Assembly (NCBI RefSeq): GCF_900106555.1
Contig: NZ_FNOE01000003.1
Coordinates: forward strand, 124,001 to 188,000
Direction of reading: 5' to 3'
DNA length: 64,000 nucleotides
From: Nitrosomonas oligotropha
GTDB lineage: Bacteria > Pseudomonadota > Gammaproteobacteria > Burkholderiales > Nitrosomonadaceae
Each line of letters starts with the position of its first letter. Position 1 is the first letter of the stretch. A program made the position numbers and the translations under genes. The notes below the pieces were generated by a model. It was not told the origin of the DNA. It made no database searches and saw only the letters and a program-made list of their open reading frames with translations. Below are positions 1 through 64,000 of this stretch, one piece after another.

Positions 1-76
1 AATTATCAATCCGCTGATCGTTTTCTTCTTCTCCTATGCATTCTTTGACGATTGATACAGGGGATTGAGTATTCAT
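1..76 (-). CDS. rluC: RluC, 23S rRNA pseudouridine synthase (N-terminal fragment)
   Basis: The minus strand from position 76 opens with ATG and reads 25 codons before leaving the window. The peptide ends in QRIDN, the start of the S4-like RNA-binding segment that opens RluC/RluD-type pseudouridine synthases (E. coli RluC has GQRIDNFL here). RluC makes pseudouridines in 23S rRNA. It diverges from rne, the same arrangement as in E. coli, which is the strongest support for the call. No strong ribosome binding site precedes the ATG. Only the N terminus is visible, so RluC versus another S4-containing synthase rests on this short match and on synteny. Confidence 0.75.
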   Translation of the reverse strand, partial: MNTQSPVSIVKECIGEEENDQRIDN

Positions 77-535
77 TGTCACATTTTTGATTATTTCGGT
101 TATTGATGCAAAGAAATGCAGATTTCTGACAAAAATCTAAAGATTTTACTCATTTCTTTTTAAAGTTGTTGCTGTAAAATCTACCGGCTATACTCACTAC
201 CAGCAGCGTTAATAATATTGACATAAAACAAAGTTCTGTTTGGAACTTTATGTAAAATCTGTTACCTTAAACGGGGACAATAAAACCTACTAAGTAACGA
301 GGACAATAAAACCTGCTAAGTAGAGCATGGGCGAGCTTTAATGACTTCGACACAAAAAATTTCACCAATAAGAATAAGATATTGAAATATAACAATAAAA
401 TAATTAGATTGATAAATAAGCATACAATAAAATTATTAAATCAAAGCCTCGTCATTACAACTACGCATACCAAAAAAATCTAACCGAAGAAATTGCGGAT
501 AGTGTATTTATAAATAGAACACGTAAGGCTTGTAA
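77..535. other. rluC/rne divergent intergenic region
   Basis: This 459-base AT-rich spacer separates divergent rluC and rne and holds no credible ORF. It presumably carries both promoters and a long rne leader; in E. coli the rne 5' UTR mediates autoregulation, but no sequence match to that leader is evident. Visible structure: an inverted repeat AAAGTTC/GAACTTT at about 230-249, and a tandem direct repeat at 275-322 (listed separately). No promoter could be assigned with confidence. Confidence 0.6.
275..322. repeat. Tandem 22 bp direct repeat, period 26
   Basis: Two copies of a 22-base unit beginning GGACAATAAAACCT and ending CTAAGTA lie at 275-296 and 301-322. They differ at one base (A versus G at unit position 15) and are separated by 4 bases. 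The function is unknown. Multiple short terminal repeats of this sort are known at ends of IS21-family elements, so a decayed IS end is one possibility; a protein-binding site in the rne leader is another. No transposase gene is nearby. Confidence 0.8.
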
Positions 536-3061
536 ATGAAACGAATGTTATTTAATGCGACCCAACCTGAAGAGTTGCGAGTTGCAATCGTCAATGGTCA
601 GACACTGATCGACCTTGACATAGAATCTATCAGTAAGGAACAACGTAAAAGCAATATCTACAAAGCTGTCATCACACGAATTGAACCCAGTCTGGAAGCC
701 GCATTTGTAGATTATGGCTGCGAACGTCACGGTTTTTTACCCTTCAAAGAAATAGCCTCCTCTTGTCTTGCCGAAAATGGTACCGCCAATGGCCGTATTC
801 AGGATCTATTGCAAGAAGGCCAGGAATTAATCGTACAAGTCGATAAAGATGAGCGTGGCACAAAAGGCGCCGCGCTGACAACCTATATCTCGCTGGCTGG
901 CCGGTATCTGGTTTTAATACCCAACAATCCCAATAGCGGGGGCGTATCACGCCGTATCACCGGTGAAGAACGCAACGATTTACGCGAAGTGATCGCGCAG
1001 CTCCAAGTTCCTGATGGAATGAGCATCATTGCCAGAACTGCCGGAATCGGCCGCAGCACGGAAGAGTTGCAATGGGATTTGAATTACCTGACACAGCTCT
1101 GGTATGCGATTGAGGAAGCAGCCAATCATCAGGATGGTGTTTTTCTGATCTATCAGGAAAGCAGCTTGGTGATTCGCGCGATCCGCGACTATTTCAGCCA
1201 GGAAATCGGTGAAATCTTAATCGACAGCCGCGACATCTATGAACAAGCCAGTCAATTCATGGCGCATGTCATGCCCGCCAATGTTGATCGCCTGAAGTTT
1301 TATCACGACGATGTGCCGCTTTTTTCACGCTTTCAGATCGAACATCAGATAGAAACGGCCTATTCCAGGCAGGTTACGCTTCCTTCCGGCGGCGCAATTG
1401 TGATTGATCACACAGAAGCGTTGGTATCGGTTGACGTCAACTCAGCACGCGCTATCCGTGGATTGGATATTGAACATACTGCTTTAAATACCAATCTTGA
1501 AGCCGCTGATGAAATCGCCCGGCAATTGCGCTTGCGCGACTTGGGCGGATTGATCGTCATCGACTTTATTGATATGGATGTGCAGCGCAATCAACGTGAA
1601 GTTGAAGCCAGGTTACACGAAGCATTGCGGCAAGATCGCGCGCGCATCCAAGTTGGAAAAATATCGCGTTTTGGCCTTCTGGAGTTATCACGGCAACGCC
1701 TGCGCCCTTCCCTGGGTGAAAGCAATTATATTCCGTGCACACGCTGCCAAGGTACCGGATTTATCCGCGGAACCGATTCTTCGGCACTGCATGTGCTAAG
1801 AATCATCCAGGAAGAAGCCATGAAAGAAAACACCAGTGCATTGCACGTCCAGCTTCCAGTGGATGTGGCCACTTACCTTCTGAATGAGAAGCGAGCGGAA
1901 ATTTATGATATTGAAGTGCGACAGCGGATCAGTATCGTCCTCATACCTAATATCCATATTGAAACACCCACATACAATATCACTCGAATACGCCACGAAG
2001 ACAGCAAAGCAAACGAATCCGTAGCAAGTTATAAGCTGGTCGAAAAAAATACCGAGGAAAACAACCTGGTCGTTTCCGAGCAAAGAAACAAGCCCACCCG
2101 CCCTCAAGCCGCAGTCCAAGGCATAACACCCGCTCAACCTGCACCGATCCGCGAAGATAGATCACGCGATACCTCGCTGCTGGATAAATTTTTCAGCTGG
2201 TTTAAGCCCGCACACAGCGAAGAAGCAAGGATTGATCTTGAAGAAAAGCCGGTTGATATGGATAAAACCCGGCAGCAGGAGCGCGGACGCTCGCGCGGAC
2301 GGCGTGGACGCAACCGGAATGAACGCAAAGATACTTCCGCACAAAAACCAGCCAAGCAAAACGATGCCCCAGATTCAACCGGTGCAGCGCAGGATTTCAA
2401 TAATCCGGAATCCGGACAATCACCGCAATATCCGGTAGCCGCAGAATCCCCAAGGAACAATCCGAGGAGAACCGCTCAGCCAGTGACCGCAGACTTTGTG
2501 GAAGCCGCCGAGATTAACGATCTTTCTGCTGCGGAAACCGAAAGCGCTGAAGGCAACGTTACGAAAACCGATGAACGCAGACGAAATCGCCGGCATCGTG
2601 GCAATAAAAACCGCGACAATAACGGACCAGGAATAAATGCTGCGGAAAACCACGAAACTGTGACGGACGAAGCGCCGGGGGATACTGTACAACATGATGA
2701 ATATCCAGTCAGCCTGCAACCGGTGGTGGTAGTAGCGGAAGCTATGCCTGTTAGCGAAGATTCACCGCCTCCCGCTGTTAAAAAGCAATCCAGCAGGAGA
2801 GCACCGGCGGTCGATCAAACCGTGCAAAACAGTATTATTCCACCGGAATCCGCACCAGTTCCAACGCCAATAGCGGAAATCAGTGCACCTAAGGAACTTC
2901 CGGATTTAAGCAAGAGCGGCTTGATCATGATAGAAACACCGCCCGAAAAGGTCGAAATGGTGATTGAAGAAATCATCATCCCTAAAAGACCGCGTAGAAG
3001 GGTTAGAAAAGCCGCTACGACGCCAACTGAACCGCTGATGCAAGTTGAAACGCGCGAATAA
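536..3061 (+). CDS. rne: Ribonuclease E (Rne/Rng family endoribonuclease)
   Basis: RNase E cleaves single-stranded AU-rich RNA, matures rRNA and tRNA and organises the RNA degradosome at the inner membrane. The N-terminal half shows an S1 domain (about residues 38-120), the DNase I-like catalytic region with Asp in LVSVDVNS (about 298) and Asp in IVIDFIDMD (about 341), and the zinc-link CTRCQGTG (about 401-408) that joins protomers in the tetramer. From about residue 500 the protein is low-complexity, with arginine-rich clusters near 581-600, 681-695 and 818-828, likely RNA-binding or partner-binding microdomains. At 841 residues it is shorter than the E. coli protein (1061) but far longer than RNase G, so Rne is preferred. 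It starts at the ATG after a weak AAGG. It converges on polA. Confidence 0.95.
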
Positions 3062-3076
3062 ACACCTCTAACATGC

Positions 3077-3106
3077 AGCAGGCACACTGAGTTTAATGTG
3101 CCTGCT
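3077..3106. terminator. Hairpin between convergent rne and polA
   Basis: A perfect 10-bp stem (AGCAGGCACA / TGTGCCTGCT) with a 10-base loop spans the last codons of polA and lies 16 bases past the rne stop. There is no clear T-tract on either strand, so termination on both strands is inferred from position, not from a canonical motif. Confidence 0.4.
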
Positions 3107-5834
3107 CCCAATTATCTCCAACACCGACTTCAATCAGCAGCGGAACATCCAGCTGCAGCACATTGCCCATACACGCCGGTAAGGTGTCTTTGACTAATGC
3201 CACCTCATCGTCCGGCACTTCCAGAACCAATTCATCATGCACCTGCATGATCAATTTACTGCGCAATTGCGCTTGGTGCAGCCAGTTTCGCACCGCGATC
3301 ATCGCCAGTTTGATGATATCGGCGGCAGTACCTTGCATCGGCGCATTAATGGCGGCCCGCTCCGCGCCTTGGCGGCGATTTCCATTGGCGTTATTGATTT
3401 CCGGTAACCATAACCGGCGCCCAAGCACGGTTTCAACATACCCCGATTGCCTGGCTTTTTCGCGGGTTTGCCGCATATACGTGTCCACCCCCGGATAGCG
3501 GGCAAAATACCGTTCCATATAAGCACGCGCGGCACTGCGTTCGATGCCGAGTTGAGACGCCAGGCCGAATTCCGACATGCCATAGATCAAACCGAAATTA
3601 ATCACCTTGGCGTAACGGCGCTGCTCCTGATCGACTTGGTCCAGCGGAATCCCGAGAATTTCCGCAGCTGTTGCGCGATGGATATCTTCCCCGGCGGCAA
3701 ATGCCTTGAGTAATCCTTCATCCTGGGAGATGTGCGCCATGATGCGTAACTCGATTTGCGAATAATCCGCAGACACAATTTTGTGACCTGGCGGCGCTAT
3801 GAATGCCTCGCGGATTCTGCGGCCTTCGCTGGTACGCACCGGAATATTCTGCAAATTCGGATCCGAGCTGGCCAGACGACCAGTCACGGCGACCGCCTGG
3901 GCATAATTAGTATGTACCCGGCCGGTATTGCGATCCATCATCAAGGGCAGTTTGTCGGTGTAAGTCGACTTCAGTTTGGCCAGACCGCGATAATCGAGCA
4001 ACAGTTTGGGTAATGGATAATCCAGCGCCAATTGTTGCAGCACATCTTCATCGGTGGAAGGCACGCCAGTGGGCGTTTTTTTGATAACCGGCAGTTTGAG
4101 TTGAGTAAACAAAATTTCCTGAATCTGCTTCGGCGAATTCAGATTGAAGGGTTGTCCCGCAAGCATATGCGCTTGTTGTTCCAGCGTCTGCAATTTTTCG
4201 CCCAGTTCGTGGCTCTGCTTTTGCAGCAGCTTATAATCCAGCAGCACACCGTTGCGTTCAATTTCAAACAGCACATCCAGAACCGGCATCTCTATTTCAC
4301 GATAAATGTAATTCAGCCGTTCTTCCTTTTGAATGCCGGGATATAGCGTTTGGTGCAAGCGCAGTGTGATATCCGCGTCTTCCGCGGCATACTGTGTGGC
4401 GATATCAAGCGCTACTTCGTCAAATCCGATGCGATTCACGCCTTTGCCGGTCACATCGTCATAACTGATCGTTTTCACATCCAAATGTCGCAGCGCTAGA
4501 CTATCCATATTATGCGGCCGGTGCGACTCGAGCACGTACGATTGCAGCAACGTGTCATGCGTAATACCGTTCAACTGAATACCATGATTGGCAAACACAT
4601 GCTTATCGTATTTCAAGTTCTGCCCCAGCTTGGGTTTTGCTTCATCCTCCAGCCAAGGCTTTAATTTATGCAATACCGTTTCAAGTGCAAGCTGTTGCGG
4701 TACACCAGCGTAGTTATGCATCAGCGGAACATACGCCGCATGATGGCTTTCAATACAAAACGAAATCCCCACCAGTTTCGCCTGCATCGGATTGAGGCTG
4801 GTCGTTTCGCTATCGACCGACACCAAGGGCGCTGTATCCAGCCGGGCCAGCCATTCATCCAACTCGCTTTCGGTCAGAATCATTTGGTACATGACGGGGC
4901 AATCCAGTGCAGCTGGAGTGCTTCTATCACTCATCGCGTTGCCCGGCGTTTCATCGGCAACAGTCGATCCGGATTGGTTCTCAATCATCTGCTGGCGCAG
5001 TTCGCGCAAAGACGATTTCATGTCGAGCTGCTCATACAGCTGAATCAATCGCCCAGTATCCTGCGGCTGCGGCGCAAGATCGGTAATTTTGACCGGCAAA
5101 TCGACATCGCATTTAATCGTGATTAACTGGCGCGAGGTATCGAACCAAGCCAGCGCATGGCGTAAATTGTCACCAACCGCGCCCTTAATTTCACCGGCAT
5201 GCGCAATGAGATTTTCCAGCGATCCATACTGCGTGAGCCATTTGACCGCCGTTTTTGGGCCCACTTTTTGCACACCGGGAACATTATCGGAGGTATCACC
5301 AACCAGCATCAAATAATCCAGCATACGATCCGGCGGCACACCAAATTTAACCTGCACGTTCGCTTCATCGAGCACTTCATTGCTCATGGTGTTCACCAAC
5401 GTCACCTGCGCATTCACCAGTTGCGCGATATCCTTATCGCCGGTCGAGATGATGCAACGCATACCAGCAGCGGCGGCTTGTTTGGCCAACGTGCCGATGA
5501 CATCGTCGGCTTCCACATCATCAACAATCAGCATCGGCCATCCCATCGCACGAATGCAAGCATGCAGAGGTTCGATCTGCACCGCCAGATCGGGCGGCAT
5601 CGGCGGCCGGTGCGCTTTATAGTCAGGATACAATTCGTCGCGGAAAGTTTTACCTTTTGCATCAAACACGCACGCGCTATAATCGGCGCGGTAATCCTTG
5701 TGTAAGCGCCGCAACATATTGAGCACGCCATGAATTGCGCCGGTCGGTTCATTGTTATGATTACGTAAATCTGGCAATGCATGAAAAGCGCGATACAAAT
5801 ACGATGAGCCGTCAACCAGCAACAATGTTTTCAT
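3093..5834 (-). CDS. polA: DNA polymerase I
   Basis: This enzyme fills gaps and removes RNA primers during replication and repair. All three modules are present in 913 residues: the 5'-3' nuclease (about 1-290, ending its flap-binding part with a GVQKVGPKTA helix-hairpin-helix), the 3'-5' proofreading domain with its DxE motif (VDSETT, about 340), and the polymerase. Motif A is DYSQIELR, motif B contains RRYAKVINFGLIYG and motif C is VHDEL, all intact. The length matches the family (about 900-930). The start codon is only 15 bases from that of the divergent LOG-family gene. The 3' end forms a shared hairpin with rne. Confidence 0.97.
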   Translation of the reverse strand: MKTLLLVDGSSYLYRAFHALPDLRNHNNEPTGAIHGVLNMLRRLHKDYRADYSACVFDAKGKTFRDELYPDYKAHRPPMPPDLAVQIEPLHACIRAMGWPMLIVDDVEADDVIGTLAKQAAAAGMRCIISTGDKDIAQLVNAQVTLVNTMSNEVLDEANVQVKFGVPPDRMLDYLMLVGDTSDNVPGVQKVGPKTAVKWLTQYGSLENLIAHAGEIKGAVGDNLRHALAWFDTSRQLITIKCDVDLPVKITDLAPQPQDTGRLIQLYEQLDMKSSLRELRQQMIENQSGSTVADETPGNAMSDRSTPAALDCPVMYQMILTESELDEWLARLDTAPLVSVDSETTSLNPMQAKLVGISFCIESHHAAYVPLMHNYAGVPQQLALETVLHKLKPWLEDEAKPKLGQNLKYDKHVFANHGIQLNGITHDTLLQSYVLESHRPHNMDSLALRHLDVKTISYDDVTGKGVNRIGFDEVALDIATQYAAEDADITLRLHQTLYPGIQKEERLNYIYREIEMPVLDVLFEIERNGVLLDYKLLQKQSHELGEKLQTLEQQAHMLAGQPFNLNSPKQIQEILFTQLKLPVIKKTPTGVPSTDEDVLQQLALDYPLPKLLLDYRGLAKLKSTYTDKLPLMMDRNTGRVHTNYAQAVAVTGRLASSDPNLQNIPVRTSEGRRIREAFIAPPGHKIVSADYSQIELRIMAHISQDEGLLKAFAAGEDIHRATAAEILGIPLDQVDQEQRRYAKVINFGLIYGMSEFGLASQLGIERSAARAYMERYFARYPGVDTYMRQTREKARQSGYVETVLGRRLWLPEINNANGNRRQGAERAAINAPMQGTAADIIKLAMIAVRNWLHQAQLRSKLIMQVHDELVLEVPDDEVALVKDTLPACMGNVLQLDVPLLIEVGVGDNWEQAH

Positions 5835-5849
5835 TGATAAGATTTTCCT

Positions 5850-6569
5850 ATGAGCCTATACGATAAACCGGCCACGCATTTGTCTGTGGATAAACCCTGG
5901 TCAGCAAAAGAATCATGGCGCTTGTTCGGCATTATGGCAGAGTTTGTCGAAGGAACAGAACGTCTTGATACCATCCAACCCGCCGTGAGCATTTTCGGTA
6001 GCGCGCGCACCGATCCTAACAGTCCGCACTATAAATTAGCCGAGCAGATTGCCAAGCAGCTTTCCGATGCCGGTTTCGCGGTCATTTCCGGCGGCGGTCC
6101 CGGCATTATGGAAGCCGCCAACAAAGGCGCTTACTATGGCAAATCACCCAGCATCGGATTGAATATTCAGCTGCCACATGAGCAGCATCGCAATGCTTAT
6201 CAGGATATCAGCCAGACTTTCCGGCATTTTTTCGCGCGCAAATATATGTTTGTCAAATTCGCCACGGCTTATGTTGTGCTGCCCGGCGGTTTCGGCACCC
6301 TGGATGAATTGATGGAAGCGCTGACATTGGTACAAACCGGCAAAACCCGCAAGATGCCGATCATTCTGGTGTATTCCCAATTCTGGCGCGGCTTGCTGGA
6401 TTGGTTTCAGAACACTTTGATCACCGAAGGTTTCATATCGGCTGAGGACATGAATCTGATTCAAGTCATTGATGAGCCGGATCAAATCGTCAACGCCATT
6501 TTTAAATACTATGAAAGCAGCGGATTTGAACCGACTGCCGCCGAGCGAGAAATTCAACTCAATCTTTAA
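5850..6569 (+). CDS. LOG family protein (TIGR00730), putative nucleoside 5'-monophosphate phosphoribohydrolase
   Basis: Members of the LOG family cleave the N-glycosidic bond of nucleoside (cytokinin) monophosphates; in bacteria many act on AMP-like substrates as PpnN-type or housekeeping enzymes. The two family signatures are visible in a Rossmann-like fold: GGGPGIMEAANKGA (about residue 80) and PGGFGTLDE (about residue 143). At 239 residues it has the longer N-terminal extension seen in proteobacterial homologues, which supports the upstream ATG at 5850. No strong Shine-Dalgarno is seen. It lies upstream of DUF2782 and thrB on the same strand, with 9 bases or more between them. Substrate cannot be told from sequence. 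Confidence 0.85.
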   Translation: MSLYDKPATHLSVDKPWSAKESWRLFGIMAEFVEGTERLDTIQPAVSIFGSARTDPNSPHYKLAEQIAKQLSDAGFAVISGGGPGIMEAANKGAYYGKSPSIGLNIQLPHEQHRNAYQDISQTFRHFFARKYMFVKFATAYVVLPGGFGTLDELMEALTLVQTGKTRKMPIILVYSQFWRGLLDWFQNTLITEGFISAEDMNLIQVIDEPDQIVNAIFKYYESSGFEPTAAEREIQLNL

Positions 6570-6626
6570 CTGTCAGCGATGATTTTAGGTAGAATACCCG
6601 TTAATCCCGACCCGCCGGTAACCAAC

Positions 6627-7028
6627 ATGATGTACCTGTATCCACTTATTCTTATCTTGGTGATCATTTCTGCACCGCCTGCCACGGCGCAATCTGATCA
6701 GCCGAAGCAAGCTAAAAAGCTTTCGCACCCAGATAACCTCATTCCATTGCCGGAGCCTCCCGAGTTACCTAAAGAATTGGCGGATCCTCCACCACTTCCG
6801 CCGGATATTCAGCCGGATCCCGAACTGGAAACGCAAGTCACCATCATCAAGCGTGGCGAAGATACCATTGAAGAACATCGCGTCAACGGCGAATTGATGA
6901 TGATCAAAGTGATTCCCCGCATCGGTCCGCCGTATTATCTGAAAAAAAACATCAGTCGAGGCCATACGCACGCAGGTGATGCCGGTATTGATGTCAGCCC
7001 GCCGATGTGGCAATTCTTGAAATTTTAA
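6627..7028 (+). CDS. DUF2782 family protein, predicted exported
   Basis: A small protein of about 133 residues with an N-terminal hydrophobic signal (start MMYLYPLILILV, cleavage likely after PPATA) followed by a proline- and acid-rich stretch. A conserved C-terminal block around VTIIKRGEDTIEEHRVNGELMM and VIPRIGPPYYL is typical of DUF2782. Homologues in betaproteobacteria usually sit between polA and thrB, as here. The reading frame opens further upstream at 6579, but the ATG pair at 6627/6630 places the signal peptide at the N terminus and is preferred. Function is unknown; a periplasmic location is inferred. Confidence 0.75.
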   Translation: MMYLYPLILILVIISAPPATAQSDQPKQAKKLSHPDNLIPLPEPPELPKELADPPPLPPDIQPDPELETQVTIIKRGEDTIEEHRVNGELMMIKVIPRIGPPYYLKKNISRGHTHAGDAGIDVSPPMWQFLKF

Positions 7029-7106
7029 CCCCGATAAAGAGCGAAAGCATGTAATCCGATGAAACCTTTCTGTTTCCACTTTTCCGCTTTTTTATTCTGT
7101 TAACCC

Positions 7107-8057
7107 ATGTCAGTTTTTACACCTGTTACCGATAGCCAGCTCACGGTCTGGTTACAAAATTATGCGTTGGGTCAATTGGTCCAACTGCAAGGTATCTCGT
7201 CGGGCATCGAAAATACCAATTATTTCGTCACGACTACGCGAGGCAAATTTGTATTGACGTTGTTCGAGAAACTGACGCGTGACGAGCTACCGTATTATCT
7301 GAATCTGATGGCACATTTATCCCGGCATGGCATTCCCTGCCCCGCGCCGGTTGCGATGTTGGATCAGCAGTTACTGGGCGAGCTCAACGGCAAACCGGCA
7401 ACGATCGTAACCTGCCTGCCGGGGCAATCCGTTATGCATCCCGTTGCGGAACACTGCGCGGAAGTTGGCCGGATGCTGGCTCGAATGCATGTGGCAGGCA
7501 GCTCGTATCCGGAACGAATGAATAACCCGCGAGGACTCCCTTGGTGGCAAGCCAGAGCGCCTGAGATTGCACCTTTTCTTTCCACTGACGAGCAATCCCT
7601 GCTTGCGGCAGAATTGAATTTCCAACAATCGCAGCAAACCGGCGCACTACCGGGCGGCGTTATTCACGCCGACTTGTTCCGCGACAATATTCTGTTTACC
7701 GGACATATCATCGGCGGCGTCATCGATTTTTATTTCGCCTGCAACGATGCATTCTTGTATGATCTGGCCATCACGGTCAACGACTGGTGCATGACTGAGA
7801 ACAAAGTCTTGGATGAATCATGCACGCTAGCGCTGATTAAAGCCTATCATGCTGTACGTCCGCTCAACGCGGCCGAACACGATGCCTGGCCAGCTATGCT
7901 GCGTGCCGGCGCTCTGCGTTTCTGGGTATCCCGTTTATACGACTATCATTTACCACGCCCGGGGGAATTGACACACGCCAAAGATCCGGCGCATTTCCGG
8001 GATATATTGAAAAATCATGCACGCGATTCAGTAAAACTACAACAGCTCTGGATATAA
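7107..8057 (+). CDS. thrB: Homoserine kinase (ThrB, aminoglycoside phosphotransferase-fold type)
   Basis: It phosphorylates homoserine to O-phosphohomoserine, the penultimate step of threonine synthesis. The 316-residue protein has the kinase-like fold used by the betaproteobacterial form: an N-terminal lobe with FVLTLFEK (phosphate-binding strand region), the catalytic loop [14 protein letters not shown] (about 185-198) and the metal-binding GVIDFYF (about 205-211). It is not the GHMP-type ThrB of E. coli. The neighbours DUF2782 and polA fit the usual betaproteobacterial context. No clear Shine-Dalgarno precedes the ATG at 7107. Confidence 0.92.
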
Positions 8058-8101
8058 CGCTCGATTAAAACCGTTTACTGAAATTAACTGGAGAAACATT
8101 A

Positions 8102-8965
8102 ATGGAAATTCATCAAGTTCACGCAAAACAAGGATTGCAATGGATTCTAAGCGGTTTCTACATGTTTCGTAGAGCACCGCTGGCTTGGATTTTTGTGTGC
8201 TTCACCTTGATGTTGATCGCCATATCGATGTCATTGATCCCGTTACTGGGAAAATTTATTTTCACCCTGGTTTCACCGGTATTTCTGGCGGGGATCATGC
8301 TGGGATGCAAGGACATGGAACAAGGCAAGTCACTGGATATGACACACTTATTCGTTGCCTTCAAAACCAATGCCGTGCCGCTCATTACGATCGGCGGAAT
8401 TTATTTGATCGGGCAGATTCTCATCATCGGTCTGGTCATGTTGATCGGCGGTTCCCAAATGACGGACATGATGCTCTATGGCAAGCGGGTCGACGAAAGT
8501 GAGCTGATGGGCGTGATGAGCAGTTTCCTGACATCCTCCTTGATTGCACTGACGCTTTCCATTCCATTGATGATGGCTTCCTGGTTCTCACCGTTGCTGG
8601 TTGTGTTTGATAACGTACCGCCCATTATAGCCATGCAAAAAAGCTTTTTTGCCTGCCTGAGAAACTTCATTCCATTTCAGTTGTATGGCGTCACGCTCAT
8701 CGTGTTGACTATCATCAGTGTAATGCCATACGGTGCCGGTCTGATCATCCTGATTCCTACCATTTTCGCGTCCATTTACGTCAGCTACAAAGATATTTTC
8801 CTGAATGAACCCATCCGCTTCAAAAACAACCCATCCGAAGCGGATTTACAAAAGGCCAATTGGGGTGATGCCGATCAGCAACCGGAACAACATGAGCCTG
8901 AAGCCAAGCAGGAAACGACTACAACCGGAAATAAACCTCAGGATAAGGACCAAAACGACCGCTGA
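8102..8965 (+). CDS. BPSS1780 family membrane protein
   Basis: A 287-residue integral membrane protein. Hydrophobic segments lie near residues 27-47, 49-72, 95-120, 145-165, 195-215 and 217-232, followed by a charged, glutamine-rich cytoplasmic tail from about 245. The N terminus (QVHAKQGLQWILSGF) matches the signature of the BPSS1780 family, conserved in betaproteobacteria and of unknown function. GGAGAAAC before the ATG gives a good ribosome binding site. It follows thrB by 44 bases, so cotranscription is plausible. Confidence 0.8.
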   Translation: MEIHQVHAKQGLQWILSGFYMFRRAPLAWIFVCFTLMLIAISMSLIPLLGKFIFTLVSPVFLAGIMLGCKDMEQGKSLDMTHLFVAFKTNAVPLITIGGIYLIGQILIIGLVMLIGGSQMTDMMLYGKRVDESELMGVMSSFLTSSLIALTLSIPLMMASWFSPLLVVFDNVPPIIAMQKSFFACLRNFIPFQLYGVTLIVLTIISVMPYGAGLIILIPTIFASIYVSYKDIFLNEPIRFKNNPSEADLQKANWGDADQQPEQHEPEAKQETTTTGNKPQDKDQNDR

Positions 8966-8983
8966 GCACGCGCATACAGCGCG

Positions 8984-11179
8984 CTAAAGCGCGGTCAATT
9001 TGGTATATTCGAGCAACAGCCATTTCGCACCGGCATGATCGAAATTAACCTGAACGCGTGCATCGCTGCCGCTGCCTTCGTAGTTGATGATTACGCCGTC
9101 GCCGAACTTGGCATGCGAGACATTTTGTCCGATGCGCCACTCTCCACCGGAAGATTTTGGCTGACCGTAAGCGGTTTTTGCAAAACCTGCTGCTTGATTA
9201 CCGCTATTGGAAGCATAGGTGCTTTGATTCATTCGTGGCGTTGATTGCAGCCATTTCAAGCAGTTTTGCGGGATTTCATCGAGAAAACGCGATGCAATGT
9301 GATAACGGGTTTGACCATGTAACATGCGGCTTTGCGCAAAACTGATATACAATCGGCGGCGCGCGCGCGTCATGGCCACATACATCAGTCGCCGCTCTTC
9401 AGCAATGCCATTGATTTCACTCAGACTGTTTTCATGTGGAAACAATCCTTCTTCCAAACCGCTTAGAAAAACACTATGAAATTCCAGTCCCTTGGCGGCA
9501 TGCACGGTCATCAATTGCAGTGCGTCCTGGCCGCTGCCCGCTTGATGCTCGCCAGCTTCCAGCGAGGCATGTGCAAGAAATTCTGCCAGACTGTCGTTTT
9601 CCGCTTCATGCACAAAACTGGTTGCGGCATTAATCAATTCGTTTAAGTTCTCCAGTCTCTCCGCACCCTCACGCTCTTTACCATAGTGCGCCAACAACGC
9701 GCTGTGCGTCAGCATGTATTCCACAATGTGCGGCAATGGCAAAGCATGGCAATACTGCCGCATGGTCAGGATCAGATGCACAAACCCGGCGATGCCTTTT
9801 AACGATTCCGGTGATTTTTGCAATAAACTATCCTCTCCGCCGCATTTCTGCACCGCAGCAGCCCACAAGCTGCCGCCAAGCGTCTTGGCATCGTCCTGTA
9901 ATTGCTCCAAACCGCGAGCACCGATGCCACGTGCCGGAAAATTAATCACTCGCAATAATGCGCTGTCATCGCCGGGATTGGCAATCAGGCGCAAATAGGC
10001 CAGCGCATGTTTGATTTCCTGCCGGTCGAAGAATCGCATGCCGCCGTACACCCGGTACGGTATCGCGGCATTGAATAAACTGTGCTCAAGCACCCTGGAC
10101 TGAGCATTGGAGCGATACAGTAATGCTATTTCCGACAACGCGACACCCTCCGCGTGCAATGCTTTGACTTCTCCTACGATAAACGCCGCTTCGTCGAAAT
10201 CATTCGGGGCGTTATAAACCCGCAATAGCTCGCCCTTTCCTTCCGCCGTCCAGAGATTTTTCCCCAATCGCTCACTATTGTTTTCGATCAAAGCATTTGC
10301 TGCGTCCAAAATATGGCCGTGCGAACGGTAGTTCTGCTCCAGCTTGATCACCCGGGTAATGCCGAAATCATGTTCGAAGTCGCGCATGTTACCGCTATAA
10401 GCCCCTCGAAACGCGTAAATACTCTGATCATCATCGCCGACGGCAAAAACCGCAGCGGCATTCTTAGTTCCTGTACCCGCGAGTAATTTCAGCCATTTGT
10501 ATTGCAACGGGTTGGTATCCTGGAATTCATCCACCAGAATATGCTGGAAACGCTCACGGTAATGCTGGCACAGGACTTCATTGCGGCTTAGCAATTCATA
10601 ACTGCGCAACAGCAATTCGGCAAAATCCACCGCACCTTCCTTCTGGCATTGCTGCTCGTACGTTTGATAAAACTCCAGCATGCGGCGCGAGTAAGCATCT
10701 TCGACCGTCACATATGCCGCACGCAATCCGGCTTCCTTGGCATTATTGATGAACCATTGCACCTGGCGCGGCGGAAATTTTTTTTCGTCAGCCGATAGAT
10801 CTTTCAGAATGCGCTTGATCAAAGCCAACTGGTCGGCGGAATCGAGAATCTGAAACGCTTGCGGCAAACCGGCATCCTGATAATGCGTCCGCAACATGCG
10901 ATGACATAAACCATGGAACGTGCCGACCCACATACCGCGCGGATTCACCGGCAGCATTGCGGTAATGCGCGTCAACATTTCTTTGGCCGCCTTATTGGTG
11001 AACGTCACGGCCAGGATGCCATGCGGATTCGCTTGCCCCGATTGGATCAAATAAGCAATGCGCGTTGTCAGTACACGGGTTTTGCCGCTACCGGCGCCAG
11101 CCAGCACCAATACTGATTGATGCGGTAACGTGATCGCTTCGAGTTGCTGCGGATTGAGGTTGGATAATAAAGAAGTCAT
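8984..11179 (-). CDS. uvrD: DNA helicase II, UvrD/Rep family
   Basis: A superfamily 1A 3'-5' helicase acting in mismatch and nucleotide-excision repair. All motifs are present in 731 residues: Walker A GAGSGKT (about 28-34), TFTNKAAKEM (Ia), VDEFQDTN (II), GDDDQSIYAFRGA (III), QNYRS (IV), VHAAKGLEF (V) and YVAMTRARRRLY (VI). The C-terminal tail ends with a Tudor-like region (GQNVSHAKFGDGVIINYEG), typical of UvrD/PcrA and absent from Rep. It converges with the BPSS1780 gene, with 18 bases between stops. The start ATG lies at the canonical position before LLSNLNPQQ. Confidence 0.95.
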   Translation of the reverse strand: MTSLLSNLNPQQLEAITLPHQSVLVLAGAGSGKTRVLTTRIAYLIQSGQANPHGILAVTFTNKAAKEMLTRITAMLPVNPRGMWVGTFHGLCHRMLRTHYQDAGLPQAFQILDSADQLALIKRILKDLSADEKKFPPRQVQWFINNAKEAGLRAAYVTVEDAYSRRMLEFYQTYEQQCQKEGAVDFAELLLRSYELLSRNEVLCQHYRERFQHILVDEFQDTNPLQYKWLKLLAGTGTKNAAAVFAVGDDDQSIYAFRGAYSGNMRDFEHDFGITRVIKLEQNYRSHGHILDAANALIENNSERLGKNLWTAEGKGELLRVYNAPNDFDEAAFIVGEVKALHAEGVALSEIALLYRSNAQSRVLEHSLFNAAIPYRVYGGMRFFDRQEIKHALAYLRLIANPGDDSALLRVINFPARGIGARGLEQLQDDAKTLGGSLWAAAVQKCGGEDSLLQKSPESLKGIAGFVHLILTMRQYCHALPLPHIVEYMLTHSALLAHYGKEREGAERLENLNELINAATSFVHEAENDSLAEFLAHASLEAGEHQAGSGQDALQLMTVHAAKGLEFHSVFLSGLEEGLFPHENSLSEINGIAEERRLMYVAMTRARRRLYISFAQSRMLHGQTRYHIASRFLDEIPQNCLKWLQSTPRMNQSTYASNSGNQAAGFAKTAYGQPKSSGGEWRIGQNVSHAKFGDGVIINYEGSGSDARVQVNFDHAGAKWLLLEYTKLTAL

Positions 11180-11330
11180 GTAGCCGATATAGCCAGCAAC
11201 AGACTGACTAGACTTGGAACTAAGGGTATCGAGTGCATTTTCAACGCACTGATTAATCCGGAATACGATAAATCAGAGCTTGCACTTGATATCGTGATTC
11301 ACGAATTAACCGGCCGTTGGTTAGAAACTA

Positions 11331-12200
11331 CTATGCCCTGCTTTTGGCAACGATATCCAAAATCAGCGGCGTCAGTATCAGTTCAATCGCCATACCCATT
11401 TTGCCGCCGGGAACAACGATGGTATTAGGACGGGACATGAACGAATCATGGATCATTCTCAGCAGGAATGGAAAATCCGTCGTTTCAGGATGTCTAAAAC
11501 GAATCACGACCATACTCTCGTCCAGTGTTGGAATTTCCCGGGCGATGAACGGATTGGAAGTATCGACCGTCGGCACGCGCTGGAAATTGATATGCGTACG
11601 CGAGAATTGCGGCGTAATGTAATGCACGTAGTCATGCATGCGGCGCAATATGGTATGTGTGACAGCTTCAGCCGAATAACCGCGCGCACTGGTGTCGCGA
11701 TAGATTTTTTGAATCCACTCCAGGTTGACGATAGGCACTACACCGACTAATAAATCCACATATTTGGCAGCATCGGCGGTATCGCTCTTGGCGCCGCCAT
11801 GCAGTCCTTCATAAAACAGCAGATCGGATCCTGCTGGAATCTGCGACCAAGGTGTGAATGTTCCCGGTTTTTGATTCCAAGGCGCAGCTTCTTCCTCGTT
11901 ATGCAAGTACAGACGCTTCTGTCCCGTGCCTTTCTCGCCGTATTCTTTGAACAGTGCTTCCAATTTTTCAAATTCGTTGGCTTCAGGACCGAAGTGGCTG
12001 ATCGGGCGGTTGCCGTTTTTTTCTGATTCGGCTACGGCTTGCTTCATCGCTTCACGATCGTAGCGATGAAAACTGTCACCCTCGATCACCGCCGCAGTGA
12101 GCTTCTCACGGCGGAAAATATGTTCAAAACTGGTTTTAACCGTTGAGGTGCCTGCACCTGATGATCCGGTAACGGCGATAACCGGGTGTTTTTGCGACAT
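11331..12200 (-). CDS. prkB: Phosphoribulokinase
   Basis: It converts ribulose 5-phosphate and ATP to ribulose 1,5-bisphosphate, the CO2 acceptor of RuBisCO, and so marks Calvin-cycle autotrophy. The 289-residue size is that of the proteobacterial octameric class. The Walker A loop GSSGAGTST (about 12-20) opens the protein, followed by the ribulose-5-phosphate-binding region EGDSFHRYDREAM. LLFYEGLHGG supplies the conserved acidic residue. Shine-Dalgarno AGGAG lies 9 bases before the ATG. No other cbb gene is in the window, so prk stands apart from any RuBisCO operon. The 150 bases between its stop and uvrD include a short coding-like frame on the plus strand. Confidence 0.95.
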   Translation of the reverse strand: MSQKHPVIAVTGSSGAGTSTVKTSFEHIFRREKLTAAVIEGDSFHRYDREAMKQAVAESEKNGNRPISHFGPEANEFEKLEALFKEYGEKGTGQKRLYLHNEEEAAPWNQKPGTFTPWSQIPAGSDLLFYEGLHGGAKSDTADAAKYVDLLVGVVPIVNLEWIQKIYRDTSARGYSAEAVTHTILRRMHDYVHYITPQFSRTHINFQRVPTVDTSNPFIAREIPTLDESMVVIRFRHPETTDFPFLLRMIHDSFMSRPNTIVVPGGKMGMAIELILTPLILDIVAKSRA

Positions 12201-12404
12201 TCTTATTTTCTCCTAAAATATATATCACTATTAAAATTTTGCATCCTATATGATACCTTTTTTCTGCTAATCTTTGACAGGGATAATTGCTTTGCATTGA
12301 ACTTTGTCTGAAAGAATTATACGAATTCACGTAGCGAGAAATACCACTGCTTGACCGCACGCAGCCCCCTAAACCCGCATGCACGATAATGGAGTGAAAG
12401 CACC

Positions 12405-12947
12405 ATGAAAGCAATCAAACAACTGATCATACCGCCGATAGCTTCCTGCATTCTGGTAGCTTGTGTCAGTTTACCGTCCGGCCCCAGCGTGATGACCTTG
12501 CCGGGCTCCGGTAAAAGCTTCGAGCAGTTCCGCTATGATGACTACGATTGCCGCCGCTATGCCTATGAGCAAGTCGGCGGTATAACACCACGGCAATCGG
12601 CGCAAGCGAGTGGTGTGGAAAGTGCAGCGATCGGTGCCGGACTCGGTGCGGCGGCAGGCGCCGCCATCGCAGGTGGTGGAGGCGCTGCGATCGGCGCGGG
12701 TACTGGTTTGTTAGCCGGCGGGCTGGTCGGTTCGGGTACGGCCAGCACTTCCGCGTACGTCAATCAGCAGCGCTACGACATGAGCTATATTCAATGTATG
12801 TATGCCAAAGGCCATCGCGTCCCAGTATCCGGCAGAATTAGCGGTGGCCCGCCTGCACACAGCGGTAGCGGCACGGCGCCTGCGCCATCCAATTTTACTC
12901 CGCCGCCTCCGCCCCCCGGTAATCCCCCGCCACCGCCACCGCGATAA
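12405..12947 (+). CDS. Glycine-zipper outer-membrane lipoprotein (YMGG-like), Pro-rich tail
   Basis: A 180-residue predicted lipoprotein: signal peptide with lipobox LVAC (Cys near residue 20), a region with FRYDDYDCRRYA, then a glycine-zipper block of alternating Gly and Ala (about residues 75-110), which can pack as a membrane hairpin. The C terminus is low-complexity, ending in prolines and glycines (FTPPPPPPGNPPPP). Such glycine-zipper proteins are outer-membrane-associated; function is unknown. The gene diverges from prk. The repetitive GC-rich 3' end creates long antisense frames that are not genes. Confidence 0.7.
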   Translation: MKAIKQLIIPPIASCILVACVSLPSGPSVMTLPGSGKSFEQFRYDDYDCRRYAYEQVGGITPRQSAQASGVESAAIGAGLGAAAGAAIAGGGGAAIGAGTGLLAGGLVGSGTASTSAYVNQQRYDMSYIQCMYAKGHRVPVSGRISGGPPAHSGSGTAPAPSNFTPPPPPPGNPPPPPPR

Positions 12948-13240
12948 TTTTTCGCTCTGCCTCCTGCACTAATCTCGATAACAGGTATAACATTGCGAGT
13001 CATCAATACCCGGAGTTTCAGTGTGGGGAGAAAAGCTTGCGGCGAGGTCAGCATGAATCCGTGTTCAAACGGATAGATCATTGCTTATCAAACAACCAAT
13101 AACTCCGTATCATATTACGTTAGAATATGCATCGAAAACGATCGCTGAACATCGGCAACCAGCGATTCAGGATAGAAACTCGCCATTCGTTTTTTGCCAA
13201 TTGCATTTGAACTTTAAGATAAGAATATAGGAGTAAAACT

Positions 13241-13765
13241 GTGCATCCGCTTGTACCTATTATCATGGCACTTGGTGCCATTCTGTTTTTAATTGGAATA
13301 ATCGTTCAAGCCTGGTTTGGTGTGAAACGGACCAGCGTCATAAAACTGCGTGGGAAGGAATATAAAATCTGGCAGTTTGTAGCAATTACTGTGGGATCGG
13401 GTGTAGCACTGTTCATGCTCTCGGTCTTGCTACCCAAATACATGCCATATGAGCCTGAAAAAGGACCTCAGCTGGCGCAACCCGCATTATCCGGCAATCT
13501 GAAATATGAATTGGATTCCATCCTAGCCAGTTTGAATATCAAAAACGATATTTTGCTGAATGCTATCGATCGGTTCCAAGTAGAGTATCAAGCGGCATCG
13601 CAGAAAGGTGACAAAAACACCATGGATTTGCTCGCTCTGGAAATCGCCTACAGAATCAGAACGGAACTGCAGAACCTGGGACATGCGGAAAGCCGGATCG
13701 AACGTGATGTTGAAGGAATTCTGGGCATTCTGAAACAACCTGCCAAACCAGGGGATGGCAAGTAA
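13241..13765 (+). CDS. Hypothetical two-TM membrane protein
   Basis: The 174-residue product is not recognised. Two hydrophobic segments (about 4-26 and 45-66) flank a short basic loop with the tract VKRTSVIKLRGKEYK, so both termini probably lie on the same side. The remaining 100 residues are soluble and mostly helical, with the pattern SILASLNIKNDILLNAIDRFQVEY. The start is GTG at 13241 after a good AGGAG. It lies between two other small envelope genes, with 55 bases to the next start, so an operon is possible. Confidence 0.65.
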   Translation: MHPLVPIIMALGAILFLIGIIVQAWFGVKRTSVIKLRGKEYKIWQFVAITVGSGVALFMLSVLLPKYMPYEPEKGPQLAQPALSGNLKYELDSILASLNIKNDILLNAIDRFQVEYQAASQKGDKNTMDLLALEIAYRIRTELQNLGHAESRIERDVEGILGILKQPAKPGDGK

Positions 13766-13825
13766 AAAAATTACCCGGCATTTCGGTAGAATGAAAAATT
13801 CAATTAATACTCGACAGGATTGACA

Positions 13826-14188
13826 ATGAAAAAAACGATTCAAGCATTATTAATCGTCTGCACGATGCTTTTAGCAGCCCCTCAATGGGTATTTGCCGAT
13901 CAGTATCCGGACAAAGTTGTAGAAAAACTGGGAAATGGTATTGCCAATGCGGTGACCGGGGTTGTTGAAATACCGAAAACAATCACGATTGTCGGCAACC
14001 GGGATGGCGTTATTCACGGCATGACGGTCGGTTTTCTGACCGGTATCGCCAATGCGGTAGGCCGCTCACTGAGCGGCGCATTCGATATTGCAACCTTCCT
14101 GGTACCGACGACGCCTTTTGTCAAACCAGCCACCATCTGGGATGATTTCAACCGCGAAACCACTTTTGTCGAAGCGCACATGCGCTAA
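13826..14188 (+). CDS. TIGR04073 family exosortase-system-associated protein
   Basis: This 120-residue exported protein has a signal peptide (MKKTIQALLIVCTMLL, cleavage after VFA). The body contains paired glycine-rich motifs: KLGNGIANAVTGVVEIPKT and GFLTGIANAVGRSLSGAFD. These fit the TIGR04073 family, found largely in genomes that carry exosortase/PEP-CTERM systems. An in-frame TTG at 13820 exists, but ACAGGA sits 6 bases before the ATG at 13826, which is chosen. The nearby PEP-CTERM protein at 15078 is consistent. The exact role is unknown. Confidence 0.75.
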   Translation: MKKTIQALLIVCTMLLAAPQWVFADQYPDKVVEKLGNGIANAVTGVVEIPKTITIVGNRDGVIHGMTVGFLTGIANAVGRSLSGAFDIATFLVPTTPFVKPATIWDDFNRETTFVEAHMR

Positions 14189-14199
14189 TCGCTTCACTA

Positions 14200-14243
14200 T
14201 TTCTGCCACTGGCCATTCTCAGCAGAAAATGCAGTGGCAGAAA
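14200..14243. terminator. 12-bp-stem hairpin between convergent genes
   Basis: Perfect inverted repeat TTTCTGCCACTG / CAGTGGCAGAAA with a 20-base loop, between the stop of the TIGR04073 gene (plus) and the stop of the lipoprotein gene at 14275 (minus). No T-tract follows on either strand; a bidirectional transcription stop or mRNA-stabilising hairpin is inferred from position. Confidence 0.45.
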
Positions 14244-14274
14244 ATAATCGTTAAAAAATAAGTTCTTTTAGAAA

Positions 14275-14724
14275 TTATATGGACTTACCAAAATTTGCCG
14301 GTGGTGAGTCCGCTTCCAGGCATTCGCTGAATACATAACTGTCTTCCTTTTCGGCGAATCCTTCGCTTTCAACCAGTACGAAACTGACACAGTCCTTCTT
14401 TTTGAAAGAATAGCGATATTTATCCGGGTGTCCTTTTTCCGGTGAAGCAATCTCATGGAATAAACCATCCTTGATCCACCAGCGGCCGGATTCGCTAAAA
14501 CTCTGCGCCATATCATCCTTTTCCGTGAAACTGAATTCAATGGTATAAGTGCCATCGGCATTTCTCGTTTGCGTCCAGCGTTTTAACGTGCCGCCCTCCT
14601 CCAGGTATTCGCCTGTCCATACCCCGATCAGCTTGACATCAAGCGCAGGACGCTGATTACCGGTTGTGAACGCGGTACAGCCAAGCAAGGCGATCGCCAG
14701 AAATGGCAAAACTAACAACCTCAT
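14275..14724 (-). CDS. Predicted lipoprotein of unknown function
   Basis: Starting at the ATG at 14724, the product is 149 residues with a signal peptide MRLLVLPFLAIALLGC whose lipobox LLGC marks Cys16 for lipidation. The frame stays open upstream to 14781, but only the internal ATG puts the signal peptide at the N terminus. The mature part resembles a small beta-rich, calycin-like fold (IGVWTGEYLEEGG, then alternating strands such as YTIEFSFTEKDDM and GRWWIKDGLFHEI). That fold is only a guess from strand pattern. No gene family was recognised. Confidence 0.65.
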   Translation of the reverse strand: MRLLVLPFLAIALLGCTAFTTGNQRPALDVKLIGVWTGEYLEEGGTLKRWTQTRNADGTYTIEFSFTEKDDMAQSFSESGRWWIKDGLFHEIASPEKGHPDKYRYSFKKKDCVSFVLVESEGFAEKEDSYVFSECLEADSPPANFGKSI

Positions 14725-15077
14725 TGATTCCCCTCTCATCACCGTTAATCCGAAGCATGCGCTGTTCCATTGCAGAGCCACACCTCATCGTTGTAAACAA
14801 AATTATCGCATTTTTTCATAACAACATTTTCTTCCTTACCCTATGACAACCACAACATCCACACAGACTATTCCGGCGCCAAGTAATTTCCAACCGATCC
14901 GGTAATAGTCCTGCAATAGGCACGTCACATCCCGTTCTTATAATCCATCGCGTACTGTAAAGCTATACCCGGTGTGAGCCGGGGACCGGAAAATCCAGGA
15001 TCTGCAACGCAGATAGCCAGATTGCCTGTACTTATCATTGGATTAAAGAATTTTTTAGCATATTTCGGGAGAATACA
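14725..15077. other. Divergent intergenic region upstream of the PEP-CTERM gene
   Basis: About 350 bases without a credible ORF lie between the divergent lipoprotein gene and the PhoX-like gene. A TATAAT at 14939-14944 could be a -10 element for the plus strand, but no good -35 is placed 16-18 bases before it. TTTCGGGAGAATACA just before 15078 gives the ribosome binding site of the PhoX-like gene. Nothing else recognised. Confidence 0.5.
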
Positions 15078-16484
15078 ATGTACAAACAAAGAATACTCGC
15101 TACTGTCGTTTCCGGGGCACTCATGATGATATCCGGAGCACCGCAAGCCATTGCCGCCAGCACCGGTTTTGACAGCTTTACTGCCTTATTCGGCAGCGTT
15201 CCCGAGGGTTCATTACCAGAATCCAGCCCATTTTTACTCGCAGACCCAAGCTGGACCCAGCTTTCCATCGCCAATCGCAACAACCAGCTCGCGCAAGGTC
15301 AAGCCAATAGCGGTAACTGGGACATGATCACGGCCAACGAATCCGGCGCGGATGCGGGCCGTTATCTGTTCATGCCGTTTGAAACCGGATCCGCTGGCGT
15401 GCAACGTATCGATTTATGGAATGCCGATTATAATACTCGTGCTGTAACCTTGGTTGCGCCCGGTACTCAAGGATTCGTTTCTGGCGACGCTTCGCGCTGG
15501 ACACCCTGGGGTTCTTATCTGACTGCGGAAGAATCATGGGGCGCGGGCAGCACCAAAGGCCGCTTGTTTGAACTGACCAACCCAGTCACCGCAACCGGCA
15601 CAGGCGATTCCCATTTCGTGCAACGTTCCGTCATTCCGCACGTATCACATGAAGGTCTGGCATTTGACAAAGACAATAATTTTTACTTTATCGATGAAGT
15701 CAACGGTGGCGGCATCTACAAATTTGTTTCAGCCAGCCCGAATGCAACCAACGGCGATGACTATTTTGCCGCTGGACAAACCTTCGTGATGCTGGTTAAC
15801 GGCGGTAATAATGCCAATGCAACGGGCGCCATCACCTGGGCGCCGATCACCGATGCCAGCGGCGGCGCACTGCCCGGAGTCTCCGTACTCAGCGCCGATG
15901 GCACCATCGATGGTCGTTTGTCCGCCAACAATGCGCTTTCAACCGATTATCAACGCCCGGAAGATCTGGAAATCAAAACACTGTCGAACGGCGATCAGAT
16001 CCTCTACGTCGCCACTACCACGACGGATGAAGTGTATTCCTTCAATCTCGCCAGCAATAACGCCAGTCTGTTTGTCAATACTTCCACGCTTGACCAAGCC
16101 ACCGGTTTGGGTGTCGGCAGCGTATTCAAGAATCCGGATAATTTGGCTATCGATGCCAAAGGCAACATATACATCGTTGAAGACCAACCGGGCGGCTCCG
16201 CCGATATCTGGTTTGCTCAAGATGCGAATAACGACGGTATTGCCGAATCGGTTGGCCGTTGGGCTTCCCTGTCAACTTTGGGTGCAGAACCGACCGGGCT
16301 TTATTTTGACAAATTTAACCCGAACATCGCTTATGTGAATGTGCAACATCCATTCAGCGGCGATGACCGTACCGTGATGATTGCGGTGCCGGAACCTGAA
16401 TCCTACGCGATGCTGATGATCGGACTTGGTTTGGTGAGTGCTACCGTGTATCGCAGAAAACGTCCCTCACAAAGCAATTCGTAA
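15078..16484 (+). CDS. PEP-CTERM sorted PhoX-like (DUF839) phosphatase
   Basis: A 468-residue exported protein. The N-terminal signal ends at AIAAS (about residue 28). The core resembles PhoX/DUF839 proteins, calcium/iron-dependent phosphatases with a beta-propeller: NWDMITANESGADAGRYLF, WTPWGSYLTAEESWG, SHEGLAFDKDNNFYFIDE and DNLAIDAKGNIYIVEDQPGG. The C terminus carries a PEP-CTERM signal: VPEPESYA, a hydrophobic helix, then a basic end YRRKRP. PEP-CTERM is recognised by exosortase in bacteria that make exopolysaccharide, so the protein is probably processed at the membrane and released or surface-attached. The metal ligands were not individually verified, so phosphatase activity is tentative. 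A strong terminator follows. Confidence 0.85.
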   Translation: MYKQRILATVVSGALMMISGAPQAIAASTGFDSFTALFGSVPEGSLPESSPFLLADPSWTQLSIANRNNQLAQGQANSGNWDMITANESGADAGRYLFMPFETGSAGVQRIDLWNADYNTRAVTLVAPGTQGFVSGDASRWTPWGSYLTAEESWGAGSTKGRLFELTNPVTATGTGDSHFVQRSVIPHVSHEGLAFDKDNNFYFIDEVNGGGIYKFVSASPNATNGDDYFAAGQTFVMLVNGGNNANATGAITWAPITDASGGALPGVSVLSADGTIDGRLSANNALSTDYQRPEDLEIKTLSNGDQILYVATTTTDEVYSFNLASNNASLFVNTSTLDQATGLGVGSVFKNPDNLAIDAKGNIYIVEDQPGGSADIWFAQDANNDGIAESVGRWASLSTLGAEPTGLYFDKFNPNIAYVNVQHPFSGDDRTVMIAVPEPESYAMLMIGLGLVSATVYRRKRPSQSNS

Positions 16485-16547
16485 TTGATCATTCTCCGGA
16501 GTTCGATGTCAGCGGTATAACCTTGACATGAGACTTTGCAGTGGGCG

Positions 16548-16581
16548 GATCACCCCGGATAAACCTGGGGTGATCTTTTTT
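16548..16581 (+). terminator. Rho-independent terminator of the PEP-CTERM gene
   Basis: GATCACCCC / GGGGTGATC forms a perfect 9-bp stem with a 10-base loop, followed on the plus strand by TTTTTT. It lies 64 bases past the PhoX-like stop and 15 bases from the stop of the opposing gene at 16596. Confidence 0.9.
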
Positions 16582-16595
16582 ATCGGATAGCCTTG

Positions 16596-16928
16596 CTAAA
16601 GTAACGTAAAACCAATTTCCGTATTCACATTATCCTTCACGGCACTCAATGCCGAATTGATGGCTGCTTCGGCAGACAGAACACCTAATCCTTCTATGGT
16701 CATCAGTACCATGCGCGTCGCATTCTTTTGCATTTCCAGATGTAACTCGGCCTGCTCCTTATTGATTTTCCCAGTGGCTTTCAGCGTTGCGATCATCACC
16801 AATGTCTGTGCGAGTTTTTTCGCTTCGGCTTCACCATAATCTTTGACATCGGGCCATTTTTCCGTGAGGCTGCCACTCAACGCAGCGAGTATGTCTTTTC
16901 CCAATTTAACCGCATCCAGGCTCATCAT
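16596..16928 (-). CDS. Hypothetical helical protein, 110 aa
   Basis: No family was recognised. The product is almost entirely helical, with no signal peptide and no membrane segment. Features are a charged segment DYGEAEAKKLAQTLVMIATLKATG and a C-terminal amphipathic helix (EAAINSALSAVKDNVN). GAGGAG precedes two adjacent ATG codons; the second (16925) has the better spacing. It follows the lipoprotein gene at 16965-17426 by 36 bases on the same strand, so the two are probably cotranscribed. Confidence 0.6.
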   Translation of the reverse strand: MMSLDAVKLGKDILAALSGSLTEKWPDVKDYGEAEAKKLAQTLVMIATLKATGKINKEQAELHLEMQKNATRMVLMTIEGLGVLSAEAAINSALSAVKDNVNTEIGFTLL

Positions 16929-16964
16929 ATTCTCCTCAGATAGATATCAATCGTTGCGCAACAA

Positions 16965-17426
16965 TCACTCGCCACGCCGTTTCGCAAGCTCGAGCTTTAG
17001 AATTGCCGTAAAGCTGGTATTGAAATGCGTACGCACGAGCGTGATTTGATCCTTGGATAAGCATGCGATCTTATGTAGCTTTTCAAGATTATCCAACTGA
17101 CTGGCCAGCAATTGCGACTCTTGAGTGGTGATGTCATTTTTTGGAATCGCCGCAGCACGGACGGTAATCACGTTAATATCCACCTTGGCTTCATCGTAAA
17201 ATTGCTTATGATTTTCATATGTGCACTCGGGCAAACCTTCTACCGATTCAAGCGTCACCAGATGTGCTTCCGTTTTGCGCTGTAAATCAGTCACCGCCCT
17301 ATCGGTCGTCTCGTCATAACCGCTGATCCGTTTTACCGCACAACTGGATAACGCCAGCATCACCGCGAGACAAACAGAAACTAAAAATACGCCGAATCCC
17401 GGTATTCTTCGATCAATGTTCATCAT
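16965..17426 (-). CDS. Predicted lipoprotein of unknown function, 153 aa
   Basis: A hydrophobic N terminus (FGVFLVSVCLAVMLALSSC) with lipobox LSSC near residue 29 predicts a lipoprotein. The mature part is helical, with TDLQRKTEAHLVTLESVEGLPEC and a later SQLDNLEKLHKIACL that look like short coiled coils. AGGAG lies 7 bases before the first ATG. It is upstream of, and probably cotranscribed with, the helical protein at 16596. No family was recognised. Confidence 0.65.
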   Translation of the reverse strand: MMNIDRRIPGFGVFLVSVCLAVMLALSSCAVKRISGYDETTDRAVTDLQRKTEAHLVTLESVEGLPECTYENHKQFYDEAKVDINVITVRAAAIPKNDITTQESQLLASQLDNLEKLHKIACLSKDQITLVRTHFNTSFTAILKLELAKRRGE

Positions 17427-17586
17427 TTGTCATCTCCTGATGGATATAACCCGGTTAATAGATGGATAAATTTAACTTCTCGGCTAATCTAACTCCGCTA
17501 CCATAGTGCCTAAGTATGCGTTGCTTGACAAGACAAACCACGGTTGCCCTCAAATTTGTACCGGACCGGCGCCCGGTTTGCAATTT

Positions 17587-18432
17587 TCATGACTTATTCA
17601 GCGGTGACCACGGATAATTTTCTAAATGCTCCTGTAACTCTTCCGCACGGTAGCGATTGACCCGCAAAGCAGCCAAAACGATCACCATGACGATCGGCAG
17701 GGTAAAAATCAAAATACCGGTCAGCGCGATCAGATATTCGCCGATCCACAGTGTGACTATCCAGTTAAAGACCAGTACCGACAGATACAAAACCGGCCCC
17801 AATAAAGAGCGGAACGGCATGGCAAAAATCCCGCGCGGTGTTTTCCCGTCCCGCTTGCGGTCAATTTGCTGCAAAGCGGCTACCAATAGAAAACTGGTCA
17901 GCAGCCAGCCGAGGTAATTTGAAATCGGCACGCCAAAATGCAACCCTGCTTCGTAGTAACCGTAAATCTGCCCGAGAAACCAGCGATTTCCCTGCAATGC
18001 CACCGGGTCGATGATGATATCCAGGAACGTTTGCAAAAAAGCACCCAATATCAGCGCTGCCCATGAATGCCGGATAGCACGCGTCTCCAGCGTGATCAGA
18101 TCGGTACCCTTGGTCGCTAGCGGTGACAAAATAAACAATGCGGTCGTGTAGCTGCAATAAGTCAGAAAAACGTAAGAGAGTGAATCGAAGAAGGGCACTC
18201 CCCAAACCCACAACTCCTGATGGCTGGTGTCGTCAATGTAATAGTACCAGCCATAAGGAAATCCGGTGGTAATCGAGAGTTTCTCGGAGGTAAAAGCGAT
18301 CAAGTATCCGGCCAGTGTGAAAATCAACGTCTTGCGCCAGCCCAAATGCGGCACACAGGCCAGCAAAAATGCCGCAAAAAAAGTAAATACATAAGGGCGC
18401 ATGACAATGGTGTCAATTGCGGCATCAAACAT
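17587..18432 (-). CDS. Carotenoid biosynthesis protein family (CruF-like, DUF422)
   Basis: A 281-residue membrane protein with about seven hydrophobic segments. The region around KLSITTGFPYGWYYYIDDTS and WVWGVPFFDSLSYVFLTYCSY carries the aromatic-rich signature of PF04240. Characterised members hydrate carotenoid end groups (gamma-carotene 1',2'-hydratase CruF; bisanhydrobacterioruberin hydratase in haloarchaea). AGGAG precedes the ATG. No phytoene synthase, desaturase or cyclase gene lies in the window, so a carotenoid role here is not supported by context, and other members of the family are uncharacterised. Confidence 0.75.
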   Translation of the reverse strand: MFDAAIDTIVMRPYVFTFFAAFLLACVPHLGWRKTLIFTLAGYLIAFTSEKLSITTGFPYGWYYYIDDTSHQELWVWGVPFFDSLSYVFLTYCSYTTALFILSPLATKGTDLITLETRAIRHSWAALILGAFLQTFLDIIIDPVALQGNRWFLGQIYGYYEAGLHFGVPISNYLGWLLTSFLLVAALQQIDRKRDGKTPRGIFAMPFRSLLGPVLYLSVLVFNWIVTLWIGEYLIALTGILIFTLPIVMVIVLAALRVNRYRAEELQEHLENYPWSPLNKS

Positions 18433-18476
18433 GAATAACTCCTAGGCCGATGAACTGTTCAGTCCGTTCGATTTGA

Positions 18477-18508
18477 GCGGATAATCGCCAGTTCCGGCAA
18501 TTATCCGC
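18477..18508. repeat. 9-bp inverted repeat between ppa and the DUF422 gene
   Basis: GCGGATAAT / ATTATCCGC flank a 14-base centre, between the ppa stop and the start of the DUF422 gene. There is no T-tract. A second small hairpin, TTGCTAT/ATAGCAA, lies at 18570-18588. Either could help separate the two minus-strand genes, but neither is a canonical terminator. Confidence 0.4.
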
Positions 18509-18726
18509 AGCATTGGATTGCGATTCCCAGCGTCTTCACAACCTGCCGGGTTTTATTGTCTGGCTGATTTTGCTATGAAGGATAGCAATAAGCTTAATCT
18601 GACAGATGAACAACTAAATAACGAAACGAAGTAAGGCAACGCATGTTCTGCGTTGCTGGATACCTATTCGCGAGATCTTCTACTTTTGCCGTACAGTCCG
18701 TACCTTTGCTCCGGGCATACCGGTGT

Positions 18727-19260
18727 TCAATCTGCGGCTTTCGCCATGTCGATGGCGCGCATCACCATGTCACGCGCTTCGGCGGCATCACCCCAGCGGC
18801 CGACGCGCACCCATTTTTCCGGCTCGAGATCCTTGTAATGCGTAAAGAAATGCTCAATCTGTTGAAACACAATATCGGGCAGATCGTCGCGTTCGCGCAC
18901 ATGGGCGTAATACGGGAAAGTTTTATTATCCGGCACACAGATCAGTTTTTCATCACCGCCATGCTCATCCTCGAGATGCAGTAACGCAATTGGCCGGGCG
19001 CGCACGACGCAACCGGCGAGAAATGGCGAACGGGCAATCACCAGTGCATCGAGCGGATCGCCATCATCGCACAAGGTGTGTGGAACAAAACCGTAATTGG
19101 CCGGATACCGCATGGGCGTATGCAGGATCCGATCCACAAATAATGCACCGGATTTTTTATCAAACTCATATTTGACAGGTTCACCACCGGTTGGTACTTC
19201 GACGATGACGTTGACATCGTTAGGCACATTTCCGCCTACGGGAATAGCGTTGATATCCAT
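18727..19260 (-). CDS. ppa: Inorganic pyrophosphatase, family I
   Basis: It hydrolyses pyrophosphate to two phosphates in the cytoplasm and drives biosynthetic reactions forward. The 177-residue length matches the hexameric bacterial type. The signature active-site segment DDGDPLDALV (about 65-74) is intact, as are the substrate-binding Lys/Arg in VEVPTGGEPVKYEFDK and RYPANYGFVPHT. The start ATG at 19260 follows AAGG with a 9-base gap. It is transcribed alone or with the downstream DUF422 gene, with a 294-base gap and possible hairpins in between. Confidence 0.95.
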   Translation of the reverse strand: MDINAIPVGGNVPNDVNVIVEVPTGGEPVKYEFDKKSGALFVDRILHTPMRYPANYGFVPHTLCDDGDPLDALVIARSPFLAGCVVRARPIALLHLEDEHGGDEKLICVPDNKTFPYYAHVRERDDLPDIVFQQIEHFFTHYKDLEPEKWVRVGRWGDAAEARDMVMRAIDMAKAAD

Positions 19261-19587
19261 GGAATTTGCCTTTTTGCTAGGTTTGAAGTGAGTGACAGAA
19301 GTTGTCGTTCATTGGGTTTGAGTGTACTGAGGAGTGGAAAGGCTGTCAAACCAGCGTTGAAAAACCGCACATTGCAGCCCATGCGTACAGCAACTTAGGA
19401 ATTACGCAATGTTCAATCATTGCCGGTTGCTGGATCGGATGGGCTAAGTTTCCGGGAAATTTGGCGTCGACCGGCATGAGTCCAATTCCGGCTAAAAAAT
19501 GCTCCTTTTCGATGAAAAATTAAAAAGGAAATGGTGCGGCCCGGTTTGCTGATTCATTCGGGATAGCAGCTTTTACACATGTTCGTA
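19261..19587. other. Intergenic region upstream of ppa
   Basis: About 327 bases without a credible gene; it should include the ppa promoter (minus strand). The only plus-strand frame (19302-19523) has unusual composition and no ribosome binding site. No hairpin or recognised motif. Confidence 0.45.
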
Positions 19588-19698
19588 CTACGCTGTTTTC
19601 TTAAACAACTCCAATAAAAACTGATATAGCCACGATCCGCCGTAAGCGATCGCAGCGATCATGAGTATCGCCGCGGCACCATAGATAATTTTGTCCAT
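19588..19698 (-). CDS. Small membrane protein, 36 aa
   Basis: The minus strand reads 36 residues, beginning MDKIIYGAAAILMIAAIAYG and ending FKKTA. There is one predicted transmembrane helix (about residues 5-22) followed by an amphipathic aromatic segment and a basic end, the usual design of bacterial small membrane proteins. GGAG lies 10 bases before the ATG. It falls in an otherwise empty spacer between ppa and the repeat protein gene. No family was recognised; support comes from the ribosome binding site and the TM pattern only. Confidence 0.5.
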   Translation of the reverse strand: MDKIIYGAAAILMIAAIAYGGSWLYQFLLELFKKTA

Positions 19699-19805
19699 CA
19701 CACGCTCACTCCTTTCAGTTCTTCAAGTAATACCTGCGTTGAAACCGGATTTATTGACGCAGATTAACCCCGGCAGTTTACTCGTTTACAGGTTGTTTTT
19801 AGGTA

Positions 19806-20705
19806 CTAGTTCTCGACAAAACAATTTTTTTCGGTCATTTTATTCAGGATGGTGTTGTACAAACCGGCATTCTCCAGCGCAGGTGCAGACACCAGTAGCT
19901 CGGACATTTGCAGGCAATTGACATGGGGCGAATTGATCACCGCTAGTATCAGGAAATGCGTTGGTGAATCACTAGCAGCCACGCGATCGAAAAGATCTTG
20001 CGGAAGCACCGCATTGGCGGCGAGCGCCGACAAGACATAGGTTTTATATAATCCCTGGCGAACGGGATCGGTAGCATTAATATCATTTAGCGTGGCCGCT
20101 ATCAATTTCTCCATCATGGCTCGCGAGATTTTTTGATTACCGGCCAGCCCTGTGACCCGCTCGTAAGTCAGCGCCCCTGCCGCAATTCCTTCCAAAGCCT
20201 CCAGCGTCGTATTGGCATTGGCGCCAACTTGTTGCACCACAGCATTATCGCTGGACACGGCCAGCCTTTCGAGAATAGCCGTTGGCGTTGCTGGATGCTG
20301 GGCTAGCGCGATTTCCACCTCCCGGCGTCCCCAAGGAATCCAGTGTTGACTCACCGCCTCCAGCGCTTGCGGTGCAGATACCGGATTTTTGGCAACCGCT
20401 AACGCACGCTGCTGCGCGAAGAAAACTAACCCCGCGAACAGGAGTACGGCCAGGAATACGGCGGCAAATTGCACATTCCTGCTATTCCATGACGCTTTAC
20501 CGGAACGTAAATCAAGCACGGCAAAAGCGCTATAAACCAACGCCCACCCCACGCCCGCAGCTGGAAAACCATAGAAAGGGATCATGATCAAGCCAATAGC
20601 AGCCGTTGAACTGGCCGACGTGAAAACGGCTTGCACAATGAATATCGTGGTACCCGCGAAACCCGCGTAAGCGCCCGCTTTCAGAAAAGCTGTTCGATTT
20701 TGCAT
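19806..20705 (-). CDS. Membrane-anchored protein with leucine-rich-variant-like repeats
   Basis: The 299-residue product has three hydrophobic segments in its first 105 residues (about 11-33, 38-62 and 82-102). A soluble part follows in which short helical repeats recur: HPATPTAILERLA, NANTTLEALEGIA, then looser copies such as NQKISRAMMEKLI and NAVLPQDLFDRVA. This N-x-x-T/x-x-x-x-L-E-x-L/I-A spacing resembles leucine-rich repeat variant (LRV) or HEAT-like solenoids, which bind proteins. That is an inference from the pattern. Neighbouring genes give no functional hint. Good GGGCGGG upstream of the ATG. Confidence 0.65.
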   Translation of the reverse strand: MQNRTAFLKAGAYAGFAGTTIFIVQAVFTSASSTAAIGLIMIPFYGFPAAGVGWALVYSAFAVLDLRSGKASWNSRNVQFAAVFLAVLLFAGLVFFAQQRALAVAKNPVSAPQALEAVSQHWIPWGRREVEIALAQHPATPTAILERLAVSSDNAVVQQVGANANTTLEALEGIAAGALTYERVTGLAGNQKISRAMMEKLIAATLNDINATDPVRQGLYKTYVLSALAANAVLPQDLFDRVAASDSPTHFLILAVINSPHVNCLQMSELLVSAPALENAGLYNTILNKMTEKNCFVEN

Positions 20706-20881
20706 CCCGCCCTTCTTCTTGAATTACCTTGTCTCGAGTGCTCAAATTGCACAATACAATGCGCTTTGGTTATTGGCATCTGACTGGTAATGGCAAAATC
20801 CGGAGAAAAGCGCCGAATCGGTTGTTTGCATTTTATGGTGCTCATACGAGATGCAGTAACAGCACACCATGATGAAACGAC

Positions 20882-20914
20882 ACGAGCAAGTGCAAGTCAC
20901 TTGCACTTGCTCGT
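20882..20914. terminator. Perfect 33-base palindrome downstream of the DUF2780-like gene
   Basis: Two 16-base arms beginning ACGAGCAAGTGCAAGT and its exact complement are separated by one base. On the minus strand it lies 24 bases past the stop of the lipoprotein gene that ends at 20938. Transcribed RNA would form a very stable hairpin. The T-tract is short (CGTTT on the plus strand), so termination is inferred, and a protein-binding palindrome cannot be excluded. Confidence 0.55.
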
Positions 20915-20937
20915 TTCCATTAATCAAACTCTGGAGT

Positions 20938-21504
20938 TTAACGGGCAGTCACAGCGGATTGCAGCAGATTAGCCGTTGCCTGTCCGCTTGTTTTGCTCAC
21001 ATAGTTGGTAATTACCGGAATGAATTTTCCCACCATATCAGGGGAAAGATTCAATTGCTGAAATGATGCAGCAAGTGCAGCCGCACTGCCGAGTGTGCTA
21101 TTACCGCCCGCTAACGCGGATAGATTGGACATGGCGGGTGCGGCGCCCAGCATTGTACTCATTCCGGGAACAGACCGGGACAATGACGAAAATGCCTGCG
21201 GATTCATATTGCTTTGCGCCATTTGAAATATCGCTCCGGCGCCACCCAAGGCCTGCTGCGGCGAGACACCAAGACGGTGAGCCAGAATATCCACCAGACC
21301 AATCTGCGCAGCTCCTTCAGCGTTACCGGCAACTGCAGCACCGGCATTAAGCACTTGTTTGCCGCTCTGCGCCGCGCTTTCTATCGTTGATAGACTTTGA
21401 TTGACCGCACCCACAGGATTCGTACCGCCGGTATTGGTCGCGCAGCCCGTAACTGCCGACAAAATGATCACGGCGCCTAATTGAACGTAATTGCTTTTTT
21501 TCAT
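20938..21504 (-). CDS. DUF2780-like predicted lipoprotein (VcgC/VcgE type)
   Basis: The product of about 188 residues starts at the second of two adjacent ATG codons; AAGGAG lies 5 bases before it. The signal peptide ends in the lipobox VTGC, followed by an Ala/Gly-rich linker. The C-terminal domain (from VDILAHRLGVSPQQALGGAGAIFQMA to FIPVITNYVSKTSG) matches the DUF2780 pattern of small secreted proteins of unknown function. The frame is open to 21666, but the upstream part has no lipobox-compatible start. A strong palindrome follows the stop. Confidence 0.7.
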   Translation of the reverse strand: MKKSNYVQLGAVIILSAVTGCATNTGGTNPVGAVNQSLSTIESAAQSGKQVLNAGAAVAGNAEGAAQIGLVDILAHRLGVSPQQALGGAGAIFQMAQSNMNPQAFSSLSRSVPGMSTMLGAAPAMSNLSALAGGNSTLGSAAALAASFQQLNLSPDMVGKFIPVITNYVSKTSGQATANLLQSAVTAR

Positions 21505-22094
21505 CATAACTCCTTCTCGTGTATAGATATGTGATCGATGACTATTGTCATAATAGATTTGTGCTGAGAATAAAAAATATTTTAGCCTCTCTGAACCAGC
21601 AGAGTTAATAATATCCGATAAGCTACCATAGTTCCTTCGCAAGTGCATCAGGCTGTTTCCCGGCACCCTTTAAATTCTCATTAACCGGTGCGCCGCCGCT
21701 TAATAAAACTCTAAACCATCGTAACCACGCCGGCTATCGCTATAAAAATGCTTGCAATGGATAACTTTGCGGAACAATTTCTAACGCTGCTTACAGCATT
21801 GCCAGGTGCTTAGCATCCTAAGACCCGACATAACCTGGGGTTTCTTTAATATATGTGTAAGACAACGCTGATATAAATTTTTTCTTCTTTTTGTTAATTT
21901 ATTCTCCTCCCTCTTGATTCCTTCCACACAGCGTTCCGAAATTTTAGACATAGTTATCAATAGAGGATGTTTGTTCAAACCAATACATTACATTCGAAAA
22001 TTTATTGGTTTTTAGAAAAAATCACCGCAAAAGAGGTATTGAATTTCAAGTAATAGTCTATTCGAAATAATTAGTTGCAGGAGACTGGGAACGT
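21505..22094. other. 590-base divergent intergenic region upstream of the GGDEF-EAL gene
   Basis: An AT-rich spacer between the divergent DUF2780-like lipoprotein gene and the GGDEF-EAL gene. The only frame of note (21781-21978, minus) lacks a ribosome binding site and looks like chance. CAGGAGACTGGG just before 22095 is a good ribosome binding site for the GGDEF-EAL gene. No promoter, hairpin or RNA gene was recognised with confidence, but the length leaves room for regulatory elements. Confidence 0.5.
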
Positions 22095-24536
22095 ATGAGC
22101 GGATACATCAAGATACTGATCGTTGAAGACGAAAAAATTGTTGCGCTTGACCTGAAAAGACGTCTGACAAAATTAGGCTATCAAGTTACCGGAATGGCTG
22201 CCAGCGGCCAGAAAGCACTGGCGCTGGTGGACCAGGAGATCCCCAATATTGTGTTGATGGACATTCATATTCAAGGGGATATGGATGGCGTTGAAGTGGC
22301 GGATCAGCTGCAAAAAGCCCATAGCATCCCAATCATATACTTGACCGCTTACTCCGAAGAAAAAACCGTGAATCGGGCGAAAGCGACCAAGCCCTACGGT
22401 TATTTATTAAAGCCATTCTCCGACAGAGAGCTGCACATCATCATCCAAGTCAGTATAGAGCGTTACGAAAACGATATTCTGTTAAAAAAGAATGAGCAGC
22501 ACTTTCGTCTCGCACTGGAAGCGGCGCGCTTGGGCACCTGGGAAGTAACGAAAGAATCTCGTGAGATATTCATGGGTAAAAGCCCTGAAGGAACCATAGA
22601 ACCGATATCCGACTGGGAAAGTTTCTTTCTTTCAATAGACGAAACAGACAAGCCAAAAGTATCTGACTTTATCGATAAATTGCGCAATAAAAAGGGCTTG
22701 GCTGCTGAAATAGAATTCCGCGTTAGCCCTGATACCGGAAAAAGCTGCTGGTACAAGTTATATGGCAAATCGTTTAAAAATAGTGATGCAGGAAAGCATC
22801 AGATCGTCGGTATCTTACAGGAAACAACCGAGAACCGTCTTGCAAAAGACCGCCTGGCGCAAGCCGCTACTGTTTTTGAATGCGCATCGGAAGGCATCAT
22901 CATTCTCAACAAAAATAGAAAATTTAATTGCGCCAATAGCGCCTTTTATAAGATCACCGGATTTCAGCCCCACAATCTCCGGAATAAGGAGTTACCGTTT
23001 CTTACCAGCCGTTCCTTGAGTAAGAATATTTACAATAGCATATGGCAAAGTATTGATAAGCATGGCCATTGGCGAGGAGAAATCACGGCATTCAAGAAAA
23101 ATAATGAGACAATATTTGTCTGGCTGACGATTGGACTCATTCCCGCCGAAGCAAATGAAGAACAGCAATTCGTCGTCATGATATCCGATATTACGGCGAT
23201 CCGCGAAACGCAGGAACAGTTATCGCATATTGCGTACTACGATAATCTGACCAACTTGCCCAATCGCATGCTGATCATGGATCGGCTTCAATTGGCGCTG
23301 GCAAAAGCCATACGGAGTTCCTCGTTTCTTGGCGTGCTGTTCATTGACCTCGACAACTTTAAGAGAATCAATGACACCCTGGGGCATACACACGGAGATT
23401 CGATGCTCTGCTTTGTGGCGCAGAGAATGCTCTCCGTGCTACGGCAAAGCGATACTTTGGGCCGATTGGGAGGTGATGAGTTTATCGTCATTGTGACGAA
23501 TGCTGAATCCCGCGATGCCTTGGTAATCGTCGCGGAAAAAATACTGGAATGTCTTTCCCATCCCATTGTCATCAGTAACATGGAAGTCGTCCCATCGTGC
23601 AGTATCGGTATCAGCGCATACCCGGATCATTCCTCACATCATGATGAATTAGTGCAAATGGCGGATACCGCCATGTACGAAGCAAAAAACAAAGGGCGCA
23701 ACAGTTACGCTTTTTATCATCCATCCCTGACACAAAAAGCCGCTCATTATTTGACGCGGGAACGGGAACTGCATCACGCTTTAATTAAAAATGAATTTCT
23801 GCTGCATTATCAACCGCAATTTTCTTTATCGCAGAAAAAAATAACCGGCGTGGAAGCGTTAATCCGCTGGCAGCATCCGGAAAAGGGTTTGTTATCTCCC
23901 GCTGAAATTATTCCGGTTGCCGAAACGAGCAGGCTGATCGTGGAAATCGGTAACTGGATCCTGACGGAAGCATGCAAGCAACTCAAACAATGGCGAGATA
24001 GAGGTTTTTGCGATATCCGCATTGCGGTCAATATCTCGATACGTCAACTCGCCGATAAAGATTTGCAGCAATTTATTGCAGAACTATTGCAACAGTACGC
24101 ATTGCCAGCCCAGTCACTTGAGCTGGAGATAACGGAATCCTGTCTGCAAAATGAATTGATTTATATCCGATGTTTAGAACAATTGGAGAGTCTGGGTATA
24201 CCGATTTCCATCGATGATTTTGGCACCGGTTATTCCTGCTTGAGTTCATTGAAAAACCTTCCGATACGGCGGCTGAAAATCGATCAGAGCTTCGTCAAGG
24301 GCATACCTTATGATACGAATGATTGCGCCATTGCAGCAGCTATTCTGGCATTGGCTCAGAAACTGAATCTGCAGGTAACTGCGGAAGGTATCGAGACTTA
24401 CGAGCAAGCCGATTTTCTCGGTAATCTTGGATGCGATGAGTTGCAAGGTTACTTGCTGAGTAAACCGGTAGATTCCGAACAGATACCTTATTTGATCCAG
24501 AAACTGCCGGATCGCCTGAGCTCCCTGAAGTTCTAG
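22095..24536 (+). CDS. Receiver-PAS-PAS-GGDEF-EAL cyclic-di-GMP protein
   Basis: An 813-residue cytoplasmic signalling protein. The receiver domain (1-125) has the acidic pocket EDE and phosphoacceptor Asp56 (VLMDIHI). It resembles receivers that pair with HisKA_2/HWE kinases. PAS-type domains follow (about 140-255 and 257-380), then the diguanylate cyclase GGDEF domain with an intact GGDEF at about 458 and an intact inhibitory I-site RQSD five residues before it. The EAL phosphodiesterase domain has EALIRW (about 585), the ITES glutamate motif, DDFGTGYS (about 706) and AEGIET. Both enzyme sites look catalytically competent, so net synthesis or breakdown of cyclic-di-GMP cannot be called. A histidine kinase gene follows by 38 bases and is the likely partner. 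No transmembrane segments. Confidence 0.93.
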   Translation: MSGYIKILIVEDEKIVALDLKRRLTKLGYQVTGMAASGQKALALVDQEIPNIVLMDIHIQGDMDGVEVADQLQKAHSIPIIYLTAYSEEKTVNRAKATKPYGYLLKPFSDRELHIIIQVSIERYENDILLKKNEQHFRLALEAARLGTWEVTKESREIFMGKSPEGTIEPISDWESFFLSIDETDKPKVSDFIDKLRNKKGLAAEIEFRVSPDTGKSCWYKLYGKSFKNSDAGKHQIVGILQETTENRLAKDRLAQAATVFECASEGIIILNKNRKFNCANSAFYKITGFQPHNLRNKELPFLTSRSLSKNIYNSIWQSIDKHGHWRGEITAFKKNNETIFVWLTIGLIPAEANEEQQFVVMISDITAIRETQEQLSHIAYYDNLTNLPNRMLIMDRLQLALAKAIRSSSFLGVLFIDLDNFKRINDTLGHTHGDSMLCFVAQRMLSVLRQSDTLGRLGGDEFIVIVTNAESRDALVIVAEKILECLSHPIVISNMEVVPSCSIGISAYPDHSSHHDELVQMADTAMYEAKNKGRNSYAFYHPSLTQKAAHYLTRERELHHALIKNEFLLHYQPQFSLSQKKITGVEALIRWQHPEKGLLSPAEIIPVAETSRLIVEIGNWILTEACKQLKQWRDRGFCDIRIAVNISIRQLADKDLQQFIAELLQQYALPAQSLELEITESCLQNELIYIRCLEQLESLGIPISIDDFGTGYSCLSSLKNLPIRRLKIDQSFVKGIPYDTNDCAIAAAILALAQKLNLQVTAEGIETYEQADFLGNLGCDELQGYLLSKPVDSEQIPYLIQKLPDRLSSLKF

Positions 24537-24574
24537 ACTACCCCCACTTCTTCACACCAGGATTAAATAGCGAT

Positions 24575-25975
24575 ATGCCGCCACCCCGATTCAGAAGCTT
24601 GAGCAATACCGAGGAAATGATGCATCTTGCTGTGGAAGCTTCTCCCAATGGCATGGTCATGACCGGTTGTGATGGAAAAATTGTCATGGTGAATTCCGCC
24701 ACGGAAAAGCTATTCGGCTATTCCAGGCAGGAATTAATCGGTCATTCCATCGAAATGCTTATCCCCGAACGATTCCGCCGACATCATCCCGGCTATCGGG
24801 AAGCTTATATCAGCGAATCAAAATCGCGTTCCATGGGGCATGGCAGGGATCTTTACGGCCTGCACAAAAGCGGCAAGGAATTCCCAGTTGAAGTTGGTCT
24901 GAATCCCGTGGAAACCGAACATGACGGCATTTTTGTGCTGGCCGCCATCGTCGATATTACCGATCGCAAGCATGCCGAGGAAATGATATACCTCGCAGTC
25001 GAGGCTTCTCCGAACGGTATGGTGATGACCAATCATGAAGGAAAAATTATGATGGTAAATTCCACTACTGAAGAACTATTCGGTTACCACCGGGGAGAAT
25101 TACTGGGTCAACCGATTGAAATTTTGATACCGGAATCACATCGCGCCCATCATCCGTCATTAAGAAGTAATTATCTGCAATATCCCAGCACGCGCGCAAT
25201 GGGGCATGGCAGAGATCTGCATGGGGCGCACAAAAACGGCAAAGAATTTCCAGTCGAAGTAGGCTTGAATCCGATCCAAACGCCCAGAGGTGTTATGGTG
25301 CTTGCGTCCGTTATCGACATTACTGAGCGGAAATCTCAAGAGGAACAACTCAAAGCAGCATTGAAGGAGAAAGATTTATTGCTATCGGAAATTCATCACA
25401 GGGTTAAAAACAACCTTCAAATCATCGATAGCCTACTCGGAATGCAATCCGATATGCTGGATAATAATACGGCTGCTATATCCGTTTTAAAAGAAAGTCA
25501 GAACCGGGTGAAATCCATGGCGCTGATTCACCAGATCTTATATCAATCATTGGATTTTTCCCGCGTTGATTTTTCCGGTTTCATCCAATCCCTGGTTGAT
25601 AACTTATCCGTTTCCTATGCGCTGGATACGTCGAGAATCGTTATAAATATCGATACCGATCAGGAAGTGCTTCTTCCCATCGATGTCAGTATTCCATTGG
25701 GATTGATTCTAAACGAGCTTTGCACGAACGCCATGAAGTATGCATTTACTGAAAACCGGGGCGGCCATATCGATATCAGCCTTAAACGCCAGAATCAAGG
25801 ACAACTGCTGGTATGTCTTAGCGATGACGGTGTAGGGATACCGGACGATTTCGATATTGAAAATACCCAATCCCTGGGTTTACAACTTGTTCAGTTACTC
25901 AGTGAGCAAATTTCCGCGGAACTCACTATTCATCGTAAAAATCCGACCCGTTTTTCGCTGATTGTTCCACTCTGA
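24575..25975 (+). CDS. Double-PAS sensor histidine kinase, HisKA_2 type
   Basis: A 466-residue soluble kinase. Two consecutive PAS domains (about 12-135 and 138-255) are strikingly alike. Each opens with AVEASPNGMVMT, has a MVNS-(A/T)TE-x-LFGY core and ends in a PVEVGLNP strand, pointing to a recent tandem duplication. The dimerisation and phosphoacceptor domain is of HisKA_2 type, with His in EIHHRVKNNLQ (about 274). The ATPase has N-box LNELCTNAMKY and G-box SDDGVGIPDD. There are no membrane segments, so it senses a cytoplasmic signal; the PAS ligands are unknown. It follows the receiver-GGDEF-EAL gene and probably phosphorylates its receiver. Confidence 0.92.
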   Translation: MPPPRFRSLSNTEEMMHLAVEASPNGMVMTGCDGKIVMVNSATEKLFGYSRQELIGHSIEMLIPERFRRHHPGYREAYISESKSRSMGHGRDLYGLHKSGKEFPVEVGLNPVETEHDGIFVLAAIVDITDRKHAEEMIYLAVEASPNGMVMTNHEGKIMMVNSTTEELFGYHRGELLGQPIEILIPESHRAHHPSLRSNYLQYPSTRAMGHGRDLHGAHKNGKEFPVEVGLNPIQTPRGVMVLASVIDITERKSQEEQLKAALKEKDLLLSEIHHRVKNNLQIIDSLLGMQSDMLDNNTAAISVLKESQNRVKSMALIHQILYQSLDFSRVDFSGFIQSLVDNLSVSYALDTSRIVINIDTDQEVLLPIDVSIPLGLILNELCTNAMKYAFTENRGGHIDISLKRQNQGQLLVCLSDDGVGIPDDFDIENTQSLGLQLVQLLSEQISAELTIHRKNPTRFSLIVPL

Positions 25976-26046
25976 AAGGATTGCATGGCATTGCTTAAAA
26001 CCACTCAAGCGCGCTTTGAAACCCGCAGTATCCAATGAGTACTCTA

Positions 26047-26562
26047 TTATTTTTTTGGCATATGCTGATGCAGCTGCCCGGGTTCAGCATGACGCGCATG
26101 ATCGCTTAGCTGCGCATCAAACCAGCGGTGGATTGCATTGACAAGCTGCCGTGATTCAGTGGAATAGCCTATTTGTGCGCCGATAGGGAGCACTTTGTAT
26201 TCAATCTTGATTTCTCCCGGTTTGGCTGCTTTCAACTCAGCCAATCCGGGCATGTCTCCACCATGAATTTTTTCCGGGTTTGAGAAGTTACCTTGCTTAA
26301 ATTCATTGGCAATTTTAGACAGATGTGCTCTGATCAAACTGACTTGCTCCTGATCCGATATGTTTCTGACGGTAACCTTCTGAACGCCACCACTTTCAGT
26401 CTTGGTGAAAACATGCACGGTCTTTTCCAAATCAAACGGCATGACATGAGCGCCGCGTTCCGCTACTTCGTTCAATCGCTTTTCATCCGCGGGCGCAGCA
26501 GCATGAATCGATGCCGGCAAAAGAAAAACCAGCAAGAAAGTGACAGTAAATAACTGATTCAT
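26047..26562 (-). CDS. Exported protein of unknown function
   Basis: 171 residues with a clear signal peptide (LFTVTFLLVFLLPASIHA, cleavage around AAA). The mature part carries FDLEKTVHVFTKTESGGVQKVTV and later HGGDMPGLAELKAAKPG, with a His-rich C terminus (HARHAEPGQLHQHMPKK) that could bind metal. Similar proteins have been labelled aspartate carbamoyltransferase in databases, but nothing here resembles that enzyme. GGAGAAATAAA precedes the ATG. Function is unknown; a periplasmic location is inferred. Confidence 0.65.
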   Translation of the reverse strand: MNQLFTVTFLLVFLLPASIHAAAPADEKRLNEVAERGAHVMPFDLEKTVHVFTKTESGGVQKVTVRNISDQEQVSLIRAHLSKIANEFKQGNFSNPEKIHGGDMPGLAELKAAKPGEIKIEYKVLPIGAQIGYSTESRQLVNAIHRWFDAQLSDHARHAEPGQLHQHMPKK

Positions 26563-26691
26563 TTTATTTCTCCGCTACGGTGAGCTTACAGAACCGATCA
26601 GATTGGTGGAAACCGCACACAGAGCAAATCTTGTACCTCGTTTGACTGTTTCATGCACGGGTAAGAATGCTTAAATCGTGCGGTTATTTAT

Positions 26692-26714
26692 CCGGATGCC
26701 GCTCATGCATCCGG
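26692..26714 (-). terminator. Hairpin after the LOV gene
   Basis: CCGGATGC / GCATCCGG form an 8-bp stem with a 7-base loop, 2 bases past the LOV stop codon on the minus strand. No U-tract follows (ATAAATAACC), so termination is only probable. Confidence 0.4.
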
Positions 26715-26716
26715 CT

Positions 26717-27169
26717 TCATCGCTTGAGTGCCGCCAGTTGCTCCTTCAAAGCCTTAATTTCCTCTTCCGCACGGATTTTCGGGGTGATGTCTAATTGCAC
26801 ACCAAGGAAATAAAGTAAGTTTCCATGCGAATCAAAAAGCGGGGAAACCAGTAAGTGGTTATAAAATAACTCACCGTTCTTACGAAAGTTTCTCAAAACC
26901 ACTTCCACCGGTTTTCTATTTTTTATCCCTTCCTTGAGCTGCTTAACACCGGCCTGATCGTGTTCATCGCCCTGCAAAAAACGGCAATTCCTGCCTACCG
27001 TTTCCGCTAACGTATAACCGGTTATTGTCTCGAACGCTTTATTCACATAAACCAAAGGCATGTCCTCTTGATCGGGATCAGCCAGTGTTACACCGTTCAC
27101 GCATGAATCAAGAATCTTGGACAATACTTGTGGAATTAATCCAGGGTCTTTTTCAACGATAAAATCCAT
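26717..27169 (-). CDS. Short LOV (light-oxygen-voltage) domain protein
   Basis: A single PAS domain of the LOV subclass in 150 residues, plus a short C-terminal coiled coil (ITPKIRAEEEIKALKEQLAAL). The photoactive loop GRNCRFLQG is exact: Cys62 forms the flavin-cysteinyl adduct in blue light. The other flavin-contact residues are also present: Asn61 and Gln66 in that loop, Asn94 in VLRNFRKNG, Asn104 in ELFYNHL, and Gln125 in FLGVQLDI. It has no output domain, so it belongs with 'short LOV' proteins that signal through dimerisation. Blue-light sensing is a strong inference; the target is unknown. GGAGAGAAG precedes the ATG. The SRPBCC gene lies 73 bases upstream on the same strand. Confidence 0.9.
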   Translation of the reverse strand: MDFIVEKDPGLIPQVLSKILDSCVNGVTLADPDQEDMPLVYVNKAFETITGYTLAETVGRNCRFLQGDEHDQAGVKQLKEGIKNRKPVEVVLRNFRKNGELFYNHLLVSPLFDSHGNLLYFLGVQLDITPKIRAEEEIKALKEQLAALKR

Positions 27170-27242
27170 GATCTTCTCTCCAAGTTAATCAACTGTTAGC
27201 ATAATTAAATACGTACGAACGGGTCCGCCGTCTTACATCAAC

Positions 27243-27707
27243 CTACTCCGCCTCGATCAGTTTCTTGATATTCTTGACAGTCCTTTCAGTTCCATCTTGA
27301 ACGGCGATACGCACCAGCTTCTCAAACGGCCTGACATGCAGATCCAGGCTCAGTAACTCAAAAATAAAAGTTATCCGGCTATCGGAAGCATTCACTGGTT
27401 CAATGACATAATCACACCGGTAAGGATTGGAAACGCCTTCAAAACAGATACGTGCACCCGTATCAAAAAATTTAACTTTGAAGGTCGATTCCGAGCGATT
27501 GCCTTGATCGATGCGGACTTGACGGCAGACGGTTCCTATTTTTATAGGACCATCGGTCAGTTTCTCCAATTCCTTAACTTCCGGAGACCATCGGGGATAA
27601 TTAATGAGCAGATCATTACCGATAAAATTGAAAAGTTTATCGGTGGGACTTCGAATTATTGCACTGGCCTTGCCAATTACAGGGCTGTCTTTGAACAAAC
27701 CAAGCAT
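27243..27707 (-). CDS. SRPBCC family protein
   Basis: 154 residues with the START/Bet v 1-like fold: an N-terminal strand-helix unit (KASAIIRSPTDKLFNFI), a beta sheet with WSPEVKELEKLTDGPIKIGTV, and a C-terminal long helix (PFEKLVRIAVQDGTERTVKNIKKLIE). Such proteins bind hydrophobic or cofactor ligands in a deep cavity. GGGAGG precedes the ATG. It lies between the FAD oxidoreductase (24 bases upstream) and the LOV gene (73 bases downstream) on the same strand, so the three are probably cotranscribed. Ligand unknown. Confidence 0.8.
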   Translation of the reverse strand: MLGLFKDSPVIGKASAIIRSPTDKLFNFIGNDLLINYPRWSPEVKELEKLTDGPIKIGTVCRQVRIDQGNRSESTFKVKFFDTGARICFEGVSNPYRCDYVIEPVNASDSRITFIFELLSLDLHVRPFEKLVRIAVQDGTERTVKNIKKLIEAE

Positions 27708-27731
27708 AAAATGCCTCCCGCACGGTGTTTG

Positions 27732-28895
27732 CTAAACCAAATAGGTATCGATTCCTGCCAATAATAAGTCATATTGCGCTTCAACAATTTCTTTAATCGT
27801 TAAAGCTGGAATACCGGTAATCAAGTTACCTTCCGCAACCAGCCAGCCTACCGCATCCGACGGCCCCAGACTCACCACATAACCCAATTCATGGTGGAGA
27901 TAAGGCTCGAGCAATCCGGGAAATCCCGCATGCCGCAACACGTTTCGCGCCACTAATTTACCTTTCCTGACAGCGGATTGCGCGGTCAATGTATTCGATC
28001 CAAGCGACTGGTAATACGAACAATCACCCGCTACAAAAATATTGGGTAGCGGTTTCTGATCAACTATAACCTGTCCGAAAGCATTTGCGGTAAAAATATT
28101 GCGCGGCTTTTTTCCCAAAAACAGTAGGGTCAGACTGGAAGGCAATTCAAACTGCTGTTCAGTCACCTTGTCCGTCAGTAAAATTTTTCCGGTTTGCTGT
28201 TCACGGTAATATGTATTCGGATAAAAAGCGATATTCATATCCCGCATGCGGGATTCCGCATAAGTACCAAACCCGGCAGGAAATTGCTCCAGCACATGCT
28301 CGCCCGAGTGGATCAAGCGCAATTCCACCTTACGTCTGATCCGATCGAGAAACTGCTTTATTTCGAATAAAAACTGTATCCCCGTGGCTCCTCCGCCTAC
28401 AACGGAAATCGACAATTCCGGTGAGTCATTCCGGTCGAGCAGCCGGGTTAATAAATCTGATCCGCTTATCGTGGCAAAATCATTCAGACTCAGCAAATTG
28501 CCGCTATCGACATGATCATTTTTCTGACTCTCGCAACCGCTCGCGACAATCAAATAATCAAAATCAACTATCTCACCATTCACAACCAGCTGCCGCTCAT
28601 CCTGATAGCTCTCCAACGCGCTTTGATCAAAGCTCACCGCTGCCGGAATGTGCCGGCACCCGTAACGACTTTCTATGTCGGCAAAAGGAACCAGCAAATC
28701 GGTTAGCGGATAGCGAAATGTTTCATGTAAGTGTGTAATCTTTAGATGCTGCGTTTTAGGATCGATCAACGTAATGTCGGTATCCGGAGCAAATTGTAAT
28801 AGATTGGTTAACGCGGCAAGTCCGGCATATCCGCCACCGGCAATGACCACCTTCAACCTTTTTTGCTTGGAAATATTAAATGGCAGCAAAGCCAC
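27732..28895 (-). CDS. FAD-dependent NAD(P)H oxidoreductase, NDH-2-like
   Basis: A two-dinucleotide-binding-domain flavoprotein. The FAD-binding site is GGGYAGLAAL near the N terminus, DYLIVASG closes the FAD domain, the NAD(P)-binding site is VGGGATGIQF (about 165), and a second FAD contact is NIFVAGDCS (about 295). This is the pattern of type II NADH dehydrogenases and sulfide:quinone oxidoreductase relatives. Diagnostic SQR cysteines were not seen. The start is chosen as GTG at 28895, 5 bases after AAGGAG; the GTG at 28901 overlaps that ribosome binding site. It is probably the first gene of the operon with the SRPBCC and LOV genes. Substrate is open. Confidence 0.82.
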   Translation of the reverse strand: MALLPFNISKQKRLKVVIAGGGYAGLAALTNLLQFAPDTDITLIDPKTQHLKITHLHETFRYPLTDLLVPFADIESRYGCRHIPAAVSFDQSALESYQDERQLVVNGEIVDFDYLIVASGCESQKNDHVDSGNLLSLNDFATISGSDLLTRLLDRNDSPELSISVVGGGATGIQFLFEIKQFLDRIRRKVELRLIHSGEHVLEQFPAGFGTYAESRMRDMNIAFYPNTYYREQQTGKILLTDKVTEQQFELPSSLTLLFLGKKPRNIFTANAFGQVIVDQKPLPNIFVAGDCSYYQSLGSNTLTAQSAVRKGKLVARNVLRHAGFPGLLEPYLHHELGYVVSLGPSDAVGWLVAEGNLITGIPALTIKEIVEAQYDLLLAGIDTYLV

Positions 28896-29006
28896 GATCA
28901 CTCCTTACCTTTATCTATGATTAACGCAAAACCTTGCGCCGGTAATGTTAACTTGAACCCGGCTGCACTACAGCCTAGCATAATTACCAGCTGCATGGCT
29001 TTATCT

Positions 29007-29909
29007 TTATACCACACCGTTTGGAATCCGGTTCACGCGCCAATTTTGCATGACCCAGTCCCAAAAAGAAGCAATATCGCCTTCCAGAATCTCTAGTGGC
29101 GGCTGCTGACCCAGGAAATGCAACGCATCAACCAGCTCTTTTAATGCCTCAGCCGTATTCACCGGGGCAGCGTTTGTTTGCTTGCTGAGCTTCTCTCCTG
29201 CCGCGTTTGTTACCACGGGCAAATGCATGTATTGCGGTACCGGATAACGCAACAGTTGCTGCAGAAATATTTGTCGTGGCGTGGAATCGATTAGATCGGC
29301 GCCGCGAACTACATGCGTGATATTCTGCGCAGCATCGTCCACCACAACCGCAAGCTGATAGGCATAAATTCCATCAGCCCGGCGTAACACAAAATCACCC
29401 ACTTCACTGTGCAGTTTCTGCGTATACAATCCCTTCAAACCATCGGTAAACTGAATGATATCATCATGGGTTTGAATACGAAGCGCATGTGCACTTTGCA
29501 GTGAGACGGGATTGTTCAGGCAAGTTCCGGGATAAATGAAGCCATATAAACCGGTGATACTGGAATCCGCGATTTCCTTCCGGGAGCACGTGCAGGGATA
29601 CAATAAACCTTGTTTATCCAAAACATCCAAAGCCTCCCGGTATGCCTCGGAACGGCGGCTTTGGTAGATGATTTCCTCGTCCCACTCCATACCCAATTTC
29701 TCGAGCGTATCCAAAATTTGTTTGGCCGCTCCAGGTACTCTACGTGGCAAATCGACATCCTCAATTCTAACCAGCCATTTGCCGCCATGAAATTTCGCAT
29801 CGGCATAGCTGCCTACAGCCGCCACCAGCGAACCAAAGTGCAGCGGTCCGGTTGGCGATGGTGCGAATCGTCCGCGATAATGCGTATCAATCGATCGAGT
29901 GCTTTCCAT
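29007..29909 (-). CDS. gluQ: Glutamyl-Q tRNA(Asp) synthetase
   Basis: A truncated GluRS-like enzyme that charges glutamate onto queuosine in tRNA(Asp), independent of the anticodon domain. In 300 residues it shows the class I signature in PSPTGPLHFGSL (HIGH-like), zinc-binding Cys in YPCTCSRKEI with a further Cys in YPGTC, and a KLSKQ motif (KMSKS-like). The lack of the C-terminal anticodon-binding domain distinguishes it from full GltX. The start is the ATG before ESTRSID. It diverges from mpl. Confidence 0.93.
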   Translation of the reverse strand: MESTRSIDTHYRGRFAPSPTGPLHFGSLVAAVGSYADAKFHGGKWLVRIEDVDLPRRVPGAAKQILDTLEKLGMEWDEEIIYQSRRSEAYREALDVLDKQGLLYPCTCSRKEIADSSITGLYGFIYPGTCLNNPVSLQSAHALRIQTHDDIIQFTDGLKGLYTQKLHSEVGDFVLRRADGIYAYQLAVVVDDAAQNITHVVRGADLIDSTPRQIFLQQLLRYPVPQYMHLPVVTNAAGEKLSKQTNAAPVNTAEALKELVDALHFLGQQPPLEILEGDIASFWDWVMQNWRVNRIPNGVV

Positions 29910-30091
29910 TTGGAAATTAGCACATTGAGATTAAAAGAATAATCATCACCGCACCCTTTCCTTTTAGCCGCTCTATGAATGAATAAAATATCAACATCCG
30001 GTATTGCCCTGCCATATCCATTATAATTGCCCAAACTTGCCAATCATATTAGTAGTTTTCTGTCAGCAGAATCAAGAATTTCAAACTAATC

Positions 30092-31438
30092 ATGCATATT
30101 CATATACTCGGAATTTGCGGTACCTTTATGGGCGGTATTGCAGCCATTGCACGCGAATCCGGTCACACTGTGACGGGCTGCGATCAGGATGTCTATCCAC
30201 CGATGAGCACGCAACTTGAGTCTCAAGGGATCGAATTAATAGCGGGTTATTCGCCCGAACAGATCCGGTTACAACCGGATATTTTCGTCATCGGTAACGT
30301 CGTTACACGCGGCAATCCACTGATGGAGGAAATACTCAACCGGAATTTACCCTATATTTCCGGTCCGCAGTGGCTATCGGAAAATATTCTACGGCATCGC
30401 TGGGTACTCGCCGTGTCCGGTACCCACGGAAAAACCACGACCAGCTCCATGTTAGCTTGGATCTTGGATTATGCCGGATTGAATCCGGGATTCCTGATCG
30501 GTGGAATTCCCGAGAATTTTGGTATTTCGGCACGGATCGGAAACACCTCGCCTTTCTTTGTCATAGAGGCAGACGAATACGACACGGCATTTTTCGATAA
30601 ACGTTCTAAATTCGTTCATTACCACCCGAAAACAGCGATACTGAATAATCTTGAGTTCGATCATGCGGATATTTTTACAGATCTTGCAGCGATTGAACGG
30701 CAATTCCATCACTTTGTACGAGTTATTCCGAATAACGGTTTAATCGTCGCAAATGGCAAAGATCCAAATCTGAAGCATGTCCTGAAACAAGGCTGCTGGA
30801 CACCGGTAGAAGAATTCGGCACTGATAGTGGCTGGCATACCAAAGCGCGGGCTGACAATACGATCGATGTCTATTGCAACGAAACATTTCACGGAAGCTT
30901 ACAATGGGATTTATTAGGCGAACATAACCGCATGAATGCGCTGGCTGCGCTGATCGCTGCGCGGCATGCCGGAATACCCGTCAACATTGGCATCGAAGCA
31001 TTAGCACAATTTAAGAATGTCAAACGCCGTATGGAGAAACGCGGCACGGTCAACGGTGTCTCCGTCTATGATGATTTTGCTCACCACCCAACCGCCATTC
31101 AAACGACTATCGAAGGCTTACGGACTCATACCGGTAAAGCAAGGATTATTGCAGTCCTGGAACCGCGTTCAAACACCATGAAAATGGGAGTATGGAAAGA
31201 TTCTCTTGCGAAGAGTTTGAGCGAAGCTGATCAGGTGCTTTGCTTCACCCGCGATGCACACTGGGCTAAAGATGCCATGCTGCCATTACATAACAAGGCG
31301 CGTTGTTTTGATGATTTGAATCAGCTCGTCCAAGCTATCGCAGTAATCGCTGAGCCTGACGATCATATCTTAATCATGAGCAATGGAGGTTTTGGCGGCA
31401 TCCATGAAAAAATATTATCCGCATTAGAACGAACGTAA
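30092..31438 (+). CDS. mpl: UDP-N-acetylmuramate:L-Ala-gamma-D-Glu-meso-DAP ligase (Mpl)
   Basis: A murein-recycling ligase that joins recovered tripeptide to UDP-MurNAc. The Mur-ligase architecture is complete: a Rossmann N-terminal domain (ICGTFMGGIAAIARE), central ATPase with P-loop GTHGKTTTSS (about 110), EADEYD at the metal site, and a C-terminal domain with YDDFAHHPTA. The 448-residue length and the GTFMGG variant in place of GxGMSG are typical of Mpl, not MurC. It works with NagZ, encoded at 52518, in the same recycling pathway. It converges on apt with 43 bases between stops. Confidence 0.95.
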   Translation: MHIHILGICGTFMGGIAAIARESGHTVTGCDQDVYPPMSTQLESQGIELIAGYSPEQIRLQPDIFVIGNVVTRGNPLMEEILNRNLPYISGPQWLSENILRHRWVLAVSGTHGKTTTSSMLAWILDYAGLNPGFLIGGIPENFGISARIGNTSPFFVIEADEYDTAFFDKRSKFVHYHPKTAILNNLEFDHADIFTDLAAIERQFHHFVRVIPNNGLIVANGKDPNLKHVLKQGCWTPVEEFGTDSGWHTKARADNTIDVYCNETFHGSLQWDLLGEHNRMNALAALIAARHAGIPVNIGIEALAQFKNVKRRMEKRGTVNGVSVYDDFAHHPTAIQTTIEGLRTHTGKARIIAVLEPRSNTMKMGVWKDSLAKSLSEADQVLCFTRDAHWAKDAMLPLHNKARCFDDLNQLVQAIAVIAEPDDHILIMSNGGFGGIHEKILSALERT

Positions 31439-31481
31439 TAAAAACCCGTTGGTACTAAAAAGAACACTATAAACAACGTAT

Positions 31482-32009
31482 CTAGTCGCCTTCAAATTCG
31501 CATAACGCAAACACCGGACATCCCAGATTTTCCAACCGGGCTTTACCGCCCACGTCCGGCAGATCGATCACAAAACAGCACTCCACCACTTCACCGCCCA
31601 TATCACGGATCAGGCCAACAGCAGCTTCAGCGGTTCCACCGGTGGCAATCAAATCATCCACAAGTAGCACTCGTTCTCCCGGTTGGATCGCATCGACGTG
31701 AATTTCAATCCGGTCACTGCCATATTCCAGCTGATAGTCTCTTCCTATCGTTTCCGCCGGTAATTTATTGCGCTTACGAATCGGCACGAAACCTTTACCC
31801 AGCTGATAGGCCACGGGCGCACCGATAATAAAACCGCGCGACTCAATGCCGATCACTTTATCAATTTCCACATTGCTGTAACGCTTTGCAATTTCCTGAA
31901 TAGTTGTTCGCAGTCCGATCGGATCTTTTAGCAATGTCGTGATATCACGGAACATAATGCCGTGATGGGGGTAGTGAGGAACCGTACGAATATGGGATTT
32001 AATCGTCAT
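31482..32009 (-). CDS. apt: Adenine phosphoribosyltransferase
   Basis: It salvages adenine with PRPP to form AMP in the cytoplasm. The type I phosphoribosyltransferase PRPP loop VLLVDDLIATGGTA (about 120-133) is intact, and the N-terminal substrate hood includes FRDITTLLKDP. The length of 175 residues fits. The nirK gene and a strong terminator lie upstream, so it is transcribed separately. Confidence 0.95.
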   Translation of the reverse strand: MTIKSHIRTVPHYPHHGIMFRDITTLLKDPIGLRTTIQEIAKRYSNVEIDKVIGIESRGFIIGAPVAYQLGKGFVPIRKRNKLPAETIGRDYQLEYGSDRIEIHVDAIQPGERVLLVDDLIATGGTAEAAVGLIRDMGGEVVECCFVIDLPDVGGKARLENLGCPVFALCEFEGD

Positions 32010-32054
32010 AAAGTTGTAACAAGCAATAATGAAAACTCAAGGAATTAAAACGAC

Positions 32055-32088
32055 AAAGGCCTCAACCCATAACAGGTTGAGGCCTTTT
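32055..32088 (-). terminator. Terminator downstream of nirK
   Basis: AAAGGCCTCAACC / GGTTGAGGCCTTT is a 13-bp perfect stem with a 7-base loop, 33 bases past the nirK stop on the minus strand. It also carries TTTT on the plus strand, and so could work in both directions. It separates nirK from apt. Confidence 0.85.
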
Positions 32089-32120
32089 AACACTACCCCA
32101 ATAGAACACTACATCAAATC

Positions 32121-33221
32121 TTAGTGGTCCATTCCAGCTTTTGCATCAAAGCTAGCTGGTTTTTTAAGTTGAGTCATAATGTCATCATTCCAAGCACCAT
32201 CAACTGTCATGTGAGCAGCAGCACCCAGCAATACAGCTTCAATCAGGTTATGACTGAGGTATACATGCAAGCCAGGTTGATGGAATTCATAAGCAGCAGC
32301 AACTGCGGCACCTGCTGGAACAAACCAGGTTTCTTGGTTGGTCAGAGGCGCATCACCAAATGAACCGCCTACCCAATACAGATCACCGTGTCCACCGATC
32401 AAGTGCGGATAGGAAGGACGGTTAGCTTGTGAATGGATAAACAGAACTTTTTCACCCACTTTGGCTTTCAGTGCGTTGTCACCGGTCAATGCACCAACTG
32501 CACCGTTGAATACTACGTGTGTTGGGATAAGTCCTTTAGCAACTTCCAACATATCTGCCATGCCTTCTGCTGGTGAGCCATAGGTTTTGAAATTACCTTT
32601 GTCATCTTTTGGCAGATAGAAATCTTGTTCACCGATGTAGTATGCACGGTCATATTTGTATGGCTTGCCTTTGTTGTCTTTCAAACCATCTTTAGGCAAT
32701 ACCATGAGGGCACCGCTCATACCGGAAATAACGTGGAATGGAATCATGGTTCCACCAGGTGCGCAATGATAAACGAATACACCTGCTTTAATTGCTTTCC
32801 AACGCAGTACAACTTCTTCACCTGGTTGAACCAGTGTTAAACCAGCACCACCCAGCGCGCCGGTTGCAGCGTGGAAGTCTACGTTATGGGCCAATGTGCT
32901 TGATTTTGGATTTTTTAATGTCAATTCAACATAGTCGCCTTCATGCACAACGATAAGCGGACCAGGAACACTACCATTGAAAGTCAGCGCCCAAACTTTT
33001 GCACCTGGCGCAACTTCAATCAGCTTCTCTTGGGTTTCCATTGTAATTTGAACAACTTTTGGCCCTTTTGAAGTTTGCTCATGTGCAGGCACATTTGGTG
33101 GAGCCACCAATGTTTGTTTAACATGCGGTAATTTAGAAACGTCTGTAGCAGCCACAGCTGCTTGAGTTGCGCCTAAACAGAGCAATCCTAGACCAACAAT
33201 CGCTTGAACAGCTTTAATCAT
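32121..33221 (-). CDS. nirK: Copper-containing nitrite reductase (NirK/AniA type)
   Basis: It reduces nitrite to NO in the periplasm. The 366-residue precursor has a signal peptide ending at AVAA (about residue 24), then two cupredoxin domains. Type 1 copper ligands are His in TLAHNVDFH, Cys and His in [14 protein letters not shown], and Met in VISGMSG. The type 2 site is formed by His residues of NVDFH and YHC and by YLSHNL in the second domain; the catalytic HLIGGHGD block is intact. The ATG at 33221 follows GGGAG; an ATG four codons upstream (33233) overlaps that signal. In Nitrosomonas europaea nirK closes an ncgABC operon; no such genes are present here. A 6-bp inverted repeat lies 66 bases upstream. 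Codon choice favours T/A endings, as expected for a highly expressed gene. Confidence 0.96.
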
Positions 33222-33286
33222 ATCTCCCTCCATAAATGATGAATTTTACGCTTTTTTTATGCGCCATTCTAATTGCTACTTGTCAT

Positions 33287-33303
33287 GTAATCATCAAGAT
33301 TAC
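33287..33303. promoter_or_regulatory. Candidate operator upstream of nirK
   Basis: Inverted repeat GTAATC-ATCAA-GATTAC lies about 66 bases before the nirK start, inside its presumed promoter. It does not match well to FNR (TTGAT-N4-ATCAA) or to NsrR consensus sites. Its role is suggested by symmetry and position only. Confidence 0.3.
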
Positions 33304-33504
33304 CAACATCTGCCTTTTAAGCTATGAAGAGCCCAAAGGACGGAACGGAGAATATACACTTTTTGAAGAAAACTGTCTATTCTTAGTAGCTTGTAACGAT
33401 TATAGCCATACTGAATGAATGGGATTGGAATGACTCGAATCGATATTAATATAAATCCTATTGTTATCCGCTCATCGAGTCAAAATCCCTTCAATCAGCA
33501 ATTT

Positions 33505-35487
33505 TCAGCCTTGAATTAACTTAATTTCAGCCGCCGCGAGATTTTCTTGCGTTCCACGAAGCACGATAACATCGCCAAGTTCCAGACGTGTTTCCCCGGT
33601 GGGCAATAATCCGCGAATGTTGCGTCTTCTCACCGCAGTAACTTCGACATCCAAGCTTGCCAGATCAATGTCGCCCAGTGTTTTATGAATCGCAGCCGCG
33701 CCTTGAATAATGGTAATCGTCAGCAAACGCGGCAACAGTTTCTCACTGTTGTCCTCTGCTCCATCGGTCACGCCATAATAAAAACCGCGCAACAGACTAT
33801 AACGCTGCTCACGAATTTTTCGGATGCGGCGTAAAATCCGCCCGGTCGATATGTCGACAAACATCAGCGCATGGGACGCCAACATTAAGCTCCCCTCCAT
33901 GATTTCCGCGACCACTTCCGTAGCCCCGGCTTCTTTCAATATATCAATATCGGAGTCATCGCGCGTCCGGACAACAACGGATAATTCCGGGCGCAACTCC
34001 TGAACGTGTTTCAGAATTTTTAACGTAGAAACCGTGTCAGCATAACTGACAACTAATACTTTGGCGCGCATCAGTCCCGCGGCAATCAGCACCTCGCGTC
34101 GCGCCGCATCGCCGTACACCACCGCCTCCCCCGCGCCGGCTGCCTCGCGGATACGTTGCGGATCAAGATCCAAGGCGATAAACGATATGGATTCCTGTTC
34201 CAATATCCGCGCCATGCTCTGACCGCTGCGCCCGTAACCGCAGATAATCACATGATTTTGCGACACCATCGTCTGCGCCGCGATAGACGTGATCTGCATA
34301 GCGCGGCACATCCAATCCGAGCCGTATAAGCGGTGAATCATCGATTCACTATATTCAATAATGAATGGCGCGATAAACATCGATAGCACCATGGCCGCAA
34401 GCACCGGCTGCAGAATTGAGTTTTCGATCAAACCGGATTCACCCGCCTGCGCTAGTAAAATAAAGCCAAACTCTCCTGCTTGCGCCAGATTCATTCCCGT
34501 CCTGATCGCGACGTTGGCATCCGCGCCAAACAGACGCGACAACCCTCCAATCACGACTATTTTCAGCACAATCAGTGCCGCCAAAATAGCAAATATCCAT
34601 AGAAAGTTCTCAATGACGACCTGCATATCCAGCAGCATACCAATCGTCACAAAAAACAAACCCAGCAAAATATCCCGGAAAGGCTTGATATCGTCTTCCA
34701 CTTGGTAGCGGTATTCCGTTTCGGAGATCAACATGCCCGCCAGAAATGCTCCCAAAGCCATAGACAAACCGGCCAGTTCGGTTAACCACGCGATACCCAG
34801 CGTAATCAGCAGCACATTCAGCACAAACAATTCCGACGATTTCTGCCGGGCGACCAAATGAAACCAGGGGCGCATTAACTTCTGCCCGAAAAATAACAGA
34901 AAGGTCAGCACAGCGGCCACTTTCAGCAAAGCGACCGTCAGCATCAAGCTGAAGTCGTTCGTTTCACTATCGATCTCAGCCGCCAAAGCGGGCATCACAA
35001 TCAATAATGGAATAACCGCCAGATCCTGAAAAAGCAGAACGCCGATCACCTGCCTGCCATGCGTGGAATTGAGTTCCGCCCGCTCGGCCAATATTTTGCT
35101 CACAATAGCGGTGGAAGACATCGCCAGAGCGCCGCCCAATACCAATCCGGTGCGCCAATCCAGCGCCAGCATCCAAGCTATCGCCATCACTAAAAGAATG
35201 CAGATCGCCACTTGCGCCGTGCCAAAACCAAAAACAATGCGCTTCATCGTAATCAGCTTGGGCAAACTGAATTCCAGGCCCACGCTGAACATCAGAAATA
35301 CCACGCCAAACTCAGCCAAATGGCGAGTCTCGTCAGAATCCGCGATCCAACCCAGCGCATACGGACCGATGCTCACGCCCGCCAATAAATAACCCAGCAT
35401 CGGCGGCAGCCGCAATAAACGGAAAACGACCACCGCCAATACCGACACGGCTAACAAAATGAGAACAGGCTGTAATGGATTGAACAT
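33505..35487 (-). CDS. Monovalent cation:proton antiporter, CPA2/KefB-like, with TrkA domains
   Basis: A 660-residue inner-membrane protein: about 12-13 transmembrane segments in residues 1-390 form the Na+/H+-exchanger fold, with LGGALAMSSTAIV and ALGAFLAGML as family landmarks. A TrkA-N (RCK) nucleotide-binding domain with VIICGYGRSGQSMA (about 415) and a C-terminal TrkA-C domain (about 575-655) follow. KefB/KefC proteins export potassium under glutathione-adduct control. The adjacent gshA-gshB genes (divergent) suggest a similar link, but the KefF/KefG partner is absent, so YbaL-like function is equally possible. Confidence 0.88.
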   Translation of the reverse strand: MFNPLQPVLILLAVSVLAVVVFRLLRLPPMLGYLLAGVSIGPYALGWIADSDETRHLAEFGVVFLMFSVGLEFSLPKLITMKRIVFGFGTAQVAICILLVMAIAWMLALDWRTGLVLGGALAMSSTAIVSKILAERAELNSTHGRQVIGVLLFQDLAVIPLLIVMPALAAEIDSETNDFSLMLTVALLKVAAVLTFLLFFGQKLMRPWFHLVARQKSSELFVLNVLLITLGIAWLTELAGLSMALGAFLAGMLISETEYRYQVEDDIKPFRDILLGLFFVTIGMLLDMQVVIENFLWIFAILAALIVLKIVVIGGLSRLFGADANVAIRTGMNLAQAGEFGFILLAQAGESGLIENSILQPVLAAMVLSMFIAPFIIEYSESMIHRLYGSDWMCRAMQITSIAAQTMVSQNHVIICGYGRSGQSMARILEQESISFIALDLDPQRIREAAGAGEAVVYGDAARREVLIAAGLMRAKVLVVSYADTVSTLKILKHVQELRPELSVVVRTRDDSDIDILKEAGATEVVAEIMEGSLMLASHALMFVDISTGRILRRIRKIREQRYSLLRGFYYGVTDGAEDNSEKLLPRLLTITIIQGAAAIHKTLGDIDLASLDVEVTAVRRRNIRGLLPTGETRLELGDVIVLRGTQENLAAAEIKLIQG

Positions 35488-35569
35488 ACCGGCAAAAAAT
35501 TGGTTTTGGGCAAAGTACCCTAAGATACTTAAGGATAGCGCGCTTCACAATCGGCGCAAGACATAATGC

Positions 35570-35575
35570 TATAAT
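35570..35575 (+). promoter_or_regulatory. Putative -10 element of gshA
   Basis: A perfect TATAAT lies 27 bases before the gshA ATG, giving a short predicted leader of about 20 bases. No strong -35 box sits 16-18 bases upstream, so an activator may be needed. The spacer is shared with the divergent antiporter gene. Confidence 0.5.
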
Positions 35576-35602
35576 CGCTCCGATTTAATACTTCATACGG
35601 AA

Positions 35603-36898
35603 ATGCCAGTACCTCATCTCTCTACTGCTCTGCGCGGCCCTATTCTTGATCTTGAAAGCCGTATTATCAATGCTATGCCTACCATTGAGCATTGGCTCAG
35701 GAACAAGTGGCGCGAACATGCCGTCCCTTTTTATTGCTCGGTCGACCTGCGCAATAGCGGTTTCAAATTGGCGCCCGTTGATACCAACTTGTTTCCCGGC
35801 GGTTTTAACAACCTGAACCCGGAATTCATCCCGCTATGCGTGCAGGCGATGATGAGCGCGATTGAAAAAGTATGCCCGGATGCGCATAGCGTGCTGCTGA
35901 TTCCGGAAAACCACACGCGCAATACCTTCTACTTGCAGAATATCGCAACCTTGCAGAACATCATCCAGCGCGCCGGTTTGAATGTGCGCCTGGGCACCTT
36001 GCTGCCCGAAGTGACCGAAGCCACCCAGATTGATTTGCCAGATGGACAGTTCATCACGCTGGAACCCATTATCCGTAAAAATAACAAACTCGGCGTCCAT
36101 AATTTCGATCCCTGTGCGGTGCTTCTGAATAACGATTTATCTAACGGTGTTCCGGATATTTTGCAGAACTTGCAGCAAACGGTCATTCCACCCTTGCATG
36201 CCGGCTGGGCGACACGGCGCAAATCGGAGCACTTCGCCGCATATGATCGCGTAGCACAGGAATTCGCCGATTTGATCGGCATCGATCCCTGGTTGATCAA
36301 CCCGCGTTTTACTTCGTGCGGCGAAATCAATTTCCTGGAAAAACAAGGTGTGGAATGCGTCGCAGCCGCGATTGACCGGATTCTCTCGGTAATCAGGAAA
36401 AAATATCAGCAATATGGCGTGAAAGAAGATCCTTTCGTCATCGTCAAGGCCGATTCCGGCACGTATGGCATGGGCATCATGACGGTCAAGAGCGGCGAGG
36501 AAATCCATAGCCTCAACCGCAAGCAACGTAACAAGATGGCCGTAGTAAAAGAAGGCTTGCAAGTTTCCCACGTGCTGGTGCAGGAAGGCGTCTACACCTT
36601 TGAAACAATCAACCAAGCGGTGGCCGAACCGGTCGTGTACATGATCGACCGCTACGTCGTCGGTGGTTTTTACCGTGTCCATACCGGACGCGGCATCGAC
36701 GAAAACCTGAATGCGCCGGGCATGCATTTCGTGCCCTTGGCGTTTGAAACCACTTGTCTGGAAGCCAGCGCCACGCAGCCGAATGTCATTCCAAACCGCT
36801 TTTATGCCTATGGTGTCGTTGCACGGCTCGCGCTGCTAGCCGCCGCATTGGAATTGGAGCAAACCGATCCACATGCGCAAACGCCACGGCCCGCCTAG
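35603..36898 (+). CDS. gshA: Glutamate-cysteine ligase, ferrooxidans type (TIGR02049)
   Basis: It makes gamma-glutamylcysteine, the first step of glutathione synthesis. It is not the E. coli GshA type. The 431-residue sequence fits the short betaproteobacterial/Acidithiobacillus family: VPFYCSVDLRNSGFKLAPVDTNLFPGGFNNL near the N terminus, and an ATP-grasp-like KADSGTYGMGIM (about 282). The following gshB starts 8 bases after the stop, so the pathway is an operon. The first ATG at 35603 is used; a second in-frame ATG (codon 25) precedes the conserved region. Confidence 0.93.
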   Translation: MPVPHLSTALRGPILDLESRIINAMPTIEHWLRNKWREHAVPFYCSVDLRNSGFKLAPVDTNLFPGGFNNLNPEFIPLCVQAMMSAIEKVCPDAHSVLLIPENHTRNTFYLQNIATLQNIIQRAGLNVRLGTLLPEVTEATQIDLPDGQFITLEPIIRKNNKLGVHNFDPCAVLLNNDLSNGVPDILQNLQQTVIPPLHAGWATRRKSEHFAAYDRVAQEFADLIGIDPWLINPRFTSCGEINFLEKQGVECVAAAIDRILSVIRKKYQQYGVKEDPFVIVKADSGTYGMGIMTVKSGEEIHSLNRKQRNKMAVVKEGLQVSHVLVQEGVYTFETINQAVAEPVVYMIDRYVVGGFYRVHTGRGIDENLNAPGMHFVPLAFETTCLEASATQPNVIPNRFYAYGVVARLALLAAALELEQTDPHAQTPRPA

Positions 36899-36906
36899 AT
36901 TCCATC

Positions 36907-37869
36907 ATGAAACTTGCCTTTGTCATCGACCAACTGGATTCAATTAAAACCGCTAAAGATTCCAGTTTTGCGATGATGCGCGAGGCAATCGCCCGGAATC
37001 ATCAGATTTACGTGCTCTATCAGCACGATATCGCATTGACCGGCAACACCGTCACCGGTTTTTGCCGTTCCCTGACCTTCACGGACACGCCCGGCCGAGA
37101 TGGCCATTGGTACAACACGAGCGACAGCGTGCCTACGCCGCTCAATCAATTCGATGCCGTGCTGATGCGCAAGGATCCGCCTTTCGATCTGGAATATGTT
37201 TACAGCACGTATCTGCTGGAATTGGCACAAACGCAAGGCGCGTTCGTCATCAATAGTCCGCGCGCCATCCGCGATCACAACGAGAAGCTGGCCATCGCAC
37301 AATTTCCGCAATGGATCGCCCCCACGCTGGTAACCAGTCAAGCGCATTTAATCCGGGAATTTCTCGCACAGCACCAGGACATCATCCTGAAACCGCTCGA
37401 CGGCATGGGCGGCGCCAGCGTGTTCCGTGTACACAGCGCGGATCACAATATCAGCGTGATTCTTGAAACGCTGACTCACTACGGCACGCGAACCATCATG
37501 GCACAACGGTTCATTCCCGAGATTGCGCAAGGCGACAAGCGCATTCTCCTTATCGGCGGCAAGCCTGTACCCTATGTGCTGGCGCGCATCCCCAAACCGG
37601 GAGAATCGCGCGGTAATCTGGCCGCCGGCGGTACCGGAAAAGCGCAGCCGTTATCCGCACGTGACCAGGAAATCGCAGAATCGCTCGGGCCTGAATTGGC
37701 CAAGCGTGGTTTAATGCTGGTGGGATTGGATGTGATCGGCGATTACCTAACCGAAGTCAATGTAACCAGCCCGACGGGGATGCAGGAAATTACCCAGCAA
37801 ACGGGATTTAACGTAGCGGGAATGATGCTGGACGCGATTGAAGCGAGCATCCAAAACAAAAAGCATTAA
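36907..37869 (+). CDS. gshB: Glutathione synthetase
   Basis: It joins gamma-glutamylcysteine and glycine with ATP. The protein begins MKLAFVIDQLDSIKTAKDSS, the classical GshB N terminus, and has the ATP-grasp core with KPLDGMGGASVF (glycine-rich loop, about 163), ILLIGGKPVPYVLARIPK and EVNVTSPTGMQE near the end. The frame is open upstream to 36754 inside gshA, but homology and the ATG at 36907 fix the start. Length is 320 residues, normal for the family. It is the second gene of the gshA-gshB operon. Confidence 0.95.
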   Translation: MKLAFVIDQLDSIKTAKDSSFAMMREAIARNHQIYVLYQHDIALTGNTVTGFCRSLTFTDTPGRDGHWYNTSDSVPTPLNQFDAVLMRKDPPFDLEYVYSTYLLELAQTQGAFVINSPRAIRDHNEKLAIAQFPQWIAPTLVTSQAHLIREFLAQHQDIILKPLDGMGGASVFRVHSADHNISVILETLTHYGTRTIMAQRFIPEIAQGDKRILLIGGKPVPYVLARIPKPGESRGNLAAGGTGKAQPLSARDQEIAESLGPELAKRGLMLVGLDVIGDYLTEVNVTSPTGMQEITQQTGFNVAGMMLDAIEASIQNKKH

Positions 37870-37881
37870 TCAAACAGCAAA

Positions 37882-38244
37882 TTACCGCCGGAAACCATGT
37901 TCCAGCACAAAATACTGCGGATTGTATTGGGCCAACGGCTGATACAGTTTCTGTAACTCTTCCTCGGGTCCGTGGATTTCCAAACGGACGATCTCAGCCA
38001 TCTCGAGCGCTCGTTGCAGCAGATCACCCACATTGTTCAAATGCGCCAGCAACCCTTCGGCATCTTCATATCCTTCACGGCAATACGCTTCGCTGCCATT
38101 GAAGCTGAAACCGTAATAAAGGCATTTCGGCTCAACACTGGATCTGGCAACAAACTGCTCACAGAGCTGTTTGAACTGGTCGATTTGACCCTCGGCAATC
38201 TTGAAATAGGGCGCTATCGAACAGCACCGATCGTGTGTTGACAT
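37882..38244 (-). CDS. Small ABM-like dimeric alpha-beta barrel protein
   Basis: A 120-residue soluble protein with the alternation expected of an antibiotic-biosynthesis-monooxygenase-like fold: strand CCSIAPYFKI, helix GQIDQFKQLCEQFVARS, strand CLYYGFSFNGSEAYCREGY, helix DAEGLLAHLNNVGDLLQRALEMA, strand VRLEIHGP. No signal peptide. Active residues cannot be identified. It converges with gshB, leaving 12 bases between stops. Function unknown. Confidence 0.6.
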   Translation of the reverse strand: MSTHDRCCSIAPYFKIAEGQIDQFKQLCEQFVARSSVEPKCLYYGFSFNGSEAYCREGYEDAEGLLAHLNNVGDLLQRALEMAEIVRLEIHGPEEELQKLYQPLAQYNPQYFVLEHGFRR

Positions 38245-38392
38245 GGATTCAGGCGATTTGAAGCAGAGAAGGTTTTATGATGATTGGAATCACGAAAAAA
38301 CCGGATTCATCATTAACAAGCCCGGAACAGACACAACTTGCATTGTGATCCATCCCGGGCTGATCGTAAGCTGGAAGCTTGTTATTACAAAC

Positions 38393-39136
38393 TTAGTGTA
38401 CTGTCGCAGCTTGCTTTTCTTCGCAAATCAGATTGCTGCAATAGGTTTCGTGGATACCGTCCAGGAAGCCCCACAGCGCATCGCACGCTTCCTTGGTTGC
38501 GGCCAGCACTTCGGCTTGTTTTTCCGGCGTGTCGGCGAAGCGCTCAATGATTGCCCATTCGGCTTGTGAGTGATAGATGTCGGCTTTTTGGTGTACCGAG
38601 AAGAATTCATAATCTTCAGGGTTTTTCATGCCATAGAATTTAGCCAGACCGTCGATTTTCACTGCGGCGATGTCAGGCACTTGCGACTCGAATGCGTGCA
38701 GCGCTGCCAATCCGGCATAGAACGGGCGGTTCAGGCAAATATCTCGGAAGGTGTCGACCAGATTCTCGGTCGACGGTAATGCCGCTGTATTGGCCAGGAT
38801 TTTATCGTTCGCACCCAATGCAAAAGCAAAATTTTTCCATAATGCGGGGTGATTTTTTTCACCGTGTTCTTCGTCGATCAGGTTGCGCAGCACTTCTTGA
38901 CGCACGCTGATGTCGCCGCTGTTGCTTTCGGAATGGATATGCGGTGTGTTGAAGTGCACCGCGCTTAAATAGGTTGGCTCGGCCAGAACGTTATAAAAAT
39001 ATTGTTCGGCATAATGGCGCAACTGTTCCTTGGTCAGTTTGCCTTCTGTCCAAGCGATATAAAATGGATGTTTCAGCAGATGTTTCTCGCTGATAATGGC
39101 ACTGATTTTTTGTTTCAGAATGGTATTGGTGGTCAT
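38393..39136 (-). CDS. CADD-like di-metal oxygenase, candidate p-aminobenzoate synthase
   Basis: A 247-residue TENA/PqqC-fold protein. Metal ligands are all present: Glu89/Glu90 and His96 in DEEHGEKNH, Glu150 in HAFESQ, and His182, Asp186 and His189 in VHQKADIYH. Lys160 lies in the conserved VKIDG. This is the pattern of Chlamydia CADD, which makes p-aminobenzoate from a tyrosine-derived source, bypassing PabABC. The Nitrosomonas europaea homologue is reported to rescue pab mutants of E. coli, so the same role is likely here. The frame is open to 39331, but AAAGGAG is 6 bases before the ATG at 39136, which is taken as start. It follows metE by 71 bases on the opposite... same minus strand, downstream in transcription of metE. 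Confidence 0.85.
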   Translation of the reverse strand: MTTNTILKQKISAIISEKHLLKHPFYIAWTEGKLTKEQLRHYAEQYFYNVLAEPTYLSAVHFNTPHIHSESNSGDISVRQEVLRNLIDEEHGEKNHPALWKNFAFALGANDKILANTAALPSTENLVDTFRDICLNRPFYAGLAALHAFESQVPDIAAVKIDGLAKFYGMKNPEDYEFFSVHQKADIYHSQAEWAIIERFADTPEKQAEVLAATKEACDALWGFLDGIHETYCSNLICEEKQAATVH

Positions 39137-39207
39137 GATCACTCCTTTTAAACCGTGATGGATAAAGATGCCGCATATCATCGCTAAATAACACCGGCAA
39201 GTCAAAT

Positions 39208-41505
39208 TTAGCTGGCTTGAGCCGGGTTCAGATGGCTGGCCAAATACCGGCTGGCGGCAATCATATTGCGTAATGCCGGTTTCACTTCTTCCCAGTTGCG
39301 CGTTTTTAACCCGCAATCCGGATTCACCCACAGGCGCTGGGCGGGTATGCGTTGCGCTGCTTTTTCCATCAAGCCGATGATCGAATCGACGGAAGGTATA
39401 TTGGGCGAATGAATATCATACACGCCCGGGCCGATTTCGTTCGGATACTGAAATCGGTCGAAAGCATCGAGCAACTCCATATCCGAGCGCGATGTTTCAA
39501 TCGTAATCACATCGGCGTCCATGCGCGCGATGGCTTCCATGATGTCATTGAATTCCGAATAGCACATATGCGTATGAATTTGCGTTTCGTCTTTTACGCC
39601 GTTGGCGGTAATGCGGAAAGCACGAATCGCCCAGTCGAGATAGCTATTCCATTGCGATTTTCTCAGTGGCAGCCCTTCCCGCAGCGCCGCTTCATCGATC
39701 TGAATCATACGGATACCGGCTTGCTCCAGCGCCAATACTTCGTCGCGTATCGCTAGTGCCAGTTGCAGGCAAGTTTCACGCCGCGGTTGATCGTCGCGCA
39801 CGAAGGACCAATTCAGCATCGTCACCGGCCCCGTCAACATGCCTTTCATCGGCTTACTGGTGAGTGATTGTGCGTATCTGATCCATTCCGTGGTAATCGC
39901 TTTGACATGCGCAACATCGCCATAAATCACCGGCGGTTTGACGCACCGCGACCCGTACGACTGCACCCAGCCAAACTGGGTAAAGGCGTAGCCCTCCAAC
40001 TGTTCACCGAAATATTCCACCATGTCGTTACGCTCGGGCTCGCCGTGCACCAGCACGTCTAATCCCAGCGTTTCCTGCTCGCGCACGCAATAGCCAATTT
40101 CCTGCTGCATTGCCTGACGATAAGCCGATTCCGGCAATCTGCCTTCGCGATAATCGCGACGCGTTTGCCTGATCTGCTGCGTTTGCGGGAAAGATCCAAT
40201 GGTCGTGGTCGGAAAAGGCGGCAACTGAAATCGTTTTTGCTGCACGATCGCGCGTTGACGATAAGGCGACTGCCGAGTACCCATCGCATCATTAATTTCC
40301 TGCAAGCGCGCTTTAACCGACGCTTTATGAACGCGTTTGGACTGTTTCCGGCTGGTTATCGCCGCGCTATTTTCCCGCAAGAATTCGGTGACACTACCCC
40401 GGCCATGATTCAAAGCCTTTGCCAGCAGGCCGATTTCATCCAATTTCTGCACCGCAAAAGCCAGCCACGAGCGGATATCCCGGTCGAGTTTTTGTTCGCT
40501 CTCCAGATCAACCGGTGCATGCAGCAGTGAGCAAGACGGCGCGAGCCACAACCGGTCTTGCAAACGGGCATGCACCGGCTCGAGCCAATCCAGCGCCGCG
40601 GTTAAATCGGTTTTCCAGACATTGCGCCCATTGACCACGCCTAAAGAGAGGATTTTATGCACCGGCAGCCAATCGATTACTTTGGCGATTTCATCGTGCG
40701 CCGAGACCGCATCCAGATGCAATCCGGCGACCGGCAATTCGCACGCCAATTGCAGATTGTCTTGCAGTTGCCCGAAGTAAGTGGTTAACAGCAACTTGAC
40801 CGGTGCAGCCTGCAATTGATAATACGTTTTGCGCAGCGCGTGCTTCCATGCTTGGTCAAGCTCCATGACCAGCACCGGTTCGTCGACTTGCACCCATTGA
40901 ATACCGGCGTCTTTAAGTTCATGCAGCAATTGCGCGTAAACATCTAACAAATCGTCCAGCAAATCCAGTTTATCGCCGCCATCCTTGGCTTTTCCCAGCC
41001 ACAAATAAGTGACCGGCCCCAAAATGACGGGCTTGACTCGCGGGTGAATCTGTTGCGCTTGCCGGATCTGCTCAAGAAAACGGCTGGCGTGCAATGAAAA
41101 ATGTGTGTTTGCGTCAAATTCCGGCACGATGTAATGATAGTTGGTATCGAACCACTTGGTCATTTCACCGGCGCTTACGCAAGCGCAATCATTACCATCG
41201 CTGACCGAACGGCCGCGCGCCACGCGAAAATAATTGTCCAGCGCGCCACCCGGTAATGCGCTGACACGCGCGGGAATATTCCCCAGCAGGAAACTCGTAT
41301 CCAGCACATGGTCATACAATGAAAAATCACCCGCCGGAATCCAATCGAGCCTGGATTGATCTTGCCAATGCTGCGTTTGAAGATGCGCTGCGATTTCCAG
41401 CAAGGCGTGTTCGGCAATATCGCCTTTCCAGTATTTTTCCAAAGCGAATTTCAGCTCACGGTTTCTGCCAATGCGCGGAAATCCAAGATTGTGTGTCGTT
41501 ACCAT
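39208..41505 (-). CDS. metE: Cobalamin-independent methionine synthase
   Basis: It transfers the methyl group of methyltetrahydrofolate to homocysteine without B12. In 765 residues, both barrels of the MetE fold are visible. The zinc ligands are His and Cys in [11 protein letters not shown] (about 645) together with Glu and Cys further along (NPDCGLKTR, about 731). The substrate-binding N-terminal segment is [13 protein letters not shown]. It diverges from metR across 101 bases, the usual arrangement for MetR-controlled metE. The ATG follows GGAG with a 10-base gap. Its product pathway shares folate with the downstream CADD-like gene. Confidence 0.96.
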
Positions 41506-41606
41506 AAATCACCACTCCAAGATTAATCAAAGTAGCGCTATTGTATGAAGGTTGAGTAATGAATAATAATGATCAATTTTCACATTCCAATTAGGTTACC
41601 TTATAA
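41506..41606. promoter_or_regulatory. metE/metR divergent control region
   Basis: The 101-base AT-rich spacer between divergent metE and metR should contain both promoters and MetR sites. A loose half-site TGAAGGTTGA is seen near 41547, but no clear TGAA-N5-TTCA palindrome. The function is inferred from gene arrangement. Confidence 0.5.
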
Positions 41607-42518
41607 ATGATCGAACACAGCCACCTGAAAATCATTCAAGCGCTGCACACCAACGGCACCCTGACCGAAGCCGCCAATACGCTCTGCCTCAGTCAGCCCG
41701 CGTTATCGCATCAGATCGGTTATCTGGAAAAGAAACTCGGAGTCAAATTGTGGGAACGCGAAGGCCGCAGCTTGCGCCTGACGCAGGCGGGCCTACTGCT
41801 ATTGGAAACCGCCCAGCAAGTGCTACCGGTGCTGGCGCAAGCGGAGAAAACGCTGGTAGCGTACGGTGAAGGCCGGCAAGGCATCTTGCGCATCGGCGTG
41901 GAATGCTACCCCTGCTTTGAATGGCTCACCGGTATGATCGGCCAATACATGCGGCAAATGCCCGGCATCGACGTCGACATCGTGCAGAAATTTCAATTCT
42001 CGGGATTGGAAGGTCTGCTCAACCAGCATATCGATGTTCTGATCACACCTGATTGGGTCAAAAAAGAAAAAATCGATTATGAAATTCTGGCGGAATATCA
42101 ACTGGTGCTACTGGTATCTGTTGATCACCCACTGGCAGACACTCGATTCGTAACGCCGGAGCTTTTGTGCAAGGAAACTTTGTTAACCTTCCCGGTGCCG
42201 CTCGAACGCCTGGATATCTTGACGCATTTCCTGACACCCGCACACCTCGAACCGGAAAAATTGAAACAAATCGAATCCCTGGAAATCATGCTGCAAATGA
42301 CCGCCCTCAACCGCGGTGTGTGCGTCCTGCCGGAATGGCTCGCCGACATCAAGAACAAGGATTTGCAGCTCAAAAAAATCCAAATCGGCGATCAAGGGCT
42401 TTTTCAGAAATTGTATTTGGCGATGCGGGAGGCAGATAATACGGTTTCGTATATCCGGCAGTTTATTGGGGTGGGGCAGAAGGCTGCGAAGAATCCGATC
42501 ATTCAAAAATTTGAGTAA
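41607..42518 (+). CDS. metR: LysR-family regulator MetR
   Basis: A homocysteine-responsive activator of metE. The winged helix-turn-helix occupies residues 1-60 (LTEAANTLCLSQPALSHQIGYLEKKLG) and the periplasmic-binding-like co-inducer domain spans about 90-295. The start MIEHSHLKIIQAL matches MetR proteins, in contrast to the usual LysR start. The divergent metE supports the specific name. Its stop is only 2 bases from the stop of the convergent SIR2 gene. Confidence 0.93.
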   Translation: MIEHSHLKIIQALHTNGTLTEAANTLCLSQPALSHQIGYLEKKLGVKLWEREGRSLRLTQAGLLLLETAQQVLPVLAQAEKTLVAYGEGRQGILRIGVECYPCFEWLTGMIGQYMRQMPGIDVDIVQKFQFSGLEGLLNQHIDVLITPDWVKKEKIDYEILAEYQLVLLVSVDHPLADTRFVTPELLCKETLLTFPVPLERLDILTHFLTPAHLEPEKLKQIESLEIMLQMTALNRGVCVLPEWLADIKNKDLQLKKIQIGDQGLFQKLYLAMREADNTVSYIRQFIGVGQKAAKNPIIQKFE

Positions 42519-42520
42519 AA

Positions 42521-44620
42521 TCAAGACAAAGCATCTTGACAGCAAAACCTCAGTTTCTCTCCCGAACCACACGGGCATTCGTCATAAGGCCCTAATCTCT
42601 GACGTTTAATTTCTGCTTCTAATAAGGTACGACTACGTTTTCTCCAACGAGAAATTTGAGTATCTGAATTACGAAGATCCCCCCAAACTACTGGCGTGGA
42701 TAATGAAGAATTTTTCTGAGGAATAAATAATCCAGAAAATTGGTCTCGTGCTTGTTGGAGAACTGCTACTGGAATAGCTTGATTCAAACCAGAATTGATC
42801 GCTGTAACGATTTGACTTCCATTATCCGCTGCGAGCGACTGTGCAGTCTCTCGCCGGAAATTTGCACCGGTTGAAGACTCACGAAATTTTATTATTCCGA
42901 AAAGCAAATCTGGATTTTTCCTTATTATTTCTCCAACATCAGAGTTGAAACGTCCTGTTAATACATAACTGGCAGCATCCTGAGCCCATTGTTCAGTTTC
43001 AGTAGCAGAAAACGCTACACTCGCCTGTTTTTCGCTACCAAAAATCATTCTGGCCGAACTAGCTTGAATGTGCTGACAGATAATTCCACTGCTTATCACT
43101 TTAGCAAGCCTAAGTGCTGGGAATGACAACCACCGAGGAATGACATTTCTCGGTGTACCCTGACTAATCCCTAACATGCGGCGTATTGAAGGATTCATGA
43201 GCGCCCCGAGTGTTTTTTCTATAACAGAATTCGACAGTTTCGATTTTGATACATCAAAAATAGATGCTTCAAGAAGTTGAAAAAGTTTCTCTGCGATCTT
43301 TTCCTTACCTGCGGCAGGTAAAATCTGGAAGCGAATGCGTTCGGACACACTAGGCAAAGATTTTTTACCTAAAATATCAAGATCGACCATCATCAGACCA
43401 CCAATTGGCGACTGTTCATCAAAAAAGCCAATCGCAGAAACTGATGGAGGGATAACCAAACGAAGTGAGCCATTTTCAACAAAAATCCAAAACGCCTCGG
43501 GGCCAAGAAGGTCATGCACACGTGCTAAATGGTCTATTGATACACAAACTATGTCGAAACACAGTAATCCAACAACAATATCATGCAGAGCCGAATAGTT
43601 ATAAGACTCAATTTCACCGTTAACATAACCTTCCCCAATAATCACCTGTGGCTGAACTGCACCCGGAAATGGCTCTAAATTTAATGTCTGAGAAGTTGTC
43701 CAACTACCTGGGGTTATAAGATCAGCAAGATAGTAGATGCTATGATGACTAGAAACCTCTTCTTTACCCTCGTTAACTACCTGTATTGATTGACTTGATG
43801 CGAAATCAGCAATTACTTCCAATACTTGAAGAGCATCACGGTGATCGGTCGCATCAGGTACATATCGAATTCGTCGTACTGTTGCAGGAAGCTCGTTTCG
43901 TTCTTCCGATGTAACTATGAAGTGTGGCCCTACACCGAATAATGGGCGTATAGTCGAACACGCCCGCAGGTTTCGAAACACGTATTCATCTCGCAAACCA
44001 TATCCAAGAAACAGTACAGTTGTATTCGAAAATATTGACTGTATAGCCTCAAGATAGCCATTCTCCAATTGAAGTGACTCGTAATCGTGCGTTGAGAAAA
44101 TCATGGACTCTACCGAGCTAACAGAACCATGTAGCTTGCAAATGAATTTTGATCGTTGATGAAGTAACTGTGGAAGACGTTCGATATCGGAACGCTGAAT
44201 GGTTATATGTTCTGGCAAACTATGTTCCAGCGCCTCATCTACGTTAGTTGTAACTATGTAAACGTTTGGGATCTTACATATCGCTCTTATAAAACGTCTG
44301 TATACCCCAGTGGCATGTTGTGGACGAAACTGATCTGACAAGAATGTGAAATACCGCGACTGGTTCGCAATGCGCATTTGTTCGAATAACTCGGGATATT
44401 TAGCTCCCTCCAATAATCGAGAAGAAAAAACTCCATCGTAATTGCGTTCTTCTCTTGAAAATACAGTGTGCATCTGTTCAGCCAGATTGTTCCAGAATGG
44501 GTATTTTGCCCACGAACTTACTCCAGCACCCACCCATATTATCAAAGGACGAGTTTGATCTCGCGCAGCCGTCGTAAGTGAATTGAGCGCTTTATGAGTC
44601 TCTTGGTCACTACTAAACAA
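42521..44620 (-). CDS. SIR2-domain protein with C-terminal SEC-C zinc motif, putative anti-phage defence
   Basis: A 699-residue protein. The N-terminal SIR2 domain (about 24-225) has GAGVS (31-35) for NAD binding, TTNVDEALE with Asn126 and Asp128, KLHGSV with catalytic His164, and FLGYGLRDE (205-212), the layout of SIR2 NADases used in bacterial defence (Thoeris ThsA, DSR and prokaryotic Argonaute systems). About 450 residues with no recognised domain follow. The end is a SEC-C motif CPCG-x6-FCC (Cys682, 684, 693, 694). Translation starts at TTG 8 bases after GGAG. The gene is more AT-rich than its neighbours, stands alone, ends 2 bases from metR and has a 282-base leader. NAD depletion on infection is inferred, not shown. 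Transfer is likely. Confidence 0.88.
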   Translation of the reverse strand: MFSSDQETHKALNSLTTAARDQTRPLIIWVGAGVSSWAKYPFWNNLAEQMHTVFSREERNYDGVFSSRLLEGAKYPELFEQMRIANQSRYFTFLSDQFRPQHATGVYRRFIRAICKIPNVYIVTTNVDEALEHSLPEHITIQRSDIERLPQLLHQRSKFICKLHGSVSSVESMIFSTHDYESLQLENGYLEAIQSIFSNTTVLFLGYGLRDEYVFRNLRACSTIRPLFGVGPHFIVTSEERNELPATVRRIRYVPDATDHRDALQVLEVIADFASSQSIQVVNEGKEEVSSHHSIYYLADLITPGSWTTSQTLNLEPFPGAVQPQVIIGEGYVNGEIESYNYSALHDIVVGLLCFDIVCVSIDHLARVHDLLGPEAFWIFVENGSLRLVIPPSVSAIGFFDEQSPIGGLMMVDLDILGKKSLPSVSERIRFQILPAAGKEKIAEKLFQLLEASIFDVSKSKLSNSVIEKTLGALMNPSIRRMLGISQGTPRNVIPRWLSFPALRLAKVISSGIICQHIQASSARMIFGSEKQASVAFSATETEQWAQDAASYVLTGRFNSDVGEIIRKNPDLLFGIIKFRESSTGANFRRETAQSLAADNGSQIVTAINSGLNQAIPVAVLQQARDQFSGLFIPQKNSSLSTPVVWGDLRNSDTQISRWRKRSRTLLEAEIKRQRLGPYDECPCGSGEKLRFCCQDALS

Positions 44621-44902
44621 ATTGATCTCTCCAGTTGATAATCAAAGCAGTTTGATTCAGCTTTATAAACAGCAAAATCCAAGTACGCAATAGAATACTA
44701 ATTAAGAATTTTTACTTGTGTATTCCTCGTTAATAGAGATATTGAGTATTTCTTGAGCATTACCAAATATACAACCATGCTACATGGATATAAAACTACC
44801 AAAGTTATGATATCCGAATCTCCCATTGTGCTTCCCCTAACTATATCTTCATCGCAAAATATCCAGTTAAACTATCGGCCTTTCTAAATTCAAATAATTC
44901 AC

Positions 44903-45322
44903 ATGGACGAACAATCAAGCCTAATCGCGTTATTCACCAGCAGTTTTCTCGCTGCTACCCTACTTCCCGGTGGATCGGAGGCGGTACTCGTGGGGGTGTT
45001 ATTGGCGTATCCCGATTTGCATTGGCAGGCGCTGATTTTGGCGACCGTCGGCAATACGCTCGGAGGGATGAGTTCGTATCTGATTGGCCGGTTGCTGCCG
45101 GATGAAAAGACCGTGTTGAAGAAAGCCGGTGGAAATGCACGCGGGCTGGAATGGGTGCGGCGGCATGGCACGCCTATTCTGTTGTTATCGTGGGCGCCGT
45201 TGATTGGCGATTTGTTGTGTGTGGCCGCAGGGTGGTTGCGCACCAATTGGCTATGGGCTTTGTTATTTATTGCAGCGGGGAAATTCGCGCGCTATTGGGT
45301 GATTGCGGTTGCGGTGAACTGA
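44903..45322 (+). CDS. YqaA family membrane protein (DedA/VTT-like)
   Basis: 139 residues with about four hydrophobic segments (about 6-26, 45-63, 90-110 and 114-136). GNTLGGMSSYLIGRLLP and the basic KKAGGNARGLEWVRRHG loop fit the YqaA/SNARE-associated (VTT) fold; DedA-family proteins translocate or maintain phospholipids at the inner membrane. It shares the 282-base spacer with the divergent SIR2 gene and converges on grxD with a strong hairpin between them. Confidence 0.82.
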   Translation: MDEQSSLIALFTSSFLAATLLPGGSEAVLVGVLLAYPDLHWQALILATVGNTLGGMSSYLIGRLLPDEKTVLKKAGGNARGLEWVRRHGTPILLLSWAPLIGDLLCVAAGWLRTNWLWALLFIAAGKFARYWVIAVAVN

Positions 45323-45331
45323 GGATGCACA

Positions 45332-45365
45332 ATCCGGTTTATTCGCTCTGGTGAATAAGCCGGAT
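45332..45365. terminator. Bidirectional terminator-like hairpin between YqaA gene and grxD
   Basis: ATCCGGTTTATTC / GAATAAGCCGGAT makes a 13-bp stem with one G-T pair and an 8-base loop. It lies between convergent stops. There is no T-tract, so Rho-independent termination is plausible but not classical. Confidence 0.5.
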
Positions 45366-45389
45366 CGTTGATAATCGATTAAACCAGCA

Positions 45390-45698
45390 TCAGTTTTCAA
45401 ACAGTTTCTGGAGTTCACCACTCTGATACATTTCGGTGACGATATCCGAGCCGCCGATAAACTCACCGTTGACATACAGCTGCGGAATGGTAGGCCAGTT
45501 TGAATAATCCTTGATACCTTGCCTGATTTCCGGATCCGCCAGTACATCCACAGCGTAAATATTATCAACACCACAAGCCTGCAGAATATTCACAGCATTC
45601 GCCGAGAACCCACATTGCGGCTGGTCTGGGGTGCCTTTCATGTAGAGTACGACCGGATGTGTGGTAATTTGTTGTTCGATTAAATCTTCAACATTCAT
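45390..45698 (-). CDS. grxD: Monothiol glutaredoxin, Grx4 family
   Basis: The protein binds or transfers [2Fe-2S] clusters with glutathione. In 102 residues it has the monothiol site CGFS ([13 protein letters not shown], about 23-34), [16 protein letters not shown] for glutathione binding, and the usual start. It follows prmC by 97 bases on the minus strand. Its partner glutathione is made by gshA-gshB elsewhere in the window. Confidence 0.95.
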
Positions 45699-45795
45699 AG
45701 TGTTAATTTCTCCAAAAAATCATTTCAAAAGTTTTATACAGAAACAAAAAGCCGCGTTCTCAATTACTACGCTAGCGCCCTACTGATAGCTTACA

Positions 45796-46626
45796 TCAAA
45801 AATTCAATTGACCGCCGCTTACCCGCATTATGCCAGCCAAATCCGGGTGGGAACAAATATTACTAAAATCCTTTTCCTGCAACAATTGCCTGCACGCAGC
45901 AGCTTGATCGTAACCATGTTCCAGCAGCAACCAGCCGCTGCTAACCAGGTGATCCGGTGTTTTATCGATGATACAGTGAATGCACGACAAACCGTTGTCA
46001 CCAGCGGATAATGCCATGGGCGGCTCAAAACGCAGATCGCCTTGTTGCAGATGCGGATCAGTGTCAGCCACATAAGGCGGATTGGATACGATCAGATCAA
46101 ATTCTTCCCCGGAAAGTTCATCGAACCAGCTGCCCGTAACGAAATTCAGATTATGCGTTTGCAGATTGCGCGCGTTCCATTGCGCAACCGCGATTGCAGC
46201 CGGTGACAAATCAACCGCAGTAACTTCGCATTGTGGACGATGTTTGGCGAGAGTAATCGCAATCGCACCGCTGCCCGTTCCCAGATCGAGTATCCTGCAA
46301 GACCGGCCGGATGGAATCAATTGCAACGCCAATTCAATCAGTAATTCAGTTTCGGGGCGCGGAATCAGAACCGCTTCGTTGACTTTAAAAGTCAGATCGT
46401 AAAAATCCCGCTCGCCGGTCAAATAAGCAACCGGCGCACCGTCAATCCGCCGCTGAACCAGATGTAAAAATGCTTCCAGTTGCTGCGCAGTCAGTATTCG
46501 ATCCGGGTAAGTCAGCAAGAATGTATGACCGGCATTGAGCACATGCTGCAACAACAAGCGCGCGTCGATCCGGTCGATATCGCGGCAAGCTGTTGCTAAC
46601 GCTTGAGAAATAGTGAGAGGTTGCAT
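45796..46626 (-). CDS. prmC: Peptide chain release factor N5-glutamine methyltransferase
   Basis: PrmC methylates the Gln of the GGQ motif in RF1 and RF2. The SAM-binding site ILDLGTGSGAIAITLA (about 116) and the NPPY motif (VSNPPYVAD, about 187) are intact. ATG at 46626 is preferred over the in-frame TTG at 46635; neither has a strong ribosome binding site. The gene directly follows prfA (34 bases), the substrate's gene, as in many proteobacteria. Confidence 0.95.
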   Translation of the reverse strand: MQPLTISQALATACRDIDRIDARLLLQHVLNAGHTFLLTYPDRILTAQQLEAFLHLVQRRIDGAPVAYLTGERDFYDLTFKVNEAVLIPRPETELLIELALQLIPSGRSCRILDLGTGSGAIAITLAKHRPQCEVTAVDLSPAAIAVAQWNARNLQTHNLNFVTGSWFDELSGEEFDLIVSNPPYVADTDPHLQQGDLRFEPPMALSAGDNGLSCIHCIIDKTPDHLVSSGWLLLEHGYDQAAACRQLLQEKDFSNICSHPDLAGIMRVSGGQLNF

Positions 46627-46660
46627 AATGTGCAATCAGGAAAATCAACCGTACGGCTGA

Positions 46661-47740
46661 TTATTCTTGCACGGAAGCGGCTAAGAGTTCTGCCTGATGC
46701 TCCGCCATTAACGCCGAACACAGTTCATCGATATCGCCATCCATGATCTGATCCATTTTATAGAGCGTCAGATTGATACGATGGTCGGTTATGCGTCCCT
46801 GGGGAAAGTTGTAAGTACGGATCCGTTCTGAGCGCTCGCCGCTGCCCACCAGTGATTTCCGGGTGGCGGCTTGCTCCGCATGCTGTTCGCGCATCTGTTT
46901 GGCATGGATACGCGCTGCCAGTACGCTCAACGCTTGTGCTTTATTTTTGTGTTGCGAGCGTCCATCCTGGCATTCCACTACAATGCCGGTTGGCAAGTGC
47001 GTAACGCGTACAGCCGAGTCGGTTTTGTTGATATGCTGGCCGCCAGCGCCGGAAGCGCGGAATGTATCGATACGTAATTCGGAAGGATTCAATACCACTT
47101 CGCTGACTTCATCTGCCTCGGGCATCACCGCCACGGTACAGGTGGAAGTGTGCACCCGCCCTTGCGTTTCAGTGACAGGTACGCGTTGCACGCGATGCCC
47201 GCCGGATTCAAATTTTAGACGGGAATAAGCGCCTTGACCGATGATTTTGGCAATGATCTCTTTGTAACCGCCGATATCCGACAGGCTTTGCGAAATGATT
47301 TCCACCTGCCAGCCGCGCCTTTCCGCAAAACGTGAATACATGCGGAACAAGTTTCCGGCAAACAGAGCGGACTCATCGCCGCCGGTTCCGGCACGGATTT
47401 CCAGAAAAATATTGCGTTCGTCATTGGGATCTTTCGGCAGCAGCTGTTTCTGTATTTCCGATTCCAGTTTTACCAGTTTCTCTTTACCGGTCTGTATCTC
47501 GGTTTCGGCAAAAGCGCGCATATCGAGATCGGCGTGCATTTCCCGCGCGGTTTGGATGTCACGTTCGCTTTGCTGATAAGCGCGGTAGAGTTCTACAATG
47601 GGAACGATTTCGGAGTGTTCGCGCGTCAATTTGCGGTAATTATCCAGATCGGATGTAGCGGATTCACTGCTCAGCAGATGGTTTAATTCTTCCAACCGCA
47701 CACTCAAGCGAGTGAGCCTGTCCGTGATGTTTTTGTTCAT
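46661..47740 (-). CDS. prfA: Peptide chain release factor 1
   Basis: RF1 recognises UAA and UAG stop codons and releases the nascent peptide. The 359-residue protein has the catalytic GGQ motif ([15 protein letters not shown], about 230-244) and an N-terminal helical domain. The anticodon-like tripeptide lies in the [13 protein letters not shown] region (PVT, RF1-type). hemA overlaps it by 4 bases at the start, so translation is coupled. Confidence 0.96.
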
Positions 47741-48990
47741 TGCGGGCGATGCAGCTGGTATAACCGATTAATCAGTTCGACTAATTCTTCACGTTCATCC
47801 GCCGCTGCATGATTCAGAATACTGGATGGCACATGCAGGAATTTATTGGTTAAGCCATTACTGAGCGCTTCGATGACTTTTTTCGGATCTTCACCTTTCT
47901 CGAGCAGCTTGTGCGCCCGTTCCAGTTCATGGCGGCGGTAACGTTCGCCCTGGTCACGCAACGCGCGAATGGTCGGCACCATTTCCCGTGTCGCCAGCCA
48001 GCGCATAAAATCAACGACGTTGGAGTCAATAATGGTTTCGGCCTGAGCGACTGCATTCTGGCGCGAATCCAGTCCTTCTTTGACGATCTCCGCCAAATCG
48101 TCGACGTAATAGAGAAATACGTCATCCAGTTCCGCCACTTCCGATTCCACATCGCGCGGCACAGCCAGATCGACGATAAAGATGGGGCGATGCTTGCGGA
48201 TCTTGATCGCACGCTCGACCATGCCTTTGCCTAGTATCGGCAACGGACTTGCGGTACACGTCACCACGATGTCATGCAACGCCAATTGTTCCGGCAATTC
48301 GCTGAGCGTAATTGCTTGTGCATTAAAACGTTCCGCCAGCGCTTCGGCACGCTCGGTGGTACGGTTCGCTACGGTTATTTTCTTGGGGTTACGCGCGGCA
48401 AAATGATTGGCGCACAGCTCGATCATTTCTCCGGCGCCGATAAACAACACACGCTGTTCACTGATATCGCCGAAAATCCGTTCGGCCAGGCGTGCCGCTG
48501 CGGCAGCCATCGATACCGAGCTGGTGCCGATTTCAGTCGATGTGCGCACTTCCTTAGCGACATAGAAGGTGCGCTGAAAGAGTTTATGCAGCAATAGGCC
48601 GAGGGTCCCGGCATGTTCCGCCGATTTCACCGCGCTTTTGAGCTGCCCCAATATTTGCGGTTCGCCCAACACCATCGAATCCAATCCACTGGCAACGCGG
48701 AAAGCATGTTTTACGGCGTGTTCGCGGGGAAATTTGTATAGATAGGGATCCAGTTCACGCGTCGGCAAATGATGAAAATCCGCCAGCCACGCCATGGCAT
48801 CTTCCGGTTTATCGGTGCAACAATAGACTTCCGTGCGATTACATGTGGATACAATGGCTGCTTCTTTAATCGGGTTGCGCCCGACCAGATCCCTCAGCGC
48901 GAGCTCCATCGTATTTTCAGGAAAAGTAACCTGCTCACGCACATCCAGTGGCGCAGTATTGTGATTAATACCGAAGGCGAATAACTGCAT
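47737..48990 (-). CDS. hemA: Glutamyl-tRNA reductase
   Basis: The first committed step of C5-pathway tetrapyrrole synthesis, from glutamyl-tRNA to glutamate-1-semialdehyde. Catalytic Cys is in [10 protein letters not shown] (about 50), the NADPH-binding motif in VLFIGAGEM (about 186) and the long C-terminal dimerisation helix ends the 417 residues. It begins the hemA-prfA-prmC cluster with a 4-base overlap to prfA. A TATAAT can be read about 50 bases upstream on the minus strand (near 49040). Heme demand is high in ammonia oxidisers because of multiheme cytochromes. Confidence 0.96.
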
Positions 48991-49118
48991 GAAAAATAAT
49001 GTTAGCCAATGAAAGCAACAGGTAAGAAATAACTCGCGATTATAATATTAGGAGCTCTTAAATACTATCAATCAAAATAATTAATTTTACAATTCCGTAT
49101 TAACGCATACACTTCCCA

Positions 49119-49619
49119 TTAATGCCAGGGTGTAATGGGAATGATCGAAATGCTGTTTTTAGGCGATCCTTCAATAATCCGGTCGCTGTAAGTCAAATAA
49201 ACCAGCACATTCCGCTTCGCATCATAAAACCGGACCACCTGCAACGTTTTGAACAACAGCGATGTGCTTTTCTTGAAAACTTCTTTGCCATCTTCATGCC
49301 CGTTCTTTATTTTTTCCGGCAATGTAATCGGCCCGATCTGACGGCACGCGATCGAAGCATCCGAAGTATCCTCGGCAACACCGACCGCGCCGCCGACACC
49401 GCCGGTTTTTGCCCGGCTTAAATAACAGGTTGCACCGGGAATTTCGGGATCGTCAAATGCTTCAATGACGATTTTGTCATTCGCGCCCAATAATTTGAAC
49501 TTGGTTGAAACACTGCCGATTTGCTCCGCCATAGCGACGCTGGCGGCAAATGACAACAAGCTCAGCATCCCGATAAAATGTACCGCAATTCTTTTTTTAC
49601 TTTTGATCTGAAACCGCAT
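49119..49619 (-). CDS. creA: CreA family exported protein
   Basis: A 166-residue exported protein: signal peptide ([18 protein letters not shown]), then [27 protein letters not shown], and a Cys-containing [14 protein letters not shown], followed by [15 protein letters not shown]-like CreA signature (seen as [10 protein letters not shown]). The C-terminal [28 protein letters not shown] is typical. Function is unknown in E. coli too. The ATG at 49619 follows GGGAGAAG; the upstream frame to 49646 is not used. Confidence 0.85.
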
Positions 49620-49909
49620 TATCTTCTCCCGCAACCTTGGTATCACCCGTTTTTAGTTCGTACACATGGATCTTGATACACATTCCATAAAATCCGCTTC
49701 TGCTGTCAGCAGCATTAATTATTAGCCATTGAGTCTCAGGTTACAAGTTAGTTTCATTTCTGCGTTCGATTCTTGCGGTCAACTGCTGAGATTTCATATT
49801 ACACCGGATAGAACCGGTTTTTCGAAGTGAGGTGTTTATTGTGTTCGCTAAGTCGGCAATGATGTCCAAACACAACAAAGAGAATGGAAGGAAATTACCA
49901 GATTTATTC

Positions 49910-49986
49910 TGGTAGGCGCGATTGGACTCGAACCAACGACCCCCACCATGTCAAGGTGGTGCTCTAACCAGCTGAGCTACGCGCCT
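49910..49986 (-). tRNA. tRNA-Val (anticodon GAC)
   Basis: The minus strand folds as a full tRNA of 77 bases with an encoded CCA. The acceptor stem AGGCGCG pairs with CGCGCCT, the D arm is GCTCAGCTGGTTAGAGC, the anticodon loop is CTTGACATG with GAC at its centre, and the T arm carries GTTCGAGTC. It decodes GUC. It stands alone, with its own promoter-like upstream sequence; a small hairpin (ACCAGA/TCTGGT) begins at its 3' end and could terminate transcription. Confidence 0.97.
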
Positions 49987-50460
49987 GGGAAAAGCGGATT
50001 TTAACTGAAACCGTTAAACGCCACAAATGTAATTGTTCTAGCCATCTCTCAGAATACAATCTGCTCCATTCAAAGCATAAAAAATTCACCGTACAAAGAA
50101 TTCAAGCGATCAGCTCAATGTTTCCGGCATCCGGATGGTCTCCGTCTACCCTGCGTGTTCTCTTTTACTCTTAAAAACAATCCCTAACCGGCGCTTTGGT
50201 TGTTGGTTAAATAAACTGGCATCGCACGCCACATCCATGTGATTGCAAGCAACATTTCCACGCATTCCACGCTTAATTCAATCACACGGCTTGTTTATCA
50301 GTAAAACCAAACATCACTAATGTTCAAAACATGATTTTCAAGTATACTGCCCCGCTGCAAGAACGATCCAGAGAAGAAAAATTGATCTGGAAGCAATGCG
50401 TTAAAACGAGATTAAGATTTTATTAATAAATAATGGACTGGCATTTGCCAAGGAGAATTT
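49987..50460. other. Intergenic region between tRNA-Val and the His-rich protein gene
   Basis: 474 bases with no credible ORF. It contains the tRNA promoter on the minus strand and, near the end, GATCCAGAG...GATCTGG partial inverted symmetry around 50369-50392 and the GCCAAGGAG ribosome binding site for the next gene. A TATACT (50343-50348) may be part of a plus-strand promoter. Nothing else recognised. Confidence 0.5.
49998..50026 (-). promoter_or_regulatory. Putative sigma-70 promoter of tRNA-Val
   Basis: On the minus strand, TTGTGG and TAAAAT are separated by 17 bases, and the tRNA begins 11 bases past the -10 box. Spacing and position fit a sigma-70 promoter for the single tRNA. Confidence 0.5.
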
Positions 50461-50892
50461 ATGCATAAACTGTTACCAAGCATTTTTTTGTTTTTGATAC
50501 TTGCTTTACCTTTCAGCGTTTTTGCTCATGAGGGCGAGGACCACAGCCATGACGAGTCGGCATCGGAATTGGATGGAGGAAACGGATGGCGTCTAGTCCG
50601 GAAAGTCGAATTGGGCACTTCTGGAAAATTCGTTAATCTGGTACTCATCGATCACGCGGTCTACACAGATAAGACCATCTATAGCGCCGTCATCAATCGG
50701 CTTTGCAGTCCTTCCGATCAGTTCTGTAGAATCAGATTCTGGAGTGAAGAACGCTTTATACCTGAAACCGCCGCACTATCCGTGGAACAAAATAAACAAC
50801 TCCGCGCCGACTATCTCGTGAATAAAGTAGCCGGGATGCATCATTTACGCTGGTCTTGCACAGTTGACCCGGACAAGACCCATTGCTTCTAA
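50461..50892 (+). CDS. Exported His-rich protein, unknown function
   Basis: 143 residues with a signal peptide ending at VFA. The mature N terminus is HEGEDHSHDES, an acid- and histidine-rich tail typical of metal-binding periplasmic proteins. The body has Cys residues at CSPSDQFCRIRFW and RWSCTVDPDKTHCF that may form disulfides. AAGGAG precedes the ATG with good spacing. It converges on lpdA. Metal handling is inferred from the tail only; no family was recognised. Confidence 0.6.
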   Translation: MHKLLPSIFLFLILALPFSVFAHEGEDHSHDESASELDGGNGWRLVRKVELGTSGKFVNLVLIDHAVYTDKTIYSAVINRLCSPSDQFCRIRFWSEERFIPETAALSVEQNKQLRADYLVNKVAGMHHLRWSCTVDPDKTHCF

Positions 50893-50964
50893 TAGTTGAT
50901 TCCGCTACTGATCGCAACAATCCTGGATAAGAGTGCCGTGATTCGAGAATTACAAACCGTAATT

Positions 50965-52425
50965 CTAAATATGCAACGCACGCTTATCCACGCCAAGTGC
51001 AGCCTCATGGAATACTTCCGATAACGACGGATGCGCATGGACTATGCAGGCAATATCCTCACTGCTGGCGGAAAATTTCATCGCCATTACCGCTTCTGAA
51101 ATGAGTTCCGACACGTGCGGGCCGATCATGTGAACACCCAACACACGATCGGTTTTCTCGTCCGCTAACACTTTGATAAAACCGCTTATTTCACCCATGG
51201 CTCTTGCACGTCCGTTAGCAATAAAGGGAAACTGGCCTGCTTTATAGGCGATACCGGCTGCCCTTAATTCCTGCTCGTTTTTCCCCACCCAGGCAATTTC
51301 AGGTGCTGTATAAATAACCCACGGCACCGTATTGAAATCCACTGTTTCAAGCTCGTCGGTTTGTCCTTTTTCCACATGCTGAATCATTTCGGCAACGGCT
51401 ACTCCTTCTTCCGAAGCTTTGTGCGCCAGCATCGGCCCACGCACCACGTCACCCACGGCATACACATTAGCTAAATTGGTACGGCAGTATTGATCAACCA
51501 CAACAAATCCGCGCTCATCCACCTGCAAACCGTTTTCCTGAACACCCAATCCCGCAGTGTTCGGAATGCGGCCGATGGCCACGATCAACTTGTCGACTTC
51601 CAGAATCTGTTCCTGATTATTTGAATCGCTATAACCGACCGTGACAGTATCACCGGTTACTTTGACCGATTTGATATTGACGCCGGTATTGATTTGCAAA
51701 CCCGTTTCTTTGGCAAAAATACTTTTCGCTTCCTTGGCGATCTGCTCGTCCGCCGCCATCAAAAAGCCGGGCATTGCTTCGAGAATCGTGACTTCCGCAC
51801 CCAGTCTGCGCCACACGCTGCCCATTTCAAGACCGATCACCCCTGCACCGATGACACCCAACCGCTTGGGTACTTCCGTTAATGCCAAGGCACCGGCATT
51901 ATCCAGGATCATGACATTATCCACTTCGGCAAAAGGCAATGGGCGCGGAACCGATCCGGTTGCGACGATCACATGTTTGGCCTGAATTGTCTCGGCAGTA
52001 CCGTTATCGTCCACTTTGATCTGCCAGGTATTGGCGGATGCGTCCCGTTTAAGCAAGGTTCCGCGGCCATGCATCGACTTCACTTTGTTCTTCTTGAACA
52101 ACGAAGCAATACCGGTGGTAAACATAGTCACAATCTTGTCCTTACGCGCAATCATGACCGGAACATCGACGGATACATTTTCCGCCGTGATACCGTGCGC
52201 GGACACTTTGTGCTGAATCTGGAAATAATTCTCCGAGGATTCCAATAACGCCTTGGATGGAATACAACCGACGTTTAAACAAGTACCGCCAAGACTGGCT
52301 TTGCCTTTGGGATTTTTCCATTCGTCGATACACACGGTATTCAAACCGAGTTGCGCGCAGCGAATCGCCGCCACATAACCGCCTGGACCGGCACCGATAA
52401 CTGCTACATCAAATGTTTCTGACAT
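50965..52425 (-). CDS. lpdA: Dihydrolipoyl dehydrogenase (E3)
   Basis: The flavoprotein E3 of 2-oxoacid dehydrogenase complexes and the glycine cleavage system. FAD-binding [17 protein letters not shown], redox disulfide [13 protein letters not shown] (about 48-60), NAD-binding [15 protein letters not shown] and the C-terminal [13 protein letters not shown] catalytic His-Glu pair are all intact in 486 residues. No E1/E2 genes are adjacent, so it may serve several complexes. A small AT-rich inverted repeat (AGAATTAC/GTAATTCT, 50946-50966) overlaps its stop. Confidence 0.96.
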
Positions 52426-52517
52426 GATTAAACCTTATGGGAAGATCGTAATGAGGGAGTAATTTTAAAGTAAAACAAAATGACTGTTGATGATTTGTTT
52501 TGGCTGACAGGCTTAAC

Positions 52518-53570
52518 TTATTGCAGTGGCAGATCCCCGCTTTCACAGCCAATGCCGCTGATTTCACGAACTGCCTGCACGTAATCGCCATTTTCGCGCA
52601 GTTTCGTCAGTGAACCGGAATGATTTCTGGCATGCATGCGCGCCAAGCGGGAGAGACTGGTCGCTGTCATCTCCCATTGTAGGCCATTTAAAATCTCATC
52701 CGCACCGGCGGAATTATTGCACACCAGTATCATGTCGCAACCTGCCGCCAGTGCCGCTTGCGCGCGTGACAACATCGATTCGAGAAATTCTCCGGCGCCG
52801 CGCATCGTCAAGTCGTCACTGAAAATGCACCCCTCAAATTGCAGCTGCTCGCGCAAAATTTTCTGCAGCCAGAGGGTGGAAAAACCGGCCGGTCTCGCAT
52901 CCACCGCCGGGTAAATGACATGCGCCGGCATTATCCCGGCCAATCCAAAATCGATCATCTGCTGGAAAGGAATCAGATCATTCATTTCGATATCGATGTA
53001 GCTGCGCTGATCGATGGATATTTGCAGATGGGAATCGGCTTGAATATAGCCATGACCCGGAAAATGCTTGCCTACCGCAAGCATGCCGCCTTTTTTCAAT
53101 CCGAGCATCAATTGATGCGCCAGATCGGACACGGCATGCGGATCCTGATGAAAAGCGCGATCACCGATCACACCGCTTTGTCCGTGATCGATGTCCAACA
53201 CCGGCGTAAAACTGAAATCGACATCACAGGCATTTAACTCAGCCGCCAATACATAGCCGGTCTGTCTGGCGAGATGACGCGCGCGCGCAGGCTGTTTATC
53301 CCAGATTTTTCCCAGCTCACGCATCGCGGGTATGCGCGTAAAATCTTCCCGGAAACGTTGCACGCGGCCGCCTTCATGATCGACGGCAATCAATAGGTGC
53401 GGGCTGCGTAACGCATGAATTTGCCGCGTCAATTCAGTCAATTGACGGTGATTGTCATAATTGCGTGTAAAAAGAATCACACCGCCGGTGAGCGGGTGCA
53501 GCAGCCTGCGCTTATCGTCCTCGGTCAGATGCGTACCGGCGATATCGAGCATCACGGGACCCAGCGGCAC
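52518..53570 (-). CDS. nagZ: Beta-N-acetylhexosaminidase NagZ
   Basis: A cytoplasmic family 3 glycosidase that removes GlcNAc from anhydromuropeptides in murein recycling. The catalytic loop [14 protein letters not shown] (about 170-183) with its His/Asp general acid pair is intact. The start is the GTG at 53570, 2 bases after the acpS stop; the frame is open upstream inside acpS. An ATG six codons downstream (53552) is an alternative start. Product about 350 residues. It is the last gene of a long minus-strand cluster beginning at rpoE. Confidence 0.94.
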
Positions 53571-53572
53571 GA

Positions 53573-53950
53573 TTATCTTTCCAGCACGACAAAGGCGCAC
53601 ACCATATTGATCTCATCGCTGATGGAAAGATGGTGCTGCGTAATACCTTTATCGTTAATGAGTTGATCTAGCTCGGGATGAAACTGAAAAAAAGGCTTAC
53701 CTAGATCGTCATGAGTAATCGTGATATAGGTGAAATTCACCGGATGGCGCAATCCCGTACCTATCGCTTTAGACAATGCTTCCTTGGCGGCAAAACGTCC
53801 GGCCAGATACAGTACCGGCTTGCTGCTCGAATGGTATTCCTGCCATTCGCTATCAGTTAAGATGCGCCGCGCAAAGCGCTCGCCATGACGCTCCAGCGAT
53901 TGCGCGATACGCGCCGATTCGACAATATCGGTGCCAATACCGTAGATCAT
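53573..53950 (-). CDS. acpS: Holo-[acyl-carrier-protein] synthase
   Basis: Transfers 4'-phosphopantetheine from CoA to acyl carrier protein. The 125-residue trimeric type shows [12 protein letters not shown] (metal-binding Asp, about 5-16) and the signature [17 protein letters not shown] (about 51-67), both intact. It overlaps pdxJ by 4 bases and is followed by nagZ after 2 bases, a tight translationally coupled set. Confidence 0.95.
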
Positions 53951-54675
53951 CCACGCGCCTCAAGCATCAATTGTTTCATTTCCTGCACGGCCTGCTTAAA
54001 ACCGACAAAAATCGCCCGCGCGACAATCGCGTGACCAATATTCAATTCGGAAATCTCGGGAATAGCGGCGATGGTTTGCACATTGTCATAATGCAAACCG
54101 TGTCCGGCATTGACTTTCAGACCAAGATCGATACCCAGCGCAACCGCTTTCTGGATGGCGGCAAATTGTTCTGCTTGCGCTTGTGGTGTATGCGCATCGG
54201 CAAAACCGCCGGTATGAATTTCGATAACCGGCGCGCCCGCGCGTGCAGCCGCATCAATTTGCAGCGGATCGGCATTGATGAACAACGAAACCCGTATCCC
54301 CGCTTGCGCCAGTTTCTGGCATGCGCGCTGAACTTGCTCAAAATGCTTGACCACATCGAGCCCGCCTTCGGTCGTCAACTCTTCACGCCGCTCCGGCACC
54401 AGGCAAATGTCGTGCGGCTTAATGCGCAATGCGATCCCGATCATCTCATCGGTCACCGCGCTTTCCAGATTCATCCGGGTTGTCAGCCGGTCACGCAAGA
54501 TTTCAACATCGCGATCCTGTATGTGACGGCGATCTTCGCGTAAATGTAGCGTAATCGCGTCCGCTCCGGCGGATTCCGCTATCAATGCCGCTTCGATCGG
54601 ATCCGGATAGTTTGTGCCGCGCGCCTGCCGTAATGTCGCCACATGATCAATATTGACGCCTAATTCAATCTTCAT
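53947..54675 (-). CDS. pdxJ: Pyridoxine 5'-phosphate synthase
   Basis: Condenses 3-amino-2-oxopropyl phosphate and deoxyxylulose phosphate into pyridoxine phosphate. The TIM-barrel protein begins [17 protein letters not shown], with the catalytic His, and has [12 protein letters not shown] and [13 protein letters not shown]-like phosphate-binding sequence (seen as [12 protein letters not shown]). Length of 242 is normal. It lies directly after era (42 bases); recO, which commonly sits between them in related genomes, is missing. Confidence 0.95.
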
Positions 54676-54717
54676 TGCAATTTTCCAAGAAGCTCGTTAG
54701 TGAAAACTTCTAACACA

Positions 54718-55611
54718 TTATTCGTAACCAAGATTTCTTAACACACTTTCGCTATCAGCCCAACCGCTCTTCACTTTCACCCACACTTCCAAATAGACCT
54801 TTTCACCCAGCAGCAATTCCATATCTTTACGCGCTTGAGTAGCTATTTGCTTCAGCTTTTCACCTTTCTTGCCGATGATAATCGCTTTCTGGTTCGGTTT
54901 CTCAACCAAAATGGTGGCATAAATCTTGTGTACCCCGTCTTCCTGCTTGAATTGATCAACCACGACACTGGTCGAATAGGGGATTTCGTCGCCCACCAAG
55001 CGGAATAATTTCTCCCGGATAAATTCTCCCGCAATGAAACGCTCACTGCGATCCGTCACTTCATCTTCGCCGTACAAAGGCGGATTCTCAGGTAAATACT
55101 GACGGATGGTGGTGAGGAGCTCCGGTAATTGGATTTTATGCATGGCGCTGACTGGTATAACGTCGGCGAATTTAAAAGCACTACCGACTTCCTTTAAAAA
55201 CGGCAGCAACCGGTTTTTGTCAGCCAACCTATCAATTTTATTGATCACCAAAATAACCGGAACATGCTCAGGAAGAATTTTAAGCGCCGCAAGATCGCGC
55301 TGATCAAACCGTAGCGCCTCGATGACAAACAAAATAACGTCGACATCCTGCACGCTTTGCGTAACTACCCGGTTCATCGCCGTGTTTAAACGGTTGATAA
55401 ATTGCGTCTGGAAGCCGGGTGTATCTACGAAAACGTATTGCGTTTGCTGATCCGTCAAAATACCATTGATGCGGAAACGAGTCGTTTGGGCTTTTCGGGA
55501 AGTAATGCTGATTTTTTGTTGCAGCAGCTTATTCAGTAATGTTGATTTACCCACATTGGGACGGCCGATAATGGCGATGTAGCCGGTGCGGAAATGGGTT
55601 GCGACAGTCAT
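54718..55611 (-). CDS. era: GTPase Era
   Basis: An essential GTPase that binds 16S rRNA during 30S maturation. G1 is [10 protein letters not shown] (about 15), G3 is VDTPGFQ, G4 is VINKIDRL, and the C-terminal KH domain carries the [15 protein letters not shown] loop (about 250-265). The length of 297 is typical. It follows rnc in the same direction. Confidence 0.96.
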
Positions 55612-55658
55612 GCTAAAAAATCTTGGTTTGTCATATGGTGTTATCAGGAATAATCACA

Positions 55659-56387
55659 TTAAGGATACGCATGATGCAAGCAAATTTCGTCATAAGCCAG
55701 CTTCGCCGCTGCCTGCTCTGCACCGCGCCGACTGGTGCCTTCGCCCGAAGTCCGGATATCGAATGCCGGTATCACGCAATCCACTTGAAATTTCTGCTTA
55801 TGCGCTTTACCGCTGGTGGTAACCACCACATACTCCGGCAGCGCCAGTTTCTGACTTTGTAAAAATTCCTGCAATAAAGTTTTCGGATCCTTGCCTTGCG
55901 TTTTAAAATCGATATCCTGCATCAAGGGCAAATAGAGCGCTTTAATGACATCTTCCGCCTGTGCGTAATTACTGTCCACATAGATGGCACCCAATACCGC
56001 TTCCAGGGCATCAGCCAGAATCGACGGGCGGTGGCAGCCGCCACTCCTGAGCTCACCTTCACCCAATCTTATCAGTTGATCGATCTGCAAGTTCAGCGCC
56101 ATGCCGGAGAGCGCTTTTTGATTGACGAAATTGGCGCGCAATCGAGACAAATGGCCCTCCGGAAGTTCCGGGAATTGTGTATAAATCAATCCGGCGATCG
56201 CGCAATTCAGGACCGCATCGCCAAGAAACTCAAGCCGTTCATTATGCGCTGCGCTATGGCTTCGATGCGTCAATGCTTCCTGTAGCAACTGGGGGCGTGT
56301 AAATGTATACCCCAGGCGTTTACAAAACTGCTCGAACAACAAGGGATGATTACTGGGTAGCATTGAACACGATATTTCCGTTATCAC
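55659..56387 (-). CDS. rnc: Ribonuclease III
   Basis: Cleaves double-stranded RNA in rRNA and mRNA processing. The signature ERLEFLGDAVL (about 49-59) with catalytic Glu/Asp, the second acidic pair DALEAVLGAIYVD and a C-terminal dsRNA-binding domain (DPKTLLQEFLQSQ to RRGAEQAAAKLA) are present in 242 residues. The GTG at 56387 overlaps the stop of the DUF4845 gene (GTGA) and suggests coupling; the ATG at 56363 is an alternative start. Confidence 0.95.
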   Translation of the reverse strand: MITEISCSMLPSNHPLLFEQFCKRLGYTFTRPQLLQEALTHRSHSAAHNERLEFLGDAVLNCAIAGLIYTQFPELPEGHLSRLRANFVNQKALSGMALNLQIDQLIRLGEGELRSGGCHRPSILADALEAVLGAIYVDSNYAQAEDVIKALYLPLMQDIDFKTQGKDPKTLLQEFLQSQKLALPEYVVVTTSGKAHKQKFQVDCVIPAFDIRTSGEGTSRRGAEQAAAKLAYDEICLHHAYP

Positions 56388-56755
56388 TCGCTGGATGCTT
56401 GAAAGTCAATATGCAGGGAAATATTGGAAACCAGAGGTATTTGAACTGCATAGCTTGCGCTGAGTACAATGCGGCCATTTTCCTTATTGATTTTAATATC
56501 TTGTCCATTGATAGATTTAATACCATCAATTTGGGCGCGCTTATCAAACGATATTTTTATTTGACTCGGACTAGTGGTCTGCGTATCGATGTCTTTCACC
56601 ATGGCGGCTAGATTTCTTTTGATCGACGAGAATTCAATATAAGCAGGCGCAACTTTCAAACCGGAAATTGAAACCAGAATTAAAATCACCGCCCAGATGA
56701 GCAAACCGGATAAGCTGATACCTCTCTGTTTTTGCCGCAGCGTATGATATCTCAT
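56384..56755 (-). CDS. DUF4845 domain membrane protein
   Basis: A protein of about 123 residues with one N-terminal transmembrane helix (GISLSGLLIWAVILILVSIS, about residues 12-31) preceded by a basic segment, and a soluble periplasmic part rich in beta strands. DUF4845 proteins occur between lepB and rnc in many betaproteobacteria, as here. ATG at 56755 is preferred over GTG at 56767, with GGAAG just before it. The end overlaps rnc by 4 bases. Function unknown. Confidence 0.8.
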   Translation of the reverse strand: MRYHTLRQKQRGISLSGLLIWAVILILVSISGLKVAPAYIEFSSIKRNLAAMVKDIDTQTTSPSQIKISFDKRAQIDGIKSINGQDIKINKENGRIVLSASYAVQIPLVSNISLHIDFQASSE

Positions 56756-56786
56756 ACTTTCTTCCACATTTAAAAAAGCTTATCGA

Positions 56787-57593
56787 TTATTTAATGGATA
56801 ACCCGATACGATCAAAGCTTCCAAAGTTCCACCAGATCATGAAGGCTTTACCGACGATATTTTCCTCTGGAACAAATCCCCAGTAACGGCTATCGCTGCT
56901 ACTGTCGCGATTATCCCCGAGGGCGAAATAATTTCCCGGCGGCACTTCGCAAGTAAATCCCGTGCGGTGATACTTGCAGTTATCGCGAAACGGAAAGTCC
57001 CTGACATTCGAGTATTGCAGTCCTTTAACATCCTGATTAATCAGAATGGAATGACCTTCTTCCTTGTTCAGGTATTCCGAATAACGATCGGAATAAATAT
57101 AGCCGTGGCCGGACTCGACATATTTGTAATCGCCGTCATAGTCCATTTTGATCACTTCACCATTAATAATAAGCTGCTTATTATGATAAGTAATCACGTC
57201 GCCAGGCACGCCGACCACCCGCTTAATATAATCAATCGAAGGATCCTCAGGATAGCGGAATACCAACACATCGCCACGCTTCGGTTCATTCATATCGATA
57301 ACTTTCTTGTTGATCACCGGCAGCCGGATTCCATAGGTATATTTGTTGACCAAAATGAAATCACCAACCAGCAGCGTCGGTATCATCGACCCGGAAGGAA
57401 TTTTGAATGGCTCGATCACAAAGGAGCGCAAGCTGAAAACGATCAAAATAATGGGGAAAAAACTCTTCGGATATTCGATCCACCAAGGTTCGCTTTCTCC
57501 TTCCGCACGCTTATTTTTCCAAAATAGAAAATCCAGCAAATAAATACAACCGGTAATCACCAGCAGTACGAACAGAATCAAAGGAAAATTCAT
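56787..57593 (-). CDS. lepB: Signal peptidase I
   Basis: Removes signal peptides on the periplasmic side of the inner membrane. The 268-residue protein has two N-terminal transmembrane segments (about 4-22 and 45-63), catalytic Ser in PSGSMIPTLLVGD (about 70-82) and catalytic Lys in DYIKRVVGVPGD (about 124-135), both intact. It is followed by the DUF4845 gene at 19 bases in the same direction. Confidence 0.96.
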   Translation of the reverse strand: MNFPLILFVLLVITGCIYLLDFLFWKNKRAEGESEPWWIEYPKSFFPIILIVFSLRSFVIEPFKIPSGSMIPTLLVGDFILVNKYTYGIRLPVINKKVIDMNEPKRGDVLVFRYPEDPSIDYIKRVVGVPGDVITYHNKQLIINGEVIKMDYDGDYKYVESGHGYIYSDRYSEYLNKEEGHSILINQDVKGLQYSNVRDFPFRDNCKYHRTGFTCEVPPGNYFALGDNRDSSSDSRYWGFVPEENIVGKAFMIWWNFGSFDRIGLSIK

Positions 57594-57684
57594 TGCGATT
57601 CCTTCGATGACACATGAGATATTTTATTAAAGCAATCCTGCTTTAATTCACAATCGGACAACAAAACTGTATTTTTATGCTTCA

Positions 57685-59478
57685 TTATTTATTATCAACC
57701 TGCAAAATTGCCAGAAATGCTTCTTGCGGAATTTCCACGTTACCCACCCGTTTCATTCTCTTTTTACCTGCTTTTTGCTTCTCCAGCAACTTTCGTTTAC
57801 GGGATATATCGCCACCGTAACATTTTGCCAACACATTCTTGCGTAACGCTTTGACCGTCTCGCGCGAGATGATATGCGCACCGATGGCCGCCTGCACGGC
57901 AATATCGAACATCTGGCGCGGAATCAATTCACGCATTTTTTGCACCAGTTCACGTCCGCGATACAGACTGTTGCTGCGATGGATGATCAGCGATAACGCA
58001 TCGACTTTATCACCATTAATCAACACATCCAGTTTCACCAAATCGGAAGCGCGGAACTCCTTGAATTCATAGTCCAATGAAGCATAGCCGCGGCTGGTCG
58101 ACTTCAAGCGGTCGAAAAAATCCATGACGACTTCATTCAATGGCATCTCATAGGTCAGCATTACTTGCTTACCCATATACTGCATATTGGTCTGGTTGCC
58201 GCGTTTGCTGACACACAGGGTAATCACCGCACCCACATATTCTTCCGGAACGATGATGGTGGATGTGATAATCGGTTCGCGTATCTCTTCGATTTTAGAG
58301 AGATCGGGAATTTTGGACGGATTCTCAATTTCGATCATGGTGCCATCGCGCAACAGCACTTGATATACCACTGTCGGTGCAGTCGTAATCAAATCCATAT
58401 CGTATTCTCTTTCCAGCCGTTCCTGCACAATGTCCATATGCAGCAGCCCAAGAAAACCGCAACGGAAACCAAAACCCAATGCTTGCGATACTTCCGGTTC
58501 AAAGTGCAACGACGAGTCGTTCAGCTTCAATTTCTCCAACGCCGAGCGCAAGGCATCGTACTGATTGGATTCCACCGGATATAATCCGGCAAATACCTGC
58601 GGTTTAATTTCTTTAAAGCCTTGCAGCGGCTTTTCCGCCGGATTCGTGGCCAATGTTACCGTATCACCCACTTTGGCCGTATCCAGCTCCTTAATGCCGG
58701 AAATGATAAAACCCACTTCTCCGGCGCTAAGCGAATCGCGATTTAAGGATTTAGGCACGAACACCCCGACCTGCTCGCATAACTGAACCGCTTTGCTCGC
58801 CATCAACAAAATTTTATCCCCGGGTTTCAGCGTGCCGTCCATGACTCTGACCAATATCACGACGCCGACATAATTATCGAACCAGGAATCGATGATCAAC
58901 GCTTTCAACGGTGCTTTGGGGTCACCTTCCGGAGCGGGAATTTTTGCAATCAATGCCTCTAAAACATCCGCGACACCTTGACCTGTTTTCGCGCTGATTC
59001 TGACAGCGTCGTGCGCATCGATTCCGATAACTTCCTCGATATTATCGATCACCCGTTCCGGGTCCGCAGCTGGCAAATCAATTTTGTTGAGCACCGGAAT
59101 GACTTCGACCCCCTGCTCAATTGCGGTATAGCAATTGGCAACCGTTTGCGCTTCAACACCCTGCGAGGCATCAACCACCAGGAGCGCACCTTCGCAGGCT
59201 GCTAACGAGCGCGAAACTTCATAGGAAAAATCAACGTGCCCGGGCGTATCGATCAAATTCAGTAAATAAGTTTCACCATTTTTGGCTTTATAGCGCAATG
59301 CTGCCGTCTGAGCCTTGATGGTAATGCCTCTTTCGCGTTCCAAATCCATGGAATCCAGGACTTGTTCTTCCATTTCACGATCAGACAAGCCGCCGCATAA
59401 ATGAATAATACGATCCGCCAGTGTCGATTTGCCGTGATCAATATGGGCAATGATGGAGAAATTACGAATATGCTGCAT
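57685..59478 (-). CDS. lepA: Elongation factor 4 (LepA)
   Basis: A ribosome-bound translational GTPase acting in initiation and back-translocation. G1 is [15 protein letters not shown]3 is [13 protein letters not shown]4 NKIDLPAAD; the C-terminal domain with [21 protein letters not shown] is specific to LepA. The length of 597 is exact for the family. It is followed by lepB at 91 bases, the classical lepA-lepB operon. Confidence 0.97.
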
Positions 59479-59575
59479 CAGGATATGAGATATAAAAATA
59501 TTTCCAGTAATATAAGATTAACGCCGTTGGACTGGAAATTAAAATATTGTATTGGCAGTTAAAAGAGGCAGCATT

Positions 59576-59833
59576 CTAACGAAATTCAGCAAGATAATCA
59601 TCTAAAGCTGCTAAATCCAGAAAATAGTGACAGATTTCTTGGCCGTTATGCGAGGACATCAGCACGGGAATCTTGTCCCCGTAGCGAGCAACCAGCTCAG
59701 GATCGGAGTCAATATCAATCACCTGAAAAGCGAAAGATACTTGCGCCTGCAAGTTTTGCAGCGCAAGTATCATGTCCTGACAAAGATGGCATTCTTCACG
59801 GCCATAAACGATCAATTTGGGTACTTGATCCAT
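59576..59833 (-). CDS. Glutaredoxin family protein (CHLC site)
   Basis: A small thioredoxin-fold protein of about 85 residues. The redox motif CHLC lies in YGREECHLCQDMIL, followed by FQVIDIDSDPELVARYGDKIPVLM with the cis-proline loop, a pattern of DUF836/glutaredoxin-like proteins common near lepA. The ATG at 59833 is preferred since it places a strand first; the upstream ATG at 59866 would overlap the mucD stop. Cellular partner unknown. It sits between mucD and lepA. Confidence 0.85.
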   Translation of the reverse strand: MDQVPKLIVYGREECHLCQDMILALQNLQAQVSFAFQVIDIDSDPELVARYGDKIPVLMSSHNGQEICHYFLDLAALDDYLAEFR

Positions 59834-59849
59834 GGCCGCTGCGCCCGGC

Positions 59850-61265
59850 TCAGTCTTTTTTATCATCGTCGGTCAGCTTCATCGTGATAAAAGTTGTGAT
59901 ATCGCTTCGCTTAACCAGCAAAGCGATATTCTTTCCGCTTTTGACTTGACTCAACAATTCATTAAATTGCTCAACAGTTTTCACATCCTTACTATTTAAG
60001 CCCAAAATGATATCGCCAATGCGGATTCCCGAGCGGCTGGCAATGCCGGGCTGCATATCTTCAACCAGCAAGCCATTGGCAATCTCCAGTTGTTTCTTTT
60101 GTTCGTCATTAATCTCGCTTAATGCCAATCCCAGGCGATTCGATGTATTCGTTTTTTTACCTTGTTTCAGCTTGCGATTTTCCGCCGCATCATCGGAAGG
60201 TGTTTCTCCCACCTCAACTTTGATGGTTTTCAAAGCGCCCTCTCGCCAAACCTCTATCGATACTTTGGATTTAGGTTTGGTGTTGCCGACTATGCGGGGC
60301 AAATCGGCAGAAATCCCTACCTCTTTTTCATCAAACTTCAGAATAATATCGCGTGGCTTGATCCCCGCTTGATCGGCAGGACCGCCTTTTTCCACTGAAA
60401 CAACCAGCGCGCCATTACTATCGGATAAACCGAACGACTCCGCGAGCTCTTTGGTCACTTCCTGTATCATCACGCCGATTCTTCCTCGGCTCACTTTACC
60501 ATTAGCTTTTAATTGATCCGCAATTTCGGTCGCCACATTAATCGGTATGGCGAATGACAATCCCATGAATCCACCGGTCCGGCTGTATATCTGGGAGTTG
60601 ATCCCAACCACTTCACCACGCATATTAAACAACGGGCCGCCGGAATTTCCCGGATTGATCGCCACATCGGTTTGTATGAATGGAACATAATTTTCCTGTG
60701 CCAGAGAACGTCCTTTTGCGCTCACGATACCGGCCGTCACGCTATGTTCAAAACCGAACGGTGAACCAATTGCAACCACCCATTCACCCACTTTCAGATT
60801 TTCCGGATTCCCTTGCGTCACTTTGGGTAAATCCGTAGCATTGATTTTAATTAAAGCAATATCGGTTTTCCGGTCAGTGCCGATGATCTCCGCGGTAAAC
60901 TCCCGTTTGTCATTCAGCTTTACCGTAATTTCATCAGCTGTTTCAACAACGTGTGCATTCGTCAGAATATAACCGTCCGCACTGATGATAAAACCGGAGC
61001 CCAAAGACTTAGGCTCTGATCTTCTCGGCGCGGGGAAAGGTTGCATGTGCCGCTTAAAGAAATCGTAAAACGGCGAATTTTCCGGCAGACCCTGTATTTC
61101 AGGTAAAACCTGGTTGTTCACCGCATTTGAGTTCTGCACCGCGCTGATATTGACTACCGCAGCGCCATGTTTCTCAACCAGTCCGGTAAAATCGGGTAAC
61201 TGATTGGTTTGTGCGAATGCTGATGGGGTATACAAAAACAATAACATTACTATCAATCGAAACAT
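59850..61265 (-). CDS. mucD: Periplasmic Do-like serine endoprotease (MucD/DegQ)
   Basis: A chaperone-protease for misfolded envelope proteins. The signal peptide ends at AFA. The trypsin-like domain has His in ILTNAHVVE, Asp in RKTDIALIKI and Ser in GNSGGPLF, all intact; two PDZ domains follow (about 270-360 and 375-465). ATG at 61265 with AAGGATAAA upstream is chosen, rather than the frame start at 61298. It ends the rpoE-rseA-rseB set, the common position of mucD in proteobacteria, and is likely induced by RpoE. Confidence 0.94.
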   Translation of the reverse strand: MFRLIVMLLFLYTPSAFAQTNQLPDFTGLVEKHGAAVVNISAVQNSNAVNNQVLPEIQGLPENSPFYDFFKRHMQPFPAPRRSEPKSLGSGFIISADGYILTNAHVVETADEITVKLNDKREFTAEIIGTDRKTDIALIKINATDLPKVTQGNPENLKVGEWVVAIGSPFGFEHSVTAGIVSAKGRSLAQENYVPFIQTDVAINPGNSGGPLFNMRGEVVGINSQIYSRTGGFMGLSFAIPINVATEIADQLKANGKVSRGRIGVMIQEVTKELAESFGLSDSNGALVVSVEKGGPADQAGIKPRDIILKFDEKEVGISADLPRIVGNTKPKSKVSIEVWREGALKTIKVEVGETPSDDAAENRKLKQGKKTNTSNRLGLALSEINDEQKKQLEIANGLLVEDMQPGIASRSGIRIGDIILGLNSKDVKTVEQFNELLSQVKSGKNIALLVKRSDITTFITMKLTDDDKKD

Positions 61266-61420
61266 AATTTTTATCCTTACTTTACGTTTGGCAAGCAATC
61301 AACGTGGGTATACATCACTTTTTTAACCGTCGAACCGGGAAATATGTTCAATTTTTTCTTGTAGATATCGATGGGAAGCTGAAGAATTTTGCAGATTCAG
61401 TATGCTTTGACTTGCGGAAA

Positions 61421-62416
61421 TTAATCTTTTTTAACAACAGAATCGCCTATTAGTTTAATGGTTTCCAGTGGAACTTCACCGACTGTTGTTATTTTATTAT
61501 CATTGAGTGTGCGAACATAGATATTTATCGCACCACGGCTGGTAAAAAAACCAGGAACCGGTGACGGCGCATCCTTACTAATCGGTTCGATAAACACCGA
61601 AACCGTCGCGAGTCCGTCTGATACGGCAATATGATCGACCAGAACAGGCTTTTCGGTCAAATTGCGCTTCATTTCAATCAATTTCCGGAAGCCTGCGGGA
61701 AAACTCTTGACCTGCCACGGTAATTCACCTTCACCTAAAATTGAGGTCAGTAATTTTGTTGTTTCCCATTCGCCCGAAATCAGAGATTGATTCGGTTTCA
61801 ATTGACTGAAAGGAATGTCTCCATCGATTTCTAGTTGTGCAAAAGCAAATTGCTCAATGATTTGATTGCCATCGATTACAGCCACTTTCACGGGTACTCC
61901 GGTTGCAGTGTCAATCCAGAATTTATGACCATATCGTAATGAATCCCTCGGGGTCAGAGACAAGACCTGGCACTCATGGTCCGCGATCCGCTCGCGGCCG
62001 ATTTCCTTGACAGAGTAATTCTCGTCAACGTTATCTAATGGTAAAGGGAGAATATCAGGAAAGAATTTACGGAACCAACGTTTTTCAGTATATATTTTTT
62101 TACTTTCAGGAAGATAACACTGCATCTCATCGTTATTACGAAAAACAATGCGGGGCAGTCCGTCTAGTACTTCAATTTTTTCATATTCACCGGTTGGACC
62201 AGCTTTGTGCACGATGCGAGAAGTTTCTATATGGCCATCGGCATAATAAACGAACGTTCCGGAGTAATTATGGCGACGCGGCGCCTCAGCCATTTTCTTT
62301 AACCAACCCAGCGCACTCTGGGTTGAACGAGACAACTCTTGCGCAACCGCTGTTTGAAGACTTACTACTAACAGTAAAAATAGCGAAAACAGCGGGAATA
62401 TTTTGCGGCTAATCAT
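61421..62416 (-). CDS. rseB: Sigma-E regulatory protein RseB (MucB)
   Basis: A periplasmic sensor that binds RseA and shields it from DegS until lipoproteins or lipopolysaccharide displace it. The 331-residue protein has a signal peptide ending around VAQ, the MucB_RseB N-terminal domain (HNYSGTFVYYADGHIETSRIVHKA) and the smaller C-terminal domain. It overlaps rseA by 4 bases. Confidence 0.94.
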   Translation of the reverse strand: MISRKIFPLFSLFLLLVVSLQTAVAQELSRSTQSALGWLKKMAEAPRRHNYSGTFVYYADGHIETSRIVHKAGPTGEYEKIEVLDGLPRIVFRNNDEMQCYLPESKKIYTEKRWFRKFFPDILPLPLDNVDENYSVKEIGRERIADHECQVLSLTPRDSLRYGHKFWIDTATGVPVKVAVIDGNQIIEQFAFAQLEIDGDIPFSQLKPNQSLISGEWETTKLLTSILGEGELPWQVKSFPAGFRKLIEMKRNLTEKPVLVDHIAVSDGLATVSVFIEPISKDAPSPVPGFFTSRGAINIYVRTLNDNKITTVGEVPLETIKLIGDSVVKKD

Positions 62417-62970
62417 CTACCATATCTTTCGTGGTATTCAGTCACGTTATTGACATTGGTAACTTGCCCATTCATCGTGATGCCTGGAGAGAATTCCCGG
62501 TGCACGAAGAGATAATCATTCATTTCAACCGGGGGATGCGAGTAATTATGAATTAAAGGAGGAGAAGAAACTGTGATGGGTGTGGTAGTTAAGTTATTGT
62601 CGCGTTTTGATTGCTCAGCCACCATAACCTGTTGCGGATTATAGAGATTATTCATTATAACCCACCCCGAAACCATCGCTATCACTGAGGCGGCCATTGA
62701 AAAGGCCAGGACTTTATGTGTTTGTTTCTTTTCTACGTTACGAGAACTATTATGGGGAGAGAGTATGGTTGGTTCGGCTTTTAACTTTTGGTTGACACTG
62801 GCAGATATATTCATCGATAGTCGAGATGATTGCCGCAGCGCATCGCCAATCACGTGATACGCCTTCCACTCATCCCGCAGATCATTATCTTTTTTTATCG
62901 CCTCAATAATATTTGAAACATCTTGCTGATCAAGCTCACCATCCATCAATGCAGATACTTTACTTTTCAC
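62413..62970 (-). CDS. rseA: Anti-sigma factor RseA (MucA)
   Basis: A single-pass membrane protein that sequesters RpoE. The N-terminal cytoplasmic RpoE-binding domain opens with VSALMDGELDQQDVSNII and contains DEWKAYHVIGDALR. A transmembrane helix (VLAFSMAASVIAMVSGWVIM, about 90-109) follows, then a periplasmic tail of about 75 residues. It starts 1 base after the rpoE stop and overlaps rseB by 4 bases. Confidence 0.9.
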   Translation of the reverse strand: MKSKVSALMDGELDQQDVSNIIEAIKKDNDLRDEWKAYHVIGDALRQSSRLSMNISASVNQKLKAEPTILSPHNSSRNVEKKQTHKVLAFSMAASVIAMVSGWVIMNNLYNPQQVMVAEQSKRDNNLTTTPITVSSPPLIHNYSHPPVEMNDYLFVHREFSPGITMNGQVTNVNNVTEYHERYGR

Positions 62971-62971
62971 A

Positions 62972-63571
62972 TTACCACCTCTTGTCTTTACTTGTCCCTA
63001 GCAAAGGACGCAACTGTTCAGATATCGCTTCACGTGCGCGAAATATGCGCGAACGTACAGTCCCAATGGGACAACTCATAATATTGGCAATTTCTTCATA
63101 ACTTAATCCATCAATTTCTCTTAAAACAATCGCTGTACGCAATTCTTCAGGCAACGAATCCAACGTCTGATTAACCGTTTGAGCAATTTCTTGACTCATC
63201 AGTTCACTTTCAGGTGTATTCATTTCCTTCAACAAACCGCTATCTTCGAAATCTTCGGCATCTTCATTGTCAAATCCTTGCAATGTCGGCAGCTTACGCC
63301 CCTGAGATACCAGAAAATTCTTTGCTGTATTAATACCAATCCGATACAGCCACGTATAAAACGCACTATCTCCACGAAATGAAGGCAGTGCCCTATACGC
63401 TTTGATAAAAGCTTCTTGCGTAACATCCTCAACCTCAGCTGAGTCACGAATAAACTGTGACAGTAAACGAGCCAGCTTACGTTGATATTTAATGACTAGT
63501 AGATCAAATGCATGCTTATCTCCGCCTTGAACTCGTTCTACTAACTGTTGATCGATTTCCCGATCACCCAT
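62972..63571 (-). CDS. rpoE: RNA polymerase sigma factor RpoE (AlgU)
   Basis: The ECF sigma factor for envelope stress. The 199-residue protein has region 2 (DLLVIKYQRKLARLLSQFIRD, AEVEDVTQEAFIKAYRALPSFRGDSAFYTWLYRI) and region 4 (LPEELRTAIVLREIDGLSYEEIANIM with HTH). It begins the rseA-rseB-mucD cluster. A weak RpoE-like promoter upstream would allow autoregulation. Confidence 0.96.
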   Translation of the reverse strand: MGDREIDQQLVERVQGGDKHAFDLLVIKYQRKLARLLSQFIRDSAEVEDVTQEAFIKAYRALPSFRGDSAFYTWLYRIGINTAKNFLVSQGRKLPTLQGFDNEDAEDFEDSGLLKEMNTPESELMSQEIAQTVNQTLDSLPEELRTAIVLREIDGLSYEEIANIMSCPIGTVRSRIFRAREAISEQLRPLLGTSKDKRW

Positions 63572-63594
63572 ACAACCTGATCCCTGAGCATTTT

Positions 63595-63622
63595 AAATGA
63601 ATTTATAGTTAATTCTTGTTCC
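63595..63622 (-). promoter_or_regulatory. Candidate RpoE-dependent promoter of rpoE
   Basis: On the minus strand, GGAACA and TCATTT are separated by 16 bases, 24 bases before the rpoE start. It resembles RpoE elements (GGAACTT, N16, TCnAA) but the -10 is imperfect. Confidence 0.3.
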
Positions 63623-63832
63623 ATTAAATGTAGCATAATGACACAACAGAACAAGTATACATATCCAAATGAATCTCGGGAACTACGTAATTGCATCATC
63701 ATTGTTTCAGAGACAATTAATCCTATCGATTAGTTCACAAATCAGTAAAAGCAAATCCACGTATAAAGATTGAAGTACTCCGAGTCTGTTATTATTCAGC
63801 CCATCAATTACAAAAACAGATGGTCAAGTTTG

Positions 63833-64000
63833 ATGCCTAACAACAATTTCGATACGCTGATCATCGGCAGTGGATTAGCTGGGTTTACGCTGGCATTGCA
63901 TTTGGCGCAGCATAAAAAAATCTGTATCGTAACTAAACTAAGTGCTAATTCGGGTGCCAGCTCATGGGCGCAAGGGGGAATTGCAGCAGCATTATCCGAT
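63833..64000 (+). CDS. nadB: L-aspartate oxidase NadB (N-terminal fragment)
   Basis: 56 codons are visible before the window ends. The FAD-binding GSGLAGFTLALHLA and the following SSWAQGGIAAAL are the hallmark of NadB, which oxidises aspartate to iminoaspartate, the first step of NAD synthesis. It diverges from rpoE, a common arrangement in proteobacteria (nadB-rpoE). Confidence 0.9.
   Translation, partial: MPNNNFDTLIIGSGLAGFTLALHLAQHKKICIVTKLSANSGASSWAQGGIAAALSD

Follow-up and report, generated by a model that had tools for sequence, protein, structure and literature searches.

What does a solitary SIR2 gene do between two core genes of the ammonia oxidiser Nitrosomonas? SIR2 NADases are a known effector class, and few of their sensors are understood. 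In the window analysed here, a stretch of 64,000 nucleotides on contig C73 of a 3.32-Mb Nitrosomonas genome, the initial annotation had proposed such a gene, acquired and acting alone, as a possible anti-phage NADase. We consider it probable that the product is a self-contained abortive-infection protein, in which an infection-triggered NADase would be combined with a sensor in the middle region. The gene and its immediate surroundings comprise the following features.

42521..44620, minus strand: SIR2-SEC-C gene, 699 aa, with three full-length relatives 88, 76 and 69% identical
44627..44632, minus strand: ribosome-binding site GGAGAG, 6 nt 5' of the TTG start
41607..42518, plus strand: metR, left flank of the hotspot
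44903..45322, plus strand: yqaA-like gene, right flank of the hotspot
44858..44875, plus strand: AATATCCAGTTAAACTAT, upstream of yqaA and near the right edge of the insert

The annotated reading frame of 699 codons from a TTG (42521-44620, minus strand) was confirmed, together with its upstream GGAGAG. The four family copies have a similar start context, and TTG is also the start codon in L008 and L009. The copy in genome G020 (L010, 11795 region) lacks ATG, GTG and TTG at the homologous start and has an apparent CTG start after GGAGG; in L008, an alternative in-frame TTG further upstream is possible and would give 711 aa. The neighbours look like ordinary core genes (metE, metR, grx, prfA, hemA and one for a yqaA-like membrane protein), named by reading and without a family scan. 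Since metR is opposite in direction and the 2-bp gap already reported (42519-42520) joins two 3' ends, metR and the SIR2-SEC-C gene are convergent. On the other side, the 282-bp spacer described as a leader exists (44621-44902), but its final ~45-60 bp resemble yqaA's own upstream region at some empty sites, and stretches like AATATCCAGTTAAACTAT occur at some empty and some occupied metR-yqaA sites. The gap therefore appears to have been filled between the metR stop and the upstream region of yqaA. Promoter and terminator scans gave no signal above shuffled sequences, and the direct repeats near the gene were short (15-21 nt) and imperfect, with no clear sign of a transposon.

The deviant composition is evident, with a GC content of 42.2% and a GC3 of 0.32 versus 51.5-55.2% and 0.57-0.64 in five neighbours. 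The description of the gene as stand-alone also holds: in the window and G020 inserts it is the sole ORF (ORFs of at least 80 and at least 90 aa), except for an 87-aa antisense ORF inside the gene. The L008 insert carries further genes beside it, including a Fic ORF, so the three copies have no additional cargo in common.

The family was found in four of 85 Nitrosomonas genomes and, by the searches made, seems restricted to Nitrosomonas. Three copies lie between metR and yqaA, and the fourth (L009) is elsewhere. Between the window and L008, dS was 0.31 for the gene (0.16 for the SIR2 part) versus 0.72 for metR, 1.09 for yqaA, 1.10 for metE and 1.81 for hemA; between the window and G020 it was 0.88 versus 1.43-1.96 for the core neighbours, values above about 1 being saturated. 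As the dS of the gene falls below that of the flanking core genes between carriers, the gene has moved horizontally, the simplest reading being that it spread after host divergence. Its acquired nature is supported by the few carriers, by its absence from this locus in many relatives (12 of 32 resolvable sites empty), by the low dS and by the composition. The dN/dS ratio was 0.16-0.23 over six family pairs, indicating purifying selection. Within the gene, residues 285-420 differ from the window by a dS of 0.43 in G020 versus 0.51 in L008, whereas the SIR2 part differs by 0.86 and 0.16, respectively, and this discordance suggests recombination. A decaying or non-functional insert might be suspected from the TTG and CTG starts and the low GC3, but four open copies, the dN/dS values and the conserved active-site and SEC-C residues reduce this explanation to a near-negligible chance.

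The fourth copy is located as follows.

L009 2724-10013: Lon-like to alaA region, with the fourth copy of the gene after the Lon-like gene

The distance from the Lon-like gene to alaA was 157 bp in L201, 3153 bp in L195, 3672 bp in L191 and 4851 bp in L009; the comparison covered 20 relatives, and in the other 17 no alaA was found in the stretch. The Lon-like-alaA interval may thus be a second variable site, on thin evidence. No known defence gene adjoins the fourth copy in the stretch read.

We then consider the metR-yqaA gap itself. The yqaA gene was found in 82 of the 85 genus genomes, and 81 yqaA loci were checked for a same-strand metR upstream. Thirty-two sites were resolvable, 12 of them empty (87-161 bp) and 20 wider (313 to 13,335 bp). 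The 49 loci outside this split, among them that of the genome of L009 (L103), comprise 29 with more than 10 kb upstream and no metR, and 20 with a shorter upstream stretch. Those 29 loci have either another gene order or a larger insert, so metR-yqaA is not a genus-wide arrangement. The control gap, yqaA-grx, stayed below 250 bp at every one of the 32 resolved loci and, overall, at 77 of 78. The SIR2-SEC-C family occupies three of the 20 wide sites (window, L010 and L162). Thirteen of the 17 wide sites lacking the gene were scanned with PADLOC through 19 selected proteins (10 + 9). The remaining four were two short gaps (L131 and L140), L087, with Fic in two ORFs, and L105, whose 13 kb look like common genes together with a transposase of IS3 type; the scan likewise did not extend to the Fic ORF adjoining the L008 copy. 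PADLOC-family genes were present at 10 of these 13 sites. SoFic matches occurred at four slot sites (L085, L086, L089 and L094), and Olokun at three, namely L088 and L094 (OloA/OloB; L094 also has a SoFic-type Fic) and L109 (OloB alone scanned). Fic genes of the SoFic type are not necessarily defensive in all hosts. Other occupants of the slot are listed below.

L091 10103-13936, minus strand: DSR1 in the metR-yqaA slot
L095 1598-5428, plus strand: DSR1 in the metR-yqaA slot
L108 4767-8705, plus strand: DSR1 in the metR-yqaA slot, as two ORFs (704 and 605 aa) matching successive parts of the model
L083 1240-2583, minus strand: FRG-domain protein of 447 aa (PDC-S15 candidate family), sole slot gene, in an insert of 31% GC
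L085 9600-12050, minus strand: SIR2 plus nSTAND NTPase protein of 816 aa, in the slot, reminiscent of Avs5
L102 1390-2709, plus strand: slot protein with a CoiA-type nuclease domain by Pfam, without PADLOC match
L107 1373-2686, plus strand: slot protein without PADLOC match
L101 1453-2118, plus strand: probable membrane protein of 221 aa, alone in the slot, without family match

The scanned sites with no PADLOC match were L101, L102 and L107 (3 of 13). The L102 and L107 proteins (437-439 aa) look related and are candidate new defence genes. The tenth protein of the second scan set came from L092, a locus outside the 12/20 split, where a TIR plus Sel1-repeat protein (1309-2868, plus strand) adjoins yqaA and no metR is reached before the end of the contig.

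Seven of the 66 SIR2_2 matches in the genus lie in the metR-yqaA gap, three of them belonging to the SIR2-SEC-C family. About 0.02 would be expected in the 70 kb of insert, and four of 63 remain when the family is set aside; this comparison assumes a mean genome of 3.0 Mb, ignores shared ancestry and yields no true probability. For other bacteria, core defence hotspots have been described (PMC10250203). The role in defence put forward by the initial annotation gains indirect support from residence in this hotspot and from the PADLOC-family genes at most of the other scanned wide sites. The protein might instead be directed at plasmids or other mobile DNA, and not at phages, or be a general stress-killing toxin; SIR2-pAgo systems are reported to act on mobile elements (PMC10474274). 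However, 10 of the 13 other scanned wide sites hold genes that match PADLOC families for anti-phage systems, known or candidate, and we regard such a role as unlikely.

The N-terminal part of the protein corresponds to the following domain.

43796..44548, minus strand: SIR2 domain, residues ~25-275, from Pfam SIR2_2, the DSR2 alignment and the AlphaFold2 model of residues 1-285

Pfam SIR2_2 (PF13289) matched residues 122-241 (E 1.8e-18; 67.4 bits versus a gathering cut-off of 24.5). The motifs said to be intact were all present, with GAGVS at 31-35, TTNVD (the TTN-x-D motif) at 124-128, H164, and GYGLRDE at 206-212. Across 36 SIR2 rows, consisting of the window, the three family copies and 32 others from the loci compared (17-24% identical in the SIR2 part), residues G31, G33, T124, N126, D128, G165 and G206 were invariant, and S35, T125, H164 and D211 were conserved in at least 90%. 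In a phmmer search of the PDB, the SIR2 part matched DSR2, ThsA and KomC, and N126 and H164 aligned with N133 and H171 of DSR2 (residues counted by hand). Mutation of this DSR2 pair is reported to abolish NAD+ cleavage (PMC11087589), and N126 and H164 are the predicted catalytic residues.

The AlphaFold2 model of residues 1-285 (pLDDT 85, pTM 0.84) has an immune-type fold. The best matches in the fold search were ThsA (8bto_A), KomC/HAM-SIR2 and DSR2, followed at lower rank by SPARSA and human FAM118B; among the 50 of 720 matches listed, none had a deacetylase-type entry title. Because DSR1 rows went into the alignment used for the model, the resemblance of the model to DSR is no independent evidence, and KomC is labelled by its depositors as 'NAD-dependent protein deacetylase' as well as NADase. 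Immune NADases (DSR2, ThsA and KomC) make up most of the matches, which supports the reading of the domain as an NADase effector. The possible NADase activity put forward in the initial annotation is supported by two features only, the immune-type fold of the model and the intact predicted active site.

SIR2 is an ancient NAD-binding fold that serves deacylation too, and an NAD-dependent deacylase or other metabolic enzyme gained as neutral cargo has to be considered. Deacetylase sirtuins have a zinc ribbon of four cysteines within the SIR2 domain. Residues 1-285 contain cysteines solely at 115, 161 and 221, three scattered positions that form no CxxC pairs, and no zinc-binding Cys4 was found there. 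The fold matches listed (50 of 720) are immune-type SIR2 proteins or human FAM118B, and the presence of the gene is patchy (four of 85 genomes), all of which makes a metabolic enzyme improbable. The viral fold search (E <= 0.001) gave three matches, a Marseillevirus Sir2-family protein, a Bodo saltans virus deacylase and one unnamed protein, and PHROG 2695, a phage family of unassigned function, matched the SIR2 part (E 9.8e-12).

Beyond the SIR2 domain, three features were delimited.

42626..43765, minus strand: middle region, residues ~286-665, proposed sensor, without convincing relatives
43346..43420, minus strand: block of 25 residues with the highest variability, residues 401-425, mean pairwise identity 46% in four copies
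42536..42583, minus strand: SEC-C zinc-type motif CxCx8CC, residues 680-695, below the Pfam cut-off, invariant in 4 of 4 copies

The middle part had been described as lacking recognised homology, and this stands for ~380 residues. No convincing relative was found in 398 phylum genomes (full-profile search), in 399 order genomes (residues 280-699) or in 369 class genomes (residues 285-420). The genome matches outside the family were to SIR2, or to SEC-C plus a preceding stretch of at most ~50 residues (G788, weak, E 8.9e-5). In plasmids, residues 285-420 gave zero matches; residues 280-699, searched at E up to 10, matched 162 records, mostly YecA-type tails (E 0.7-0.8) among the 20 listed. Two other plasmid matches of residues 280-699 (E 5 and E 8) were taken as chance. 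The whole protein had no match in phages, and the pattern matches in viral contigs included none confirmed as a relative. For the 24 residues 308-331 (about 43628-43699, minus strand), Pfam (E 0.04) and PHROGs (E 0.007) both point to a T5-type phage tail-completion family, a weak match that is probably due to chance. A full-length AlphaFold2 model from the four-row family alignment (pLDDT 37) was too poor for use, and the infection sensing that the initial annotation attributed to this region stays a proposal. After residues 401-425, the next most variable segment is 276-325 (54-55%); judged from sequence comparison, such variable blocks would fit a recognition surface, but they are no proof of one.

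The C-terminal motif has the CxCx8CC pattern, with a Pfam score for SEC-C (PF02810) of 14.8 versus a cut-off of 20.4 bits, and C682, C684, C693 and C694 do not vary among the four family copies. The last ~25 residues gave weak phmmer matches in the PDB to the tails of YchJ and SecA (E 0.011-0.79). The position of the metal-type motif at the extreme C-terminus recalls SecA, YchJ and YecA; the difference is that SEC-C is joined here to an immune-type SIR2. Tails of the SEC-C type are zinc-binding and able to dock on ribosomes or SecB. Among 50 distinct SIR2-signature ORFs, some of them cut by locus ends, the tail was found in the four family copies only.

The protein resembles DSR1 and DSR2 in being a single protein with an N-terminal SIR2 domain, the shared Asn/His pair and a large C-terminal part, and the metR-yqaA slot of three relatives is taken by DSR1. 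However, it has 699 aa versus 1005 in DSR2 chains and 1276-1277 in slot DSR1, it carries the SEC-C tail, and DSR1 models match it solely at residues ~25-217. The intact slot DSR1 proteins score 2118 and 2149 bits over 1275 model positions, whereas the best Dsr match here covers 24-209 of 1227 (48 bits), and NCBIfam Dsr2 gives 13.9 versus a cut-off of 1400 bits. ThsA of Thoeris heads the fold matches of the SIR2 domain and scores 49.9 bits over the SIR2 region, but the match is limited to residues 26-216, the C-terminal part of the ThsA models has no counterpart, and the insert contains no ThsB/TIR gene. The best PADLOC score was obtained with Lamassu LmuA carrying SIR2 (PDLC03856; 56.9 bits, best stretch residues 122-278), the remainder of the protein being unmatched. 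Lamassu is defined by an SMC-type LmuB, and the insert has no SMC-like LmuB, its neighbours being metE, metR, yqaA and grx by reading. Avs5 likewise has a SIR2 N-terminus on a large protein, and a SIR2-nSTAND protein sits in the same slot (L085), but no STAND NTPase match was found in Pfam up to E 10. The SIR2 fold also matches SIR2-APAZ/SPARSA (8y80_E); for SIR2-pAgo, Pfam and PADLOC returned only SIR2, SEC-C and the weak T5_p143 stretch, and there is no extra gene in the insert. As their defining parts were looked for and not found, we do not file the protein as DSR, Thoeris, Lamassu, Avs5 or SIR2-pAgo. Our best reading is that it works like DSR2, with a new putative sensor, and belongs to none of these five classes.

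Another possibility is that the protein is the SIR2 effector of a wider alarm, activated by a nucleotide or protein signal from genes elsewhere, as ThsA is by ThsB. The rank of ThsA in the fold search agrees with this, and the window genome has five SIR2_2 matches, so other immune loci may exist; nevertheless, ThsA models match residues 26-216 only and the three slot copies share no extra cargo, and we consider such an arrangement doubtful. The second SIR2_2 gene of this genome (L011 7422-9495, plus strand, contig C23) is followed by a 314-aa ORF without Pfam match and lies near the contig end, beside a short ORF resembling the start of a type I methylase.

We favour a self-contained abortive-infection protein, which might operate as follows. 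At rest, the SIR2 domain would be kept inactive. The lineage-specific middle region would recognise a phage product or an infection-induced change, possibly aided by the SEC-C tail. Recognition would switch on the SIR2 domain and hence NAD+ hydrolysis, and the loss of NAD+ would stop growth or kill the cell before phage maturation. There is a smaller chance, slim though not trivial, of an undescribed single-protein immunity, known so far from Nitrosomonas only, with a new sensor fold, a SEC-C tether to ribosomes or Sec/SecB that would inspect nascent phage proteins, and interchangeable SIR2 effectors in the slot.

In the literature covered, mostly without subscription journals, we found no study of Nitrosomonas defence systems or hotspots and no SIR2 plus SEC-C phage-defence protein; both words occur in one Vibrio phage paper (PMC12038007). 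The gene is a compact one-gene case: its candidate sensor region has no convincing match in the libraries searched, and its SEC-C tail is absent from the other SIR2 ORFs compared. A lytic phage of N. europaea, reported as recently isolated (PMC13356812), could permit testing in a natural relative. The metR-yqaA slot, with SIR2 genes, Olokun, SoFic and others in different relatives of this ammonia oxidiser, is a place to seek further defence genes.
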